DNA of 64,000 nt, taken from Candidatus Kryptonium sp. (GTDB lineage Bacteria; Bacteroidota; Ignavibacteria; Kryptoniales; Kryptoniaceae). The notes beneath the pieces are model-generated. The model saw only the letters and a program-made list of their open reading frames with translations. It did no database searches and had not been told where the DNA came from. The translations under genes were made by a program, and so were the position numbers. Positions 1-64,000 of this stretch are shown piece by piece (within the stretch, counting starts at the first letter, position 1; the number at the start of each line of letters is the position of its first letter). The stretch covers positions 310,001-374,000 of the forward strand of contig JANXBN010000001.1 in NCBI GenBank assembly GCA_025060635.1. The letters are read 5' to 3'.

Positions 1-2
1 CC

Positions 3-797
3 GATGTGAAGTTGATCTCACTTACTGGGGAAACAACGACTGGGCAGGCGATAATGCGAATCGCTTCACAACATCTTAAAAAGCTTTCATTTGAACTCGG
101 TGGTAAAAATCCAAATATCATCTTCGCTGACGCTGATATTGAACAAGCACTTGATGTGACAATTCAGTCAAGCTTTTCAAATCAAGGTGAGGTTTGTTTG
201 TGTGGTTCAAGAATTTATGTTGAAAGAAAAATCTATGATGAATTTGTTGAAAAACTCGTTGAACGCGCAAAGAAAATAAAAGTTGGCGATCCACTTGACT
301 TTGAAACAGAGATGGGGGCATTGATAAGTGAGGAACACCTTCAGAAAGTGCGCACCTACCTTGAGATAGCTGTAGCAGAGGGTGGAAAAATTTTAACAGG
401 TGGAAAAACTCCAGAGCACCTTCCAGATAAATTCAAAACAGGAAATTGGCTTGAACCTACCGTCATAGTGGGGTTAAATGATAATTGTAGGGTTATCAAA
501 GAAGAAATTTTCGGTCCAGTTGTGACCGTTTCGCCATTTGATACCGAAGAAGAAGTTATCCAAAGGGCAAACAACACTCACTATGGATTAAGCGCAACCA
601 TATGGACAAGAGACCTAACAAGAGCACATCGCGTTGCCGGACAAATTGAAGCAGGTGTTATTTGGATCAACACTTGGTTTTTAAGGGATTTAAGAACACC
701 GTTTGGCGGAATGAAGATGAGTGGAATTGGAAGAGAGGGTGGGATTTACAGCTTTGAGTTTTATACGGAGCTGAAAAATGTGTGCATAAAGTTGTGA
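3..797 (+). CDS. dmpC: 2-hydroxymuconic semialdehyde dehydrogenase, 5'-truncated by window
   Basis: NAD-dependent aldehyde dehydrogenase that oxidises 2-hydroxymuconic semialdehyde to 4-oxalocrotonate, the entry to the oxidative branch of catechol meta-cleavage. About 264 residues of the usual ~480 are inside the window; the open frame runs to the left edge, so the N-terminal half lies outside. Visible are the cofactor-side TGETTTG segment, the ELGGKNPNI motif, the catalytic cysteine in NQGEVCLC, and the late EEIFGPVV and PFGGMKMSGIGREGG blocks. The NQGEVCLC form is typical of the DmpC/XylG group. The specific substrate is inferred from this motif and from the dmp genes that follow on the same strand. 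Confidence 0.85.
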   Translation, partial: DVKLISLTGETTTGQAIMRIASQHLKKLSFELGGKNPNIIFADADIEQALDVTIQSSFSNQGEVCLCGSRIYVERKIYDEFVEKLVERAKKIKVGDPLDFETEMGALISEEHLQKVRTYLEIAVAEGGKILTGGKTPEHLPDKFKTGNWLEPTVIVGLNDNCRVIKEEIFGPVVTVSPFDTEEEVIQRANNTHYGLSATIWTRDLTRAHRVAGQIEAGVIWINTWFLRDLRTPFGGMKMSGIGREGGIYSFEFYTELKNVCIKL

Positions 798-868
798 ATT
801 GTGTCTTTTGGAGTTTCTTAAGAGATAAAATTTTCTCCCTTGGCTTTCTAAAATAATTTTTCAGCGTC

Positions 869-1648
869 ATGCAGGATTATATTAAAAAATTTGCGGAAGA
901 GCTGTATTTTGCTGAATTAAATTTAACGCCGATTGAACCGCTGACATCAAAAAACGGGGCTATAACAATTGAGGAAGCATACAAAATCCAGCGCGTAAAT
1001 GTTGAGAGAAAACTAAAAAACGGTTTTAGAATCAAAGGAAAGAAAATTGGGATCACAAGTTTTGCGGTTCAAAAGATGTTAAATGTAAATCAACCTGACT
1101 TCGGTTATCTTTTTGATACGATGTATATTGAAGATGGAGGCGTTGTCAAACTTAACAGCTTAATTCAGCCAAGGGTTGAGGGTGAGATTGCGTTTGTGAT
1201 TGGGAAAGATTTAATAGGTCCAGGGATTACAGAGGTAGATGTTTTAAGGGCGACTGAATTCGTTGTTCCTTCAATTGAAATAGTTGATAGCAGGATTAAA
1301 GATTGGAAAATAAAGATTCAGGATACGATCGCTGATAATGCTTCGTCTGCTTTGTTTGTTCTCGGGGGAAAGAAAACGATGATTGATAATCTTGATTTAA
1401 GATGTTTAGGTATGATACTTGAACAAAATGGCGATGTAGTTGTTTCAGGTGCTGGAGCAGCATCGCTTGGCAATCCTGTGAAGGCGGTTGCTTGGCTTGC
1501 GAACAAACTCGCTGAATTTGGAGAATATCTAAAATCTGGTGAAATCATCCTTTCTGGTTCGCTTGGTCAACTCGTGGTTCCAAAAAAAGGTGATTTCTTC
1601 AAAGTTACAATCCAAAAACTTGGAAGCGTAAGCGTAAAATTTGAATAA
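869..1648 (+). CDS. dmpE: 2-hydroxypenta-2,4-dienoate (2-oxopent-4-enoate) hydratase
   Basis: Adds water to 2-hydroxypenta-2,4-dienoate to give 4-hydroxy-2-oxovalerate in the lower meta pathway. The 259-residue length fits the MhpD/DmpE family. Family motifs seen are KKIGITSFAVQ near residue 55, QPDFGYLF, the metal-site region PRVEGEIAFVIG, and VDSRIKDWKI followed by DTIADNAS. The SRI-DW signature separates it from the related decarboxylase at 3975-4781, which has SRYKDFKF. It starts 71 bp after the dehydrogenase and is followed 11 bp later by the small dmpK-like gene, in an unbroken same-strand run. Confidence 0.88.
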   Translation: MQDYIKKFAEELYFAELNLTPIEPLTSKNGAITIEEAYKIQRVNVERKLKNGFRIKGKKIGITSFAVQKMLNVNQPDFGYLFDTMYIEDGGVVKLNSLIQPRVEGEIAFVIGKDLIGPGITEVDVLRATEFVVPSIEIVDSRIKDWKIKIQDTIADNASSALFVLGGKKTMIDNLDLRCLGMILEQNGDVVVSGAGAASLGNPVKAVAWLANKLAEFGEYLKSGEIILSGSLGQLVVPKKGDFFKVTIQKLGSVSVKFE

Positions 1649-1659
1649 GGGTTGGTAAA

Positions 1660-1920
1660 ATGTATGCAAGATTTACAAGGTTTCTTGATAAATTTGTTGA
1701 ATTTCGGTTATCTCATTACTCTGATTGGCTTGAGTCGGGCGAGCTTGTGATGCCATATGCGATATTTGAAGATTTCAGGGTTAGAAATAAAATCGTTCTT
1801 GTTGCAGATACCGAGGAAGATAGGAAAAAGATAAGCGAGTATCTTCAGCATCTTGTGAGATTAAATATAAAATCGCCCGATGAGATTGACTTAGATGAAT
1901 ATTTCCCAACAAAATTTTGA
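1660..1920 (+). CDS. dmpK: probable phenol hydroxylase P0 assembly subunit (DmpK-like), displaced
   Basis: This 86-residue protein resembles the small phenol hydroxylase subunit DmpK/LapK (about 90 residues), which in Pseudomonas is needed to make active hydroxylase but is not part of the final oxygenase. The resemblance lies in a central FVEFRLS stretch, then [16 protein letters not shown] at about residues 28-43, matching the family pattern of FVEF, then EL(V)-LP-A-FE-F plus an asparagine. The identification comes from remembered family sequence, not alignment. Canonical dmpK opens the hydroxylase operon; here the gene sits between dmpE and dmpF, about 3 kb ahead of dmpL. Its stop lies 8 bp before the preferred dmpF start. 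The alternative is an unrelated small orphan protein. Confidence 0.6.
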
Positions 1921-1928
1921 AATTTGAA

Positions 1929-2894
1929 ATGTCAACTAACTCGGTAAATGGAAAGGTTAAATGCGCAATCGTCGGAAGCGGAAACATAGGGACGGATCTT
2001 TTGATAAAAATTTTACGCTATTCAAAAAATCTTGAGCCAGTTATGATGGTCGGTATAGATCCGAATTCCGATGGACTTGCGCGTGCGAAACGACTCGGGA
2101 TTGAGACAACTTACGAGGGGATTGATGGTTTTCTAAAAAGGAAAGATATCGTTGATCAAGTTGAGATTGTATTTGAAGCAACAAGTGCAAAGGCACATCT
2201 TCAAAACGCACCGATTTACAAAGAGCTTGGCAAAATAGCAATTGACTTGACGCCAGCTGCAATAGGTCCTTATGTTGTCCCACCGGTAAATCTTGGAGAG
2301 CATCTTGATAAGTTAAATGTTAATTTGATAACTTGTGGTGGGCAAGCAACGATACCTATGGTCTATGCTGTCTCAAGAGTTGTAAAGGTTCATTACGCTG
2401 AAATAGTTTCATCTGTTGCGAGCAAGAGCGCTGGACCCGGGACGAGACAAAACATAGATGAGTTTACACAAACGACAGCTAAAGGTCTTGAAGTTATCGG
2501 CGGAGCAAAAAAGGGTAAAGCGATAATTATCTTAAATCCAGCTGAACCACCAATTATAATGCGAAACACAGTTTACACATTAACAGATGAGTGCGATCCT
2601 GACGAGGTTTCTGAATCAATTTACCAAATGGTGGACGAGGTTAAGAAATATGTCCCAGGATATAATCTAAAAAGCGAACCAATTTTTGATCCACTGGATA
2701 AGTATCCTTTGAAGATACCTGGATATGGTGAGTTCAATCGTGGATACAAAGTTACAATTTTGCTTGAAATTGAAGGAGCGGGACATTATTTGCCAAAATA
2801 TGCTGGAAATCTTGATATAATGACATCTGCAGCGCTTAGGGTTGGAGAACTTTTTGCGGAAAAAATTTTAAAAGAAAGAGCAAGCGTTCAATAA
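1929..2894 (+). CDS. dmpF: acetaldehyde dehydrogenase (acylating)
   Basis: Converts acetaldehyde, CoA and NAD+ to acetyl-CoA and normally forms a channelling complex with the aldolase DmpG encoded next. The Rossmann motif GSGNIG is at residues 16-21, and the catalytic cysteine C136 lies in [12 protein letters not shown], matching Cys132 of DmpF. The 321-residue length is usual. I chose the ATG at 1929; a TTG at 1917 in frame overlaps the previous stop and would add four residues. Neither start has a strong ribosome binding site, so translation may depend on coupling to the dmpK-like gene. dmpG follows after 20 bp. Confidence 0.92.
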
Positions 2895-2914
2895 AAAATT
2901 CTGGAGATTTAAAA

Positions 2915-3949
2915 ATGGAGGATAAAAAAATCATTATAAACGATGTGACGCTTCGTGATGGGATGCACGCAATGTCCCATCAATATGAAATTGAAGATAT
3001 GGTTGAGATAGCAAAGTCACTTGATTCGGCTGGGGTTGATATAATTGAAGTATCACATGGAGACGGTCTTGCCGGAAATGCAATAAATTATGGGTTTTCA
3101 AAATATCCAGAAATGGAATATATCTCTGCAGTTGCTGAAGTTTTAAAAAATGCGAAGCTTGATGTTTTGCTCTTGCCTGGAATTGGAACTATAGCGGATT
3201 TGGAAGTCGCAATTGATCTTGGCGTGAAGGTAGTAAGAATTGCAACGCATTGCACCGAAGCAGATATAGCAATTCAACATATTGAGTATTCAAAGAAAAG
3301 GGGGCTTGAGGTTGTTGGATTTTTAATGATGTCACATATGATTGAGCCAAATGAACTTGTTAAGCAAGCGAAAATAATGGAAAGCGCTGGTGCTGATTGT
3401 GTCTATGTGGTTGATTCAGCTGGAGCGATGCTTCCACAGGATGTCGCAGATAGAATTAAAGCATTCAAAGATAAATTAAACTGTCAAGCTGGATTTCACG
3501 CCCATCATAATCTTTCGCTTGGAGTTGCAAATTCTCTTTCTGCGGTTCAAAGCGGTGCAGATAGAATTGACGCTTCGCTATGTGGACTTGGCGCAGGTGC
3601 TGGAAATGCACCGCTTGAGGTTTTGATCGCTGTATTTAATAAAGCCGGTATAAAAACCAACTGCGATCTTTACAAACTTATGGACGCAGCTGAAAACATC
3701 GTTAGACCAATGATGAAAAGAAAAAATGTTGATGTTGTAATTGACAGGGATAGCTTATCGCTTGGATATGCGGGAGTTTATTCATCATTTTTGCTTCATG
3801 CTAAAAGAGCAGGGCAAAGATTTGGCGTTGATACGAGAGATATTTTGATTGAGCTCGGAAGAAGAAAAATGGTCGGTGGTCAGGAAGATATGATAATTGA
3901 TGTTGCAGTTGAACTCGCAAGAAAACTTGGGAAAGAGATTGAGGTTTGA
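2915..3949 (+). CDS. dmpG: 4-hydroxy-2-oxovalerate aldolase
   Basis: Divalent-metal aldolase of the HMGL-like TIM-barrel family. It cleaves 4-hydroxy-2-oxovalerate to pyruvate and acetaldehyde, and the acetaldehyde passes to DmpF. The catalytic start TLRDGMHA places Arg14 and Asp15 as expected, and the metal-binding HAHHN motif has His195 and His197. The C-terminal helical region that docks onto the dehydrogenase is present, and the length (344) matches DmpG and BphI. Immediate linkage to dmpF and to the dmpH and dmpI genes supports the role in the catechol lower pathway and argues against isopropylmalate synthase, which shares the fold. Confidence 0.93.
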
Positions 3950-3974
3950 GATTAAAAATAAATTTTGAAAAAAT

Positions 3975-4781
3975 GTGCCGGTAAAAGCACAGAAAAATAA
4001 AAATGGCAAGTTAAAGCAACTTGCGAAGTATCTTCATCAATGTGAAGTTGAACGAAAGGAGACGGAACAAATCGTAAAAATGCATCCCGAAATTACAATT
4101 GACGATGCTTATTTGATACAAAAAGAACTTGTTAAAGTTAAACTTTCGCTGGGAAATAAAATCATTGGCTATAAGCTTGCTTTCACGACGAGAGCAAAGC
4201 AAAAGTCAATGGGAATTTCAAGCGTCGGCTTTGGATATTTGTTTGATTATATGAAAATAGATGACGGCGGTGAGGTTAACTTGAATGAGTTAATTCATCC
4301 CAAAGCAGAAGCGGAAATAGCTTTTATAATTGGAGATGACCTTTATGGGGATGTTTCACCTTATGAAGTAATAGAAGCAACGAAGTTCGTCGCGCCAGCA
4401 ATTGAGTTCGTTGATTCAAGATATAAAGATTTTAAGTTTGAGCTAACTGATGTCATCGCTGATAATTTTTCTGCCTCAAGATTTGTAATTGGTTCAGATG
4501 TCAAGAAACCTACCGAGGTTGATTTAAGATTGTCAGGTGTAATTTTTGAACGAAATGGGATGCCGGAGAAAACAGGGGCTTTGGGAGCTGTGCTCGGAAA
4601 TCCTGCCATCGCCGTGTCCCAACTTGTTAAGTTTCTTTCAAAGCGTGGCGAGAAAGTAAAATCAGGGAGCATAATTTTAACAGGAAGCATCACTGAAGCA
4701 ATTGATGTGAAAAATGGGGACTTTATAAAAGTCACGATATGCGGTGTTGGCGAGGTTTCAACTTTCGTGGTTCAGAAATAA
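3975..4781 (+). CDS. dmpH: 4-oxalocrotonate decarboxylase
   Basis: Decarboxylates the keto form of 4-oxalocrotonate to 2-hydroxypenta-2,4-dienoate, the substrate of the hydratase DmpE, with which it is paralogous and usually complexed. The protein (268 residues) has the decarboxylase-type signature FVDSRYKDFKF followed by VIADNFSASRFV, as in DmpH/XylI. Other shared motifs are HPKAEAEIAFIIGDD and a late IILTGSITEAI. The only suitable start is GTG at 3975, giving a slightly longer, lysine-rich N-terminus than usual. It lies 25 bp after dmpG and 19 bp before the tautomerase, as in the Pseudomonas order G-H-I. Confidence 0.88.
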   Translation: MPVKAQKNKNGKLKQLAKYLHQCEVERKETEQIVKMHPEITIDDAYLIQKELVKVKLSLGNKIIGYKLAFTTRAKQKSMGISSVGFGYLFDYMKIDDGGEVNLNELIHPKAEAEIAFIIGDDLYGDVSPYEVIEATKFVAPAIEFVDSRYKDFKFELTDVIADNFSASRFVIGSDVKKPTEVDLRLSGVIFERNGMPEKTGALGAVLGNPAIAVSQLVKFLSKRGEKVKSGSIILTGSITEAIDVKNGDFIKVTICGVGEVSTFVVQK

Positions 4782-4800
4782 AAATCAAAGGTAAAGTTTT

Positions 4801-5040
4801 ATGCCGATAGTGATAATTAACATGCTTGAAGGAAGAAGTAGTGAAATGAAAAGAGACCTTATAAAAAAAGTAACCGACGCTGTTGTTGAATCGCTTGGTG
4901 TGAATCCCGAGAGTGTTCGCGTAATAATAAACGAGGTCCCAAAGGAAAACTTTGCGGTTGCAGGTCTTCCGATTGAAGAATATAGACAAAAGAAGCAAGA
5001 TGGAATCTCAAAGATGAACAAAAAGGCAAATAAAAAATAA
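4801..5040 (+). CDS. dmpI: 4-oxalocrotonate tautomerase
   Basis: Isomerises the enol form of 4-oxalocrotonate to the keto form that DmpH decarboxylates. After loss of the initiator Met, the N-terminal catalytic Pro1 is present, and counting from it Arg11 (EGRSSE), Arg39 (VRVIINE) and Phe50 (KENF) fall at the same numbers as in Pseudomonas 4-OT. The canonical enzyme has 62 residues; this one has 79 because of a C-terminal tail rich in lysine and asparagine of unknown role. It is the last lower-pathway gene before the oxygenase genes begin 15 bp downstream. Confidence 0.9.
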   Translation: MPIVIINMLEGRSSEMKRDLIKKVTDAVVESLGVNPESVRVIINEVPKENFAVAGLPIEEYRQKKQDGISKMNKKANKK

Positions 5041-5041
5041 A

Positions 5042-5051
5042 ACGGAGGTGC
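5042..5051 (+). promoter_or_regulatory. strong RBS of dmpL, shared box ACGGAGGTGC
   Basis: The 10-base box ACGGAGGTGC sits 4 bases before the dmpL ATG. The identical 10-mer precedes dmpM, dmpN and dmpB. It contains a near-perfect anti-SD complement and is stronger than the ribosome binding sites of the lower-pathway genes. Confidence 0.8.
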
Positions 5052-5055
5052 TATC

Positions 5056-6084
5056 ATGTCAACTCAATATGAAATCAAGCAAAAGGTAATTGAACCAAAG
5101 CGTTTGGCGTTTGATTATCTTCTGAAACGATACGGAAACAGACCAGCATCAAGGTATGAAGAAGCAACCGTTGATATTCAACAGAGGGAAAATTTCCACT
5201 ACAAACCAACCTGGCGTGAGGGAGTTGAAATTTTTGATAAGAACTATTCTGAACTGAAACTTGCGGATTATTATTCATTTCTTGATCCGAGGCAGTACTA
5301 TTATTACACTTACAACGCAACGAGAGCGAAAAATTATGAGGCAGTTGATAAGTATTTTGAATTTTGCGAAGAGCGCGGGTTGTTTGAAAAAGTTGACGAA
5401 AATTGGCTTAAGGTTTACAATCGCTATTTCATACCGTTGAGACATCTTGAATATGCAGGTTGGATTTTGCTTGTTGGGGTTGCCAGGTTTGGATATGGTA
5501 CATCAATAACTCAGTGTGCGGAATTTAACGCTTGCGATAAGTATGCAAATGCGCAACTTATAACGAGAATAGCGTTTGAACTTCCAGAGCCGGATGGAGA
5601 TATTTTTGAAAATGCGAAGAAGACATGGCTTGAGGACGGAATTTTCCAACCGTTGCGTGAATATGTTGAAAAATTATTAACGGTTCAAGATTGGGGTGAA
5701 GTTTTAATTGGACAAAACCTCGCTCTTGATGTTTTTATTAATCCTCTCGTCCATATTGAGCTTGATAATCTTGCTGTTGAAAATGGGGTTACGACTTTCT
5801 CATTTTTCAGCAAGTATTTCTACGACATGTATAAAGACAACATGCGATGGACTGAAAAGCTTTTTGAAGTCCTTGTTTCTGATCCAACCTATGGAGAGAA
5901 TAACAAAAAATTCATTGAGTCAAAGCTAAATCATTACGCTGGTCAAATTTCAAAAGCGGTTGACGAATTCGCTGATGTTTTTAAGATGCCAAAGAAGAAA
6001 GGTGATTTCAAGAAGGCGAAAGAAAATGTTTTAAATCACGCTCGTGAAGTTTACGGAAAACTTGGTTTGAATATTAAAATTTAA
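5056..6084 (+). CDS. dmpL: phenol hydroxylase oxygenase beta subunit (P1)
   Basis: Beta subunit of the (alpha-beta-gamma)2 diiron hydroxylase. It belongs to the ferritin-like family of the large subunit but carries no iron site, and it supports the alpha subunit fold. The length (342 residues) is near the ~330 of DmpL, TomA1 and TouE. Family-like patterns include TWREGVEIFDK, the helix with YYFT-like YYYYTYNATRA near residue 80, and WLEDGIFQPLREYVEKLL near residue 195. It is assigned with confidence because dmpM, dmpN, dmpO and dmpP follow in the canonical order. The start is fixed by the strong ribosome binding site at 5042-5051. Confidence 0.9.
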   Translation: MSTQYEIKQKVIEPKRLAFDYLLKRYGNRPASRYEEATVDIQQRENFHYKPTWREGVEIFDKNYSELKLADYYSFLDPRQYYYYTYNATRAKNYEAVDKYFEFCEERGLFEKVDENWLKVYNRYFIPLRHLEYAGWILLVGVARFGYGTSITQCAEFNACDKYANAQLITRIAFELPEPDGDIFENAKKTWLEDGIFQPLREYVEKLLTVQDWGEVLIGQNLALDVFINPLVHIELDNLAVENGVTTFSFFSKYFYDMYKDNMRWTEKLFEVLVSDPTYGENNKKFIESKLNHYAGQISKAVDEFADVFKMPKKKGDFKKAKENVLNHAREVYGKLGLNIKI

Positions 6085-6086
6085 AA

Positions 6087-6096
6087 ACGGAGGTGC
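6087..6096 (+). promoter_or_regulatory. strong RBS of dmpM, shared box ACGGAGGTGC
   Basis: Second copy of the ACGGAGGTGC box, ending 3 bases before the dmpM ATG at 6100. It is identical to the boxes before dmpL, dmpN and dmpB. Confidence 0.75.
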
Positions 6097-6099
6097 GAA

Positions 6100-6402
6100 A
6101 TGGCGGTCGTAGAAACAAGAAGGGAAAGATTTGTCGCTATTGATCTTCAAAAAACCGAGGAAGGTTATAATGTTTTGCAAGCGATTTTGAAAGATAATCC
6201 CGGGACAAGGATTGATGAATTTCCCGGCTATTACAAAGTGAAGCACCCGGAAAAGCTTTTAATTAATCGTGAGACGGTAGAAAGTTTCATGGGTCGTCCG
6301 TGGGATACGCAGGAGTTCAATCTCGTGATAATTTCTTATGCGGGGAACTTCGCAGAGTGGGATGACGATAAGATTTTGATTCAATGGGATACACATATGT
6401 AA
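6100..6402 (+). CDS. dmpM: phenol hydroxylase regulatory/effector protein (P2)
   Basis: Small cofactor-free effector that binds the oxygenase and gates oxygen activation, equivalent to MmoB, TouD and DmpM. At 100 residues it is in the family range (about 90-105). The central pattern NPGTRIDEFPGYYKVKHPEK and the following LLINRETVE are characteristic of this family. It lies 15 bp after dmpL and 33 bp before dmpN. Its own strong ribosome binding site suggests production in amounts comparable to the oxygenase subunits. Confidence 0.9.
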   Translation: MAVVETRRERFVAIDLQKTEEGYNVLQAILKDNPGTRIDEFPGYYKVKHPEKLLINRETVESFMGRPWDTQEFNLVIISYAGNFAEWDDDKILIQWDTHM

Positions 6403-6420
6403 AACAAAAGTTTAAAACAA

Positions 6421-6430
6421 ACGGAGGTGC
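6421..6430 (+). promoter_or_regulatory. RBS of dmpN, shared box ACGGAGGTGC, decides the start
   Basis: Third copy of the box. A GTG codon at 6427 lies inside it and is in frame with dmpN, but the box is 5 bases before the ATG at 6436, so the ATG is the start. Confidence 0.75.
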
Positions 6431-6435
6431 AAGCT

Positions 6436-7974
6436 ATGGCGAAAAAGAAATTAACATTGGCTCAAAAATATCATATCTATACTCGTGGGCTTGATTGGGA
6501 GCCAACTTATGTAAGTAAAAAAGATATTTATCCTTACGCTGAATACGAAGGCATAAAAATTAAGGATTGGAATAAATGGGAGGATCCGTTCAGGATGACA
6601 ATTGAGGCGTATTGGAAATACCAAGCGGAAAAGGACAGACGATTTTATGCAATTCTTGACGGATTTATTCAAAATCAAGGGCACTTAACACTTTCCGATG
6701 CGAGATATTTGAATTCAATTAAGCTTTTTATTCAAGGTGTCACACCGCTTGAATACATGGCTCATCGTGGATTTGCTTTCGTTGCGAGGCATCTTCCAGG
6801 CGCTGGTCCGAGAACGGCAGCATTTTTCCAATCAATGGATGAACTTAGACATACTCAAATTGAAGTTCACGCTGGAAGTAACTTTAACAAATACTATGAT
6901 GGTTTTCACTCAATGACGCATATGCATGATAGAGTTTGGTATTTGAGCGTTCCGAAATCTTATTTTGATGACGCAGTGACGGCTGGACCGTTTGAGTTCG
7001 TAACCGCTATTTCGTTTTCATTTGAATATGCATTGACAAACCTTCTTTTCGTGCCGTTTATGTCAGGCGCTGCTTATAATGGTGATACTCCAACTATGAC
7101 ATTCGGTTTCAGTGCACAGTCAGATGAATCAAGGCATATGACGCTTGGGCTTCAAGTTGTTAAGTTTCTTCTTGAGCAACACGAAGATAATGTCCCGATA
7201 ATTCAACAATGGATTGATAAATGGTGGTGGCGTGGCTACAGATTAACTTCGCTTGTCGGTGCGATGATGGATTATATGCTTCCCAAAAGAGTTATGTCGT
7301 GGAAGGAATCGTTTGAGCTTTATGTTGAAGATCAAATAATTGAAGGTCTGTTCCGAGATTTGGAAAGATATGGAATTAGACCGCCTTTGCATATGGAGCA
7401 ATCAATAAAAGAGAAGGAATTCCTTTCGCATGATGTTTACTGGATTTTGTTCTCGTTTACATTTGCAGCTGCTTTTCACTCTTGGATTCCAACTGAGGCA
7501 GAAATGGAGTGGCTTGCGGAGAAATATCCAAGGACATTTAATCAGTATTATCGCTGGAGATACGAAAAAGCGAAGGAAGCAAAAACTCCTCTCCCTGGAG
7601 ATAGATTTTATTACATCGGATTACCTCAGCTTTGTCAGGTGTGTCAGATACCTATGGGCTTCACAGATCCAGATGATCCAAATAATTTTGTTCAAAGATA
7701 TACAGAATATGAAGGCGAGATTTATCATTTCTGCTCTGATGGTTGCAAATGGATATTTGAACGGGAACCTGAAAAATTCGTCCAAGCGTGGTTACCAGTC
7801 CACGAAATTTACAAAGGAAATTGCTTCGCCGAGCCACCAAAAGGACCTGATGATGTTGTCCCACAGGTCTTGAGATGGTATAACATTCAAACTGATAACT
7901 TTGATTATTTCGTCTCTGAAGATTACAAGAATTGGAAGGAGTGGCATAAAGATATGGCAACGGTCCTGATTTAA
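6436..7974 (+). CDS. dmpN: phenol hydroxylase oxygenase alpha subunit, diiron (P3)
   Basis: Catalytic large subunit that hydroxylates phenol to catechol with O2. The 512 residues carry all six carboxylate and histidine ligands of the bacterial multicomponent monooxygenase diiron centre: Glu106, Glu136 and His139 (DELRH), then Glu197, Glu231 and His234 (DESRH). The C-terminal part has the CxxC pair (CQVC) and a second cysteine pair in the HFCSDGC region, the YHS-type zinc site normal for this family. No Rieske ferredoxin gene is present, which favours phenol hydroxylase over toluene 4-monooxygenase. The substrate could include methylphenols or toluene. The ribosome binding site fixes the start at 6436. 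Confidence 0.93.
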   Translation: MAKKKLTLAQKYHIYTRGLDWEPTYVSKKDIYPYAEYEGIKIKDWNKWEDPFRMTIEAYWKYQAEKDRRFYAILDGFIQNQGHLTLSDARYLNSIKLFIQGVTPLEYMAHRGFAFVARHLPGAGPRTAAFFQSMDELRHTQIEVHAGSNFNKYYDGFHSMTHMHDRVWYLSVPKSYFDDAVTAGPFEFVTAISFSFEYALTNLLFVPFMSGAAYNGDTPTMTFGFSAQSDESRHMTLGLQVVKFLLEQHEDNVPIIQQWIDKWWWRGYRLTSLVGAMMDYMLPKRVMSWKESFELYVEDQIIEGLFRDLERYGIRPPLHMEQSIKEKEFLSHDVYWILFSFTFAAAFHSWIPTEAEMEWLAEKYPRTFNQYYRWRYEKAKEAKTPLPGDRFYYIGLPQLCQVCQIPMGFTDPDDPNNFVQRYTEYEGEIYHFCSDGCKWIFEREPEKFVQAWLPVHEIYKGNCFAEPPKGPDDVVPQVLRWYNIQTDNFDYFVSEDYKNWKEWHKDMATVLI

Positions 7975-7983
7975 ATTTAAACT

Positions 7984-8003
7984 GGGGCGGTTTTTCCCGC
8001 CCC
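7984..8003 (+). other. GC-rich hairpin between dmpN and dmpO
   Basis: A perfect 7-bp G/C stem (7984-7990 with 7997-8003) closes a 6-base loop TTTTTC. It starts 9 bases after the dmpN stop. No U-tract follows, so it is probably not an efficient terminator. It could stabilise the upstream mRNA or cause partial termination between the oxygenase genes and dmpO-dmpP. Confidence 0.7.
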
Positions 8004-8038
8004 ATATCTTGAAAATAAAAAACAAATGGAGGTTTAAA

Positions 8039-8362
8039 ATGGCTGTTAAAGCTCTTTATAATTACAAGTTTCCTGCTCGTGATAGAGCAGAGGTTTTCGG
8101 CGATGACATAATCGTTTACGCATATTGGCTTGATAATCCATTTTTCTGCTCTGCTTCTGCATGGAGAGTTCCGAAAAATATGAAATGGAAAGATTTCGTC
8201 GGGCAAATTTTCGGGCAACTTTACGGACTTGATCCTGATTTTAAGAAAGTTAAAGAATGGAAGTGGTATCATTTTGATAGCGAGTTTAAGCCCGATGATG
8301 AAAAAACACTTTCGGAGCTTGGTTTAAGACATAAATCAATAGTCAAATTTAAGCCGGCTTAA
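8039..8362 (+). CDS. dmpO: phenol hydroxylase P4 component
   Basis: The 107-residue P4 subunit of phenol hydroxylase (DmpO/TomA4 type), essential for activity in Pseudomonas and proposed to have a role with iron. The family pattern starts with MAVKALYNYKFPARDR and includes DNPFFCSASAWRVP. The start is the ATG at 8039, placed 6 bases after GGAGG; an in-frame ATG 30 bases upstream lacks a site and falls near the hairpin. It lies between dmpN and the reductase, as in the classical operon, and its stop is 3 bases before the dmpP start. Confidence 0.88.
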   Translation: MAVKALYNYKFPARDRAEVFGDDIIVYAYWLDNPFFCSASAWRVPKNMKWKDFVGQIFGQLYGLDPDFKKVKEWKWYHFDSEFKPDDEKTLSELGLRHKSIVKFKPA

Positions 8363-8365
8363 GTT

Positions 8366-9433
8366 ATGAAATACAAAGTCAAAATTGAACCGCTCGGTGT
8401 TGAAGTAACCTGCGATGAAAATCAAACTATACTTGACGCATGTCTGAGAAATGGAGTATGGATTCCGCATGCTTGTACTCACGGGACTTGCGGGACATGC
8501 AAATCAAGAATCGTTGAAGGTGAGTTTGATTTCGGACTTGCTTCAAATTTCGCATTGATGGATTTTGAAAGGGAGGAAGGATATGCTTTGATTTGCACCG
8601 CAAAACCCAAAAGCGATCTTATAATAGAAGCGGATGTTGAAATTGAAGAGGGAATTGAATTTTATCCTGTAAAAGATTTTACAGGCAAAGTTGTTAAAAT
8701 TTATGACTGCGCGCGCGATACACGAAAACTCATAATTGAAATTATCAACGACAAAATCTTCTATCTCGCTGGACAATACATTCAACTTGATATCCCGGGG
8801 ACAGGTCAAAATCGTGCATATTCAATTGCTTCAAGACCAGTTGCTGATGGCAACTCAATGATTGAACTTCAAATAAAGAAAGTCCCCGGTGGTATCGGCT
8901 CTAAATATGTTTTTGAAGAATTGAAAGAAGGTGATACAGTTAAATTTGCAGGTCCATTTGGAAGATTTGTGTTAAGAAAAAAATTTGAAAACCCGATACT
9001 TTTCCTCGCTGGTGGGACAGGGCTTGCGCCAATAAAAGCTATGATCCTTGACGCAATTGAAAGTGGATTGAAACAAGAAATGTATCTTTTCCACGGTGTC
9101 AGATCAACGCGTGATCTTTATGATCAAGACATCTTTTGGGAAATTGAAAGGCAAAACAAGAATTTTCATTACATACCCGCTTTATCCGAGAAGTTGGAGG
9201 AAGACGAATGGGATGGTGAGCTTGGATTCGTCCATGAGGTTCTTGAGAGAAAATTTCAAAAATTTGCGGGCTTTAAGGCATACATTTCCGGACCGCCACC
9301 GATGGTTGATGCGTGCGTGAAAACATTGATGCGCGGAAGATTGTTCGCAGAAGATATTTATGTTGAAAAATTTTTCAACGAAAAAGATAGAATAACAGGA
9401 GGTTCAAAAGTTGGCATTGTATCAAGAATATAA
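8366..9433 (+). CDS. dmpP: phenol hydroxylase FAD/[2Fe-2S] reductase (P5)
   Basis: Electron-transfer component that passes electrons from NAD(P)H through FAD and a plant-type [2Fe-2S] cluster to the diiron oxygenase. The N-terminal ferredoxin domain has cluster ligands Cys37, Cys42, Cys45 and Cys77 (CTHGTCGTC ... ICTAKP). The FAD domain has RAYSIAS at about residue 150, and the NAD domain has LAGGTGLAPIKA near residue 210. The length (355 residues) is normal for DmpP, TomA5 and TouF. Its last 23 bases overlap the start of dmpD, which suggests coupled translation. Confidence 0.93.
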   Translation: MKYKVKIEPLGVEVTCDENQTILDACLRNGVWIPHACTHGTCGTCKSRIVEGEFDFGLASNFALMDFEREEGYALICTAKPKSDLIIEADVEIEEGIEFYPVKDFTGKVVKIYDCARDTRKLIIEIINDKIFYLAGQYIQLDIPGTGQNRAYSIASRPVADGNSMIELQIKKVPGGIGSKYVFEELKEGDTVKFAGPFGRFVLRKKFENPILFLAGGTGLAPIKAMILDAIESGLKQEMYLFHGVRSTRDLYDQDIFWEIERQNKNFHYIPALSEKLEEDEWDGELGFVHEVLERKFQKFAGFKAYISGPPPMVDACVKTLMRGRLFAEDIYVEKFFNEKDRITGGSKVGIVSRI

Positions 9434-10280
9434 AAATGATCGTTCGCCTCAAATGATTGAACTTGATAAGCTTGAAGCAGGATATTTTGAAAATATAGGT
9501 GGAATTAAAACTCATTTTCACAGGATGGGCTCTGGAGTTCCGATAGTCTTTCTTCACGGTTCAGGTCCTGGTGTTTCTGCGTGGGCGAATTGGAGATTGA
9601 CACTTCCATTTTTTATTGAAAGCGGTTTTGAAGTTTTTGCTCCTGATATAGTTGGATTTGGTTATACAGAAAGACCGGAAAATTTTGAGTATACGCATAA
9701 AAGCAGAGTTAAACATATTGTTGATTTTATAAAACACTTTGACCTTTGGGAGGTTAATATCGTTGGAAATTCCATGGGGGGAGCCCTTGCCCTTGCGGTC
9801 GCTCTTGAAATTCCAGAAAGAATAAGAAAACTTGTCATAATGGGGAGCATCGGGGTAAAATTCCCGATAACGGAAGGACTTTTGACAGTATGGAGTTATA
9901 AACCAAGCTTGGAAAATATGAAAAAAGTTATCGCAGCTTTATCAAGCTCTTCTGACCTCGTTGGAGATGATCTAATCAAAATGAGGTATGAAGCGTCAAT
10001 TCAACCTGGATTTCAAGAGACATATGAAAAAATGTTTTATCCTCCGTATCAAAAACACATTGATGAAATGGATGTTGAAGATAAATTGGGCGAAATAAAA
10101 GCACCTGTGCTTGTGATCCACGGGAAACTTGATAAAGTTATACCTTATCAGGTAAGTATAAGAATTTTTGAGAAATTGCCGAACGCTGAACTTCACATAT
10201 TTGGTGATTGCGGACATTGGACTCAAATTGAAAAGAAAGATGAATTTAACAAACTCGTTAAGGATTTTCTCTTGAGGTGA
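9411..10280 (+). CDS. dmpD: 2-hydroxymuconic semialdehyde hydrolase
   Basis: Alpha/beta-hydrolase that cleaves the ring-fission product to 2-hydroxypenta-2,4-dienoate and formate, or acetate from methylcatechols. This is the hydrolytic branch of meta-cleavage. The catalytic triad is Ser121 in GNSMGG, Asp241 in GKLDKVIP and His269 in DCGHW. The oxyanion-hole HGSGPGVSAWANW motif is typical of C-C bond hydrolases such as DmpD, BphD and TodF. The start is a TTG at 9411, supported by AGGAGGTT at 9398-9405 inside the end of dmpP. In Pseudomonas dmpD sits between dmpC and dmpE; here it follows the reductase. Confidence 0.88.
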   Translation: MALYQEYKNDRSPQMIELDKLEAGYFENIGGIKTHFHRMGSGVPIVFLHGSGPGVSAWANWRLTLPFFIESGFEVFAPDIVGFGYTERPENFEYTHKSRVKHIVDFIKHFDLWEVNIVGNSMGGALALAVALEIPERIRKLVIMGSIGVKFPITEGLLTVWSYKPSLENMKKVIAALSSSSDLVGDDLIKMRYEASIQPGFQETYEKMFYPPYQKHIDEMDVEDKLGEIKAPVLVIHGKLDKVIPYQVSIRIFEKLPNAELHIFGDCGHWTQIEKKDEFNKLVKDFLLR

Positions 10281-10331
10281 AAATCGCCCGAAAAAGTGCT
10301 CAATGGTTGAAAACTTAATCTGTTAAGTTAT

Positions 10332-10682
10332 ATGCAAAATGGAAAATTTAAAATACATCTTTTGCCGAACAACATAACATTTCTTTGTCGTGAAAATGAA
10401 ACAATTCTTGATGCTGCATTAAGAGCTGGGATTGAGCTACCGCACGGTTGCACGAAAGGTGGGTGCGGGGTTTGCAAAATTAAAGTTAAAGGTAAAGTTG
10501 AATTTGGCAGGGTTTCAAAAGTTATGCTGACAGATGAAGAGAAAGAAAATGGTTTTTGTCTTTCTTGTAGGGCTATACCACTTGAAGATATTCAAATTAG
10601 TTTAGTTGATGGTTCGCCCGCGAGAGTGGTAAGATATGATGAGTTTTATTCTTTTCTTTTCAAAACGAGAACAAATCTTTAA
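10332..10682 (+). CDS. dmpQ: [2Fe-2S] ferredoxin, catechol dioxygenase-reactivating type
   Basis: Plant-type ferredoxin of 116 residues with ligands Cys40, Cys45, Cys48 and Cys79 (HGCTKGGCGVCKIKV ... FCLSCR). In the dmp and xyl operons the equivalent DmpQ/XylT reduces the active-site iron of catechol 2,3-dioxygenase after oxidative inactivation. The position immediately upstream of the dioxygenase gene, 24 bp away, matches that role. The ATG at 10332 has no strong ribosome binding site, so expression is probably well below that of the dioxygenase. A role as a second electron donor for the hydroxylase cannot be excluded. Confidence 0.85.
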   Translation: MQNGKFKIHLLPNNITFLCRENETILDAALRAGIELPHGCTKGGCGVCKIKVKGKVEFGRVSKVMLTDEEKENGFCLSCRAIPLEDIQISLVDGSPARVVRYDEFYSFLFKTRTNL

Positions 10683-10692
10683 AAATTAAAAA

Positions 10693-10702
10693 ACGGAGGT
10701 GC
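10693..10702 (+). promoter_or_regulatory. strong RBS of dmpB, shared box ACGGAGGTGC
   Basis: Fourth identical copy of the box, 3 bases before the dmpB ATG at 10706 and about 4 kb from the other three copies. Confidence 0.75.
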
Positions 10703-10705
10703 CCT

Positions 10706-11629
10706 ATGCCGTTTAGAATTTCACGCCTCGGCTATGTTGAAGTCAGGGTCCTTGACCTTGACGATGCCCTTGATTTCTATACAAATGTCCTGGGGCTTCA
10801 ACTTGTTGAAAGAGCTGGTAAAAAAGCATATTTGAAAACTTGGGATGAACAGCTTGCTTACTCGGTTATATTGACTGAATCTGACTCGGCAGGGATGGTA
10901 AGAGCAGCGTGGAGAACTGTTGATCCTGAAGATGTTGATTATTTTGAAAGGAAGTTAAGACAATATGAAGTTCAATATCAAGTTATCCCTGAAGATTACA
11001 AGCGAGGAAAGGCGATAAGCTTTAAAACGCCTTCTGGCCATACTTTTGAAATCTTTTACGAGATTGAGATACCTGGAAATATGCTTCCGAAAGAAAGCCC
11101 AGACCCGTGGCCAAGAGATTTGAAATTTGATGCAATTAATCCACCGAAAATTGATCATACATTGATAACAGCTCCAGATCCGACGAAGATGATAAGATTT
11201 TGTGAAGAAGTTCTTGAGTTCAGAGCAACAGAATATGTTGTAAATAGTGAAGGACAACCAATTGCTGCATGGTTGTATCAAGCAAGACAACAACCTCATG
11301 ACCTTGCGATTGTGCCAGGAAGAGAGGCTGGAATGCATCATTTCGCATTTCATATATCAAGTGCGCAAGACATCTTTCGTGCAGCAGATATAATGGTTAT
11401 GAATGATGTTAAAATTGATTGGGGTCCAGGTCGTCATGGGATTACGAGAGGAAGCGGAATTTATTTCTTTGATCCATTCGGAAACAGAATTGAAACATTC
11501 GGAGGATACACCGCATATCTTTTTGACCCCGGAGCGAAACCAATTACTTGGACAGAAGAGACGATGGGCAAAGGTGTGTTTTACTACGAGAGAAAACTTG
11601 TTGAAACATTTTTGACAGTTTACACATAA
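10706..11629 (+). CDS. dmpB: catechol 2,3-dioxygenase
   Basis: Extradiol Fe(II) dioxygenase that opens catechol to 2-hydroxymuconic semialdehyde. The 307-residue protein has the two-domain vicinal oxygen chelate fold. Predicted iron ligands are His151 (IDHTLIT), His212 (MHHFAFH) and Glu263 (RIETFGG), each two below the XylE numbers 153, 214 and 265. The signature GIYFFDPFGNRIETFGGY near the C-terminus is characteristic of the family. It is the last gene of the phenol operon and is followed by a strong terminator. It has one of the four strong ACGGAGGTGC ribosome binding sites. Confidence 0.94.
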   Translation: MPFRISRLGYVEVRVLDLDDALDFYTNVLGLQLVERAGKKAYLKTWDEQLAYSVILTESDSAGMVRAAWRTVDPEDVDYFERKLRQYEVQYQVIPEDYKRGKAISFKTPSGHTFEIFYEIEIPGNMLPKESPDPWPRDLKFDAINPPKIDHTLITAPDPTKMIRFCEEVLEFRATEYVVNSEGQPIAAWLYQARQQPHDLAIVPGREAGMHHFAFHISSAQDIFRAADIMVMNDVKIDWGPGRHGITRGSGIYFFDPFGNRIETFGGYTAYLFDPGAKPITWTEETMGKGVFYYERKLVETFLTVYT

Positions 11630-11635
11630 AAAATT

Positions 11636-11696
11636 AAGCCCACCCCCGCTTTTTTCATCCACTCTTAAAATTGTGCGGAGGTGGGCTTTTTGTTTT
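11636..11696 (+). terminator. rho-independent terminator of the phenol operon, likely bidirectional
   Basis: Stem arms 11636-11644 and 11680-11688 pair perfectly over 9 bp (AAGCCCACC with GGTGGGCTT). The loop is long and partly self-complementary, and TTTTGTTTT follows. On the opposite strand the hairpin is followed by an AT-rich ATTTTTTA tract, so it may also stop the convergent gene 11698-13701. Confidence 0.85.
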
Positions 11697-11697
11697 A

Positions 11698-13701
11698 TCA
11701 CTTCATCAAAACCATCTTCTTAACATCTGAAAATTCATTCGTCGTCAACTTGTAGAAATAAACTCCACTTGGCATATCCCTGAACTCAACCACAACGCTG
11801 TAACGCCCAGGTTCTAATTTTCTATTTATCAATTCCGCAACTTTTTCACCTTTTAAATTGAATATCTCAAGTTTAGCGTTCGTCTCCTTTGGTATGTCAA
11901 ATTCTATCGTTGTTGTCGGATTGAATGGGTTCGGATAATTTTGATGCAAGGCAAATGAAGATGGGACTTCAACATTAACTTCAACAACTCTGTCAAGTAA
12001 TTCTTCGCCATTTGCGTTTACTGCGCCGAGTTTATAGTAGTATTTCCTGCCTTTGACGACATTTTTATCTTCCCACTCGTAGATAGCACCGAAGGCATTT
12101 GAGCCCTTTGCTTTTAAGTTGTCGTTGCTTACATATGATGCAACAAGGTTAAACGCATCCAAGCTTTCACCTTTGTAAATGTTAAATCCTTTGAATCCAT
12201 TTGCCTCTGTTGCTGTTTCAATAAAAAGTTTGACAGCATTTCCAGATACTTTTGCAAAGAATTGTTTGATGGTAACTGGCAAAGGATTATCAGCAGTAGA
12301 GGAAATTACGAAATCAGAAAATGATGTAACCCCCGAAACGGTTATAGTGTTGTTAGCCAAATCCCTTGATGTCACTGGTAATTCTATCCATTGAGTTCCA
12401 TCCCATTGGAATACACGAAGTGAGGTTTCATCGGTTATACCTTGGCGTGCAAGGTCTGCGTCAGAGTAGGAAAATGTTATGTTTGCGGAAAAACTTGTGA
12501 TACCTGCTGTTTTTTCAATTCTGAACCATCTTCTCAAAACCTTATTATCTCCAAGTGGTCCGCCTGGTTGTTGAGAAACACTATCAATTGCGGAAACAGT
12601 CACATCACCGGAGCCAGAAAGTGATGTAAAGTTTATTGTGACAGGCAGATAATCGTTTTCTTGCCCGACTTCCCATTTCTTTGAACCTGTTGATGAAACA
12701 GGATACACAAGATTTCCTTCAACAAACTTTCCTGCACCAGCTCCTGTGACAGATCCAGTAACTTTGATTGTCCTTGAAGCAGTTGTAATTAACTTTCCAT
12801 TGGTAAAGATTAGGTTTTCAACTGTAGTGGATGAATTTAAAGTAACCCCTTGAGCGTTGTTAATTTTGAGATTTGAAACATTTGAAGTTAATTCACCACC
12901 AGTCGTTTGAGATGTAGATGCAGCATATTCAAGCGTTGAACCGGGTTCATATGTTAGATTACCATTTATGGTATGACCTTCTGCTCTTTTACTTATAAGA
13001 ACACCACCACTTTTTACTACTATATTGTTAGCAGATATCTCAGAACCACTGATTTCAAGAGTGCCTTCAATTTGTACCAAATTGCATTTTGCTCCAGCTG
13101 TTCCAGTTCTTCTTATATTCCCACCGACGATTAATTTAGCTCCACTATTTATAAAAAGTTTCCCAGTTTCTGAAGTTCCGCTATCAGGTCTTACATCACC
13201 AGTTATTTGCAGTGTACCACTTGAGATAATCAAAGTTCCAGCTTTTATGTTTGTTGAAGCAGAGGTTCCAACAGCGTTTGGGTTAAGAGCTATTTCAAGT
13301 GTCCACCCTTGAGGATTTGCTGCCCAAGATTGTAGAAATAGCATTCTTGAATCTCCTTCAAACCTAACTTTACCAGTTCCTTCAGTTTGAATTAATGTCG
13401 ATGAAGGCGATGCATCACCACTTAAACTGCCATATATAGTTAAAGTGACATTATTGTTAATCTTTAATCGCGTTCCTGAACCAGCACCTAAAAGTCTTAT
13501 TGCCTTAGCCATTGCATTTACATTAACCGTAATTGTATGTCCACTTTGTATCACAACGGAATCAGCACTACTTGGGATTCCTGAGGGATTCCAAGCTGTA
13601 GGATCATTCCAGTTTCCAGTTTTAGTAGATATTCTCGTAGTTTGTCCCCACACATTTGAAACAATTATGAGTAATGCAAGAAGTAAAAGCACTTTCTTCA
13701 T
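11698..13701 (-). CDS. secreted T9SS-sorted protein with G8-like repeats
   Basis: Large exported protein of 667 residues with no recognised enzyme motif. A signal peptide (MKKVLLLLALLIIVSNVWGQ) is followed by a region beginning GNWNDPTAWNPSGIPSSADS. That pattern resembles G8 or beta-helix modules that recur in Bacteroidota surface proteins. A Ser/Thr/Asn-rich body follows. The C-terminal ~80 residues have the type A T9SS sorting signature: HQNYPNPFNPTTTIEF, then KGEKVAEL, MPSGVYFYKL and a terminal KKMVLMK. The start is the ATG at 13701, with GGAGG five bases upstream; a longer frame to 13746 lacks a site. It probably acts as a surface adhesin or structural protein. Confidence 0.85.
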   Translation of the reverse strand: MKKVLLLLALLIIVSNVWGQTTRISTKTGNWNDPTAWNPSGIPSSADSVVIQSGHTITVNVNAMAKAIRLLGAGSGTRLKINNNVTLTIYGSLSGDASPSSTLIQTEGTGKVRFEGDSRMLFLQSWAANPQGWTLEIALNPNAVGTSASTNIKAGTLIISSGTLQITGDVRPDSGTSETGKLFINSGAKLIVGGNIRRTGTAGAKCNLVQIEGTLEISGSEISANNIVVKSGGVLISKRAEGHTINGNLTYEPGSTLEYAASTSQTTGGELTSNVSNLKINNAQGVTLNSSTTVENLIFTNGKLITTASRTIKVTGSVTGAGAGKFVEGNLVYPVSSTGSKKWEVGQENDYLPVTINFTSLSGSGDVTVSAIDSVSQQPGGPLGDNKVLRRWFRIEKTAGITSFSANITFSYSDADLARQGITDETSLRVFQWDGTQWIELPVTSRDLANNTITVSGVTSFSDFVISSTADNPLPVTIKQFFAKVSGNAVKLFIETATEANGFKGFNIYKGESLDAFNLVASYVSNDNLKAKGSNAFGAIYEWEDKNVVKGRKYYYKLGAVNANGEELLDRVVEVNVEVPSSFALHQNYPNPFNPTTTIEFDIPKETNAKLEIFNLKGEKVAELINRKLEPGRYSVVVEFRDMPSGVYFYKLTTNEFSDVKKMVLMK

Positions 13702-13993
13702 ATTTGCCTCCACAGTTTTGTTTTGGTTAAAGCTGGTTTTAAGCAAAGTTTTTTAACAAAGTTCTAAAATTCGCTACGCAACTTAATATATCCAAACATA
13801 AAGTAAAAACTTTGACTATCAAAACAACATATGTTCGGCAATAAAATAAATGGTGTGTATTAAGTTCGTGTTAAAATTTCGTTAACAAAAAGCAACGAAT
13901 ACCCTTCCCCTAACCTGCAAAAAGCATAATTTGCTTGTTTTGATTTTTTAATATAAATTTTGTAATCGTTTTAAAACCAAAAACAGGAAAACC
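13702..13993. other. divergent intergenic region with candidate promoters
   Basis: AT-rich spacer between two divergent genes. On the minus strand a TTTGTTAAA element (13752-13760) lies about 50 bases before the ATG of the T9SS protein. On the plus strand TTGCTT (13931-13936) and TATAAA (13952-13957) lie before the nrnA-like gene, although the 15-base spacing is short. No RNA gene or repeat is seen. Confidence 0.35.
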
Positions 13994-15034
13994 ATGGCGC
14001 ATTTAAATATAAATCAACTTCAGTTTGAGCAAGTCAAGGAGGTCATAAATAGATCGCAAAATTTCGTCATCACAACGCATGTCAATCCCGATGGAGATGG
14101 GCTCGGATGTGAAACGGCGTTTCTGCATTTCCTTGAAAAACTTGGAAAATCAGCAACGGTTATAAATGTCAGCGAAACACCAGATAACTACAAATTCCTT
14201 GATCCAGAGAATAAATTCGTCGTCTTTAACGAACAAAATTATGAACATGTTGAAAAAATTTTAAACGCAGATGTGATATTGATTTGCGATATGAATCAGT
14301 CGCATAGATTAAAAGCGATGGAAAAATATGTCCTTCAAAGCAGAGCTGTTAAAATTATAATTGATCATCACCTTGAGACGCAAAATTTCGCTGATTATTA
14401 TCTAATTGACATCAACTCTCCCGCAAGCGGTGAAATCGCATATAAACTTATAAAATTGTTTGATGAGGTTAAGATTGACAAAACAATTGCAGTTGGGCTT
14501 TACACTGCGATTATGACGGATACCGGTTCCTTTAGATTTCCGAGAACCGATTCAGATACACATCGCATTGTCGCTGAATTGATTGATGTTGGGGTAGATC
14601 CAACCGAAATTTATGATAAAGTTTATGAGCAAAGTTCCCTCGGGCGAATGAAACTTCTTGGCAAGTGTCTCTCCGAAATGCAAACAATGTATGATGGACA
14701 GCTTGGTTATATAGTTGTAACTCAAGAGATGTTGAAAAATTATAGTGTCAAGGAGTGGGAAACAGATGGATTTGTTCAGACAATTTTAAGTATCACAGGA
14801 ATTAAAGTAGCGATTTTTTTGCTTGAGCTTAAAGATGGGGTGAAGTTGAGCTTTAGGTCAAAAGGTGATATACCAATAAATGAACTTGCAAAGGAATTCG
14901 GAGGAAATGGACATAAGAACGCTGCTGGCGCTCGGCTTTACAATGTTTCCATTGAAGATATTTTAAAACAAGTTATTGAAAAGGCCGAAAAATATATTTA
15001 TTTTGCTGAAAAACAAATTGAGGTGATAAAATGA
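13994..15034 (+). CDS. nrnA: DHH/DHHA1 phosphoesterase, NrnA-like
   Basis: Bifunctional oligoribonuclease and pAp phosphatase of the NrnA type is the likely role: it would finish degradation of RNA to mononucleotides and remove 3'-phosphoadenosine 5'-phosphate. The DHH domain has HVNPDGDGLG near residue 30, a CDMNQSHR motif near residue 98 and IDHHLE near residue 120. The C-terminal DHHA1 domain has GGNGHKNAAG near residue 305. The 346-residue length is slightly above the usual 310-330. The stop overlaps the pepA start as ATGA, so the two are co-translated. The exact substrate is inferred. Confidence 0.8.
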   Translation: MAHLNINQLQFEQVKEVINRSQNFVITTHVNPDGDGLGCETAFLHFLEKLGKSATVINVSETPDNYKFLDPENKFVVFNEQNYEHVEKILNADVILICDMNQSHRLKAMEKYVLQSRAVKIIIDHHLETQNFADYYLIDINSPASGEIAYKLIKLFDEVKIDKTIAVGLYTAIMTDTGSFRFPRTDSDTHRIVAELIDVGVDPTEIYDKVYEQSSLGRMKLLGKCLSEMQTMYDGQLGYIVVTQEMLKNYSVKEWETDGFVQTILSITGIKVAIFLLELKDGVKLSFRSKGDIPINELAKEFGGNGHKNAAGARLYNVSIEDILKQVIEKAEKYIYFAEKQIEVIK

Positions 15035-16548
15035 AGTTGACATATTCAAAGGGGAAATTAAACACGGTAAAGGCGGACTCTTTAATTGTCTTGACATTTT
15101 CAGATAAAGATCTTTTGGCAAAAACCGTGAACAAACTTGATAAATATCTAAATGGACAGCTTAATGCTTTGGTTTCTGCTGGTGATTTCAAAGGGAAGGA
15201 GAAAGAGGTTGTGGTTCTTTATCCGACAAATTCCGATATGAAATCAAAGAGAGTGATCATCGTTGGACTTGGCGAAAGAGAAAAGATAACGCTTGAGAAA
15301 ATTCGTCGTTCCTGCGCAGTTGCTTCAAAGAAAGCACAAAGTTTGAAATCTGAAACAATAGCGATAGAATTTCCAGATTATTCATTGCTTAAAGATAAAA
15401 TCAACGAGGATCTCTCTTACATTGCGCAATCCGTGGCGGAAGGTTCAGTTTTGGCACTTTATAAATTTGATAAATATCTGACCAACGAGGAACAAAAAAG
15501 CCATAAAGTTAAAGAGGTAATTGTGTTTTCTGAAGAGGATTCAAAAGATATTAGGGAAGGTATAAGAGTTGCGGATATAGTTTGTAGTGCTGTTTATTTG
15601 GCTCGTGATCTTGCAAATGCCCCTGCAAATGAGATATATCCAGAAACTCTTGCTCAAGCTGCGATAAATTCTGGAAAAAAATATGGTTATAAAGTAAAGG
15701 TTCTTGGAAAGCCTGAGATTGAAAAGCTTGGCATGGGTGGATTGCTTGCTGTAAATTCTGGAAGCGCAAGACCACCGAGATTTATAATCATGGAATACAA
15801 AGGAAATCCGAGAAGCAAAGAGACATATGTAATTGCTGGCAAAGGAATAACATTTGATAGCGGTGGATTATCTATCAAACCAGCTCAGGGAATGGAAGAG
15901 ATGAAAATGGATATGTCAGGTGCAGCTGCAGTCATTGCAACGATGGAGGCAGTTGCGAGGTTAAAATTACCTGTTAATCTCGTCGGTCTTGTTCCAGCAA
16001 CTGAAAATATGCCCGGTGGTTCTGCTTATAGACCTGGGGACATAATAAGAACATACAGCGGGAAGACAATTGAGGTTATTAACACAGACGCTGAAGGTAG
16101 AATTATACTTGCAGATGCTCTCGGCTACGCTCAAAGATATAAACCAGCTGCTATAATTGACCTTGCAACTTTAACAGGCGCTTGCGTTGTCGCTCTTGGT
16201 TATTTTGCAACCGGCATGTTTGGAAACGATGAGAAACTTATGGAAGAGATTAAAAAAGCTGGAGAAAAGACATATGAACGCGTATGGCAAATGCCAACTT
16301 GGGATGAATACGATCAACTTATAAAAAGTGATGTAGCAGATGTCAAAAACTCCGGTGGAAGATGGGCAGGAGCAATAACCGCAGCAAAGTTTTTGCAAAA
16401 GTTTGTCGGGAATTATCCTTGGGTGCATCTTGATATTGCAGGGACCGCGATGCTTGATAAAGAATACGATTATCAACCCAAAGGTGGTTCTGGAGTAGGT
16501 GTTAGATTGCTCGTTGAATTTTTCAGGAACAAATCAAAGAAGAAATAA
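15031..16548 (+). CDS. pepA: leucyl aminopeptidase (M17 family)
   Basis: Cytosolic dimetal aminopeptidase that removes N-terminal residues from peptides. The C-terminal catalytic domain has the metal and catalytic motifs GKGITFDSGGLSIKP near residue 275 and the signature NTDAEGRIILADAL near residue 350. A less conserved macro-like N-terminal domain fills residues 1-170. At 505 residues it is full length. It overlaps the nrnA-like gene by four bases. M17 enzymes can also have cysteinylglycinase activity, which is notable because a cysteine synthesis cassette starts 124 bp downstream, but no functional tie is shown. Confidence 0.92.
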   Translation: MKLTYSKGKLNTVKADSLIVLTFSDKDLLAKTVNKLDKYLNGQLNALVSAGDFKGKEKEVVVLYPTNSDMKSKRVIIVGLGEREKITLEKIRRSCAVASKKAQSLKSETIAIEFPDYSLLKDKINEDLSYIAQSVAEGSVLALYKFDKYLTNEEQKSHKVKEVIVFSEEDSKDIREGIRVADIVCSAVYLARDLANAPANEIYPETLAQAAINSGKKYGYKVKVLGKPEIEKLGMGGLLAVNSGSARPPRFIIMEYKGNPRSKETYVIAGKGITFDSGGLSIKPAQGMEEMKMDMSGAAAVIATMEAVARLKLPVNLVGLVPATENMPGGSAYRPGDIIRTYSGKTIEVINTDAEGRIILADALGYAQRYKPAAIIDLATLTGACVVALGYFATGMFGNDEKLMEEIKKAGEKTYERVWQMPTWDEYDQLIKSDVADVKNSGGRWAGAITAAKFLQKFVGNYPWVHLDIAGTAMLDKEYDYQPKGGSGVGVRLLVEFFRNKSKKK

Positions 16549-16672
16549 GGTTTTCTATTATAGAATTCGCCAACGAAAAAGAGAAAAATCAAAAATCAAG
16601 GAAGTTTTACTTGAGTGAGCTCAGATTGCAATTGTAGACATAACAAAGAAAACCCTCGCTTTTTATACATAG

Positions 16673-17608
16673 ATGCAAAATTCAATTTTATCAAAAATCG
16701 GGAATACTCCGCTAATAAAGATAGACAAAATAAACCCATACTCAAAAAATATCTCAATCTACGCAAAAGCGGAGTGGTTCAATCCTGGGGGTTCGGTTAA
16801 AGACCGTCCAGCGCTTTACATGATAATGGATGGAATAAAGCGTGGACTTTTGACCAAAGATAAAATTATAATTGATGCAACAAGTGGGAATACGGGAATT
16901 GCTTATGCTATGATAGGCGCTGTTCTCGGTTATAGAGTTAAACTTGCCCTACCTTCTAACGCAAGTTTGGAAAGAAAGAAAATTCTCAAAGCTTACGGAG
17001 CTGAGCTAATTTTCACAGATCCACTTGAGGGGACTGATGGAGCACAGAAAGTTGTTAAGGAAATCGTAGAGAGAGAACCTGAACTTTATTTTTATCCAGA
17101 CCAATATAACAACGATGCAAATTGGCGTTCTCACTATGAGACGACGGCAGTTGAAATTATAAATCAAACGAATGGAAAAATAACTCATTTCGTTGCTGGA
17201 CTTGGGACTACTGGGACTTTCGTCGGCACCGCTAAAAGATTGAAGGAATTTAATTCAAAAATAAAAACGATCGCTGTCCAACCTGATTCGCCTCTTCACG
17301 GCATTGAAGGGTTAAAGCATTTACCAACCGCAATTGTGCCTGGAATTTTTGAACCTGAACTTGTTGATGAATTAATTGAGGTTTCAACTGAAGAAGCATA
17401 TGAAATGGTAAAATTGCTTGCGAAGGTTGAAGGTTTGTTTGTTGGAGTTTCCTCTGGAGCTGTAATGGCAGCGTGTTTGAAACTTGCGCAAAAAATTGAG
17501 GAGGGTCTCATCGTCACGGTTTTCCCCGATTCGGGATTCAAATATCTAAGCGAAAAATTTTGGGAAGAAACAAATTTTGTAAATACCGATGATAGAAATA
17601 TCAGATGA
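16673..17608 (+). CDS. cysM: CysO-dependent cysteine synthase (CysM type)
   Basis: PLP enzyme of 311 residues. The lysine that binds PLP lies in NPGGSVKDRPA, and the phosphate loop is TSGNTG. The C-terminal GFKYLSE segment and the HFVAGLGTTGTFVGT block resemble mycobacterial CysM, which uses the thiocarboxylate of the carrier protein CysO as sulfur donor instead of sulfide. Context is decisive: the next three genes encode a JAMM peptidase, a CysO-like carrier and a MoeZ-like activating enzyme. The gene overlaps the JAMM gene by 20 bases. In Mycobacterium the carbon acceptor is O-phosphoserine; whether that holds here is unknown. Confidence 0.85.
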   Translation: MQNSILSKIGNTPLIKIDKINPYSKNISIYAKAEWFNPGGSVKDRPALYMIMDGIKRGLLTKDKIIIDATSGNTGIAYAMIGAVLGYRVKLALPSNASLERKKILKAYGAELIFTDPLEGTDGAQKVVKEIVEREPELYFYPDQYNNDANWRSHYETTAVEIINQTNGKITHFVAGLGTTGTFVGTAKRLKEFNSKIKTIAVQPDSPLHGIEGLKHLPTAIVPGIFEPELVDELIEVSTEEAYEMVKLLAKVEGLFVGVSSGAVMAACLKLAQKIEEGLIVTVFPDSGFKYLSEKFWEETNFVNTDDRNIR

Positions 17609-18017
17609 AATAATTACGGAGATAAGATCGCACGCTGAAGAAACATATCCAGAAGAGTGTTGCGGTGTTCTGATTGGAAAGTTTGATGTTTTTCAAAAAG
17701 TTGTGTTTGAAATTTTAAGAATTGAAAACTCCAAAGAAACCGAGAGAAACAGGCGATATCTGATAAAACCGCAGGACTATCTTAAAGCTGAAAAGTACGC
17801 TAAAGAAAAAGGATACGATATAATTGGATTCTATCATTCACACCCCAACCACCCAGCGAAGCCATCTGAATATGATAGGGAGCATGCGTTTCCATTCCTA
17901 TCTTACATTATTGTTTCAGTTGAAAATGGGAGATCTAAAGAAGTTAACAGTTGGGTTCTAAGGGAAGACAGAAGCGAGTTTGATCCTGAGGAAATTGAAA
18001 TTAAAAATAAAATTTGA
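17589..18017 (+). CDS. mec: JAMM/Mov34 zinc peptidase (Mec-like)
   Basis: Small JAMM metallopeptidase of 142 residues. The zinc motif is HSHPNHPAKPSEYD near residues 82-95, and the catalytic glutamate is in the EECCGVLIG segment near residue 22. In Mycobacterium the homologue Mec+ releases cysteine from the CysO-cysteine adduct made by CysM. Here a second job is plausible: removing the extra C-terminal Ser of the neighbouring carrier protein to expose Gly-Gly. It overlaps cysM by 20 bases and is followed directly by cysO, so the stoichiometry of the cassette is probably linked by coupled translation. Confidence 0.85.
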   Translation: MIEISDEIITEIRSHAEETYPEECCGVLIGKFDVFQKVVFEILRIENSKETERNRRYLIKPQDYLKAEKYAKEKGYDIIGFYHSHPNHPAKPSEYDREHAFPFLSYIIVSVENGRSKEVNSWVLREDRSEFDPEEIEIKNKI

Positions 18018-18025
18018 GCGTTGAA

Positions 18026-18304
18026 ATGTCAGTGAAAGTTATGATCCCAACCCCGTTAAGACCATACACTGATAATAAAGATACAATTGAAGTTGATGGG
18101 CAAACTGTTAGAGAACTATTGGAAAACTTGGCAAATAGATATCCGCAATTGAAGCGGCATCTTTTTTCTGAGAATGGGAATTTGCGAAATTTTATAAACA
18201 TTTACATCAATGACGAAGATATAAGGTATCTTGAGGGTGATAATACAAAGTTAAAAGAAGGAGACATTGTTAGCATAGTTCCAGCGATTGCAGGCGGAAG
18301 CTAA
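18026..18304 (+). CDS. cysO: CysO-like ubiquitin-fold sulfur carrier, Ser-capped
   Basis: Ubiquitin-like sulfur carrier of 92 residues. The N-terminus MSVKVMIPTPLRP and the motif FINIYINDEDIRYLEG resemble mycobacterial CysO (residues about 1-13 and 57-72). The C-terminus reads VPAIAGGS: the usual final Gly-Gly is followed by one extra serine, then a stop. The thiocarboxylate forms on the last glycine, so the serine would have to be removed first. The ATG at 18026 is chosen because it gives the CysO-like N-terminus; an in-frame TTG at 18014 would add four residues. Confidence 0.87.
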   Translation: MSVKVMIPTPLRPYTDNKDTIEVDGQTVRELLENLANRYPQLKRHLFSENGNLRNFINIYINDEDIRYLEGDNTKLKEGDIVSIVPAIAGGS

Positions 18305-18350
18305 TTAATAATTTCCTTTGTGAAGAATTCAAAAAAAGAGGAAATATGCT

Positions 18351-19538
18351 ATGTTCGGGCAAATTTTAAATCCAAGATCTATGAATTTAACAGATGATGT
18401 AGAATTAACACGAGAAGAATTTTTGAGATATGGTCGCCATCTTATAATGCCTGAGGTTGGGTTGGATGGCCAAAAGAGATTAAAATCTTCAAGTGTTTTA
18501 ATAGTTGGTGCAGGTGGACTTGGTTCTCCGCTCGCATTCTATCTTACTGCAGCTGGCGTTGGTAGAATTGGGATAGTTGATTTTGATGTCGTTGACCTAT
18601 CAAATCTTCAAAGACAGATAATTCACACGACGAAGGATGTGGGGAGATCAAAACTTGAATCAGCTAAGGAAAAACTTGAGGCGTTGAATCCAAATGTTGA
18701 GATTGAAACATATAATATGCGACTTACAAGCGAGAACGCATTTGAGATAATTGAGAATTACGATATAATTATAGATGGGACGGATAACTTTCCAACTCGT
18801 TATCTTGTGAACGATGCTTGTGTTATTTTGAAAAAACCGAATGTTTATGGAAGTATATTTAGATTTGAAGGTCAAGCGTCGGTTTTTTATTCTGTTATGG
18901 GCCCATGTTATCGTTGTCTTTATCAGGAGCCACCTCCTCCAGGATTAGTCCCAAGTTGTGCTGAAGGTGGTGTTCTTGGAGTTTTGCCAGGGATTATAGG
19001 GACAATTCAAGCACTTGAAGCGATAAAGTTAATTCTTGGCGTTGGAGAACCGTTGATTGGAAAACTACTTTTGTTTGATGCGCTGAAGATGAAATTTAGA
19101 GAGTTGAAACTTAGGAAGAATCCGCAATGCCCAATTTGTGGTGAAAATCCAACGATAAAAGAACTGATTGATTATGAAGCGTTCTGCGGAATCACACCTG
19201 AGCAAGCTTTGCGTGAGGCAGGGCTTGAGATAACACCTGAAGAATTGAGATCAAAACTTGAAAATGGTGAGGATATAATTTTGATAGATGTTCGTGAACC
19301 ACATGAGTATGAAATTAATAGAATATACGGAAGCAAGTTGATCCCTCTTTCAAAGTTACCTGAAAAAGTTAATGAACTTGATCAAACTCGTGAGATTGTG
19401 CTTTATTGCAAGATGGGTGGAAGAAGCGCAAGAGCTGTGCAGTTTTTAAGAGAGCTTGGTTTTACCAGGGTTAAAAATCTAGCTGGTGGGATTGACGCTT
19501 GGATTGAAAAAATTGAACCGAACATGCCGAAGTATTGA
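18351..19538 (+). CDS. moeZ: E1-like adenylyltransferase-rhodanese fusion (MoeZ type)
   Basis: Activates the carrier C-terminus as acyl-adenylate and delivers sulfur from its rhodanese domain to give a thiocarboxylate. The ThiF/MoeB domain has the ATP loop GAGGLGSPLA near residue 55 and two zinc cysteine pairs, CYRC and CPIC. A C-terminal rhodanese domain starts near residue 300 and has the persulfide cysteine in LYCKMGGRS. This fusion is the MoeZ architecture that serves CysO in Mycobacterium. No molybdopterin genes are nearby, so the cysteine role is preferred over MoeB. It lies 46 bp after cysO. Confidence 0.85.
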   Translation: MFGQILNPRSMNLTDDVELTREEFLRYGRHLIMPEVGLDGQKRLKSSSVLIVGAGGLGSPLAFYLTAAGVGRIGIVDFDVVDLSNLQRQIIHTTKDVGRSKLESAKEKLEALNPNVEIETYNMRLTSENAFEIIENYDIIIDGTDNFPTRYLVNDACVILKKPNVYGSIFRFEGQASVFYSVMGPCYRCLYQEPPPPGLVPSCAEGGVLGVLPGIIGTIQALEAIKLILGVGEPLIGKLLLFDALKMKFRELKLRKNPQCPICGENPTIKELIDYEAFCGITPEQALREAGLEITPEELRSKLENGEDIILIDVREPHEYEINRIYGSKLIPLSKLPEKVNELDQTREIVLYCKMGGRSARAVQFLRELGFTRVKNLAGGIDAWIEKIEPNMPKY

Positions 19539-19563
19539 CTTTTAACAAAAAATGTTTTATAAT
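19535..19563 (+). promoter_or_regulatory. sigma-70-like promoter of the TPR gene
   Basis: TTGACT at 19535-19540, a 17-base spacer and a perfect TATAAT at 19558-19563. The box starts inside the moeZ stop region, so the TPR gene at 19603 has its own strong promoter. Confidence 0.8.
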
Positions 19564-19602
19564 TACAAAAAGAATCAATGAAAATCTAAGGAGGTTGATA
19601 AT

Positions 19603-20373
19603 ATGAGAAGGATTTTTCCCGTCGCAATGTTTCTAATTATGGGTATTTCATTTATTCTAGCTCAGGGTGGGAATTCAGTAAAGCCCGAAGTTGAAGCGGC
19701 AAGATTATTTAACGAGGGCAATTCACTTTTAAGGAGTGGGAACTATAGGGCAGCAATTGAAAAGTATGAAGAAGCTTTAAAGTATCAGCAAGATCCAAGG
19801 TTTTATTATAACAAGGGGCTTGCGCTTAAAGCCTTGAGACAAAATGAGGAAGCAATCAAGGCGTTTAAGGAAGCAATAAATCTTAAGAGCGACTTCGCCC
19901 CAGCTTATAACGCAATCGCTGGAATTTATTTAGTTCAGGGTGATTACGACAATGCTATTGATAACTATAACAAAGCGTTACAATATGACAAGAAGCTTGA
20001 CGCAGCGATGAAAGGCATGGTTGAAGCGTTGCTTGGTAAGTCAAATATGCTAATTCAGGCGGGTAAATTTCAAGATGCAGTAAATCTTTTAACACAAGCA
20101 ACGACATACAGACAAGATTATCCTAAGGTTTATGTTATGCTTGCGCTTGTTTACAATAAGCTCTCACAGCATGACAAGGCGATAGAATCGGCTATGAAAG
20201 CAATTAGCATAAATCCGAAAGCTACGAACGCAGACGCTTATTTTGAGCTTGGGATAGCATATAAGAAACTTGGGCAAGTGGAGGAAGCTCGCAAGGCATT
20301 TCTTGAAGCGAAAAAAGATCCGCGTCTTGCGAGAAATGCTCAATATGAGCTTGATCTCTTGAAGGAACAGTGA
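19603..20373 (+). CDS. exported TPR-repeat protein
   Basis: Protein of 256 residues with a signal peptide ending near LILAQG, followed by about five to six tetratricopeptide repeats. Typical repeat cores are visible, for example GNYRAAIEKYEEALKY, NEEAIKAFKEAINLK, GDYDNAIDNYNKALQY and HDKAIESAMKAISINP. TPR solenoids mediate protein-protein contacts, and the signal peptide places this one in the periplasm. The ribosome binding site AAGGAGGTTG is strong, and together with the consensus promoter this predicts high expression. No partner is indicated by the neighbours, and a terminator follows. Confidence 0.85.
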   Translation: MRRIFPVAMFLIMGISFILAQGGNSVKPEVEAARLFNEGNSLLRSGNYRAAIEKYEEALKYQQDPRFYYNKGLALKALRQNEEAIKAFKEAINLKSDFAPAYNAIAGIYLVQGDYDNAIDNYNKALQYDKKLDAAMKGMVEALLGKSNMLIQAGKFQDAVNLLTQATTYRQDYPKVYVMLALVYNKLSQHDKAIESAMKAISINPKATNADAYFELGIAYKKLGQVEEARKAFLEAKKDPRLARNAQYELDLLKEQ

Positions 20374-20404
20374 AATTTTTACTTTTGAAAAGTTTTTAAG
20401 TTGT

Positions 20405-20431
20405 GCCCGACCTCAATGGTCGGGCTTTTTT
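20405..20431 (+). terminator. rho-independent terminator after the TPR gene
   Basis: Perfect 8-bp GC-rich stem (20405-20412 with 20418-20425), loop TCAAT, then TTTTTTA. It lies between convergent genes. Confidence 0.9.
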
Positions 20432-20487
20432 ATTGAAAATGAAGTGGGGTGAAAAATTAAATCCTGATGTTAACTTTTGATAAAATT

Positions 20488-21261
20488 TTACTTCTCTTGT
20501 AATCTCACAATGTAAGCAATTAAATCAGCTATTTCTTGATCGCTTAATTTGTCTGGCGTGAAAAATGGCATTGGGGTTTCGCTTGAAGCCGAAGAACCTG
20601 CGCGAATCATTTCAATTATTTTCTCAGCGGTTATCTTTTGTGTAAACAATATAGGCGGACCTATATTGATTTCTTCCAAGTGGCATTGCTCACACGCTTT
20701 TTCGTAAATTATAGCTCCATTTTCAGGATTTCCAGAAAGATTTAAAATTTTATCTTTGATTCTGTTGATTTTCTCTTTTCTTGTTGTCTCGTCATCCCAG
20801 GGCAAAACCAGAGGTTGAGATGTTAATTTTTCAACTTCAATTTCCCCAGAGATAAATTCAAAGTAAGCTAACAATGCCTGTGAATCTTCGGGGGACAAAG
20901 CTTTAAGAGGATTTACCGCCCCTTCTTTTTTCTGATATAGAACAATGCATAATCCGGCGCCACCAGCTGTTATTTTTAGAGTTTCTCCTCGGAATTTACC
21001 ATACCAGGTGATTTTTCTCCTGTGAGCTCCTATCAAGTTATGCCCTGGTCTTATTTTATCATCAGGATAAGTCACATCATCAAAATCTGCATGGCAATTT
21101 GCGCAGGCAAGACCTGTTGTCCCATAGTTTGAATCGTAGAAGATCTCCCGTCCTCGTTTTACATCCTCTGGTAGTTTGATGTTTTTTGTCTGATCTCTTG
21201 AGCACGAGGAAAGTGAAACAAACATCAAAATAGCCATCAAAGTTTGAAGCAAATTCCGCAT
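20488..21261 (-). CDS. diheme c-type cytochrome lipoprotein
   Basis: Exported electron-transfer protein of 257 residues. The N-terminus ends in a lipobox (SLSSC at residues 16-20), so it is probably anchored in a membrane facing the periplasm. Two heme c attachment sites are present, CANCH near residue 54 and CEQCH near residue 190, each in a separate cytochrome c-like domain. The C-terminal domain has the standard late helix LSDQEIADLIAYIVRL and a candidate Met ligand in ETPMPFF. The N-terminal domain is divergent and faintly recalls SoxA or SoxX-type cytochromes, but no sulfur-oxidation genes are near. The partner is unknown. Confidence 0.82.
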   Translation of the reverse strand: MRNLLQTLMAILMFVSLSSCSRDQTKNIKLPEDVKRGREIFYDSNYGTTGLACANCHADFDDVTYPDDKIRPGHNLIGAHRRKITWYGKFRGETLKITAGGAGLCIVLYQKKEGAVNPLKALSPEDSQALLAYFEFISGEIEVEKLTSQPLVLPWDDETTRKEKINRIKDKILNLSGNPENGAIIYEKACEQCHLEEINIGPPILFTQKITAEKIIEMIRAGSSASSETPMPFFTPDKLSDQEIADLIAYIVRLQEK

Positions 21262-21370
21262 AGTTGAAGTGAAGATATTTTATTTGTCTTTCTTAAAATA
21301 GTGCGAAATTAAAATTTTAAAAAATTTTGTGTAATTTATCAGCGACGCGCAAAACAAATTCACACAAGTG

Positions 21371-23740
21371 ATGAGAGCAATTTTAATAATTCTCTCAATT
21401 TTCATTTCCGCTGATTTCCTTTGCGCACAAAATATAACGAGGGAGAGGGGGAGGACGGATAAATTTAAAGATATCCTTGCGGTAAGGTGGCTTGATCCGA
21501 GATTTGGAGAGTTTCCTGACGCATCACTCGTTGATTTTAGTTTTCTTTTAGATTCACCCGCTGGAAAATATGGATTTGTAAGGGTTGGAGAAGATGGGCA
21601 TTTTTATTTTGAGAAAACAGGCAAGCGTGCAAGGTTTTGGGGAGTGACAATAGCAGGAAGCCATGTTGATATACCGAAAGAAAAAATTGAAACTGTAGTG
21701 GAGGTGCTTGCGCGCGCTGGATGCAACATAATTAGATTACACGAACTTGACAACCGAGGCGGTGAAAAATTTGGCATCGTGAGAAGAAATGTAATTGACG
21801 AAGCTCATCCAAACGAAAATAATTCAAGAAATCTTGACAAGGAATATCTTGACAAAATTGATTATTGGATTTATCAAGCACAAAAACGCGGAATTTATAT
21901 CTATCTTGTCCTTCGTGCATATAGAACTTTCAAGGTCGGCGATGGAATTTACGGAGCTGAAAAAATGGAACGAAAAGGTTCACCATATGGGCTTTTTGAT
22001 GAAAAAATGATTGAACTACAAAAAGAATTTATTGACAATTTTCTTTTTAAGCATGTGAATCCATACACAGGTAAACCGAACGGTTTAAATCCGGCGGTTG
22101 CAATGATTGAACTTATAAACGAAGATAGTTTTTTCTTCCAGTATGATAAACTTGATCAAATGATTGAGCCATATAAATCAAAATTTTTGAAGATGTGGGT
22201 TCAGTTTCTTCAAAAGAAATATGGAAACACCGATAACTTGAGAAAAGCATGGACCACGAAAGATGGTTTCTCCGTTCTTTCAGACGATGAGTCAATTGAA
22301 ATGGGGAAAGTTGATTTCCCAAAGTTTAAAATTAAGAAATTCACAGATCTTAATGAAGATAAATCTTCACGGCTTGAACATCCGCTGAGACAAAAGGATG
22401 GAGTTGAGTTTTTGATGTCGCTTCAGATGAAGTTGTTTAAAAGTTTTAAAGAGTTCATTCGTTCAAAAGGTTGCCCAATACCTTTGACAGCAACTGTTAA
22501 CAGCGAGTTTATAAATGATACCTACACGGTCGCAGCTGAACTTGATTTCATAGGACAAAATATGTATATGGATCATCCATCCTTTGAAGTTGGAAAGGAA
22601 TGGGTTGGATTTCCAGTTTTCAAAAATGAGAACTATTTAAAAAGAAATGATAGGTGGAGTTTTCCTGTTTATTCAAGTTTTTACGCGTGGGAAGGGAAAC
22701 CAATTGTAATTCGCGAATGGGCCTTATGTTATCCAAATGAATATAGAGCTTCAAGTTTAATTCATATCGCTGTTTATTCGCTGCTTCAGGATTATGATGC
22801 CGTTATTTACTTTGCCTTCTATACTTGGGGTGATGTTAACATTTGTTCGCCATTTGGATTGCAGTCCGACCCAACAAGATGGGGATTGTTTGGGTATGCC
22901 GCGAAAATTTTTATTAACGGTGAAATAAAACCATTTCAGAAAAAATTGAATGTATGTTTTTATCCAGAGGATTTGAAAATATGGGCTGATTGGTGGAGCA
23001 AAGTTTATAAGCTTTCTAAAAATTTCAAATTGAGAAACAAAGTTGTTGAGAAATATAACCTTGCGAACTCGGATGAGATTAATATCTTCGCAAGAGATGT
23101 TTTTAAAAATGGATCTATTTATAAGTTCATTGATTCGCTCGTTAATCTAGCAAACGGCGAGGTTAAAATTGACTCTGTGAATGGAACTTTGCTTGTTGAT
23201 TCAAAGTATTTTAAATCGCTCGCAGGAGAAATTGACACATCAAAAGTTTATGAATTGGGCAAGTTTAAGATTAAAACAAGTTCCCCTGTTTCAGCAATTG
23301 TTTTTGCAAGTTTGGACAATTTTGCATTAGATAGTTCAAACAAAATCGCAGTTAAAGTTGTAACCGTGGCTAAAAATAGAGGGCAGGTTTTTGAAAAAGT
23401 AGAGGATAGAAAATTTATTTTAAGAAATCAGGGCAGTGCACCTGTTCAAACACACGGTGAAAAATCTGATTCAGGAGTTGAGATATGGATCAGCGATAAA
23501 AGAATTTTGAAATGCTTTATGAGAAATGGTAGTTTTGAAGTTTTGATTGACAACAAAACAAAACGAGTTTTCATATTTTGCGATACACCGAATATAAAAT
23601 TCAAAATACACAATCACTTTTTCAGGGTCGGTAAAATTACGAGGTTTTTCCAGGAAATTGGTGGCGAAGATCGTGGAAAGATAGGTGAAAATGGGGAATT
23701 TGTTTATCCGGGGTATTCAAAATATGTGATGATTTATTAA
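21371..23740 (+). CDS. secreted glycoside hydrolase-like protein, clan GH-A type
   Basis: Exported protein of 789 residues with a signal peptide ending near FLCAQ. Residues ~80-500 look like a clan GH-A TIM barrel: RFWGVTIAG, NIIRLHELDN, a proposed acid-base glutamate in MIELINEDS (about residue 252) and a proposed nucleophile in IVIREWALCYPNE (about residue 450). Both are preceded by strand-like hydrophobic stretches, as expected at strands 4 and 7. Residues 560-789 form a beta-rich region of unknown type. The substrate cannot be told. The ATG at 21371 is preferred over a GTG three bases earlier. There is no polysaccharide utilisation cluster around it. Confidence 0.65.
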   Translation: MRAILIILSIFISADFLCAQNITRERGRTDKFKDILAVRWLDPRFGEFPDASLVDFSFLLDSPAGKYGFVRVGEDGHFYFEKTGKRARFWGVTIAGSHVDIPKEKIETVVEVLARAGCNIIRLHELDNRGGEKFGIVRRNVIDEAHPNENNSRNLDKEYLDKIDYWIYQAQKRGIYIYLVLRAYRTFKVGDGIYGAEKMERKGSPYGLFDEKMIELQKEFIDNFLFKHVNPYTGKPNGLNPAVAMIELINEDSFFFQYDKLDQMIEPYKSKFLKMWVQFLQKKYGNTDNLRKAWTTKDGFSVLSDDESIEMGKVDFPKFKIKKFTDLNEDKSSRLEHPLRQKDGVEFLMSLQMKLFKSFKEFIRSKGCPIPLTATVNSEFINDTYTVAAELDFIGQNMYMDHPSFEVGKEWVGFPVFKNENYLKRNDRWSFPVYSSFYAWEGKPIVIREWALCYPNEYRASSLIHIAVYSLLQDYDAVIYFAFYTWGDVNICSPFGLQSDPTRWGLFGYAAKIFINGEIKPFQKKLNVCFYPEDLKIWADWWSKVYKLSKNFKLRNKVVEKYNLANSDEINIFARDVFKNGSIYKFIDSLVNLANGEVKIDSVNGTLLVDSKYFKSLAGEIDTSKVYELGKFKIKTSSPVSAIVFASLDNFALDSSNKIAVKVVTVAKNRGQVFEKVEDRKFILRNQGSAPVQTHGEKSDSGVEIWISDKRILKCFMRNGSFEVLIDNKTKRVFIFCDTPNIKFKIHNHFFRVGKITRFFQEIGGEDRGKIGENGEFVYPGYSKYVMIY

Positions 23741-23828
23741 CAGAAATTTTAAGCACCTTTGTGCGTCGTATTTTTTCTTTCCCCCTTTTTTGTTAAATTT
23801 TAAAAAAATTAAACCTTTTCAAGAGAAG

Positions 23829-24695
23829 GTGACGAAAGGCGATCTTGCTGAACTTAAAAAAAGGTTAAAGAAGGTAAAACTAATCGCATGTGACATTGAC
23901 GGGACTTTGCTTAGCTCAGAAAATCAAATCGGCGACGGGACAAAGCAGCTCGTAAAAGAATTAAAGAATTTCGGAGTTAAATTTACTCTCATCACTGGTC
24001 GCGTTCATTCCGCTTCGGTTAAATATGCAAAGATGCTTGGTGTTGATGATCCAATAGTTTCTCTAAACGGCGCTCTTGTGAAATTTCCGGAGGGCGAGAC
24101 AATAAAAGCTTTCTATCTTCCCGAAAAGAAAGTCATTAAAGCGCTTGAACTTGCCGAAAGATATTTTGTTAATATACTTTTTTATTCAGAAGATAAAGTC
24201 ATTTACACGGCTGAAAACACGATTTTCCCATCATATATAGGTAATCTTGAGGCAGAGGCGATAGAGGTTGATTCTTATTATGAACATACTGATAAGGTCT
24301 TGCGTGTCGTGCTTAGTTCCGATAGAAAACATATGCTTTATAAAATTGCACATAAGATTGAACCTATTTTCTTTTCAAATATATCAACATCAATTTATCC
24401 ATCGCTCAAGTACGATAAGCTTACCTATCTTGAGGTTAAACGAAGGGGAATTTCAAAGGCGACCGGCTTAAAACATCTCTGTAAATACTATGGAATAAAA
24501 ATGAAAGAAGTAGCTGGGATTGGTGACTTTTACAACGATCTTGAATTTTTGAAGAAAGTCGGGATTGCTGTTGCTATGAAAAACGCTATTGCGGAGCTTA
24601 AATTCAATGCTGACTATGTGACGACTAAGACGAACGATGAAGATGGTGTAGGTGAATTTCTTGAAATTTTGCTTGATGCAAAAAAATCAAGTTAA
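23829..24695 (+). CDS. HAD-superfamily (Cof-type) phosphatase
   Basis: Cytosolic phosphatase of 288 residues in the Cof/YidA-like HAD subfamily. Motif I is ACDIDGTLL, motif II is TLITGR, and motif IV is GIGDFYNDLEFL with a following GIAVAMKNA. A cap domain occupies the middle. The best start is the GTG at 23829, preceded by AGAGAAG. A TTG at 23790 lies inside a TTTGTTAAA promoter-like element (23789-23797) and is rejected. The substrate is unknown; relatives hydrolyse sugar phosphates, FMN or PLP. Its stop is 3 bases before the next gene, so it is co-transcribed with the HD-domain phosphodiesterase. Confidence 0.82.
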   Translation: MTKGDLAELKKRLKKVKLIACDIDGTLLSSENQIGDGTKQLVKELKNFGVKFTLITGRVHSASVKYAKMLGVDDPIVSLNGALVKFPEGETIKAFYLPEKKVIKALELAERYFVNILFYSEDKVIYTAENTIFPSYIGNLEAEAIEVDSYYEHTDKVLRVVLSSDRKHMLYKIAHKIEPIFFSNISTSIYPSLKYDKLTYLEVKRRGISKATGLKHLCKYYGIKMKEVAGIGDFYNDLEFLKKVGIAVAMKNAIAELKFNADYVTTKTNDEDGVGEFLEILLDAKKSS

Positions 24696-24698
24696 AGT

Positions 24699-27023
24699 AT
24701 GGATCTAAAAAATTTAACATCTCTTTTCTCAAAGGATTTGCTTTTGAAGGTTGCAATGTTTCTTTCTATTCCGTTTTTGCTCGTAATTTTGTTTAGAAGT
24801 CCATATGCGTTTGAATATAAATACGAGGTCGGTAGCGTCTGGCTTTATGATGATGTCGTTGCTCCATTTGCTTTTCCGATTTACAAAGATGAAAAACAAT
24901 ATCAAGAGGAACTTGCAAAGGTCTATAGCGAGGTTTATTTCATTTTTGATGTTGATACACAAGTTCATAAAACTCAGATGAACGAGTTCAGGAAGTTTTT
25001 GACAGATTTGAGATCGTATTTGGATTTGAAGCAAAATTATCAGATTAAGTTGAACCGCGGTGTAAGCCCAAACCTTCTCAAAAGCGATTCAGTTGAAATT
25101 GACAATTTAAAAAAACTTCTAATTCAGAGGCTCAGCGAGGAGGATCTTGATAAAATTGAATTAATGTATAAAATCGGTTATTTTGATTTTGCTAAGTTAA
25201 AAGTCGTTGGTGAAACATATCTTTCTTCAGTTTATCAGCCGATAGGGGTTATTTCAATACCGAGAACGGATCTAAAGAGAAATGAGATAGTTTTAAGAAA
25301 AGGCAAATTTGAAGAGGTTTACAAGCAGGGAAGGTTCTACGACCTAAATGAGTGTTATGATCTTGCTAAAAGCTTGACACAGAAAAATTTCTCAGAGCTT
25401 GCTGAAATTGACTCATCTTATTTTGATCTAATTGCTCAAGTTCTTTATTCATTTGTGAAGCCGAACTTGTTATTTAATGAGAAAGAGACAAATAGTTTGA
25501 TAGAACGAGAGAAGAGCAAAGTTTTGAGGACGGCTGGCATTGTCCGTGAAAATGAGAAGATAATCTCAAGACATGAGATAATAACTCCGGAGAAGTATTT
25601 GAAACTTGAATCTTTGAAAATAGCGCAAAGAGAGCGTGGCATTGGAACTGGGCGGATTCTCAAAGACCTTGGGCGTTTCATCTTAACTGCAAGCATATTG
25701 GCCGTCTTTTGGATATATCTTTACATGTATAGGAAGAAAATCTATTTTGATAACAAACTGCTTTCACTTATAACTGCTTTATTTATTTTTGAAATTTTGC
25801 TTGCTTTTTTAATTACAAAGTTAAAAGCGGGGCACGAGGCAAATTACTTAATTCTTATACCGGCGTTTTCAATGTTGATGACAATAGTTTTTGATTCAAG
25901 GGTTGCCTTCTGGGCAACTGTTGTAATTTCACTTATGATTGGCTCTGTGATAGGTTATGACTATGGGGTTATATCGGCTTCATTTGTTGCAGGGACTGTT
26001 GCTATTTACTCTGTGAGAAGCATTGGAAATAGGATGCAGATTTTTAAAAGTTTTATTTTCATTTTTATTGCTTATGCTTTCGTTTTAATTGGATTTTCGT
26101 TTCAAAAATATGAATCCGCTGAGGTTATTTTCACAAAACTTGGTTTTGTGGCTGCCAATGCTTTGCTTTCACCAATTTTGACATACGGTTTGCTAATTTT
26201 TCTTGAGAGAATTTTTGGGATCATGACAGAAATTACCTTGCTTGAGCTTTCTGATTTCAATCATCCACTTTTGCGTGAGCTTTCGGCGCGAGCACCAGGG
26301 ACATTTCATCACAGCATTGCAGTTGCAACGCTTGCCGAAGCTGCAGCTAAAGCCATTGGGGCTAATCCAGTGCTTGCCAGGGTTGGTGCTTATTACCATG
26401 ATGTCGGTAAAATTTTAAATCCGGAATTCTTCGTTGAAAATCAAATGGAATCTGAAAAACTCCATAGCTCAATAACTCCAGAGCAAAGTGTTAAGATAAT
26501 TATCTCGCATGTTGAAGAAGGACAGAAGATAGCCAAGAGATATAAGCTCCCATTGGAGATAATTAAATTTATTCCCATGCATCATGGAACAACGCTTGTA
26601 GCTTACTTTTATGGTAAGGCGCTAAAGCGAAAGGAACTGAAAGAAGTTGAAATTGAAGAAAGCGATTTTAGATATAAAGGACCGAAACCTGATTCAAAGG
26701 AAACCGGTATCGTTATGCTCGCTGACTCGGTTGAAGCTGCTGTAAGATCGCTTGATGAGAAAACACCTGAAAATATAGAGAAAACCGTTGAAGCGATATT
26801 TGAAAGCCGAATTGAAGATGGTCAGCTTGATGAATCAAATCTGACATTAAAAGACATAGAGGAAATAAAGAAAACATTCATTCAGATGTTGAATAATCTT
26901 TATCATCCAAGAGTTAAATATCCCGGACAGGAAAAAATCACGGCTGATGAGTCAGTTGATAAAAAAGAACTCAAATTAAGGCCAAGAAAGAGAACGAGAA
27001 AGCTAAAAAATGGCACAAGTTAG
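24699..27023 (+). CDS. 7TM-HD phosphodiesterase, PgpH-like (c-di-AMP)
   Basis: Membrane protein of 774 residues. One N-terminal membrane segment (near residues 16-31) precedes a large extracytoplasmic domain. Seven membrane helices (about residues 325-505) follow, then a cytosolic HD domain. HD metal motifs seen are HHSIAV near residue 534, YHDVGK near residue 568 and the HH pair in PMHHGTT. This is the 7TMR-HD architecture of PgpH, which hydrolyses cyclic di-AMP. The tail is Lys/Arg-rich. It overlaps the following xer gene by 14 bases. No c-di-AMP synthase is in the window. Confidence 0.85.
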   Translation: MDLKNLTSLFSKDLLLKVAMFLSIPFLLVILFRSPYAFEYKYEVGSVWLYDDVVAPFAFPIYKDEKQYQEELAKVYSEVYFIFDVDTQVHKTQMNEFRKFLTDLRSYLDLKQNYQIKLNRGVSPNLLKSDSVEIDNLKKLLIQRLSEEDLDKIELMYKIGYFDFAKLKVVGETYLSSVYQPIGVISIPRTDLKRNEIVLRKGKFEEVYKQGRFYDLNECYDLAKSLTQKNFSELAEIDSSYFDLIAQVLYSFVKPNLLFNEKETNSLIEREKSKVLRTAGIVRENEKIISRHEIITPEKYLKLESLKIAQRERGIGTGRILKDLGRFILTASILAVFWIYLYMYRKKIYFDNKLLSLITALFIFEILLAFLITKLKAGHEANYLILIPAFSMLMTIVFDSRVAFWATVVISLMIGSVIGYDYGVISASFVAGTVAIYSVRSIGNRMQIFKSFIFIFIAYAFVLIGFSFQKYESAEVIFTKLGFVAANALLSPILTYGLLIFLERIFGIMTEITLLELSDFNHPLLRELSARAPGTFHHSIAVATLAEAAAKAIGANPVLARVGAYYHDVGKILNPEFFVENQMESEKLHSSITPEQSVKIIISHVEEGQKIAKRYKLPLEIIKFIPMHHGTTLVAYFYGKALKRKELKEVEIEESDFRYKGPKPDSKETGIVMLADSVEAAVRSLDEKTPENIEKTVEAIFESRIEDGQLDESNLTLKDIEEIKKTFIQMLNNLYHPRVKYPGQEKITADESVDKKELKLRPRKRTRKLKNGTS

Positions 27024-27963
27024 CAAAAAGTTTGCGTTTGAGGAATCTCTGATGAGAATTAAAAATGAAGAATGGCGACGGTTTCTTAGCCATTTTCTTA
27101 AGTCAATTGAAATAGAGAAGGGATATTCTAAAAACACAGTTGAATCGTATTCAATTGATCTCGTGCGCTATGTTTGCTTTTTAGAAGACAATGGCATTAA
27201 GCACCCAGATTTCGTTGACGAGGAATTGGTGCGAAAATATATTAGGGAGATCGGGTTGATTGGATTAAGTCCATCAAGCATTTCAAGAAATGTGGCATCA
27301 ATAAAATCATTTCACAAGTTTTTACTGCTTGAATCCTATTCAAAAAATTATCCAGTTGAAAACATTGAACATCCTAAAATAAAGAAGAAACCACCGGAAG
27401 TTTTAAGTATTGACGAGGTCTTTACACTACTTGAACAGCCAGACACTTCAACTCCGATGGGCATAAGGGATAGAGCATTGCTTGAAGTTATGTATGCAAC
27501 TGGAGTGAGAGTGTCGGAGTTGATAAATCTTAAACAGATTGATCTCTTTCTTGATATGGAATTTATCAGGGTTCTTGGTAAAGGTTCAAAAGAAAGATTG
27601 ATCCCCATCGGCAAGGTTGCGATCAAGTGGGTAAGGGAATATCAGTTGAAAGTTAGACCAAAACTTGCTAAAATTAGTAGTGGAGATATTCTTTTTTTAA
27701 GTAGATTAGGAAAAAAATTAACAAGAATGAGCGTGTGGAAGATTGTTAAAAAATATGCTTTGATGGCTGGAATAAGGAAAGAGATCCATCCTCACACTCT
27801 AAGACATTCGTTTGCCACGCATCTTCTTGAAGGTGGTTCGGATTTGAGATCTGTTCAGGAAATGTTGGGACATGCAAGTATAACTACAACTCAAATTTAC
27901 ACTCATATAAGCAACGAAACATTAAGGGAGATATACTATCTTTATCATCCAAGGTCAAACTAA
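27010..27963 (+). CDS. xerD: tyrosine recombinase XerC/XerD
   Basis: Site-specific recombinase for chromosome dimer resolution (317 residues). An N-terminal SAM-like core-binding domain (SKNTVESYSIDLVRYVCFLE) is followed by the catalytic domain. The active-site set is complete: Arg in ATGVRVSEL, Lys in LGKGSKERLIP, HTLRHSFATH, GHASITTTQIY with the nucleophile Tyr in the YTHI segment. The single-gene length, the absence of repeats or att sites nearby and the housekeeping neighbours argue against a phage or integron integrase. XerC and XerD cannot be told apart from this window alone; the symbol is a convenience. Confidence 0.88.
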   Translation: MAQVSKKFAFEESLMRIKNEEWRRFLSHFLKSIEIEKGYSKNTVESYSIDLVRYVCFLEDNGIKHPDFVDEELVRKYIREIGLIGLSPSSISRNVASIKSFHKFLLLESYSKNYPVENIEHPKIKKKPPEVLSIDEVFTLLEQPDTSTPMGIRDRALLEVMYATGVRVSELINLKQIDLFLDMEFIRVLGKGSKERLIPIGKVAIKWVREYQLKVRPKLAKISSGDILFLSRLGKKLTRMSVWKIVKKYALMAGIRKEIHPHTLRHSFATHLLEGGSDLRSVQEMLGHASITTTQIYTHISNETLREIYYLYHPRSN

Positions 27964-27989
27964 ATTTTAAAACAAAAAGGAGAACCAAC

Positions 27990-29375
27990 ATGGCAAGACA
28001 ACTTCCAAACTGGGAAAACATAGCCGAAAAGCTTAACAGCTATGTTGAGGATGTGAGAAATGAGTATGAACAAATGCTTGGTGAAATAGTTGAGATACCT
28101 ACTGTTAGTATGGATCCATCGTATAAGAATGAAATTGAACGGGGTGCTGATCTTGCGGTTGAATTTTTGAAAAAATTTGGTTTTGAAGCGAAAAAATGCA
28201 AAACCCCGGGAAATCCAGTCGTCTTCGGTTCATATGTGACAGATCCTAAGAATCCAACCGTTGCAATTTACAATCATCTTGATGTCCAACCAGCAGGTGG
28301 TCCAGAGTGGATTCGTGAACCGTTTAAGTTTACAAAAGAAAATGGTAAGTACTACGGTCGTGGGACAACGGATGACAAGGGACCGGCAATGGCAGCCTTA
28401 TTCGCAGCTCGCTTCGCCGTTGAAAATGGAATCCCGATAAATATCAAGTTCATTTGGGAATTTGAAGAAGAACATGGAAGCCCGAACTTTGAATATTTCA
28501 TTAAAAATTATAAATCGGATCTTAAGACGGACTCAATACTTGTTTCAGATACGATGTGGATTGCATCTGATAAGCCAGCCATACCTTATGGATTGAGAGG
28601 ATTACAAGGTGCTCGGCTTGTGCTTGAGACAGGAACCAAAGATGTTCATTCTGGAACAACCGGTGGTTGGGCGAGAAATCCGATTGGTGAAATTTGTCAG
28701 CTTATCTCGCAACTTTATGATGCGAAAACTGGAAAGGTGAAAATACCTGGATTCTATAAGGATGTGAAAAAGTTAAGTGAGAAGGAGTTGAAAAACTTCC
28801 TCGCCTCCGGATTTGATGTTAAGAAAAGAATTGAGGTTTTCGGATTTAAGAGCGTTAGGACGAAAGATAAAGCTGAAATTTTAAGAAGAATTTGGGCTGA
28901 ACCAACTTTTGAGGTTCATGGGATCGTTGGAGGTTACACTGGTCCTGGGATAAAGACAATTGTTCCACCAAGAGCTGAAGCTAAGATAAGCATGCGACTT
29001 GTCCCCAACCAAACTCCTGATAAAGCTTTCAAATTGCTCAAAGATTATGTTAAAAAGCTTAACCCCGATGTTCAAGTTATCCGTGAAAATGCACTTGAAC
29101 CATATCTTGGCGAGTTTGAAGGACCTTATGCAAATGCAGCGGTGAAAGCAGTTGAATATGCTTTCGGTGTTAAGCCAGCTTTCATAAGGGAAGGTGGATC
29201 AATAGGCGCAGTCGTTACAATGCAGAAACTTTTGAAAGTTCCGATCGTGATGATTGGTCTCAGTTTGCCAGAGCATGGTTATCACGAGCCGAATGAAAAC
29301 TTTGACTGGAGACAAGCATCAGGAGGTATGAAGACATTTGTGAGATACTTTTATGAGATATCGCAAATAGAGTGA
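27990..29375 (+). CDS. M20 family metallopeptidase (dipeptidase)
   Basis: Dimetal peptidase of 461 residues in the ArgE/DapE/CPG2 superfamily, close to carnosinase-like dipeptidases. Metal-binding motifs are NHLDVQPAGG near residue 91, GRGTTDDKGP near residue 127 with the bridging Asp, EFEEEHGS near residue 156 with the catalytic and metal glutamates, and LPEHGYHEPNE near residue 435. A lid or dimerisation domain lies between. The ribosome binding site AAAAGGAG is clear and a terminator follows directly. The substrate is probably small peptides, but deacylase activity is possible for this fold. Confidence 0.88.
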   Translation: MARQLPNWENIAEKLNSYVEDVRNEYEQMLGEIVEIPTVSMDPSYKNEIERGADLAVEFLKKFGFEAKKCKTPGNPVVFGSYVTDPKNPTVAIYNHLDVQPAGGPEWIREPFKFTKENGKYYGRGTTDDKGPAMAALFAARFAVENGIPINIKFIWEFEEEHGSPNFEYFIKNYKSDLKTDSILVSDTMWIASDKPAIPYGLRGLQGARLVLETGTKDVHSGTTGGWARNPIGEICQLISQLYDAKTGKVKIPGFYKDVKKLSEKELKNFLASGFDVKKRIEVFGFKSVRTKDKAEILRRIWAEPTFEVHGIVGGYTGPGIKTIVPPRAEAKISMRLVPNQTPDKAFKLLKDYVKKLNPDVQVIRENALEPYLGEFEGPYANAAVKAVEYAFGVKPAFIREGGSIGAVVTMQKLLKVPIVMIGLSLPEHGYHEPNENFDWRQASGGMKTFVRYFYEISQIE

Positions 29376-29390
29376 AAAGTTAAAAATAAA

Positions 29391-29417
29391 GGGGCTTTCA
29401 TTTGAAAGCCCCTTTTC
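29391..29417 (+). terminator. rho-independent terminator after the M20 peptidase gene
   Basis: Arms GGGGCTTTCA (29391-29400) and TGAAAGCCCC (29403-29412) are fully complementary, so the real loop is a few bases wider. TTTTCTGTTT follows. Confidence 0.9.
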
Positions 29418-29509
29418 TGTTTAATTATTTGAAAGTTAACAAAAAATTTATTATTAATTAACTGTGTTTTTAAAATTTGTTAAACTCTAAAAAACAGGAG
29501 GAGGTGAAA

Positions 29510-29917
29510 TTGAAAGCGTTAGGGAAGCATCTTTTGATTGAGCTTTTCAATTGTGACCGAAAACTTCTAAACGATGTTAATTTTGTTGAGAAAGTTCTCA
29601 CGAAGTCAGCAGAGCTTGCCGGCGCAACAATCGTGAAAACATTTTTTCATACTTTTAATCCCCACGGCGTAAGCGGGGTCGTCGTGATAGCTGAATCGCA
29701 TCTTACAATTCACACCTGGCCAGAGTATGGATACGCTGCCGTTGATGTCTTTACATGTGGGGATGATGTTGATCCGTATGTAAGCTATCAATATCTGAGA
29801 GAAAAATTTAAAGCGAAAAGCGCTTACCTTATGGAGGTAAAGCGCGGAATCTCGGAGAATATCACCAATGCGATTACAAAGAAAATAACTACAGGGGTTC
29901 TTGCAGGAGAAAAGTGA
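29510..29917 (+). CDS. speD: S-adenosylmethionine decarboxylase proenzyme
   Basis: Makes decarboxylated SAM, the aminopropyl donor for spermidine. The enzyme self-cleaves between Glu62 and Ser63 in AESHLTIH to create its pyruvoyl group. Counting from the chosen start, Ser63, His68 and Cys83 fall exactly at the positions known in the Thermotoga enzyme. The start is a TTG at 29510, five bases after GGAGGAGG (29497-29504). An in-frame TTG at 29477 is rejected because it lies in a TTTGTTAAA promoter-like element. The 135-residue length is normal for the small bacterial class. The gene overlaps speE by 17 bases. Confidence 0.93.
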   Translation: MKALGKHLLIELFNCDRKLLNDVNFVEKVLTKSAELAGATIVKTFFHTFNPHGVSGVVVIAESHLTIHTWPEYGYAAVDVFTCGDDVDPYVSYQYLREKFKAKSAYLMEVKRGISENITNAITKKITTGVLAGEK

Positions 29918-30782
29918 AGTAAATACCGATATCCCAAATAGTAAGAAGGACTTTTGGTTTACTGAATACGGACCGACGAACACCGCTATTTCTTTAAGGG
30001 TGAAATACAAACTTTTTGAAAAAGAGACACCTTATCAAAAGATAGAGATTTTTGATTCTTATGATTATGGCCGAGTTATGGCTCTAGATGGCTTTATAAT
30101 GATCACGGAAAAAGATGAGTTTATCTATCATGAGATGATTAGCCATGTGCCTTTGTTTACGCATCCAAAGCCAAGTCATGTGCTTGTAATTGGCGGTGGA
30201 GATGGTGGAGCTGTAAGAGAAATTTTAAAACATGAAATAGTTGAAAAGGTTGAACTCGTTGAAATAGATGAAGAGGTTGTAAGAGCCTCAAAAATTTATT
30301 TCCCGCAGATTGCTTCGTATCTTGATGATGAAAGAGTTGAAATAAAAATCCAAGATGGAATTGAGTTCGTAAAGTCAAGAAGGGGAATTTATGATGTTAT
30401 TTTAATAGATTCCCCCGATCCAATTGGTCCAGCTGTTGGACTTTTTGAAGAAGAGTTTTATAAAAACGCATGTGCGTCTTTAAATGATTCTGGAATCCTT
30501 GTTGCTCAATCTGAATCACCTTTCATCTTTCCTGACTTGATTAAACGTGTTTATTCAATTTTTAAAAATTATTTCCCTATCGTTTATTTTTATCTTGCGA
30601 ATGTGCCAACTTATGCGAGCGGAGTTATAAGCTTCATCTTTGGTTCAAAAAGATTTGATCCCTTGCGCGATTTTAATCCGGAAAGGGTTAAAAACTTCGG
30701 TGCACCGTTGAAATATTACAATGAAAAAATTCATATAGCTTCATTCGCCCTACCTAACTTTTTCACTGATTTGCTCAAATAG
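29901..30782 (+). CDS. speE: spermidine synthase
   Basis: Aminopropyltransferase of 293 residues that joins putrescine, or a similar diamine, with decarboxylated SAM. Motifs are the SAM loop VIGGGDGGAVREI near residue 97, VELVEIDEEV near residue 118, and DVILIDSPDPIGPA near residue 167, where family members hold the diamine-binding Asp pair. The N-terminal beta domain has the FGRVMALDG-like segment DYGRVMALDGFIM. Translation starts at a TTG at 29901 preceded by AGGGG, overlapping the end of speD. Tight coupling with speD makes a two-gene polyamine operon. Confidence 0.92.
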   Translation: MQEKSEVNTDIPNSKKDFWFTEYGPTNTAISLRVKYKLFEKETPYQKIEIFDSYDYGRVMALDGFIMITEKDEFIYHEMISHVPLFTHPKPSHVLVIGGGDGGAVREILKHEIVEKVELVEIDEEVVRASKIYFPQIASYLDDERVEIKIQDGIEFVKSRRGIYDVILIDSPDPIGPAVGLFEEEFYKNACASLNDSGILVAQSESPFIFPDLIKRVYSIFKNYFPIVYFYLANVPTYASGVISFIFGSKRFDPLRDFNPERVKNFGAPLKYYNEKIHIASFALPNFFTDLLK

Positions 30783-30796
30783 AAAAAATTTTGAAA

Positions 30797-31123
30797 ATGC
30801 GCGCTTTCAAAGGGGTATATATTTTTGTTTTGCTTTCAGTTTTTTTTATCTCGTGTCATACTGAAAGAGAAAAAGACAAAAACAAGAAGTTTGTTCGGGT
30901 ATATGCTGAAATTTTGTTTCTAACGGAAAAATTTAAAAACGATTCTCTTCAACTTAGAATGAAAATTGACTCTGTTTTAACAGCAAATAAGATGACGCTT
31001 CAAATGTTTGATTCAATTGCGAACGCATATAGCAAAGAACCTCAAAGATGGGTTCAATTCTTTGAAGAAGTAAAAAAATATCTTGAAGAAAAAAGTTTAA
31101 ATGTCAAGCCAGAGAAACATTGA
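30797..31123 (+). CDS. small lipoprotein, possibly DUF4296-like
   Basis: Predicted lipoprotein of 108 residues with a short signal and the lipobox FFISC at about residues 16-20. The remainder is charged and helical (ILFLTEKFKNDSLQLRMKIDSVL), with a repeated aromatic and acidic pattern near the end (WVQFFEEVKKYLEEK). The size and composition recall the DUF4296 lipoproteins of Bacteroidota, but this is an impression only. It overlaps the start of the DUF2851 gene by 23 bases. The ATG at 30797 is preferred over a TTG six bases earlier. Confidence 0.65.
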   Translation: MRAFKGVYIFVLLSVFFISCHTEREKDKNKKFVRVYAEILFLTEKFKNDSLQLRMKIDSVLTANKMTLQMFDSIANAYSKEPQRWVQFFEEVKKYLEEKSLNVKPEKH

Positions 31124-32555
31124 TGAAATATATCTTCATTCAGTTTGGCTTTCGCACGCTGGCAAAATGAACTATAAGACGAAAAATGATGATGTCATTG
31201 AAGTTCTTGAGCCAGGAGAAATCAACACAAGCGATGGAGCTGACTTCGTAAATGCGAAGGTTAGAATTAATGGTAAAATCTATAGAGGCGATGTTGAGAT
31301 TCATATAAAAGCATCCGATTGGAAAAGACATAAACACCATCTTGATGATAGATATAACACCGTTGTCCTTCATGTAGTTTTGTATAACGATCTAAACGAT
31401 GAGTTTGTGCAGACAATTTCGGGCAGAAAGATTTTGATAGCTGAAATTGAGCAAAAAAATGAAATCTTGAAGATAAATGCAAAAAGAGGTGATAGGATTA
31501 AATGCTATGAAATCAACAAGATAGTTTCAACAGAAGAAAAAATTAAATGGATAAAAAAGCTCGGGCTTGCGCGCTTATTTTTCAAAGCCAGGAGCATAAG
31601 TGAAAGATTAGCTGAAATCATTGATGAAAATTTCTTTTTGATCTCCGAATCACCAAAGGATTATTTCTCAACACATCAAGGTTATTCGCTTTATCAATTG
31701 TCTCATCGTTTTGTATGGGATCAGCTTTTGTATGAAAAAGTTATGGAAGGTCTTGGCTATTCAAGAAACAAATTACCTTTTCAAAATCTCGCGAGAAATT
31801 TAACTCTTAAATTTATCTCTGAACATTCGTTTGCACATTCTTATGAAAAGCAGATACTCAAAATTCAAGCGTTTTTGTTCGGGGCTTCCGGGTTAATTGA
31901 TTATTTCATCAAGAGGAAAACCGATCATGAAACAAAACTTTTTCTTGAGGAGATGCAAAGGGAGTGGATGAGTGTTAGGAAATTTTACTATAGGGAGATC
32001 CTGCATCATTCGGCATGGAAATTTTCAGGTGTAAGACCGGCAAACTCACCTATCTATAAACTTGCTGGTGCCTCTTTTTTGATATGGCGCTTCATACATG
32101 AAGATTTTTACGCAAAGATAAATGAAATAATACTTTCAAACTTGAGCTTAAATGCGAAAGTTCAACATCTTGTTAATTTATTTCGTGTTAAGTCCGAAGG
32201 TTATTGGGGAAATCGGTATAGCTTCGGTCGTGGTAGCAACATTAAAACTGGCTACATTATCGGGAGTTTAAAATCTAAAGAGATAGTCGTGAACGCTATT
32301 TTGCCGATAATGCTTACTTTTTCAAGGATCTTCAGAAATAGTGAGATTGAGAAAAAAGTAATTGAGATTTACAAAAACTTTCCTAATCTTTCGGGGAATT
32401 GGATAATTACAAAACTTGACGAAGAACTTTTCGGAGGCAGATTTAATTTGGCAGGGTCGGGATTAACTCACCAAGGTGGAATTCAACTTTACAAATTTTA
32501 TTGCTCTAATTCACTTTGCGATGCATGTGCTATAGGGAATAAAATTTTTCTTTGA
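31101..32555 (+). CDS. DUF2851 family protein
   Basis: Conserved protein of 484 residues, function unknown. The N-terminal part has the family pattern LEPGEINTSDGADFVNAKVRI, then GDVEIHIKASDWKRHKHH near residue 65, and VVLHVVLYND near residue 90. DUF2851 proteins are common in Bacteroidota and usually stand alone. The C-terminus ends with a four-cysteine cluster (FYCSNSLCDACAIGN), which may bind a metal. It follows the small lipoprotein gene with overlapping ends. No enzymatic motif is evident, although the His-rich segment is suggestive. Confidence 0.8.
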   Translation: MSSQRNIDEIYLHSVWLSHAGKMNYKTKNDDVIEVLEPGEINTSDGADFVNAKVRINGKIYRGDVEIHIKASDWKRHKHHLDDRYNTVVLHVVLYNDLNDEFVQTISGRKILIAEIEQKNEILKINAKRGDRIKCYEINKIVSTEEKIKWIKKLGLARLFFKARSISERLAEIIDENFFLISESPKDYFSTHQGYSLYQLSHRFVWDQLLYEKVMEGLGYSRNKLPFQNLARNLTLKFISEHSFAHSYEKQILKIQAFLFGASGLIDYFIKRKTDHETKLFLEEMQREWMSVRKFYYREILHHSAWKFSGVRPANSPIYKLAGASFLIWRFIHEDFYAKINEIILSNLSLNAKVQHLVNLFRVKSEGYWGNRYSFGRGSNIKTGYIIGSLKSKEIVVNAILPIMLTFSRIFRNSEIEKKVIEIYKNFPNLSGNWIITKLDEELFGGRFNLAGSGLTHQGGIQLYKFYCSNSLCDACAIGNKIFL

Positions 32556-32557
32556 AG

Positions 32558-33319
32558 TTATTTTATCCTGCTAATGAAACTTTGGACTTTCTTTTCAAGC
32601 TCCTCATTTCCGATCAACTTCGTAAATGCTTCGTTTAAATCGGATACATTGGTTATTTTCAATATCTCTTCTACTGTTCCAGTGACGATGATCTTGCCAC
32701 GATTGATTATTATAAGTTTATCACAGATCTTCTCAATTACATCAAGCAGATGGGATGAATAAAAAATTGTTCTGCCAATTTCAGCAAGTTTTTTTATGAT
32801 CTCCTTGAAAACTTGAATTGCGTTTGCGTCAAGACCATTTAATGGTTCATCAAGAAAAAGGATTTTAGGGTCGTGCATAAGTGCGGAGATCAATACAACT
32901 TTCTGTTTCATCCCTTTTGAAAAACTTAACATCGGTTCGTTTTTGTATTCATGTATTTCAAAAATTTCCATGAGTTCGTTTATTTTCTTATCAATGCTTG
33001 TCTTATTCATTTGGTAAATTCGCCCAACGAATGTAAGGAACTCAACAGGTGTCAAAGTTTCAAATAAACCGCCTGATTCTGGAACATAACCAATTATTTT
33101 CTTTATAGCTGTTGGATTCTCAACTACATTAATTCCATCTATATATGCTATGCCTCCGGATGGTTTGAGCATCCCGATCAGAATTTTTATAGTTGTCGTT
33201 TTTCCGGCACCATTTGGTCCGATGTATCCACATATTTCGCCTCTTTTAACGCTAAAGCTTATGTTATCTAAAACCGCCCTGTTATCAAAGTATTTGATTA
33301 TGTTTATTACTTCAATCAT
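32558..33319 (-). CDS. ABC transporter ATP-binding protein
   Basis: ATPase subunit of 253 residues with Walker A GPNGAGKTTT near residue 36, signature LSFSKGMKQKV near residue 130, Walker B KILFLDEPLNGLD near residue 152 and the H-loop SSHLLDVIEK near residue 188. The CcmA/NatA-like sequence suggests an exporter or membrane-lipid type system. No permease gene lies next to it; its partner must be elsewhere. Its start overlaps the stop of the upstream lipoprotein gene as ATGA, and it ends 2 bases from the convergent DUF2851 gene. Confidence 0.88.
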   Translation of the reverse strand: MIEVINIIKYFDNRAVLDNISFSVKRGEICGYIGPNGAGKTTTIKILIGMLKPSGGIAYIDGINVVENPTAIKKIIGYVPESGGLFETLTPVEFLTFVGRIYQMNKTSIDKKINELMEIFEIHEYKNEPMLSFSKGMKQKVVLISALMHDPKILFLDEPLNGLDANAIQVFKEIIKKLAEIGRTIFYSSHLLDVIEKICDKLIIINRGKIIVTGTVEEILKITNVSDLNEAFTKLIGNEELEKKVQSFISRIK

Positions 33320-34290
33320 CGTAAAAGCACCGTAAAACTTCTCGTTTCACTGATTGAATTTATGATATTCTCTCCTTTTGTAAAAGTTGCTACTTTCCAA
33401 AAGTATGTCCTCCCGCTTCGTAAAATAGGACCGGTATAAGGAACTAAAATCGTATCAATGGAATTCTCTTGATAAACTACTTTCTTCCATATCTCATTTC
33501 CGAACCTTGAAGTGGATACAAATATGATACAACCAGATGCGTTTTCTACTTTCCTCCAGCTGAAAATTATATCATAGCTCGTTATCGCATTGTTTTCTGG
33601 TTTAATAAGTTCAGGTTGTTTTAGAATGATATCATTCTCTTCAAAGCTTGGTCTGCTCTCAAGGCCACCTTTGTCTGTTGCGACAATTTTATAGTAATAT
33701 CTTTGATTTACGGACAGGTTTAGGGTATCGCGATAAAAATTTTTACTTGAGATTCCAACAAGGTTTGAATCGTGAATTGTAAAGTTAGGTATTACAGATC
33801 TAAAAATTTTGTAATGTTTTATGTCGCCGTCGGGATTTTTAAGCCAGCTTAAATTAACATATATTCCATCTGGATCATTATGCGCTTCAACCGTTAAGCC
33901 ATATGGTTGAACTGGAGGATAGAGATTGCGTGGTTTTGCGCTTACAATTATACTTGGTTCGCTTTCGTTTCCAGAATAATCAACAGCGGTAATGTAGTAG
34001 TAATATGTTGTGTCATAGTCAAGATCTTTATCGGAGAATATGTTTTCATAAGTTTTTGAGATGAATGAAAAATTTACATTGTTGGTTGAGCGATAGATTT
34101 TGTAAAAGGCAAGATCCGATTCTTTATTGTTTTGCCATACGAGGATCACCATTCCGTCCCCAGCGAAATAGACATATATCCCTTGGGGTGGCGATGGCGG
34201 GGTTGTATCGGGTTCTGTTATTTGTTGAATTTCTCTTGTGCATCCGATAATTGTAAATATGATGGATAAACAGAGTAAAAGAGCGCGCAT
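33316..34290 (-). CDS. lipoprotein with fibronectin type III domains
   Basis: Exported lipoprotein of 324 residues: lipobox TIIGC at about residues 13-17, then a Pro/Thr linker (TEPDTTPPSPP). Two fibronectin type III modules follow (about residues 35-125 and 130-225), each with the DLAFYKIYRS or DIKHYKIFRS strand and the YYYYITAVD or YYYKIVATD strand. A third Ig-like domain occupies residues 235-324. Such modules act in binding to surface glycans or proteins. It starts 1 base after the stop of the metallophosphoesterase gene and is coupled to the ABC ATPase gene. Confidence 0.85.
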   Translation of the reverse strand: MRALLLCLSIIFTIIGCTREIQQITEPDTTPPSPPQGIYVYFAGDGMVILVWQNNKESDLAFYKIYRSTNNVNFSFISKTYENIFSDKDLDYDTTYYYYITAVDYSGNESEPSIIVSAKPRNLYPPVQPYGLTVEAHNDPDGIYVNLSWLKNPDGDIKHYKIFRSVIPNFTIHDSNLVGISSKNFYRDTLNLSVNQRYYYKIVATDKGGLESRPSFEENDIILKQPELIKPENNAITSYDIIFSWRKVENASGCIIFVSTSRFGNEIWKKVVYQENSIDTILVPYTGPILRSGRTYFWKVATFTKGENIINSISETRSFTVLLR

Positions 34291-35481
34291 TTAATTTTGT
34301 GAAGATAATTTTATTAAAGTTACCTCTGCTGGAGCGTTAAATCTTATTGGTGCGAGTGTAAAGCCGAGCCCTTTGTTAACATTTACCAGCATTGAGTTGA
34401 CATAGTAATAACCTGAAGCGTATTCGGTTTCAATTTTTGATGGTATCAGTTTATAACCAAAAAAAGAAAAAACAACTTGACCACCATGGGTGTGTCCAGC
34501 AAGAAAAATTTTATAACCATTTTCATGTGCAAATTTAACAAGGCTTTCTGACGGTTGATGTGTTATTAAGATTTTAAGATCAGCTTTATTTTGGGAAGCA
34601 AGATTTAAAAGTTCATCATTGTTTGGGCGTTTGCTGTAGATATTTGTTACGAGGGTCAAACCAATCGTTGTGCTGTCAATTTTTATGATTGTGTTTTCGT
34701 TGTCATATAATTTTAATCCATACTTTTTCATTTCACTTGAAATAAAATTAATCCCGGCCCAATAGTCATGATCCCCGATGCAGGAATAAAGCCCAAATTT
34801 TGATTTTATTTTTGAAAGCATTTCAACTCCGATAGGTATATATGTGGTTCCGTAAGTGACAATATCACCTGTGAAAACGACGATGTCTGGCTCAAGTGAA
34901 TTTACAAGTTTTATATACTTTTCCATCTTCTCTCTTTGAGTTTTGGCATCAGCTTGGATGTCGCTTATGTGAACTATCTTCAGTCCGTTTAAAGAGGGTG
35001 GGATCTGTAATTTTAAATTTATCGTGGTGAGCTCTATTGAATTAGTGTCTTTGTAAATTTTTATTCCCGAATATAAAGCTGTGGTAATTGTAAGCAAAAT
35101 AATCAATCGTGGATAGATGAAATTTATCTTCATCTGAATTACTGACGCAACTAATGGGGAAATGATAAGTTTTAGAATGTCAATTACGAGTATTGGTAAA
35201 ATAGTTTGAATTGCGAAGACGAGCCCGAACCAAAATGGATAGACAAAGAAAACATCAAGAATTTTATTTCCAAATCTAAAAGCAGAAATTATGCTTTGAA
35301 AACCTCCTATATATCCAACCAAACCGATCAGCGGGTAGGAGAGAAGATAAAGCGGAATAATTATAGCAAAAAACTTAACAATTTTATGGTTCACATTAGC
35401 AACTTGTTTAACGGCGTTTGATACCTTAATTGAAAGAAATAAATAAATTAAAAGCAGAAGTCCAGACAAAAGCAATGTCAT
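34291..35481 (-). CDS. membrane-anchored metallophosphoesterase
   Basis: Calcineurin-like phosphoesterase of 396 residues. The N-terminal ~150 residues form about four hydrophobic membrane helices; the catalytic domain follows with VHISDIQAD, VFTGDIVTYGT, GDHDYW and AGHTHGGQ, the standard dimetal motifs. The architecture resembles YkuE/YaeI-type phosphoesterases acting on lipid head groups or cell wall precursors. I chose the ATG at 35481; a TTG at 35499 would add six residues, and neither has a strong ribosome binding site. The substrate is not determinable here. Confidence 0.85.
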   Translation of the reverse strand: MTLLLSGLLLLIYLFLSIKVSNAVKQVANVNHKIVKFFAIIIPLYLLSYPLIGLVGYIGGFQSIISAFRFGNKILDVFFVYPFWFGLVFAIQTILPILVIDILKLIISPLVASVIQMKINFIYPRLIILLTITTALYSGIKIYKDTNSIELTTINLKLQIPPSLNGLKIVHISDIQADAKTQREKMEKYIKLVNSLEPDIVVFTGDIVTYGTTYIPIGVEMLSKIKSKFGLYSCIGDHDYWAGINFISSEMKKYGLKLYDNENTIIKIDSTTIGLTLVTNIYSKRPNNDELLNLASQNKADLKILITHQPSESLVKFAHENGYKIFLAGHTHGGQVVFSFFGYKLIPSKIETEYASGYYYVNSMLVNVNKGLGFTLAPIRFNAPAEVTLIKLSSQN

Positions 35482-35689
35482 TCGCAAAATCCAGGGCAAA
35501 TTTTTGTCTTTAAGTTATGTTTTTGATTTTCTTGTTAAAAATTTTAAAAATTTACCCAAATAAAAGCAAATTGACACCTCGCGGGGAGGCTTCATTCTCT
35601 CAAGCAATCAAAGTTTTGGGGACAGTTCAGGGATAAATTTTTGTTTTTAACTTCGTTTGAAATAATTTTTCAAAAAGCTTTGAAGTGTA

Positions 35690-36556
35690 ATGAATCTTCT
35701 GAAGGAACTTGAGGTAGCGATCAATGCTTCTCTTGAAGCTGGAAAAATTTTAATGCGCTATTTCAGTGAGAAAAATTATAATGTCAGATACAAAAGCAAA
35801 TCAGGTCGCGGAAGTCCCGTCACAAGTGCTGATGTTGAATCAAATGAAATTTTGAAAGATAGAATTCTTTCCATTTTCCCAAATGATGGGTGGCTTTCGG
35901 AGGAAACGGTAGATGATATGGCAAGATTGGAAAAGCAAAGGGTTTGGATCGTTGATCCGCTTGATGGAACAAATGATTTTTTGAAAGGTATCCCTGAATT
36001 TGCGGTTTCAATTGCGCTTGTGGAGATGAACGAACCTATGCTTGGTGTGGTTTACAATCCAGCAACTAAAGAACTTTATTTTGGTATTAAGGGAAAAGGT
36101 TCATATCTATTGCGGGATTACACAGAAGAGAGGTTAGCATTTGATTCCTTGGATGTGTATAAAAATTCTTTGATACAAGTGAAGAGTTCAATTGAATCAT
36201 TTGATAGAGTTTCAATTATCGTTAGCAGGAGGGAAATTGAGCAAGTTGATTTTATAAAAGATCTCATTGAAACATTTGGTGTTGCAAAGTTTATTGAAAG
36301 CATCGCGTACAAAATAGTGAATGTTGCAGGTGGTTGGGCGGATGCTGTCGTGAGTGTTTTTAACAAGAGCGAGTGGGATCTCGCAGGAGCTCATCTAATT
36401 GCAGAGGAAGCTGGTTTGAAAGTGACAGATTCATATGGAGAGAAAATTTTTTATAACCAGAGAAATGTCAAAAGAAATGGCGTTATAGTTGCAAGCGAGG
36501 AGTTACATGATAAAATTTTAAATTTCATCAGGGGAACAGAGAAGGGCAGAAGTTAA
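35690..36556 (+). CDS. inositol monophosphatase family / 3'(2'),5'-bisphosphate nucleotidase-like
   Basis: Li+-sensitive-type Mg2+ phosphatase of 288 residues. Metal motifs are SEETVDD (about residue 66), VDPLDGTNDFLKG (about residue 88) and the late SEWDLAGAHLIAEEAG (about residue 225). Relatives include IMPase, fructose bisphosphatase IV and CysQ; the WLSEET and DPLDGTNDF pattern suits either CysQ or IMPase. The upstream 190 bp is AT-rich with one short GC hairpin candidate near 35577-35590. The ATG at 35690 has a weak ribosome binding site. The function within the class is open. Confidence 0.85.
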   Translation: MNLLKELEVAINASLEAGKILMRYFSEKNYNVRYKSKSGRGSPVTSADVESNEILKDRILSIFPNDGWLSEETVDDMARLEKQRVWIVDPLDGTNDFLKGIPEFAVSIALVEMNEPMLGVVYNPATKELYFGIKGKGSYLLRDYTEERLAFDSLDVYKNSLIQVKSSIESFDRVSIIVSRREIEQVDFIKDLIETFGVAKFIESIAYKIVNVAGGWADAVVSVFNKSEWDLAGAHLIAEEAGLKVTDSYGEKIFYNQRNVKRNGVIVASEELHDKILNFIRGTEKGRS

Positions 36557-36597
36557 TTTTAAATTTTAAAGTTGAAACAAAGATGGAGTTAGATTAA

Positions 36598-37662
36598 ATG
36601 TTGAAGCTTCTGCTTCTTTTGGGCGTTATCTTTATACTTTCATTTCGTAGCATGGCATATGATGGAAGAGATACTTTAAAAGCTAAATACGGAAGCATAA
36701 ATATAAATGGGAAATTTTACAATCTTGATCCAAACTTCAAGCGTGGGAAATTTTCCGTAGTTTTTCCATTTATTGCGAAAAGAATCTTTGAGGCTATATT
36801 TGGAGGTGGGAACGAGAGGAAAAGCTGTGATTTTCAGATTGTTAAATTTGATAATAAAATTTACGAACGAAGGAATCCCGAAAATAAAATAACTTGGGTT
36901 GGTCATTCAACATTTCTCGTTCAAATGGATGGTGTTAATTTCATTACGGATCCGGTTTTCAGCGATAAAGTTGGTCCGTTTAATAATAAAGTTGGTTCAA
37001 GAAGATATGTCCCGCCAGCTTTTGAAATTGAACGACTTCCCAAAATTGATTTTGTCATAATTTCTCATAATCATTATGACCATCTTGATATCTTTAGTTT
37101 GAAGAGGATTGTTGAGTTAAATCCCGATGTTAAAATTTTTGTGCCGTTGAAAGTAAAGAAGTTGCTTGATAGTGAAGGGATAGGGAAAAATGCTGTTGAG
37201 CTTGATTGGTGGGACGAGTTTGAGTTTAAAGGTTTAAAGATCATATTCACTCCGACACAACATTTTTCAGGTAGATGGATAGACGATTCAAATGAAACAT
37301 TGTGGGGTGGATATGTCGTGATTGGAAGAAAAAGGTTTTATTTTGGTGGTGATTCTGGTTATTTCTTTGGTTTTAAATTAATTGGTGAAGTATTCGGTCC
37401 TTTTGATTTAGTTTGCCTTCCGATTGGATCTTATGAACCCGCTGAGATGATGAGACCAGTGCATATGAATCCAGAGGAGGCAGTTAAAGCTTATCTTGAT
37501 TTGAAGGGAAAAATCTTTTGTCCAATGCATTGGGGAACTTTTGACTTGTCCGATGAGAGATGTGATGAGCCACCGAATAGGTTAATGAATTATGTTAAGA
37601 AGTTGAAACTTGATGAGGGTAATTTCAAGGTTTTCAAACACGGTGAGACGCTGAAATGGTAA
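36598..37662 (+). CDS. MBL-fold hydrolase, NAPE-PLD/UlaG-like, exported
   Basis: Metallo-beta-lactamase fold protein of 354 residues with an N-terminal hydrophobic signal or anchor (residues 1-20). Zinc motif 1 is ISHNHYDHLD near residue 157, preceded by VGHSTFLVQMDG and TDPVFSDKVGP. Later metal ligands are in PTQHFSGR, FGGDSGYF and the terminal CPMHWGTFDL. The TDPVFS and HFSGRW patterns match N-acylphosphatidylethanolamine phospholipase D-like enzymes, so a membrane lipid substrate is possible. It is followed by the TPP riboswitch, but no link is expected. Confidence 0.85.
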   Translation: MLKLLLLLGVIFILSFRSMAYDGRDTLKAKYGSININGKFYNLDPNFKRGKFSVVFPFIAKRIFEAIFGGGNERKSCDFQIVKFDNKIYERRNPENKITWVGHSTFLVQMDGVNFITDPVFSDKVGPFNNKVGSRRYVPPAFEIERLPKIDFVIISHNHYDHLDIFSLKRIVELNPDVKIFVPLKVKKLLDSEGIGKNAVELDWWDEFEFKGLKIIFTPTQHFSGRWIDDSNETLWGGYVVIGRKRFYFGGDSGYFFGFKLIGEVFGPFDLVCLPIGSYEPAEMMRPVHMNPEEAVKAYLDLKGKIFCPMHWGTFDLSDERCDEPPNRLMNYVKKLKLDEGNFKVFKHGETLKW

Positions 37663-37728
37663 ATTTGCTTTTTATTTTTCTCTTTGTTAAATTTTAGGCG
37701 CAAGATTTCGTTCTTTAACGGTTTTGTC

Positions 37729-37819
<91 letters not shown>

Positions 37820-37840
37820 ATAGATTGAGAAATTAAACTA

Positions 37841-37886
37841 AAGCCGTTTTTCCCTATGCTGATTTTGTGGAAAAACGGCTTTTTTA
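37841..37886 (+). terminator. riboswitch-controlled intrinsic terminator
   Basis: Stem arms 37841-37853 and 37869-37881 pair perfectly over 13 bp and are followed by TTTTTATT. Its 5' arm can alternatively pair with 37806-37816 at the 3' side of the aptamer. Ligand binding therefore frees the terminator and switches the operon off. Confidence 0.92.
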
Positions 37887-37971
37887 TTGTTTACATCTAC
37901 TTTTTACCCACCTCTCAGCTAATTCCCACCCCCACGGAATTTGAAATCCAAAACAAAAAATCAAAAAAGCC

Positions 37972-40488
37972 ATGAAGAAACTACTAACTTTCTTCTTTCT
38001 ATTTCAAATCTTCGCGTTTTCCTTGCTCGCCCAAAGCAAAATAAAAGGTTATGTTTTTGATAATGAAACGGGCAAACCGCTTCCCAACGCAAATGTTTAT
38101 TTGGAAAATTTACCTTTCGGCTCAGCAACTGATCAAAATGGTTATTTTGAAATAACTAATGTTCCAGCTGGAAGGATAAACATAGTTGCGAGTTATGTTG
38201 GTTATGAAAAACAAAGGAGAATAATTGATTTAGCACCTGAAACAGAGATAAGTTTGACTTTTTATCTCAAGCCTACCGTGCTTCCATCTCAAACTGTTGT
38301 CGTCACTGCCTTGATAGCAACGGAGCGGGAATCTCCAGTTGTTTTTTCAAATCTTGAAAAACAAAAGATAAAAGATTTTTACACGACGCAGGATGTGCCG
38401 ATTTTACTTTCAGAGCTTCCATCTGTTTTATCTTATTCTTGGTCAGGAAATGGAATAGGATATAATTACTTAAATCTTCGTGGATTTGATCAGAGGCGAA
38501 TTTCTGTTCTTGTAAATGGCATACCTCAAAATGATCCAGAGGACCATGGTGTATATTGGCTTGATATGCCAGATTTGCTTGCAAGCGCTGGAAGTGTGCA
38601 AGTTCAGCGCGGAGCTGGAAGCGCATTTTACGGTCCTCCAGCGATTGGTGGATCTGTTAATATCATAACTTCAAACTTTTCACTTGAGCCCAAAATTTCA
38701 TTTTTCACAGGTTATGGAAGTTATAACACTAAAAAGCATTCAATTGCTATAAATTCTGGTTTGATTCAGAACAGGTACTCACTTTACAGTCGCCTTTCTT
38801 ATATTGCGACCGATGGGTATAGGGAAAAATCATGGGCAAGATTTCCTGCGTACTTTTTCAGCGCGACAAGATATGACGAGAACATGACAACACAAATAAA
38901 TCTTTATGGCGGACCGTTTGAAGATCACCTCGTTTATCGTGGTATTCCAAAGGCATGGGTTAAGGACAAGAACAAAAGAAGAGCAAACTTAAATTATATG
39001 GATGTCACCACAAGGGACGATGAAATTGAGAACTTCAGCCAGCCACACTATGAACTTTTGCATGAGTTAAGGTTGAACGATAGATTAATTATTAACAATA
39101 CTTTGTTTTATATCCGAGGTGTTGGATTTTGGGATATGGACGCTTCTTGGGCTGATACAATTTATTTCCGTCTCTCAAGCCCATATGCTCTTAAATATGG
39201 TTTTTCAGTACCTTCAAAAAACCCAGGCGAAGCAATAGCGAGATATTTTATTGATTTGAATCAATGGGGATGGCTGCCGAGATTAACACTTAAACATGGG
39301 AATGGTGAATTAACAGTTGGTGCTGAATTCAGGATTCATAGAGGATTACATTGGGGCAAGATCGTCTGGGCACAAAATCTACCTGAGAAATTGCCAAGTG
39401 ATTATAAATTTTATCAATATAACGGAGCAAAAGATATAGTTTCGTTTTATGTCCACGAGTTTTACAGAATTAAGCCAGAATTGAGGATAATGGCGAGTTT
39501 GCAGTTCGTTTACAACAGATACAAACTTTATGACGAAAAAGAGTTTTATGACTATGTTTCAAGAAAATGGGTAAGCAATGATTTCAGTGTTCCATTTTAC
39601 TTCTTAAATCCAAAGATCGGCATAAGTTATGATTTGACGAGAAACATAAACATATTTGGAAGCTTCTCAATCACAAGTAGAGAGCCAAGCAGAAGAGACC
39701 TATATGATGCAAGCGATGGATATTGGTATCCATGGGGAAAGAAACCAAACTTTGAAGTGAAGCCCGATGGAAGTTATGATTTCTCAAAGCCGCTTGTTAA
39801 ACCAGAACGACTCTTTGATGTTGAGTTTGGCGGAGGATATTTCACAGAGAATTATAAATTTACAGCAAACTTTTACTACATGGATTTCAAAGATGAACTC
39901 GTGAAAAGTGGACAATTAAATATATTTGGTGATCCCATTGTTGGAAACGCGGAAAGAACAAGACATGTTGGAGTTGAGTTGACAGCTGAATTGAAAGATT
40001 TATTAATTGAAGGGTTAGAGATAAATGGGAATGCAACGATAAGCAGAAACAGAATAATTAAACACGGTGTTTATGTTTGGAAAAATCCATATACTGGGGA
40101 ATCATATTCAACTCCACAAAGAATTTCGCTTGATGGGAAGAGAATCGCTGGATTCCCAGATTATATTGGTTCCCTTAGGTTATCTTATAGAAAAGAAGGA
40201 TTGTTGGTTTCAATTCTTGGAAAATATGTTGGTGATTTTTACACAGACAATTTCAATCTCATCCCATCAAACAATGTTGGAAAAATTGACAGAAAGGTTG
40301 ATGCCTACACTGTGTTTGATCTGACGGTTGGATATAAGTTTGATAAAGTTTTAGGCTTTAAAAATGTTGAGTTAAAACTGCAAGTAAATAATCTTTTCAA
40401 TGCGCTTTACGCCGCTTCTGGCGTTGGAGATGAATTTTATCCAGCTGCTGAGCGAAATTATTTTGTAAGTATTGGTTTTGAGTTATAA
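37972..40488 (+). CDS. TonB-dependent outer membrane receptor for thiamine (predicted)
   Basis: Outer membrane receptor of 838 residues. A signal peptide ends near LLAQS, followed by a carboxypeptidase-regulatory-like beta domain (about residues 22-105, KIKGYVFDNETGKPLPNANVYL). A TonB-box-like TVVVTA comes next, then the plug domain (LNLRGFDQRRISVLVNGIPQND ... QRGAGSAFYGPPAIGGSVNI) and a ~22-strand barrel ending in FVSIGFEL. The plug and barrel proportions are normal for the family. The TPP riboswitch upstream and the thiamine pyrophosphokinase downstream identify the likely cargo as thiamine or its phosphates, an inference from regulation and context. Confidence 0.9.
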   Translation: MKKLLTFFFLFQIFAFSLLAQSKIKGYVFDNETGKPLPNANVYLENLPFGSATDQNGYFEITNVPAGRINIVASYVGYEKQRRIIDLAPETEISLTFYLKPTVLPSQTVVVTALIATERESPVVFSNLEKQKIKDFYTTQDVPILLSELPSVLSYSWSGNGIGYNYLNLRGFDQRRISVLVNGIPQNDPEDHGVYWLDMPDLLASAGSVQVQRGAGSAFYGPPAIGGSVNIITSNFSLEPKISFFTGYGSYNTKKHSIAINSGLIQNRYSLYSRLSYIATDGYREKSWARFPAYFFSATRYDENMTTQINLYGGPFEDHLVYRGIPKAWVKDKNKRRANLNYMDVTTRDDEIENFSQPHYELLHELRLNDRLIINNTLFYIRGVGFWDMDASWADTIYFRLSSPYALKYGFSVPSKNPGEAIARYFIDLNQWGWLPRLTLKHGNGELTVGAEFRIHRGLHWGKIVWAQNLPEKLPSDYKFYQYNGAKDIVSFYVHEFYRIKPELRIMASLQFVYNRYKLYDEKEFYDYVSRKWVSNDFSVPFYFLNPKIGISYDLTRNINIFGSFSITSREPSRRDLYDASDGYWYPWGKKPNFEVKPDGSYDFSKPLVKPERLFDVEFGGGYFTENYKFTANFYYMDFKDELVKSGQLNIFGDPIVGNAERTRHVGVELTAELKDLLIEGLEINGNATISRNRIIKHGVYVWKNPYTGESYSTPQRISLDGKRIAGFPDYIGSLRLSYRKEGLLVSILGKYVGDFYTDNFNLIPSNNVGKIDRKVDAYTVFDLTVGYKFDKVLGFKNVELKLQVNNLFNALYAASGVGDEFYPAAERNYFVSIGFEL

Positions 40489-40506
40489 ATTAATTTAGTT
40501 TTATTT

Positions 40507-40536
40507 GCCCACCCTTCTTTTAAAGGGAGGGTGGGC
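40507..40536 (+). other. GC-rich hairpin between receptor and kinase genes
   Basis: A perfect 9-bp stem pairs GCCCACCCT (40507-40515) with AGGGTGGGC (40528-40536) around a 12-base loop. No U-tract follows on the plus strand. It may partially terminate or stabilise the receptor mRNA ahead of the kinase and symporter genes. Confidence 0.7.
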
Positions 40537-40578
40537 AAGCTTATGTGAGTATAAAAAATAGACGGGTAAATTTAACTT

Positions 40579-41217
40579 TTGAAAGCAATTCTTATATGCA
40601 ACGGTGATGCACCATCTCGTGATTTTTTAATGAAGATACTGGAGAATTACGATTCCATAGCTTGTGCGGATGGTGGTGCGAATCTAGCTTATAAATTTAA
40701 AATTCAACCCGATTTCATAATTGGTGATCTTGACTCAATTGAGGAAAGAGTAAAAAATTTTTTTCAGGGAAAGGGAAGCGAGATCATACTGGATACAGAT
40801 CAAGATAGCACAGACATTGAAAAATCTGTTAAGTTTTTAATTAATCGTGGGTATACAAGTATTGACATAGTTTCTGCGCTCGGGGATAGAATTGATCATA
40901 ACCTCGGAAATTTAAGCGTCCTTGTAAATTACCACAGAAAAGCAAAATTGAGAATAATTTGGGAAGATGGAGAGGTATTCTTCGCAACGGATAAATTTTC
41001 GTTTGAAGTAAACAAAGGTGATGTAATTTCGCTTATCCCGCTTGGTAGGAAAGCGCTCATTTCAAAAACGATAGGTTTGAAATTTAAGTTAAAGAACGAA
41101 AGTTTGGTTTTCAGCGGTAGAGGTGTAAGTAATGTTGCAGTGGCAAATAGAGTTTCAATTTATGTTAAGCGAGGAGGTGTTTTCGTTATAAGAAAAATAA
41201 TTAGACAAAAGCTATGA
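40579..41217 (+). CDS. thiN: thiamine pyrophosphokinase
   Basis: Transfers pyrophosphate from ATP to thiamine to make TPP. The 212-residue protein has the family motifs CNGDAPS at the N-terminus, CADGGANLAYKF near residue 33, IGDLDSIEE near residue 52, DQDSTDIEKSVKFL near residue 73 and ALGDRIDHNLGNLSVL near residue 97. The most likely start is a TTG at 40579, because no ATG or GTG follows before the conserved core. Its stop overlaps the symporter start. With the receptor it completes uptake and activation of thiamine. Confidence 0.93.
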   Translation: MKAILICNGDAPSRDFLMKILENYDSIACADGGANLAYKFKIQPDFIIGDLDSIEERVKNFFQGKGSEIILDTDQDSTDIEKSVKFLINRGYTSIDIVSALGDRIDHNLGNLSVLVNYHRKAKLRIIWEDGEVFFATDKFSFEVNKGDVISLIPLGRKALISKTIGLKFKLKNESLVFSGRGVSNVAVANRVSIYVKRGGVFVIRKIIRQKL

Positions 41218-42629
41218 TGGTCAGCTTTGCTATAGAGGATATAGTGATTATCATATCATATTTTATCGGCGTTCTCTATATTGGTTTCAAGGCAAAAGGC
41301 GAAAATGAAAACGCAGTGGAAGAATATCTACTTGCCGGACGAAGTTTAACTTTGCCGATGTTTGTTGCTACGCTTGTTTCAACATGGTATGGTGGAATAC
41401 TTGGTGTTGGTGAATTCACATATAAGCATGGTTTGTCTGTATGGCTTGTTTTAGGGTTGCCATACTATATCTTTGGAGCTATATTTGCTTTTGTGCTTGC
41501 TGGGCGAGTTCGTCGCTCAAAACTTTTCACAATACCAGATCGGCTTGCACAAGTATATGATAAAAAGACATCGTTCTTTGGAACAATTTTAACTCTTATC
41601 TTAGTTACACCTGCACCTTATTTTTTGATGTTGGGCGTTCTTTTTCAAATTATTTTCGGATTGGATTTGAAATTAAGCATAATTATAAGCACTCTTCTTT
41701 CGGTAAGTTACCTCTTTGTTGGTGGATTTAAATCTGATGTTTACACAGATATTTTTGAGTTTTTTCTGATGTTTGTTGGTTTTGGTTTGATACTTCCTTT
41801 CGCCTTCACAAAATACGGTGGTATTGATTTTATCGTTTCAAATGTTCCGAAAGAAACTTTAACTTTAACCGGCGGCAATTCAATTCAATATATAATTGCT
41901 TGGTTTTTGATAGCAGTATGGACGCTTGTTGATCCTGGATTTTATCAAAGATGTTATGCTGCAAAAGACGAGAAGACGGCGAAATACGGAATTCTCGTTT
42001 CCATTTTATTTTGGATGGTTTTTGATTTCATGACTATTACTGCAGGACTTTATTCAAAAGCGATATTGCCAAATCTTGATCAACCAGTTATGGCTTATCC
42101 ACTGCTTGCTGAAGTTGTTCTGCCGAAGATAGCTAAAGGTTTGTTCTATGTTGGGCTCCTTGCAACGATAATGTCAACTTTAAACACGCTGGTTTTTATT
42201 TCAGCGGTCACAATTGGGAATGATATAATTTGGAAATTAAAGGGAAATCATGGCGAAGTAAACAAGATAAATTTCTATACCAGAATAGGACTTGTTATTA
42301 CATCTGTGTCATCAATTTTGCTTGCGATTTACTTTCCTTCCGTTGTAGACCTGTGGTATATCATTGGAACTTTAACCATACCAGGTCTTTTAATTCCAGT
42401 GATCACGAGCTATTTTGAGAACTTAACCCCGACTCCGAAGCATGCTTTTTTAATAATGGTCTCTGGATTTATTTTTTCTTTCGTTTCATTTGTAATGGGG
42501 CAAATTTTTAAAACTCCTCTTGGGGAACCAAACTATCCATTTGGGCTTGAGCCAATGTTTCCTGGATTGATCGTTTCAATTTTGATCTACATTATTGGAA
42601 GGTTGTTTAGGGGGAAATTTGTTTTTTAA
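41214..42629 (+). CDS. sodium:solute symporter family protein, predicted thiamine or precursor transporter
   Basis: Inner-membrane carrier of 471 residues with about 13 hydrophobic helices, in the SSS (proline/pantothenate/myo-inositol symporter) family. Helix 1 region has VLYIGFKAKG, and the family sodium-site stretch STWYGGILGVGEFTYKHG occurs near residue 60. The start overlaps the kinase stop as ATGA. Under TPP riboswitch control it probably carries thiamine or a precursor across the inner membrane. In Bacteroidota this step is usually assigned to PnuT, so an SSS carrier is unusual here. The substrate is inferred from context only. Confidence 0.82.
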   Translation: MMVSFAIEDIVIIISYFIGVLYIGFKAKGENENAVEEYLLAGRSLTLPMFVATLVSTWYGGILGVGEFTYKHGLSVWLVLGLPYYIFGAIFAFVLAGRVRRSKLFTIPDRLAQVYDKKTSFFGTILTLILVTPAPYFLMLGVLFQIIFGLDLKLSIIISTLLSVSYLFVGGFKSDVYTDIFEFFLMFVGFGLILPFAFTKYGGIDFIVSNVPKETLTLTGGNSIQYIIAWFLIAVWTLVDPGFYQRCYAAKDEKTAKYGILVSILFWMVFDFMTITAGLYSKAILPNLDQPVMAYPLLAEVVLPKIAKGLFYVGLLATIMSTLNTLVFISAVTIGNDIIWKLKGNHGEVNKINFYTRIGLVITSVSSILLAIYFPSVVDLWYIIGTLTIPGLLIPVITSYFENLTPTPKHAFLIMVSGFIFSFVSFVMGQIFKTPLGEPNYPFGLEPMFPGLIVSILIYIIGRLFRGKFVF

Positions 42630-42686
42630 ACCTGAAAATGTTATTTTTGTAAGCAAAAATTGAAAATTTAAAGGTAGGTCTCCGAA

Positions 42687-43160
42687 ATGGCTCGTTTTGA
42701 TGTGATCACAAACAGGACTTTTTCGCCGAAAAAAGAAGAAGTCATCAGTCAGAGAAAGTGGTATTTGATCAATGCGGAGGGACAAACCCTTGGCAGGTTG
42801 GCAAGCAACATTGCTAGGATTTTAAGAGGCAAGCATAAACCAATTTTTTCTCCTCATGTAGATTGTGGTGATTTTGTTGTTGTAATTAATGCTGAAAAAA
42901 TTAAAGTCACAGGAAAGAAAGAGGAAAAGAAGTTTTATTTTAGCCATTCCGGTTATCCAGGTGGAGAGAAATTTGAAAGTTTGAAGGATCTTCTGAAAAG
43001 AAAACCTGAATGGGTGCTCTGGCACGCAGTTAAGCTTATGCTTCCCAAAAATCGTTTAGCAAGAAAAATGATAAGAAAACTCAAAATTTATGCTGGACCA
43101 GAACATCCTCACCAAGCCCAAAAGCCAGAGCCAATTCCTGAAGAATTGCTATTAAAGTAA
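42687..43160 (+). CDS. rplM: 50S ribosomal protein L13
   Basis: Large-subunit ribosomal protein of 157 residues. Motifs are [17 protein letters not shown] near residue 26, [23 protein letters not shown] near residue 47 and the HSGYPGG segment near residue 87. About 12 extra N-terminal residues ([12 protein letters not shown]) are common in Bacteroidota. The gene starts 57 bp after the symporter gene, which is not enough to prove or exclude its own promoter. The pair rplM-rpsI is the standard order. Confidence 0.97.
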
Positions 43161-43184
43161 AACAAAAATTAGGAATCAGAGAAT

Positions 43185-43577
43185 ATGCCTGCAGTCTCAT
43201 ATGATGCTGTTGGTAGAAGGAAAACATCAGTTGCGAGAGTTCGTTTGCTCCCTGGAACAGGAAAAATAATTGTAAATAAGAGAGATTTTGAAAATTACTT
43301 CCCGATTGAATCGCATAGGGTTGATATAATTCAACCGTTGGTTGTGACCAATACCTTAGGACAATTTGATGTTATTGCAAATGTTAAAGGTGGTGGTTTA
43401 ACAGGTCAAGCTGGTGCAATTCGGCTTGGTATAGCAAGAGCTCTTTTGAAAGTTGATGAGACATATAGAAAAATCTTGCGTCAATATGGTCTTTTGACGA
43501 GGGATCCGAGAATGGTTGAGCGTAAGAAATACGGTCAGCCAAAGGCAAGAAAAAGATTCCAATTCTCAAAGAGATAA
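43185..43577 (+). CDS. rpsI: 30S ribosomal protein S9
   Basis: Small-subunit protein of 130 residues. Motifs are [14 protein letters not shown] at the N-terminus, [31 protein letters not shown] near residue 67 and the conserved C-terminal tail ending [11 protein letters not shown], which reaches the ribosomal P site. It lies 24 bp after rplM. A short hairpin at 43594-43619 (GATCTTG with CAAGATC) follows the stop, but lacks a U-tract. Confidence 0.97.
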
Positions 43578-43683
43578 AATGTGGTTATTTGTGGATCTTG
43601 TGTTGATTATTTCAAGATCAAGAGAAACATTTTGAGCTGAACTTGGTTGCGATTTTGATTGACAAATAATTAACAATTACACA

Positions 43684-43773
43684 TACTCTCCGAGTCCCAG
43701 GTAAAATGGGATAATCTTTGCGGGGGTGTTCAGGAAACTATTTCCTGAATCCCGCAAAGATGTGAGGAGAGTA
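43684..43773 (+). ncRNA. structured 5' leader of rpsB-tsf (predicted cis-regulatory RNA)
   Basis: Four nested helices are visible: P1 43684-43691/43766-43773 (8 bp), P2 43695-43699/43707-43711 (5 bp), P3 43714-43724/43751-43761 (11 bp, ATCTTTGCGGG with CCCGCAAAGAT) and P4 43729-43737/43741-43749 (9 bp). Together they form a three-way junction 36 bases before the S2 start codon. Autoregulatory S2-binding leaders are known upstream of rpsB in other bacteria; assignment to that role is inference. A TTGACA at 43659-43664 may be part of its promoter, but the matching -10 would overlap P1. Confidence 0.75.
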
Positions 43774-43809
43774 GAGGTTAAAACCAAAAACTAAAATGGA
43801 GGAAATTTT

Positions 43810-44532
43810 ATGCCAAGAGTTGAACTACAGCAGTTGCTTGAAGCGGGAGTGCATTTTGGACATTTGACCCGCCGTTGGAACCCCAAGATGAAGCCATTCA
43901 TCTTCATGGAGAAGAATGGAATTCATATCATTGATCTGAAGAAAACTCAAGAATATCTTGATGTCGCATGTGAAGAGATCAAAAAAATCGTTTTACAAGG
44001 TAAGCAAGTTTTATTCGTTGGCACTAAGAAACAAGCGAGAGAAATTATCAGAACCGAAGCTGAAAGAGCTGGGATGCCTTATGTTATTGAAAGATGGCTT
44101 GGTGGGACATTGACGAACTTCGTTACGATACGAAAAAGTGTAAAGAAGCTTCAGAACATTGAGAAAATGGAAGCGGACGGAACGATTGATGAATTAACGA
44201 AAAAGGAAAGATTGAAAATCTTGCGTGAAAAGGAAAAGTATCAGAAGATTCTCGGTGGTATAAGAGATATGGTGACATTGCCCGGTGCCGTTTACATTGT
44301 TGATATTAAAAAAGAACATATTGCGGTTTCCGAGGCGAGAAAATTAAATATCCCTGTTTTCGCAATGCTTGATACAAATTGCGATCCTGATTTGGTTGAC
44401 TATCCTATTCCAGCGAATGATGATGCCATAAAGTCAATTCAACTCATCACCAAAATTTTCACCGACGCGATCATTGAAGCGAAAGCAATTATAGAATCAG
44501 AAAAATCTCTTGTTGAAACCGAACGAAAGTAA
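43810..44532 (+). CDS. rpsB: 30S ribosomal protein S2
   Basis: Small-subunit protein of 240 residues. Motifs are [19 protein letters not shown] at the N-terminus, [14 protein letters not shown] near residue 65, [14 protein letters not shown] near residue 89 and [24 protein letters not shown] near residue 193. The ribosome binding site GGAGGAAA is strong. The folded leader directly upstream suggests translational or transcriptional feedback by S2. tsf follows 24 bp later, the classic rpsB-tsf operon. Confidence 0.97.
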
Positions 44533-44556
44533 AAACAAAAATTTGAAGGTCCAAAA

Positions 44557-45162
44557 ATGGAAATAACTCTTGAACAAATAAAAGCATTGCGTGAGAAAAC
44601 AGGCGCAGGCGTAATGGATTGTAAAAAAGCACTTATGGAAACAAATGGAGATATTGAGAAGGCGATAGAATATCTAAGGAAGAGAGGAGCTTCTGTTCTT
44701 GAGAAACATGCAAATAGGGAAACTAAGCAAGGTCTCATTGAAGCATATATACACGCAGGGGGTAGAGTCGGCGCAATCGTTGAAATCAATTGTGAAACGG
44801 ATTTCGTTGCAAGAACTGAGGAATTTAAGCAATTAGCCAAGGATATAGCGATGCAAGTGACCGCTATGAACCCAAAGGTTGTAAGCCGAGAACAACTTCC
44901 CGAGGAAATTGTTAAAAAGGAATTTGAGATCTACAAGGAACAAGCTCTTGCGGAAGGAAAGCCTGAAGATGTCGCTGAAAAAATTGCGCAAGGAAAGCTT
45001 GAAAAATTTTTTGAAGAGGTATGCTTGCTGGATCAACCTTTCATAAAAGACCAAGGCAAGACGATAAGAGATTTGATCCATGAAGCGGCTGCTAAATTTG
45101 GCGAAAACATTGTCATAAGGCGTTTCGTGAGATATTATCTCGGCGAAAGCCTTGAAAAGTAA
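44557..45162 (+). CDS. tsf: elongation factor Ts
   Basis: Guanine nucleotide exchange factor for EF-Tu. The 201-residue protein is the short form without the second core subdomain, common in many bacteria. Motifs are the UBA-like N-terminus LREKTGAGVMDCKKALMET, the TDFVARTEEF region near residue 88, and CLLDQPFIKD near residue 152. It is co-transcribed with rpsB and ended by a strong terminator 5 bases after the stop codon. Confidence 0.96.
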   Translation: MEITLEQIKALREKTGAGVMDCKKALMETNGDIEKAIEYLRKRGASVLEKHANRETKQGLIEAYIHAGGRVGAIVEINCETDFVARTEEFKQLAKDIAMQVTAMNPKVVSREQLPEEIVKKEFEIYKEQALAEGKPEDVAEKIAQGKLEKFFEEVCLLDQPFIKDQGKTIRDLIHEAAAKFGENIVIRRFVRYYLGESLEK

Positions 45163-45166
45163 AAAA

Positions 45167-45196
45167 AGGTCTCAGGTCTCTCTGAGACCTTTTTTG
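45167..45196 (+). terminator. rho-independent terminator of rpsB-tsf
   Basis: Arms AGGTCTCAG (45167-45175) and CTGAGACCT (45182-45190) pair over 9 bp with a 6-base loop, followed by TTTTTGTTT. The run of A before the stem would make it work in the reverse direction as well. Confidence 0.93.
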
Positions 45197-45230
45197 TTTA
45201 TTTAGAACAAAACAAAAACTTCAATTCAAC

Positions 45231-45971
45231 ATGGCTCAGCCAGTTTATAAAAGAATTCTTCTCAAGGTCAGTGGGGAAGCATTAATGGGAGATCGTGGTT
45301 ATGGAATTGATCCTGTTGTTTTGAATAGATTCGCTGATGAAATAAAGGAAGTTCATGAGCTTGGAGTTCAAATTGGAATAGTAATTGGTGGTGGAAACAT
45401 TTACAGAGGTGTTGATGCTGTAGCTGAGGGAATTGATAAGGTTGTCGGAGATCAGATGGGTATGCTTGCAACTGTTATAAATGCCCTCGCTTTGCAAAGC
45501 GTCTTGGAAAGAAAGGGTATAATGACACGACTTCAAACTGCAATTGCTATGGAACAAATTGCTGAACCATTCATAAGAAGAAGAGCCATAAGACATCTTG
45601 AAAAGGGAAGAGTTGTTATATTTGCAGCCGGCACAGGAAATCCTTACTTTACAACCGACACAGCTGCTGCTTTAAGAGCAATTGAAATAAAAGCAGATGT
45701 TATTTTAAAAGGAACTCGCGTTGATGGAATTTATGATTCAGATCCAGAACAAAATCCTACAGCGGTAAAATTTGATCAAATTTCTTACCTTGATATTTTA
45801 AAACTGGACTTGAAAGTTATGGATCTGACAGCAATCACGCTTTGCCGTGAAAATAGCCTACCAATTATAGTTTTCAATCTGAATATCCCAGGAAATCTCA
45901 AACGTATAGTTCTTGGTGAAAATATCGGGACGAAAGTTATCCATACTATTGAAGTTTCCACCACGAGATAA
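45231..45971 (+). CDS. pyrH: UMP kinase
   Basis: Bacterial hexameric uridylate kinase of 246 residues in the amino acid kinase family. Motifs are [11 protein letters not shown] at the N-terminus, [11 protein letters not shown] near residue 49, [15 protein letters not shown] near residue 132 and [13 protein letters not shown] near residue 162. The start has no strong ribosome binding site. It is 23 bp upstream of frr, the widely conserved tsf-pyrH-frr order. Confidence 0.96.
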
Positions 45972-45993
45972 AAACAAAAAATGGCTTTGAACC

Positions 45994-46566
45994 ATGACAG
46001 CCCCATCAACGATACCCGAGGTACTTAAAGATGCTGAAGAAAGAATGAAGAAGTCGGTTGAGGTAATAAGACAAGAGCTTGCAAGAGTAAGGACAGGCAA
46101 AGCAACAACTGCACTACTTGATGGGATCAAAGTTGATTATTATGGTCAGCATTTGCCCATTAACAAAGTTGCAAGTGTGAGTGTGAGCGATCCGCATACT
46201 TTAACTGTTACTCCGTGGGACAAATCGCTAATTCCAACGATTGAAAAAGCAATACTTGCTTCAGACCTTGGCTTAAATCCAACAAATGATGGAAATGTTA
46301 TTAGAATACCAATACCTCCACTTACAGAGGAGAGAAGAAAAGAAATTGTCAAGCTCGTTAAGAAATTCTGTGAAGATGGGAAAGTAGCGATAAGAAATAT
46401 ACGAAGAGACGCGAACGAGCATCTGCGAAAGATTGAAAAGGAACAGCACATCTCCGAGGATGAGAGGAAGCGAGCTGAAGATCAAGTTCAAAAGTTGACA
46501 GATAAATATATCAAAGAAATTGATCTTCTCTTTGAGCAAAAGGAGAAGGAGATAATGAGCTTTTAA
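45994..46566 (+). CDS. frr: ribosome recycling factor
   Basis: Releases ribosomes from mRNA after termination together with EF-G. The 190-residue protein has the family motifs ARVRTGKATTALLDGIKVDYYG near residue 31, NKVASVSVSDPHTL, LGLNPTNDGNVIRIPIPPLTEERRKE near residue 90 and the C-terminal helix region VRNIRR-like AIRNIRRDANEHL. It is in an operon with pyrH and followed 8 bp later by a 5-formyltetrahydrofolate cyclo-ligase gene. Confidence 0.96.
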   Translation: MTAPSTIPEVLKDAEERMKKSVEVIRQELARVRTGKATTALLDGIKVDYYGQHLPINKVASVSVSDPHTLTVTPWDKSLIPTIEKAILASDLGLNPTNDGNVIRIPIPPLTEERRKEIVKLVKKFCEDGKVAIRNIRRDANEHLRKIEKEQHISEDERKRAEDQVQKLTDKYIKEIDLLFEQKEKEIMSF

Positions 46567-46574
46567 ATTTATTT

Positions 46575-47153
46575 ATGTCCCTCTCTAAAAAGACAATTAG
46601 AGAACAAGTCCTCGCGATTCGCAATTCGCTTGATCCGAATGAGGCGAGGAAAAAGAGCAATACAATTTTTCAAAACTTAAAAAACTTATCGGCTTTCAAC
46701 TCCGCTAAAACAATTCATATTTATGTCTCGTCAAAGAAGAACGAAGTTGACACAATTGAAATTATAAATTATCTTCTTTCGCAAAGCAAAAGGGTTATAG
46801 TTCCGGTAGTTGATAAAGAGAACAAAATTTTGCGACATTCGGAGTTAAAAAGTTTATCAGAACTTGAAAGATCAACATTTGGAATACTTGAGCCGAGAGA
46901 ATTAAGAGAAGTTGATATAAAAGAAATTGACCTTGTTATTGCTCCAGCAATTGCTGTTGATAGGAAAGGAAATCGCATAGGTTTCGGCGGTGGATATTAC
47001 GATAAGTTTTTAAGTCATGTTGAGTGTCCAAAGGTCGTTCTCGTTTACAGTTTTCAAGTTGTTGATCAAATAGAGCCAACGCCAAATGATGTGCCTGTTG
47101 ATTTTGTAATTACTGAGAACGAGGTTATAGACTGTGGGAAGATGAAACAATGA
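46575..47153 (+). CDS. 5-formyltetrahydrofolate cyclo-ligase
   Basis: ATP-dependent enzyme of 192 residues that converts 5-formyl-THF to 5,10-methenyl-THF. Motifs are SKKTIREQVLAIRNSL at the N-terminus, IHIYVSSKKNEVDT, a region with LVIAPAIAVDRKGNRIGFGGGYYDKFL near residue 125 and a DVPVDFVITE end. The GFGGGYYDKFL loop is the family signature. It is probably co-transcribed with pyrH-frr. Confidence 0.93.
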   Translation: MSLSKKTIREQVLAIRNSLDPNEARKKSNTIFQNLKNLSAFNSAKTIHIYVSSKKNEVDTIEIINYLLSQSKRVIVPVVDKENKILRHSELKSLSELERSTFGILEPRELREVDIKEIDLVIAPAIAVDRKGNRIGFGGGYYDKFLSHVECPKVVLVYSFQVVDQIEPTPNDVPVDFVITENEVIDCGKMKQ

Positions 47154-47209
47154 GGCATAATTAGCGTAGTCAAATATAGAAACTGAAAATAAAAATTAGG
47201 TTTTTTCAA

Positions 47210-47872
47210 ATGAGGCGACTTTACAAATCAAGGCGTGATTGGATTATAGATGGGGTTTGCGGTGGAATCGGCGAATATCTTGGCGTTGATCCTGTCATCA
47301 TTAGGATAATTTTTATTTTGCTTTTCTTCATGGGTGGTGTGGGATTATTACTTTATATCGCAGCTATGTTGATAATCCCGGTTAATCCTGAACATAAAGA
47401 ATTAAAAGTTGAAGAGAAAAAGGGCGCGCAAACCCGTGGGAAAGGTTTTATTTTCATACTTGGCTTGGCTCTTATAATAGTTGGAGTTGGATTGCTTCTT
47501 GAAAATTTGGGGTTGCCATTTTGGCACTTTCTTAAAGTCGGAGCAAGTTACGCTTTCCCAATTTTGCTTATTGCAATTGGATTGTTTCTGATAATAACCT
47601 ACTTACAGAGAGAACAAAGCAGTCAATCTATTGATAGTAGTGAGGTAAAATCCCAAGGTGAAAAGGAAGGCAACGAATCAGTGAAACGACTTTACAAATC
47701 CAGAAAAAATCGTATGATATTTGGCGTCTGCGGAGGGCTTGGCGAATATCTCAATACTGATCCAACAGTTGTAAGAATTCTTTGGGTTATACTTGCAATT
47801 TCATCGCTCGGTATTGCTATACTGCTCTATTTGATAATGGCTATAATTGTGCCTGAAGAACCGACATCTTAA
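47210..47872 (+). CDS. protein with two PspC domains
   Basis: Membrane protein of 220 residues with two similar PspC-type modules: RLYKSRRDWIIDGVCGGIGEYLGVDP (residues ~3-28) and RLYKSRKNRMIFGVCGGLGEYLNTDP (residues ~161-186). Each is followed by a hydrophobic helix, and two more hydrophobic helices (about residues 80-130) lie between them. PspC domains are linked to envelope stress sensing. The tandem arrangement looks like a duplicated domain around a DUF-type core. It overlaps the convergent aldehyde dehydrogenase gene by 4 bases. Confidence 0.87.
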   Translation: MRRLYKSRRDWIIDGVCGGIGEYLGVDPVIIRIIFILLFFMGGVGLLLYIAAMLIIPVNPEHKELKVEEKKGAQTRGKGFIFILGLALIIVGVGLLLENLGLPFWHFLKVGASYAFPILLIAIGLFLIITYLQREQSSQSIDSSEVKSQGEKEGNESVKRLYKSRKNRMIFGVCGGLGEYLNTDPTVVRILWVILAISSLGIAILLYLIMAIIVPEEPTS

Positions 47873-49293
47873 GTAAAGTTAAGCACCATAAGTTTAAGTT
47901 CGGTCATTTCCTCAATAGCATATCTTAACCCTTCGCGTCCGAAGCCGCTGTCTTTTACACCACCATAGGGCATATGGTCAATTCTATATGTTGGATAATC
48001 GTTTATTATTACACCGCCAACCTCAATTTTTTCATACGCATAAAAAATTTTCTTGATATCGTTTGTGAAAACACCCGCTTGAAGGCCATATCTTGAGTTG
48101 TTCACTTTTTCAATTGCTTCTTCAAATGTATCATATTTCTCAAGCGTCACAACTGGGGCAAAAACTTCTTGACAACTTACCTTCATATCTGGCTTTACAT
48201 CAATCAGGATCGTTGGCTCGTAAAATGTTCCGTTTCTTTTTCCACCTGTTAAGATTTTAGCTCCGCTTTGCACCGCTTCGTTGACCCATGCTTCTGTTTT
48301 TATCGCTGCGCTTTCGTCTACAAGCGGACCAACTATCGTATCAGGTTCAAATGGATTTCCAACTTTTAAAGATTTAGTTTCTTCAACAAATCTTTTCTCA
48401 AACTCGTTGTAAATGTCTTTGTTAACATAAATTCTTTGAACTGCGATGCAAGATTGACCAGCTTGACCAAAAGAACCTAAGGCAATTCTCTTAACAGCAA
48501 AATCAAGGTTGGCATCAGGTTCAACTACGACAGCAGCATTTCCACCAAGCTCAAGTGTGACTCTTTTCTTTCCAGCTATATTCTTTAGTTTCCATCCAAT
48601 ATCGGCGCTTCCTGTAAATGTTACCATCTTTATTCTCTCATCCCTTACAAGAAGTTCAATTTCATCGGATTTACACGGAACTAAATTAAAACCACCGACT
48701 GGATAACCTGATTTTTCTATTATCTCTGCCAACATCACGCTTACGATCGGGGCTTGAGATGATGGTTTTAAAATTATTGGATTCCCGGAGGCGATCGCTG
48801 GTGCAACTTTATGCGCGACGAGATTTAGAGGGAAATTAAAGGGAGTTATGGCAAGTATAACACCAATTGGAAATCTTTTTACGAAGCCTAATCTTTTTTC
48901 GGAATGTGAAGCAAGATCAAGCGGAATTATCTCTCCATTGATCCTTTTGGCTTCCTCGCTTGCAATTTTAAATGTGAAAATCGCCCTATCAACCTCAACC
49001 CTTGAAAATAAAATCGGCTTCCCCATTTCTTTTGTTATCATCGTGGCAAATTCCTCACGACGCTTTGATATCTCATTTGAAATGAATTCAAGTATCTCGG
49101 CTCTTTTGTATGAAGGCAATGTTTTTGTTTTTTCAAATGCGCTTTGTGCGGATATTACTGCGTCTTCAAGATCATCAGGTGAAGCAAGATAAACTTCACC
49201 AACTGGTTCGTTGTTGAATGGGTTGGTAATTTGAATTTTCCTTGGAGATGTTCTCCATTCCCCATTGATGAAGAATTTGTATTCTGGGACCAT
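47869..49293 (-). CDS. aldehyde dehydrogenase family protein
   Basis: NAD(P)-dependent aldehyde dehydrogenase of 474 residues. Motifs are TPFNFPLNLVAHKVAPAIASGN near residue 150, FTGSADIGWKL near residue 225, the catalytic glutamate in LELGGNAAVV near residue 248, the catalytic cysteine in GQAGQSCIAVQR near residue 281 and the late PYGGVKDSGFGREG. It resembles lactaldehyde or non-phosphorylating glyceraldehyde-3-phosphate dehydrogenases; the substrate is not decided. It is distinct from the dmpC enzyme at the left edge of the window. It follows proS on the minus strand after a 14-bp gap. Confidence 0.88.
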   Translation of the reverse strand: MVPEYKFFINGEWRTSPRKIQITNPFNNEPVGEVYLASPDDLEDAVISAQSAFEKTKTLPSYKRAEILEFISNEISKRREEFATMITKEMGKPILFSRVEVDRAIFTFKIASEEAKRINGEIIPLDLASHSEKRLGFVKRFPIGVILAITPFNFPLNLVAHKVAPAIASGNPIILKPSSQAPIVSVMLAEIIEKSGYPVGGFNLVPCKSDEIELLVRDERIKMVTFTGSADIGWKLKNIAGKKRVTLELGGNAAVVVEPDANLDFAVKRIALGSFGQAGQSCIAVQRIYVNKDIYNEFEKRFVEETKSLKVGNPFEPDTIVGPLVDESAAIKTEAWVNEAVQSGAKILTGGKRNGTFYEPTILIDVKPDMKVSCQEVFAPVVTLEKYDTFEEAIEKVNNSRYGLQAGVFTNDIKKIFYAYEKIEVGGVIINDYPTYRIDHMPYGGVKDSGFGREGLRYAIEEMTELKLMVLNFT

Positions 49294-49307
49294 GTTTTAA
49301 AAAAATG

Positions 49308-51011
49308 TTAATTTTTTATCTCAAGTAGTTCCTTTATTTTCGGCACGACATCGTCAAGGTTTACAAGTATTCTTTCGCCCGTTTTTCTAATCTTTATTTC
49401 AACTTGATCGTTTTTAAGATTCCTCTCGCTTACAATTAATTGCAAGGGCATTCCAAGTAAGTCGGCATCTTTAAACTTAAACCCAGGGCTTACATCCATT
49501 CTATCGTCGTAAATAACCTCAATTTTTTCTTCATTTAATTGTTCGTAAAGTTTATCGGCAGTTTGAATTACTTGGGGATTTTCTGTATTGACAGAAATTA
49601 GATGGACTTGGAACGGGGCAATTGCTTTATCCCAGATTATGCCGTTTTCATCATGGTTTTGTTCAATATGGCAAGCGATAATTCGTTCAACTCCTATTCC
49701 GTAACTTCCCATAATTATCGGTTTCTCTTGACCGTTTTCATCAAGAAAAGTCGCTTTCATTGCTTCTGAATATTTCGTCCCGAGTTTAAATATGTGCCCG
49801 ATTTCAATTGCGTTTACGATTCTTAAAGGACTACCACAGTTTACACAGGGTTCGCCTTCCTCAACTTTTCTCAAGTCAAAATATCCATCAACTTTTACAT
49901 CTCTTTCCATATCAATGTTTGCTATGTGATAATCATCCTTATTTGCTCCGCTTATTAGATTATTTGCCCCCTTTAATCTGTTGTCGGCGATAATTTTGAA
50001 GTTTTTCAATCCAATTGGGCCAATTGATCCAGCGTTTGCACCTGTTAGGTTTTTAAGTTCTTCTGGTTCAATTGGAGCTATTTCGCCACCGCCAAGTGCT
50101 TTTAAGAGTTTTGCTTCAACGAGTTGATCGTTTCCAAGCATTAAAATTAAGACAGGTTGTCCGTTGTGTTTATAGACAAGAGATTTAGCGAGAATATCTG
50201 TTGAAACATTTAAAAACTCCGCAAGTTCGTCTATTGTTCTAACATTTGGTGTGTAGATTTCCTCAAGTGGTTTACTTTCAGGAAATCTTTTTGCAGGCGG
50301 AACATTTGATTGTGCTATTTCTGTGTTCGCAGCGTAACCGCATCTATCACATAGAACAACGGTATCTTCTCCATATGGTGATTCAACCATAAATTCTTCC
50401 GATGCTGAACCACCCATCGCTCCGGTTGATGCACCAACGATGAAAAATTTTAAACCACATCTTGTGTAAATTTTTATATACGCTTGTTTATGGAGCTCAT
50501 AAGATTTATCAAGTCCTTCCCAAGATGCATCAAGGCTATACGAATCTTTCATTATAAATTGCCTTCCGCGTATGACACCACTTCTTGGTCTGGGTTCGTT
50601 TCTAAATTTCGTTTGAATTTGATACCATATTTGAGGTAAGTCCTTGTATGATTTTATGTGATGTTTTGCGATGTGGCAGATAACTTCCTCGTGGGTTGGG
50701 GCTAAAACCAAGGCTCTATTTTTAAGTTGGAAGATCACATCTCCAAAATCCCTTAATCGTCCCGTTTCTTCCCATAGCTCTATTGGATTTAGAGCTGGTA
50801 GGTGAAATTCTTGGCCTCCGATGGCGTTCATCTCTTCACGAATTATTTGCATGACTTTCTGTGCAACTCTCCATCCGAGCGGAAGAAATGAGTAAATTCC
50901 AGCTGAGAGTGGACGAACAAGTCCAGCTCTTATCATAAGCTTATGGCTTGGCATAACTGCATCTGAAGGTTCTTCCTTCAAAGTTGGGACAAATCCATAG
51001 GATAATTTCAT
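49308..51011 (-). CDS. proS: prolyl-tRNA synthetase (bacterial long form)
   Basis: Class II synthetase of 567 residues. Motifs are GLVRPLSAGIYSFLPLGWRV near residue 31, the motif 2 RNEPRPRSGVIRGRQFIMKDSYS near residue 136, a large editing insertion domain at about residues 230-390, and motif 3 GSYGIGVERIIACHIEQ near residue 435. The anticodon-binding domain ends the protein. The inserted domain marks the bacterial type, which can deacylate Ala-tRNA(Pro). It lies upstream of the aldehyde dehydrogenase gene, probably without functional connection. Confidence 0.95.
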   Translation of the reverse strand: MKLSYGFVPTLKEEPSDAVMPSHKLMIRAGLVRPLSAGIYSFLPLGWRVAQKVMQIIREEMNAIGGQEFHLPALNPIELWEETGRLRDFGDVIFQLKNRALVLAPTHEEVICHIAKHHIKSYKDLPQIWYQIQTKFRNEPRPRSGVIRGRQFIMKDSYSLDASWEGLDKSYELHKQAYIKIYTRCGLKFFIVGASTGAMGGSASEEFMVESPYGEDTVVLCDRCGYAANTEIAQSNVPPAKRFPESKPLEEIYTPNVRTIDELAEFLNVSTDILAKSLVYKHNGQPVLILMLGNDQLVEAKLLKALGGGEIAPIEPEELKNLTGANAGSIGPIGLKNFKIIADNRLKGANNLISGANKDDYHIANIDMERDVKVDGYFDLRKVEEGEPCVNCGSPLRIVNAIEIGHIFKLGTKYSEAMKATFLDENGQEKPIIMGSYGIGVERIIACHIEQNHDENGIIWDKAIAPFQVHLISVNTENPQVIQTADKLYEQLNEEKIEVIYDDRMDVSPGFKFKDADLLGMPLQLIVSERNLKNDQVEIKIRKTGERILVNLDDVVPKIKELLEIKN

Positions 51012-51140
51012 TCTCCAAGTTTATGCTTTGTTTTGGATTTGTTGAGATTTCTCGTCAAGCTCTAAAATTTTTATTGCGCCGATATCATAAATTTTTTCAA
51101 ATTTTACTGAATTGTCCAGAAAAAATCAAACGATGAAAAA

Positions 51141-51272
51141 TTATCCAACCTTTGTTTGCAAATACCAAACAAGATACAAAAGCGCGAGCGTGAAAATGAT
51201 GTAAAGAATATATACGAGGTTAGAGAAAAATTCTTTAAAGAGGTTAAAGATCTCGGCAAACATCTCTTTCAT
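51141..51272 (-). CDS. 43-residue single-pass membrane protein, coupled to pyrF
   Basis: Small open frame of 43 residues: an amphipathic N-terminus (MKEMFAEIFNLFKEFF), a hydrophobic helix (NLVYILYIIFTLALLYLVWYL) and a short polar tail. The ATG overlaps the pyrF stop as ATGA (51272-51269), and a GGGAG ribosome binding site lies 7 bases upstream. These two features make it a likely real gene translated by reinitiation after pyrF. No function is recognised; small membrane peptides often modulate larger membrane complexes. Confidence 0.65.
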   Translation of the reverse strand: MKEMFAEIFNLFKEFFSNLVYILYIIFTLALLYLVWYLQTKVG

Positions 51273-52078
51273 AAGTTCTCCCGTATTTTGTTTATTTTAT
51301 CTTTTAGTTCAATTGCCTTTTCTCTTGCTCTCTGGGCAAAATCCTTTGAACTTGAGGCATAAATAATCGTACGACCAACATTTATCAGTGCGATTTTATC
51401 TTTGTTGATTCCATGTTTAAGTGCCAGCTCAAGATCTCCACCTTGCTCACCGATCCCAGGAATTAGAAATAATTTTTCATCGGATAGCTCACGAACAAGA
51501 TTTATATCTTCACCTCTCGTTGCTCCAACTACGAATCCGAGGTTTTCAAAGTTTGAATTTATAAATTTTTCAGCAATTTTTTGAAAAAGAAACTTGCCTT
51601 CGCATTTTAAATATTGAAAATCAAAAGCCCCTTGATTTGAGCTTAAGACAACAACAAAGGTAAATTTATCTTTAAATTTCACGAACGGTTCTATCGCTTC
51701 AACTCCAAAATATGGATTAACAGTGATCGCATCGGCGCCAAGTTCAGTAAATAGGCTTTTGGCATACATCTCACAACTTGATCTTATATCTCCACGCTTT
51801 GCGTCAAGAATAAAGGGTATGTCTTTGGGAATTAAATCAATTGTTGATTTCAAGATCTCAAATCCACGAGTTCCAAGTGCTTCGTAGAAAGCGGTGTTAA
51901 TTTTGTAAGCGCAAACGACATCGTAAGTTGATTCAATTATGCGACGGTTAAATTCAAGAACAGAATCAATTGATTTCGCTAAACCTTCTGGAAGTTTCTC
52001 AATGTCGGTGTCAATTCCGATACAAAGAAGGGAATTGTTTTCTGAAGATGTCTTTTTAAGCTTTGCAATGAAGCTCAT
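51269..52078 (-). CDS. pyrF: orotidine 5'-phosphate decarboxylase
   Basis: Last step of UMP synthesis. The 269-residue protein belongs to the longer subfamily 2. Motifs are LCIGIDTDIEKLPEGL at the N-terminus, the active-site DAKRGDIRSS near residue 90, a region with ADAITVNPYFG near residue 113 and PGIGEQGGD near residue 207. The ATG at 52078 gives the usual N-terminus; a TTG at 52102 would extend it by eight residues. It is followed by an overlapping small membrane protein gene. Confidence 0.92.
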   Translation of the reverse strand: MSFIAKLKKTSSENNSLLCIGIDTDIEKLPEGLAKSIDSVLEFNRRIIESTYDVVCAYKINTAFYEALGTRGFEILKSTIDLIPKDIPFILDAKRGDIRSSCEMYAKSLFTELGADAITVNPYFGVEAIEPFVKFKDKFTFVVVLSSNQGAFDFQYLKCEGKFLFQKIAEKFINSNFENLGFVVGATRGEDINLVRELSDEKLFLIPGIGEQGGDLELALKHGINKDKIALINVGRTIIYASSSKDFAQRAREKAIELKDKINKIRENL

Positions 52079-52079
52079 T

Positions 52080-52175
52080 TCAGGACGAGACCTTATCCTC
52101 AATCTTTTGAAGTTGTCTTAAAATATCTCCATTTAATGATTTAAACTCTTTCGTGAGATTGCTAATATATTTCAT
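52080..52175 (-). CDS. possible 31-residue ORF upstream of pyrF
   Basis: Short frame of 31 residues (MKYISNLTKEFKSLNGDILRQ then LQKIEDKVSS) on the minus strand. It ends 1 base before the pyrF ATG, so translation could hand over to pyrF. The sequence is amphipathic and could form a helix, but the ribosome binding site is weak and the coding evidence is thin. It may be a leader peptide or chance. Confidence 0.3.
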   Translation of the reverse strand: MKYISNLTKEFKSLNGDILRQLQKIEDKVSS

Positions 52176-52196
52176 AAATCACATTATCAATTCTTT

Positions 52197-52228
52197 TTTC
52201 GTCATCAATTTGTCAGTTTGTTTCGTCA
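52197..52228. repeat. three 12-bp-spaced TTTCGTCA-like direct repeats
   Basis: TTTCGTCA (52197-52204), TTTGTCA (52209-52215) and TTTCGTCA (52221-52228) start exactly 12 bases apart. They lie about 120 bp before the pyrF start and 370 bp before lrp. They could be an operator for a regulator. Confidence 0.45.
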
Positions 52229-52280
52229 ATTTTAATTCTCGCGTCTATTTATTTTTACAATCTGAATGGTTTGTATTTGA

Positions 52281-52390
52281 AAGCCGAGGCTGAGGACTTG
52301 CTCATCCACCGCTAAATTTGGCAATATCCTGCGTTAAAACTCCGATCACTGGCAGTATTACATATCTTCCCCAGCGCCGTAGCCAAATTA
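52281..52390 (+). ncRNA. candidate structured RNA (strand uncertain)
   Basis: A GC-rich island in an AT-rich gap. An 8-bp stem pairs 52315-52322 (AATTTGGC) with 52382-52389 (GCCAAATT). It continues into a hairpin with AATAT/GTATT (52323-52327 with 52355-52359) and TGC/GCA (52330-52332 with 52352-52354). It could be a separate RNA, part of a pyrF leader on the minus strand, or a decayed element. It did not match 6S, SRP or tmRNA landmarks by eye. Confidence 0.4.
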
Positions 52391-52497
52391 CTGAACTTTT
52401 TTAGTTTTTCGGAAATTTAAAACAATTTTCAAACAATTTCAACTTTATAATTCTTGCGGGGTATTTGGGATTCTCTGCGGGTTTTGATTCAGAGGTC

Positions 52498-52526
52498 TTG
52501 ACAATCTTGTTTTTATTTGTTATATT
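52498..52526 (+). promoter_or_regulatory. sigma-70-like promoter of lrp
   Basis: TTGACA (52498-52503), a 17-base spacer, then TATATT (52521-52526), 11 of 12 consensus bases. The predicted transcription start is near 52533, about 47 bases ahead of the lrp ATG. Confidence 0.85.
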
Positions 52527-52579
52527 TATGCCGTATTTTTCTTTAAAAATTTAGGAAAAACAAAAAGTTTGCCTAAATT

Positions 52580-53044
52580 ATGTTTCAAATTGATGAGGTT
52601 GACCTTAAAATTTTAGATATACTTCAGAAAAATGGGCGAGTTAAGCGTAATGACCTTGCACAAATGGTTGGGCTTTCTGTTCCATCGGTGAGTGAGCGAA
52701 TGAAAAAGCTTGAAGAAGCAGGTATCATAAAAGGTTATACTACATTGCTTGATTCAAAGAAACTCGGAAAAGATATTACTGCTTTTGTTTTCGTTTATAT
52801 TGATTCATCAAAAAACTATCCCTTGTTTATTGAACGAGTTATGGAGGTTGACGAGATACTTGAGTGTCATTCAATCACAGGTGAAGGTTCGCATCTTTTG
52901 AAAGTTAAAACTGAAAATACATCAACGCTTGAAAAACTTCTTGCGCGAATTCAATCATGGCCAGGGGTTACGGGGACGAAGACCAGCATCGTTTTATCAA
53001 CGATTAAAGAAACAACAAGAATAAAAATTTTTGAGCAAGATTAA
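52580..53044 (+). CDS. Lrp/AsnC family transcriptional regulator
   Basis: DNA-binding regulator of 154 residues. The N-terminal winged HTH has DLKILDILQKNGRVKRNDLAQMVGLSVPSVSERMKKLEEAGIIKGYT, in Lrp order: LQ-NGR, then the recognition helix LSVPSVSERMKKL. The C-terminal RAM/effector domain has ITAFVFVYID and HSITGEGSHLLKVKTENTSTLEKLL, which is the amino acid-binding and oligomerisation region. It is 38 bp upstream of glnA and has its own consensus promoter. Control of glnA by amino acid supply is a reasonable inference. Confidence 0.93.
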   Translation: MFQIDEVDLKILDILQKNGRVKRNDLAQMVGLSVPSVSERMKKLEEAGIIKGYTTLLDSKKLGKDITAFVFVYIDSSKNYPLFIERVMEVDEILECHSITGEGSHLLKVKTENTSTLEKLLARIQSWPGVTGTKTSIVLSTIKETTRIKIFEQD

Positions 53045-53082
53045 AGTTTCAGAAAATTAAAAAACAAACTTGGGAGTAATTT

Positions 53083-54504
53083 ATGAGGAGTGAAGCGATT
53101 CAAAATGTATTTGAAATGATCAAAAAGCATGGGGTTAAAATGGTTGACTTAAAGTTTATGGATTTTCCCGGACAGTGGCAACATTTTAGCGTCCCAGTTC
53201 ACGAGTTAACAGAGGAATCATTTGAAGAAGGATTTGGCTTTGATGGTTCAAGTATTCGCGGATGGAAAAGCATAAACGAAAGTGATATGCTTGTTATCCC
53301 TGATCCAACGACGGCTTTTATTGATCCTTTTATAGAAGTTCCAACGATAAGTTTAATTTGTGATGTTTATGATCCTATCACCAGAGAGAAATATGAGCGT
53401 TGTCCGCGATATATTGCGCAAAAGGCGGAAGCATATTTGAAAGCAACTGGAATCGCCGACACAGTTTATTTCGGTCCTGAGGCTGAATTTTTTATCTTTG
53501 ACGATGTTCGCTTTGATCAAAATGCCCATGAAGGGTATTATTTTATAGATTCAATTGAAGGACAATGGAACTCAGGTCGTGATGAAAAACCAAATCTTGC
53601 TTATAAACCAAGATATAAGGAAGGATATTTCCCCGTTCCACCAACCGACTCGCTAAACGATATAAGAAACGAAATGGTGTTAATTATGGAGCAATGTGGT
53701 CTTGAGGTTGAAGCTCAACATCATGAGGTTGCAACTGGGGGACAATGTGAAATTGATTTTCGTTTTGCTCCGCTTGTAAAGTGCGCTGATAACCTTTTGA
53801 TTTTCAAATATATTGTTAAAAATGTTGCACGAAGACATGGCAAGACGGCGACATTTATGCCAAAGCCACTTTTTGGTGATAATGGTTCAGGTATGCACTG
53901 TCATCAAAGTTTATGGAAGAATGGACAACCTTTATTTTATGGAAATGGATATGCAAATTTAAGCGAGATCGCACTTTATTATATTGGTGGGATTCTTAAA
54001 CACGCTCCAGCGTTATGTGCTTTTACGAATCCGACAACGAACTCATACAAACGCCTCGTCCCTGGATTTGAAGCACCTGTGAACCTTGCTTACTCTCAGC
54101 GAAATAGAAGCGCAGCGATTCGTATCCCTGTTTATTCATCAAGTCCGAAAGCAAAAAGAATAGAGGTGAGATTTCCTGATGGTTCTTGCAATCCATATCT
54201 TGCTTTTTCAGCAATGCTTATGGCTGGGATTGACGGAATAATAAACAAAATTGATCCGGGGGAACCGCTTGATAAAGATATCTACGCTCTCCCGCCCGAG
54301 GAATTGAAAAATATTCCTTCAACTCCAGGTTCGCTTGAAGAGGCGTTAAGAGCTCTTGAAAAGGACCACGATTTTCTATTAAGAGGAGATGTCTTTACCG
54401 AGGATGTGATAGAGGCATGGATAAAATATAAATGGGAAAAGGAAGTAAATCAAATGCGTATGCGTCCACATCCGTATGAATTTATGTTGTATTTTGATGT
54501 GTGA
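53083..54504 (+). CDS. glnA: glutamine synthetase type I
   Basis: Ammonia-assimilating enzyme of 473 residues, usually a dodecamer. Motifs are [21 protein letters not shown] near residue 50, [13 protein letters not shown] near residue 129, the [16 protein letters not shown] block near residue 210, [15 protein letters not shown] near residue 266 and [12 protein letters not shown] near residue 346. The tyrosine that is adenylylated in enteric GlnA is present in the [10 protein letters not shown] segment near residue 400, as in the GSI-beta type. It may be co-transcribed with the Lrp regulator gene. Confidence 0.96.
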
Positions 54505-54570
54505 GTTTGATTTTTTATTATTAAGATGAAAAATGTTGCCACTTGAAAAAGTGAAGTGAAAGATAAGACA

Positions 54571-55767
54571 ATGAAATTGGAAAATTTACCTTCGGGGTTG
54601 ATTTTACTTTCCCTTTTTCTCTTGTTCGTTAGCTGCTCAAAAAATGGTCGTTTAAGATCGGGTGATGATGCCCTCTCTATAGATAAAAAAGATGGCTTAG
54701 AAAAAACAAACTTTGATTCATTAAGTAAAAATGGTTTGGGTGTTTACCTTTTCAAAGGTAAAACTAGCAATGAGTTAACAAATGTTGAACCATTGAGATT
54801 GCCTTATAATTGGAAAAGAGTGGGACCGTTATATCAAATAACTTTTGATCATTACGAGCCAGTCCCTGGAAAAATCATTGGTATTTGGACGCCGAACACA
54901 AACATACCATGGTCGGAGTTATATTCAAAGTATGGTTTTAGAGGTATAAACATTTCGGCTAGACAGTATGAGATGGCAAGGCAAAGCGGATTTGAACCTA
55001 AGTACATGAGAATTGCCATATCACCTAACCAAGACAGCCCTGATTATTATGAATATGTAGTTTCTAATTTTTATGCTGGGCAATACTATACCGATGAACC
55101 TTTAAACCATAACTGCATCGGAAATTGGTATCATCCAGAATGGAGCAATTATGGCGTATTAATGTCGCAAATAAGAAATTTTATCCATAGTAAATATGCT
55201 GATTCATCAAAATTTGTGATAAGTGGATATAAAAAATGCGATCACTTTCTTGAAGCTGTTTTCACATACGATGGAGTGGATAATGTCACCTTTTCTTCTT
55301 ACAAAAAATGGCTACCCATATTGATAAGTAATGAATGTTGGTATCCAGCCAGTAAAGATCAAAGGGACTCATGGACGGATTGGAAAAATTCTTTTGGTGA
55401 AAAATTTTCTAGTGTCTGGATAAGCGCTTTTCCAGATTGGAATAAAGTAAGGAAAAACGATCTTATAAGTGATGATGATATTGGTGAATATAACACTTTG
55501 CTTGGACATGCTGCTAATCTCGGGTTGAAAGAAGTTTGGTTGTGGTGCAGTCAAGATGGTTATAATTTAACATACATAACAGAATTCTGTGAAGCGGCTT
55601 GGAGGCAAGGTTGGTTAAGAAAGTTCGTAAAGGTAACGGAATATTGGATCTGGTATAGGTGTATAGAAGACATATCAACGCTTTGCGATCCGGACAACCC
55701 AGATGTTTGGGTGATTGATCACTACGAATATGGAATGACCTGGATTCAAGAGGTTTTTCCGAATTAG
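54571..55767 (+). CDS. lipoprotein of unknown function, Trp- and Cys-rich
   Basis: Predicted lipoprotein of 398 residues with the lipobox LFVSC at about residues 18-22. No family is recognised. The mature part is rich in Trp and Tyr and has at least seven cysteines (for example HNCIG, KKCDHF, NECWYP, LWCSQ, EFCEA, YRCIED, LCDPD). Patterns such as GFRGINISARQ, YYTDEPLN and LKEVWLWCSQ faintly recall TIM-barrel glycosidases, but no catalytic pair can be assigned. The ATG at 54571 follows a weak ribosome binding site; an in-frame GTG lies at 54556. A small beta-barrel protein gene follows. Confidence 0.7.
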   Translation: MKLENLPSGLILLSLFLLFVSCSKNGRLRSGDDALSIDKKDGLEKTNFDSLSKNGLGVYLFKGKTSNELTNVEPLRLPYNWKRVGPLYQITFDHYEPVPGKIIGIWTPNTNIPWSELYSKYGFRGINISARQYEMARQSGFEPKYMRIAISPNQDSPDYYEYVVSNFYAGQYYTDEPLNHNCIGNWYHPEWSNYGVLMSQIRNFIHSKYADSSKFVISGYKKCDHFLEAVFTYDGVDNVTFSSYKKWLPILISNECWYPASKDQRDSWTDWKNSFGEKFSSVWISAFPDWNKVRKNDLISDDDIGEYNTLLGHAANLGLKEVWLWCSQDGYNLTYITEFCEAAWRQGWLRKFVKVTEYWIWYRCIEDISTLCDPDNPDVWVIDHYEYGMTWIQEVFPN

Positions 55768-55797
55768 TAAAAATTAACTTATTAGGAAGAATTGAAA

Positions 55798-56475
55798 ATG
55801 AAAAAGAATTTTTTCATTTTTCTTACGATTCTTCTCGCACCTTTGCAAACCTTGTATTGTCAAGAACAGAAAAAAACTTCTTATTTAGATGTGGGGTTCA
55901 AAGTGAATTTACCGTATGTTTTTATGAATTATGCTATATATGAAGCAGATGTATATGGTAGACCGGATGTGGGACATCGTTGTAAATCCCACCATTTCGG
56001 TGTTGATCTTTTCGGCTTGCATTTAACTCTTAATTACAACTTCTCAAGAGATTTAAGTCTTGAAGGCAGAGCTGGGCTTGCTCTTAGAGATGCCCCAATT
56101 GAGTTGAACTTTGAGACGGGATTTAATCTAAATTATGGACTTGTGCTCAAAAAGTTTATAGGTGGTAGGAATTTTTACGGAGCCATTTCGTTTGAAAGTG
56201 GTGATTATATTCCAAGTGTAAATCCTAATTTTTATTGGGACCGAATACTTCTTCAGCCGAGCAAGAACTTAATAGGTATAGGTTTTGGAGTAAGAATTTG
56301 GAGAAACCTATTCTATGAAATTTTGTTCCATCGGACTTTGGGTAATATGACAATTTTTGAAGAGCGTGAAAATCAATTGTATGGAACACCGCCATATGAA
56401 AGCAGAAATACGAAATTGCTTTTCTTTGTTCGCACGAGCTTAGGATATTCGTTTGAGGTTTTGAAAAGGCAGTGA
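55798..56475 (+). CDS. small outer membrane beta-barrel protein
   Basis: Exported protein of 225 residues with a signal peptide ending near TLYCQ. The body consists of alternating hydrophobic and polar stretches that read as about 8-10 amphipathic beta strands (FGVDLFGLHLTLNYNF, LSLEGRAGLAL, FNLNYGLVLKKF, LIGIGFGVRIW) and ends with FFVRTSLGYSFEVLKRQ. This suits a small barrel or OmpW/PorT-like protein. It lies 30 bp after the unknown lipoprotein gene and may work with it. The function is unknown. Confidence 0.75.
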   Translation: MKKNFFIFLTILLAPLQTLYCQEQKKTSYLDVGFKVNLPYVFMNYAIYEADVYGRPDVGHRCKSHHFGVDLFGLHLTLNYNFSRDLSLEGRAGLALRDAPIELNFETGFNLNYGLVLKKFIGGRNFYGAISFESGDYIPSVNPNFYWDRILLQPSKNLIGIGFGVRIWRNLFYEILFHRTLGNMTIFEERENQLYGTPPYESRNTKLLFFVRTSLGYSFEVLKRQ

Positions 56476-56770
56476 AGTTTGGGAAAGATTTTTGAAAATA
56501 ATTTTTTAGATATTTTTTCGCTTGCTGATGCAGTAAAGAATTTAGTGGCAAAAGCGAGAATAGTTGATGAATGGTATTATTTATAGATTGAAGCAGGCTA
56601 AAAGGGGTCAAGAGCGGGATTCGTAGTTTTTGTTGGTGAAATTAAGATTGAAATATGGTTTTCGGGGAAATTTTAGGGGGTGGCTCAAAATTTGCATAAA
56701 ATTATTGTGTGATGTCCCTTCTTTTGTTATCTTAATTTTTAGGAAACGAAAAGAAAAGCGATTTAAAGCT

Positions 56771-59344
56771 ATGAAGAGGTTAATCATAATTTTTTTGACC
56801 CTGTTTTCAATTAGTGGTGTTTTTGGAAACGATCTTAAAAGATACTTCAAACTTGCTGGGGAAGAGTTTGATGTTCCAGCTGAACTTCTTGAGGCGATTG
56901 CATTTGTTAATACGAGGTGGACACATATTGAACCTGAAAAGTTCGCTCCATCTTGCGATGGAAGACCTCCTGTTTATGGCATAATGGGCTTGAGAAATGA
57001 TGATTGGTTTGGATATAGTTTAACCGAAGGCGCAAAGTTGATAAATGTCCCTATTGATCTCGTTAAAAAGGATGTGTATCAAAACATAAGAGCGGGTGCT
57101 GCTTTACTTTCAAAGTTTTCAAAAGATAAAGGATTGAGGAAAGGAATTTCAAAGCTTGAGGATTATAAAGATATCGTCGCAAAGTTTAGTGGGATTCCGC
57201 AGCCTGAGATAGCGCAGATTTTTGCTTATGATGTATACAAAGTTTTGTCAACTGGGTTTGAAGGTTTTGGCATCACGATTGAAAAGAGGGAAATTGATAT
57301 GTCAATTTTTCCACAGGATTTGTTTGAGAAGGCGGGATTAAAGATTGTGAAACCTGATGAAATAAGTTCAGAAGATTATCCTCCAGCGGTTTGGGATCCG
57401 AGCCCAAATTATACTGCAAATAGACCTTACACGACAAGAATTGTGATTCATGTTACTCAAGGAAGCTTTGCGGGCGCTGTATCGTGGTTGAAAAATCCAG
57501 CTTCAAGTGCGAGTGCACATTATGTAATTCGTAGCTCTGATGGATATATAGTTCAACTTGTTAGGGAAAGAGATATGGCTTGGCATGCAAGGTGTTGGAA
57601 TCGTTTCACACTTGGGATTGAGCACGAAGGTTGGATTGAAAATCCAAGCGTGTGGTTTACTCCAGTAATGTATCTTGAATCTGCGAAGCTTGTTAGAAAT
57701 ATGGTCAATAGGTGGGCGATCCCAGTAGATAGCAATCATATAATTGGTCATAATTTCTGGCAACAACCGCAATGGCCGATCGTTCGTCAACAGTGGGATT
57801 TTGCTACTTATGATCCTGTGTCAACTTATCCAACATCTTGCAATAATCACACGGATCCAGGTCCAGGTTGGAATTGGAGCTACTATTTTAGTTTAATACG
57901 AGGTGATCAAACACCACCTAAGGTTGTTTCTGTTTCACCTTCTTATGGGACGCGCAATTTCAAGGCGTATAAATCTGTGTTTGTTAATTTTTCGGTTCCA
58001 ATGGACAAAGCCTCTGTAGAAGCAAATATCATTATAAATCCGAGAGATACTGTGACATTCGCATGGAGTTCGGATCAAAAGACACTTGAAATAAAACCTA
58101 ATAAATTTTGGGAGTTCTCAACGACATACATAATAAAAATTGATACCGGGGCAAAAAGTATTTTCGGGCTTAAAATTGACGCAGATGGCGATGGTGTGCC
58201 GGGAGATCCTTATTACATAGAGTTTACAACAACTGCTCCTGATGTGCAAGCACCAGTCGTTGAGAAAGGTTATCCAACCGGAGGAGATAATGTTAGCATT
58301 TATGCGGAGATGAAATTTATTTTCAATGAACCGCTTGAAAGCGCAAGCTTGTCAGGTAGAGTAAGGTTGGTAGATGAGAACGAGCAAGTTATTTCAATTA
58401 CATCTGGAAGACATGTAGTCAAAGACGATAAGAGCATTGTAACTTTCAGACCAGCGAGTTTGCTTTCAAGGGATAAGATCTATAGAGTTAAATTCTTGGC
58501 TGGTTTAAGAGATTTGTTTGGAAACGCCACAACATCTGATTATGTCTTTACATTTAGAACAGAGCAAGGTACCTTTCAGCGCGGGAGCGTTATTGATTCG
58601 TTTGAAGTAATTGGTCCTTGGTGGAAACCAAGTCAAAGTGGAAGCACAGTAGGAGTTGATACGAGCGCAACAAATTTTGTTATTACGACAGAAAAGAAGA
58701 TAAGTGGCTCAAATTCGGGAAAATTAACATATAAATTTACAGGTGAAAGTGGAGGTGTTGTTAGGGTCTTTAACTCGTCAAAACCAGGAATAACTGATGC
58801 AGGTGGAGAAATTGGAATGTGGATATATGGTGACCTGAGCGAAAATCAACTTGAGTTTTGGTTCTATAATCCCAATAATTACATTGTTAACCTTGGACCG
58901 ATAAACTGGTATGGTTGGCGATTCGTCTCGTATCCTATTTCTTTGATTCCAGGCACGAGCAAACAATTTCATAGTGTAGTTATAAGACAAGTTCAAGGTG
59001 CTGATAAAGAGGGAGAAATCTTTATTGATGATTTACAAGTTGGTGGTAGAATTACTTTCGCTGGGTTTGATGAAGTCCCGCTTAAGTTCTCACTTGAGCA
59101 GAATTATCCCAATCCGTTTAACTCAGGAACTTTGATAAAATTTAGTTTGCCAGAGCGAGTTCAAGTTAAACTTCATGTGTATGATATTCTTGGGAGGTTT
59201 GTTGCTTCTGTTGCGGAAGGGGAGTTTGATGCTGGCGTGCACACTGTAAAGTTTGAGGCGAATGATTTGCCCTCGGGTATTTATCTTTACAAAATTCAGG
59301 CCGGTAAATTTATGGCTATAAGGAAGATGGTTTTAGTTAAATAA
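56771..59344 (+). CDS. T9SS-secreted N-acetylmuramoyl-L-alanine amidase with SLT-like domain
   Basis: Exported peptidoglycan-binding enzyme of 857 residues. After the signal peptide (MKRLIIIFLTLFSISGVFG), residues ~25-140 look like a lysozyme or lytic transglycosylase domain, but the expected catalytic Glu position in AIAFVNTRW is Asn. Residues ~210-380 form an Amidase_2/PGRP-type domain with zinc ligands in IVIHVTQGS, SNHIIGHNF and the NHTDPGPGW motif. Two Big_5-like domains follow (residues ~385-600), then a carbohydrate-binding-like module and a type A T9SS sorting domain (EQNYPNPFNSG ... LPSGIYLYKIQ ... MAIRKMVLVK). The ATG at 56771 is chosen because it starts a normal signal peptide. Confidence 0.85.
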   Translation: MKRLIIIFLTLFSISGVFGNDLKRYFKLAGEEFDVPAELLEAIAFVNTRWTHIEPEKFAPSCDGRPPVYGIMGLRNDDWFGYSLTEGAKLINVPIDLVKKDVYQNIRAGAALLSKFSKDKGLRKGISKLEDYKDIVAKFSGIPQPEIAQIFAYDVYKVLSTGFEGFGITIEKREIDMSIFPQDLFEKAGLKIVKPDEISSEDYPPAVWDPSPNYTANRPYTTRIVIHVTQGSFAGAVSWLKNPASSASAHYVIRSSDGYIVQLVRERDMAWHARCWNRFTLGIEHEGWIENPSVWFTPVMYLESAKLVRNMVNRWAIPVDSNHIIGHNFWQQPQWPIVRQQWDFATYDPVSTYPTSCNNHTDPGPGWNWSYYFSLIRGDQTPPKVVSVSPSYGTRNFKAYKSVFVNFSVPMDKASVEANIIINPRDTVTFAWSSDQKTLEIKPNKFWEFSTTYIIKIDTGAKSIFGLKIDADGDGVPGDPYYIEFTTTAPDVQAPVVEKGYPTGGDNVSIYAEMKFIFNEPLESASLSGRVRLVDENEQVISITSGRHVVKDDKSIVTFRPASLLSRDKIYRVKFLAGLRDLFGNATTSDYVFTFRTEQGTFQRGSVIDSFEVIGPWWKPSQSGSTVGVDTSATNFVITTEKKISGSNSGKLTYKFTGESGGVVRVFNSSKPGITDAGGEIGMWIYGDLSENQLEFWFYNPNNYIVNLGPINWYGWRFVSYPISLIPGTSKQFHSVVIRQVQGADKEGEIFIDDLQVGGRITFAGFDEVPLKFSLEQNYPNPFNSGTLIKFSLPERVQVKLHVYDILGRFVASVAEGEFDAGVHTVKFEANDLPSGIYLYKIQAGKFMAIRKMVLVK

Positions 59345-59483
59345 AATTTTTCGGCTCTAAAAATTCTACATAATAGATTTTTAAAACCGTCAGCAAGGCG
59401 GTTCGGGGGTAATTTGTTTTATTTTATGCAGTTTCATAAATTCTTTTAGTTATTATTAAATTTGAAAAAATTTCCTTGCGAGG

Positions 59484-60635
59484 ATGAAGAATATAGCAAT
59501 CCTTGGGTCAACTGGCTCCATAGGAAAAAATGCCATTGAAGTCGTTCAAAGGTTTCCAGATAGATTTAGAGTCACATATCTTGCCGTTAATAGAAATATA
59601 GATCTTCTTTTTGAGCAGGTGAAATCTTTAAAGCCGAAAGGGATAGTAATTTTTGATAAGCAAAAGGCTGAGGAATTTTCAAATTTTGTCAATGGTGAAA
59701 TTGAAGTTCTCTCTGGCGAAGAAGGATTGCTTGAGATTGTAAGTAGGGATGATGTTGATATTGTTCTAAATTCGCTTGTTGGATTTTCTGGATTGAAACC
59801 AACTATAAAAGCAATTGAAAGTAAGAAAAGGATCGCTCTTGCGAACAAAGAAACGCTTGTCGTCGCTGGCGAGATAATCACGAAATTGATAAAGGAAAAT
59901 AATGTTGAACTTATCCCCGTTGATAGTGAGCATAATGCTATTTTCCAATGTCTTGTTGGAGAAGATGTTTCGGATATTAATAAAATAATTTTGACTGCTT
60001 CCGGAGGACCATTTCTTTATAAGGATAAATTTGAACTTGAAAATGTAACAGTTGAAGAAGCACTTAAACATCCAAATTGGAAAATGGGAAATAAAATAAC
60101 TATTGACTCCGCAACTTTGATGAATAAGGGGCTTGAGGTGATTGAAGCGCATTGGCTTTTTGGTTTGCCAGTTGACAGGATAAAAGTTGTGATTCATCCG
60201 CAATCAATAATTCATTCAATGGTTGAATTTGTTGATGGCTCTATAAAAGCGCAGCTTGGAGTGCCAGATATGAAAATCCCAATTCAATATGCTTTAACTT
60301 ATCCAGAAAGAACTTATGCGGATTATGAAAGAGTTGATTTTGTAAAACTTGGACACATGACATTTCTTGAACCTGACTTTGATAAATTTGAATGTTTGAA
60401 GATTGCTTATGAAGTTGCGCGCCTTGGTGGAACTTATCCGACGGTTTTAAATGCTGCAAATGAAATAGCAGTTGAAGCTTTTCTTAACAAAAAAATAAAG
60501 TTCACAAAGATACCTGAGATAATAAAAAAAGCAATTGACGCGCATAAGCCAAAGTTTAACCCGGAACTTGAAGACATTTTCCAGGTGGATTTTGAAACAA
60601 GGAAATTTGTAAAAAATTTGGAGGTGCTAAATTAA
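59484..60635 (+). CDS. dxr: 1-deoxy-D-xylulose 5-phosphate reductoisomerase
   Basis: Second step of the MEP isoprenoid pathway; makes MEP from DXP with NADPH. The 383-residue protein has NADPH-binding GSTGSIGKNAIEVV at the N-terminus, ALANKETLVVAGE near residue 116, PVDSEHNAIFQCL near residue 145, the substrate and metal motif TASGGPFL near residue 171, HPNWKMGNKITIDSATLMNKGLEVIEAHWLF near residue 195 and HPQSIIHSMVEF near residue 238. The order dxr-rseP is widely conserved. The ATG has GAGG only 2-3 bases ahead. Confidence 0.96.
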   Translation: MKNIAILGSTGSIGKNAIEVVQRFPDRFRVTYLAVNRNIDLLFEQVKSLKPKGIVIFDKQKAEEFSNFVNGEIEVLSGEEGLLEIVSRDDVDIVLNSLVGFSGLKPTIKAIESKKRIALANKETLVVAGEIITKLIKENNVELIPVDSEHNAIFQCLVGEDVSDINKIILTASGGPFLYKDKFELENVTVEEALKHPNWKMGNKITIDSATLMNKGLEVIEAHWLFGLPVDRIKVVIHPQSIIHSMVEFVDGSIKAQLGVPDMKIPIQYALTYPERTYADYERVDFVKLGHMTFLEPDFDKFECLKIAYEVARLGGTYPTVLNAANEIAVEAFLNKKIKFTKIPEIIKKAIDAHKPKFNPELEDIFQVDFETRKFVKNLEVLN

Positions 60636-60636
60636 T

Positions 60637-61956
60637 ATGGAGGTCATAAAAACTATATTCTATTTTGCCATAACAATAGGAGTGCTTGTCCTTGTTCATG
60701 AATTTGGTCATTTCATAGCTGCGAAGCTTTCAAAAATGCGAGTGGAGGTTTTCTCAATCGGATTTGGAGCAAGATTAATCGGGAAGAAAATTGGTGAGAC
60801 AGATTATAGAATTTCCGCTTTTCCTCTTGGTGGCTATGTGAAAATATCAGGAATGGTAGATGAAAGCTTGGATACTGGATTTGTAGGTTCAAAACCTGAA
60901 CCGTATGAATTTAGAAGTAAACCTTTTTATCAAAAATTCTTTGTGATTACCGCTGGCGTTATAATGAACATGCTTCTTGCGATTTTTCTTTTCTGGCTTA
61001 TTTTTATGGTTGAAGGGAAGAAATTTAGAGATGTAAATGAGGTTGGTTATGTCATTCCAAATTCACCTGCTTTTGAATTTGGGTTTAAAGAGGGAGATAA
61101 AATTCTAAAGTTGAATGGAAAAGAAATAAACTATTGGGATGATATAATAAGGATTGCTTTTGTTGATGATTTAACGAAAGATCTATCATTTGAGGTTCAA
61201 CGCAATGGTGAGAAAATAGTTATATCTATTCCGCGAGAAAAAATTCCTGAGTTTTCGTCGGAGGAAGTTCTCGGGATTTTACCAAAGTATGTTGAAACAG
61301 CAGTGATGGCAGTTGAGGCAGGTCGCCCAGCTGAGAAGGTTGGAATTCAACCTAAGGATGTGATAATTTCAGCAAACGGTGAGAAAATCTATAGCCCAGC
61401 TCAACTTACATCAATAATAAGAGCAAGCGCTGGAAAGGAATTAACATTGGTGATAAAGCGAGATAACAAAACCTTTGAGCAAAAAATTACGCCTGACCCG
61501 GATGGCAGAATCGGAATACAGATCGGTGCTTTTTACAACGGTCCAGTGAAGAAGGAAAGTTACAACCCGCTTGAAGCTTTATTGATCGGTTTAAGAGAAA
61601 CATATAGAATTTCAGCTTTAACCATAAATGGCATAAAGCAGCTCATAACTGGTGAGATTCCTGTTCAAAAGGGAATTGCCGGACCGATAAGAATCGCAAA
61701 GTTTGCAACTCAAAGTGCTGATATAGGTTTTACTGCCTTCCTCGGATTTATGGCGATTTTAAGCATAAGCTTGGCATTCCTAAATATATTTCCATTTCCA
61801 GGTCTTGACGGAGGGCATCTTATGATTTTATTGATTGAAGGGGTCATAAGGCGTGAACTTTCTTATAAGGTTAAAATAGCAATTCAACAAGTGGGTATCG
61901 CTATTTTGATAATTTTGATGATATTTGTGCTTTACAATGATATTGTGCATTTTTAA
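60637..61956 (+). CDS. rseP: RIP metalloprotease RseP (site-2 protease)
   Basis: Intramembrane zinc protease of 439 residues. The catalytic HEFGH motif has His21, Glu22 and His25 in the first membrane helix, and the second metal ligand lies in the FPGLDGGHLM segment near residue 390. Two PDZ-like regions occur in the middle (VIPNSPAFEFGFKEGDKILKLNGK and AGRPAEKVGIQPKDVIISANG). It cleaves membrane-spanning segments of regulators or signal peptides. It starts 1 base after the dxr stop, so the genes are co-expressed. Confidence 0.94.
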   Translation: MEVIKTIFYFAITIGVLVLVHEFGHFIAAKLSKMRVEVFSIGFGARLIGKKIGETDYRISAFPLGGYVKISGMVDESLDTGFVGSKPEPYEFRSKPFYQKFFVITAGVIMNMLLAIFLFWLIFMVEGKKFRDVNEVGYVIPNSPAFEFGFKEGDKILKLNGKEINYWDDIIRIAFVDDLTKDLSFEVQRNGEKIVISIPREKIPEFSSEEVLGILPKYVETAVMAVEAGRPAEKVGIQPKDVIISANGEKIYSPAQLTSIIRASAGKELTLVIKRDNKTFEQKITPDPDGRIGIQIGAFYNGPVKKESYNPLEALLIGLRETYRISALTINGIKQLITGEIPVQKGIAGPIRIAKFATQSADIGFTAFLGFMAILSISLAFLNIFPFPGLDGGHLMILLIEGVIRRELSYKVKIAIQQVGIAILIILMIFVLYNDIVHF

Positions 61957-62037
61957 CCTGTGACTTTGCTCACTGAATAGAAAAAATGTGCGTATTTAAA
62001 TTTAGAGTGAACAGAAAATAAATTTTGAGGTTTTATC

Positions 62038-63114
62038 ATGATGAATAAACTTTTTCTTTTTATCTTTGCTCTCACAACTTTTGCATTTGGGCAGGTTAGA
62101 ATACAAGTTTCGGCTCCTGCTTCACTTGATCAAGTTAACATTGCTGACCTTGATATTAGCCGATTAAGTGATCTACCACTTTTATTTACTGTGACAATTA
62201 CAAATTCTGGCGCGCCTACAAATTTGAAACTACGCTTTCAAGTTTTTGCGAAAGTCGGCAATGAACCAGAAGATATTTTAGTTGACGCATGGAGTTTGCC
62301 GTTTACCGTTGATAGAGGGGTGTTAAGTTTTACGAATCAAGATCTTGCATCAGGGCGAACCAATATAAGAAGTGATCGCGGGAGAACTCAAATTTACGAG
62401 GATAAAATAAGAAGGATAAAAGATCTTGCTCAATCAACTGGGAGATTGCCAGCAGGAAAGTATAGATTCTTAATTCAAATTTTGAATGAATCTGAATTAG
62501 CAATTTTGGATTCATGGGAAAAAATTTATGAAGTGATGAATCCATCAAGAATTGATCTTGTTTCTCCTGGAGCTCAGTCCGAAGTTAGAACACAATTTCC
62601 AATTTTCAAATGGTTCGCACCATATTTGAGAGAGTTTGAAATTTTAGTTTATGAAAAACTGCCAAATCAAACGACGCCCGAAGAGGTTGTTTCCGGAGAT
62701 AGAAATTTGAGATGGAGATATACAACAACGGAAACGCAAGTCCAATATCCACGAGAAGCTCTTCCGCTTGAGGATGGTAAGACATATTTCTGGTATGTAA
62801 AATCATATGTTCAGGGAAGTCGCGGTAGGGAAGAGGTTAGAAGTGAAATATGGAGTTTTGATGTAAGATTTGGCACAACAACACCGACGAGAATAACATT
62901 TAATCTCACCTCTGAACAACAGCGAACGCTTGAGAATCTTATCAGGATTTTAAATCAAAGTGGGGATTCTGAAATTGCATCTTTGCTAAGCAGAATCGTT
63001 TCGGACCTCGTAGTTTTGATTGATGGTAGACCAGCTACACCATCGGAAGTTGAAGAGATTATCAGATTTTTAAGGGACAGAAGCAGATATGAAATAATAA
63101 TTGAAGAACAATAA
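62038..63114 (+). CDS. exported protein with Ig/FN3-like domain, unknown function
   Basis: Secreted protein of 358 residues with a signal peptide ending near TFAFGQ. A first beta-rich domain (about residues 20-160) precedes an Ig/FN3-like domain (about 175-280) that contains SPGAQSEVRTQFPIFKW, a WKVYS-like strand and LPLEDGKTYFWYVKSYV, similar in style to the third domain of the lipoprotein at 33316-34290. The C-terminal part is helical and charged. The ribosome binding site GAGG is 6 bases upstream. It heads a cluster of secreted proteins at the right edge and overlaps no neighbour. Confidence 0.75.
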   Translation: MMNKLFLFIFALTTFAFGQVRIQVSAPASLDQVNIADLDISRLSDLPLLFTVTITNSGAPTNLKLRFQVFAKVGNEPEDILVDAWSLPFTVDRGVLSFTNQDLASGRTNIRSDRGRTQIYEDKIRRIKDLAQSTGRLPAGKYRFLIQILNESELAILDSWEKIYEVMNPSRIDLVSPGAQSEVRTQFPIFKWFAPYLREFEILVYEKLPNQTTPEEVVSGDRNLRWRYTTTETQVQYPREALPLEDGKTYFWYVKSYVQGSRGREEVRSEIWSFDVRFGTTTPTRITFNLTSEQQRTLENLIRILNQSGDSEIASLLSRIVSDLVVLIDGRPATPSEVEEIIRFLRDRSRYEIIIEEQ

Positions 63115-63139
63115 CGAAAAACAAAGGTTGAATGGAAAA

Positions 63140-63823
63140 ATGGGGAAAGATATTTTAAAAATCGGTTTAATTTTGGGTTTTGCTGCTTTATTTTTTGGCT
63201 TTGTAAATTATGTTCCGACTATAGCGGTCGTTCAGCTTGTTAAGAATAAAGCATATCACAAACCACCTCAAATACAGGACTGGAAGGTTGCGCAAAAAGG
63301 AACCAGTCTTATATCTGGAGCGATGGTTAAAACAGAACAGAAATCTTTCCTTCTTGTTAAGTTTCTTGATGGAAGTTTTTTAAGGGTTGGGGAAAATACG
63401 GTGCTTGAAATTATAGCTGAGAATCCAAAGGGAAACTATTCACGAAAGGTCAACATTGAAAACGGTGGGGTTGATTTCAAGGTAACAAAAATTAAGGGTA
63501 AATTTGAATTCACAACTCCTCTGTCGGTTGCGACAATAAGAGGTACTGAAGGTGTTCTTTTCTCAAGCTTTGAAGCTGATACTTTGATGGTAAGAGAGGG
63601 AGCAGTTTATTTGTTTAATAGATTTTCAAATTTAAGTGAAACTGTTGAAGAGGGAGAAATTGGGATATCAACAAGAGCGGGGGAAATTGTAGTGAGAGAG
63701 ATGACCGAAGGCGAAAGAGAAAGGTCTGAAGAAATAAGAAGATCTGTTGAAAAAAGAGAAATTGAGATAAGAGGTAAAACGGGGGAAGGAAGAGAGATCA
63801 GGATTAAAATAAAAGAAAAATAA
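63140..63823 (+). CDS. FecR-domain membrane protein
   Basis: Protein of 227 residues with one N-terminal membrane helix (about residues 6-30), then a FecR-like domain: GTSLISGAMVKTEQKSFLLVKFLDGSFLRVGENTVLEI and the second half FEFTTPLSVATIRGTEGVLFSS. The C-terminus is highly charged (Glu/Lys/Arg-rich repeats GEREIR-like). In classical systems FecR regulates an ECF sigma factor; none is found here. It probably acts as a stand-alone sensor or structural domain. The ATG at 63140 is preferred over a TTG at 63101 that would overlap the previous gene. Confidence 0.8.
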   Translation: MGKDILKIGLILGFAALFFGFVNYVPTIAVVQLVKNKAYHKPPQIQDWKVAQKGTSLISGAMVKTEQKSFLLVKFLDGSFLRVGENTVLEIIAENPKGNYSRKVNIENGGVDFKVTKIKGKFEFTTPLSVATIRGTEGVLFSSFEADTLMVREGAVYLFNRFSNLSETVEEGEIGISTRAGEIVVREMTEGERERSEEIRRSVEKREIEIRGKTGEGREIRIKIKEK

Positions 63824-63827
63824 TCCC

Positions 63828-64000
63828 ATGTCAAAAATTCTCGCTTTTTTTTGTTTATCTTTCCTTTTCACATTTATTTCCCCCGCTCAAACTAAATATA
63901 TCTTGAGCGTTGTCCCAACTCAAAGAGGTGTTAGTGGTGAGGAACTAAAGCTAAGAATTGAATTTACAAATGTGGCACAGATAATGGAAGCAAAATTGTT
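63828..64000 (+). CDS. exported protein, 3' end cut by window
   Basis: Open frame from the ATG at 63828 to the window end, at least 57 residues. The first 20 are a typical signal peptide (MSKILAFFCLSFLFTFISPA), followed by QTKYILSVVPTQRGVSGEE. It starts 4 bases after the FecR-like gene and continues the run of secreted proteins. The family cannot be judged from this fragment. Confidence 0.7.
   Translation, partial: MSKILAFFCLSFLFTFISPAQTKYILSVVPTQRGVSGEELKLRIEFTNVAQIMEAKL

What the first reader, a model, noticed from the sequence alone, without database searches (positions are those of the whole stretch)
18284..18304. CysO carrier is capped by an extra C-terminal serine
The protein ends AIAGGS, not AIAGG. 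An E1 enzyme needs a free Gly-Gly end. The adjacent JAMM peptidase could remove the serine, so the same peptidase may both mature the carrier and release cysteine. Sulfur carriers with C-terminal extra residues trimmed by JAMM proteases have been described for methionine and siderophore-like pathways, but a CysO version would be new to me.
Basis: partly seen in the sequence, partly recalled or inferred. Interest (0 to 1): 0.65.

Follow-up and report, generated by a model that had tools for sequence, protein, structure and literature searches.

The report
Capped sulfur carrier needing protease trimming
A small bacterial protein that carries sulfur for making cysteine is built with an extra residue covering its working end, and a survey of relatives shows that almost all of them are covered this way or fused to the next enzyme, so the neighbouring protease very probably has to cut them free before they can work.

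Summary
The carrier (18026-18304 +) ends AIAGG-S-stop, and six other species of its genus also have residues after GG (N, N, N, N, I, NFQEKIF), so it is no sequencing error. It lies in a four-gene operon: cysteine synthase, intact JAMM protease, carrier, E1-rhodanese. The genome holds no other cysteine synthase, ThiS-type carrier or Prok-JAB gene, and no CysE above its cut-off.

The survey goes further than the finding. Of 121 distinct JAMM-linked carriers, 113 do not end in GG. In 53 the carrier is fused in frame to the E1, with Ala-Gly-Gly invariant before a disordered linker. In 60 a tail follows, usually 1-3 residues. Only 8 end in free GG. Fusion state changed at least 10 times on the E1 tree.

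Best reading: carriers are made as precursors, and the JAMM cuts after GG, the position it also cuts to release cysteine from CysO-Cys. Trimming itself is inferred, not shown.

Capped carriers with a required JAMM are already published (PtmS2/PtmS3 in Streptomyces, QbsE), as is this operon type (2006). The system is a variant of a known kind; the widespread carrier-E1 polyprotein is its least documented part.

The parts
16673..17608 (+). Cysteine synthase (CysM/CysK family, PLP-dependent), the only one in the genome
   Evidence: PALP 243 bits; passes cysKM subfamily cut-off (349.2 against 344.15); 37% identical to M. tuberculosis CysM
17589..18017 (+). JAMM/MPN+ metalloprotease, Mec+-like, proposed to trim the carrier and release cysteine
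   Evidence: Prok-JAB 91.9 bits; E23, H83, S84, H85, S93, D96 invariant in 48 homologues; AlphaFold pLDDT 94; nearest solved folds 2kks, 2kcq and the JAMM1-SAMP2 complex 5lda
18026..18304 (+). CysO-type sulfur carrier, precursor form ending AIAGG-S
   Evidence: ThiS family; aligned end to end with CysO; invariant AGG near the end
18293..18298 (+). Gly-Gly codons (GGC GGA): future C-terminus after trimming
   Evidence: AGG invariant in 48 carrier-E1 fusions although followed by a variable linker
18299..18304 (+). Serine cap (AGC) and stop codon (TAA)
   Evidence: Read directly; a cap is present in all 7 genus members
18351..19538 (+). E1-like adenylyltransferase with C-terminal rhodanese domain (MoeZ/MoeBR type)
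   Evidence: ThiF 295 bits, rhodanese 79 bits; fused to the carrier in sister families

Best explanation
The carrier is made as an inactive precursor whose Gly-Gly end is covered by one serine. The adjacent JAMM protease cuts the Gly91-Ser92 bond. The E1-rhodanese then adenylates Gly91 and turns it into a thiocarboxylate, the cysteine synthase joins that sulfur to an activated serine to give carrier-Cys, and the same JAMM cuts the Gly91-Cys92 bond to free cysteine and regenerate the carrier. The cap can be tolerated because GG-Ser is the oxygen analogue of the GG-Cys product that a Mec+-type JAMM removes anyway; for such an enzyme any short tail, or even a fused E1, is just another residue after GG. 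Shown here: the cap, its persistence in the genus, the operon, the intact JAMM motif, one copy of each part, the association with JAMM, and repeated fusion and splitting. Inferred: the cleavage, its order, the sulfur chemistry and the double role of one enzyme.
For: Cap in all 7 genus members. 113 of 121 JAMM-linked carriers are capped or fused. JAMM motif strict in 134 of 136. Only one Prok-JAB, one cysteine synthase and one ThiS-type carrier in the 97%-complete genome, and no CysE above cut-off. All 10 genomes of the phylum sample with a fused carrier but no JAMM in the 1.5-2.5 kb fetched around it carry a Prok-JAB above cut-off, several of them 3-5 kb away on the same contig. In 48 fusions AGG is invariant and the AlphaFold model has pLDDT under 50 for residues 89-99, an exposed flexible site. 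Two carriers encode GG-Cys-stop, literally the CysO-Cys sequence. Precedents: loss of the JAMM abolishes product made with capped carriers (PMC6006322); MoaX is cut at GG|S (PMC4326299); Mec+ hydrolyses the CysO-cysteine adduct (PMC3227635).
Against: No cleavage was measured. Eight JAMM-linked carriers in the phylum end in free GG, as does M. tuberculosis CysO, so JAMM does not exist for trimming alone. Carriers without a JAMM nearby are also often tailed (27 of 43), although most of those genomes hold a JAMM elsewhere. Another protease could trim: MoaX is cut by an unidentified one. Substrate specificity of the cysteine synthase is unknown.
Confidence: 0.8

Rival explanations
1. The serine is removed by some other, general protease or carboxypeptidase, and the JAMM only releases cysteine from carrier-Cys.
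For: MoaX of M. tuberculosis is cut at GG|S by a protease not yet identified (PMC4326299). Free-GG carriers also keep a JAMM, so its conserved job need not be trimming.
Against: Capped or fused carriers go with a JAMM in the same operon (113 of 121) or genome. In Streptomyces loss of the JAMM abolished product made with capped carriers (PMC6006322). A general carboxypeptidase cannot easily release an E1 fused after GG.
Confidence: 0.1
2. The carrier is a ubiquitin-like modifier attached to other proteins, with the JAMM as deconjugase, rather than mainly a sulfur donor for cysteine.
For: The carrier passes the SAMP1 model (62.1 against cut-off 60) and the JAMM resembles desampylase; the JAMM1-SAMP2 complex 5lda is a close fold.
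Against: The JAMM is below the desampylase cut-off (83 against 130). The genome's only cysteine synthase heads the operon and stays with it across phyla. Both roles could coexist.
Confidence: 0.07
3. The extra residue is a neutral accident: the carrier works with serine in place, or is adenylated on the serine.
For: The residue itself is unconstrained (R, A, S, N, C, I and others).
Against: Tail length is strongly constrained to 1-3 residues, AGG stays invariant inside fusions where it cannot be a free end, and E1 enzymes of this family act on the C-terminal glycine (PMC3227635).
Confidence: 0.03

Closest known systems
CysO-CysM-Mec+-MoeZ cysteine pathway of Mycobacterium tuberculosis
   Same: Homologous carrier, JAMM, cysteine synthase and E1-rhodanese
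   Different: M. tuberculosis CysO ends in free GG and its E1 gene (Rv3206c) lies elsewhere; here the carrier is capped, all four genes form one operon, and sister families fuse carrier to E1
QbsE/QbsD of thioquinolobactin synthesis and PtmS2/PtmS3 with PtmS1 of Streptomyces (PMC6006322)
   Same: Sulfur carriers with residues after GG (PtmS2 MV, PtmS3 C) that depend on a JAMM protease
   Different: Shown for secondary metabolites; here the operon points to cysteine itself
Operon class 4c of Iyer et al. 2006 (PMC1779556)
   Same: ThiS/MoaD-like carrier, JAB, E1-rhodanese and cysteine synthase in one neighbourhood
   Different: In the passages read, the 2006 paper names fusions of Ub-like domains to ThiF and to sulfite reductase, but not the CysO-GG-E1-rhodanese polyprotein or the caps
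MoaX, the MoaD-MoaE fusion of M. tuberculosis (PMC4326299)
   Same: Carrier fused to its partner and cut right after GG, before a serine
   Different: Molybdopterin pathway, protease unknown, partner is MoaE rather than an E1

Membership tests
CysO/CysM/Mec+ cysteine pathway | Carrier homologous to CysO with GG motif | tested here: met
   67 bits to 3dwg_C, aligned 1-91 to 1-93
CysO/CysM/Mec+ cysteine pathway | JAMM/MPN+ protease with intact metal site encoded alongside | tested here: met
   ExnHSHPx6SxxD; catalytic residues invariant
CysO/CysM/Mec+ cysteine pathway | Cysteine synthase in the same operon | tested here: met
   16673-17608; only cysteine synthase in genome
CysO/CysM/Mec+ cysteine pathway | Rhodanese-bearing E1 activating the carrier | tested here: met
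   18351-19538, ThiF plus rhodanese; gene presence only, activation itself not tested
CysO/CysM/Mec+ cysteine pathway | Free C-terminal GG as encoded, as in M. tuberculosis | tested here: not met
   Ends GGS; most relatives capped or fused. Not treated as defining, because it varies within the family
CysO/CysM/Mec+ cysteine pathway | O-phosphoserine specificity of the synthase | tested here: inconclusive
   Lys at the position aligned with M. tuberculosis Arg220 (role of Arg220 from memory); no CysE above cut-off
Capped sulfur carriers (QbsE, PtmS2/S3 type) | One or more residues after GG, JAMM gene beside it | tested here: met
Capped sulfur carriers (QbsE, PtmS2/S3 type) | JAMM removes the cap | not testable with these tools
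   Needs biochemistry
SAMP modifier / desampylase system | Matches SAMP1 model | tested here: met
   62.1 bits against cut-off 60
SAMP modifier / desampylase system | JAMM matches desampylase model above cut-off | tested here: not met
   83.4 bits against 130
SAMP modifier / desampylase system | Covalent carrier-protein conjugates | not testable with these tools
   Needs proteomics

The most novel reading that the evidence does not exclude
Across several phyla the cysteine carrier is made as a locked precursor: either with a 1-3 residue cap that mimics the carrier-Cys product, or as a carrier-GG-E1-rhodanese polyprotein. One JAMM cuts the same Gly-X position both to unlock the carrier (or split the polyprotein) and to release cysteine, so the pathway cannot start unless its last enzyme is present. 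Carriers that encode GG-Cys-stop are born as the pathway's own final intermediate.
Probability: 0.4. Interest if true: 0.58.

Novelty: new variant of a known kind. Interest (0 to 1): 0.42.

Why it matters
Eukaryotic ubiquitin and its relatives are made as capped or fused precursors that proteases must open; here the same arrangement appears widely in a bacterial amino-acid pathway. It suggests that a JAMM that cuts after Gly-Gly removes the evolutionary pressure to end exactly at GG, which would explain why carriers switch so often between cap and E1 fusion. It also warns annotators that CysO homologues may be hidden at the front of proteins annotated as MoeB or ThiF.

Tried and rejected
Sequencing error or frameshift: rejected, since six sister species are also capped, with varied stop codons. 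Absolute rule that JAMM-linked carriers are always capped: rejected by 8 free-GG cases in the phylum sample; my first, narrower sample had shown none. Read-through from carrier into E1 in the window: rejected, different frames and 46 bp apart. Fused carriers without a nearby JAMM looked like counter-examples, but those genomes have a JAMM elsewhere; the three genomes without one above cut-off are a contig-edge case, a draft of 1.6 Mb and a short-contig draft. Second PF02597 hit in the genome is part of a RelA/SpoT protein. The original CysO/Mec+ paper was not held; one paper hit on 'CysO' and 'JAMM' was an unrelated gyrase paper. Promoter scan gave nothing above chance.

Full report
Observation. 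The window encodes a 92-residue ThiS-fold carrier at 18026-18304 whose last codons are GCA GGC GGA AGC TAA, that is A-G-G-S-stop. The carrier matches PF02597 and aligns along its length with solved CysO chains, which end at GG.

Setting. The genes run CysM-like cysteine synthase (16673-17608), JAMM protease (17589-18017), carrier, and E1-rhodanese (18351-19538), all on the + strand. The JAMM has the full motif, folds confidently (pLDDT 94) and resembles 2kks, 2kcq and P. furiosus JAMM1, which was solved with its ubiquitin-like partner. In the 97%-complete genome there is one Prok-JAB gene, one real ThiS-type carrier (the other hit is RelA/SpoT), one cysteine synthase (other PALP proteins are threonine synthase and a TrpB-like enzyme) and no CysE above the curated cut-off. 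This points to the carrier route as the cell's way to make cysteine; that last step is inference.

The genus. All six sister species have residues after GG: N, N, N, N, I and NFQEKIF. Their stop codons differ, so the cap is not an assembly error.

Sister families. Elsewhere in the same order and class, and in Acidobacteriota, Calditrichota, Chloroflexota, Gemmatimonadota and a groundwater MAG labelled Euryarchaeota, the carrier is the first domain of a protein of about 480-510 residues: carrier-GG-linker-E1-rhodanese. In 48 aligned fusions Ala89-Gly90-Gly91 is invariant while the next residues vary. In the model of one fusion, residues 89-99 have pLDDT under 50: an exposed flexible joint that starts at GG. 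A motif kept without exception in the middle of a chain, beside a disordered joint, is what a cutting site that becomes a functional end should look like.

Counts. Among 165 distinct carriers, 121 have a JAMM within 1.5 kb on the same strand: 53 fused to E1, 58 with short tails, 2 with long tails, 8 with free GG. Carriers without a nearby JAMM include 16 free GG, mostly MoaD-like proteins. Tails are 1-3 residues in 42 of 60 unfused cases, against 9 of 77 for the distance to the next in-frame stop beyond the real stop (p = 1.5e-12). The rows are related, so these p-values are too small, but the contrast is large. The sample was drawn by similarity to the query and is not random over bacteria.

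Changes on the tree. On an E1 tree of 116 rows, fused and unfused changed 17-18 times by parsimony, and at least 10-12 times if only well-supported branches are trusted; free GG needs 3 changes. These were quick trees. The direction of change is not known.

JAMM elsewhere. Ten genomes with a fused carrier and no JAMM in the 1.5-2.5 kb fetched around it (G450, G334, G197, G204, G399, G301, G159, G350, G103, G342) all have a Prok-JAB above cut-off, in several cases 3-5 kb away on the same contig. Exceptions among tailed or fused carriers are a contig-edge case (G018) and two drafts (G456, G468). Five genomes whose only carrier hit is MoaD-like with free GG have no JAB above cut-off (G050, G032, G228, G148, G381); a sixth, G280, has a 35-bit hit inside a 795-residue frame.

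Mechanism. Mec+ in M. tuberculosis hydrolyses the CysO-cysteine adduct (PMC3227635). After rearrangement that adduct is CysO with one extra C-terminal cysteine (my knowledge of the pathway). CysO-Ser is its oxygen analogue, and two relatives even encode GG-Cys-stop (L077, L158). An enzyme built to remove one residue after GG should remove a serine too. This gives a simple reason why caps are tolerated and short. Cleavage, order of steps and dual use of one enzyme remain inferred.

What is known. Iyer et al. 2006 listed this operon class and suggested that JAB could free fused carriers (PMC1779556). The 2018 thioplatensimycin paper described carriers capped with MV and C in Streptomyces, cited QbsD as the model protease, and showed that the JAMM mutant loses product (PMC6006322). 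MoaX is cut at GG|S and this is needed for activity (PMC4326299). I found no description of the CysO-GG-E1-rhodanese polyprotein in the papers I could search, which excludes most subscription literature.

Verdict. The serine cap is real, conserved in kind and very probably trimmed by the JAMM. The system is a variant of a known kind. The part most worth following is the widespread alternation between cap and E1 fusion.

Noticed in passing
L094:5001-5513 and L097:5001-5513: CysO-type carrier followed after GG by a NIL domain (PF09383) in one chain, with a JAMM gene about 2.3 kb away: another kind of fusion that would need cutting.
   Followed up: partly
L077:5001-5279 and L158 (carrier on - strand, 2496-2770): Carriers encoded as ...AIAGG-C-stop, the same sequence as the CysO-cysteine adduct.
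   Followed up: partly
L162, L164-L167: Carrier at the C-terminal end of a protein of about 690 residues, with free GG; a weak sulfite/nitrite reductase match (26.3 bits, just below cut-off) in L162.
   Followed up: partly
L031, L172-L174, L177: A second, diverged carrier paralogue (AVSGG) in family f6 genomes with short tails (INN, IN, VY) and no JAMM, E1 or CysM gene in the stretch fetched.
   Followed up: no
G301:C48, G399:C236, G159:C11, G350:C61: Two Prok-JAB genes about 2 kb apart, on the same contig as the fused carrier in the first three.
   Followed up: no
window 15031-16548: M17 leucyl aminopeptidase directly upstream of the operon, same strand; relation to the pathway unknown.
   Followed up: no
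window 21368-23740: 790-residue protein with no Pfam match at E 0.001, glycosidase-like by eye.
   Followed up: no
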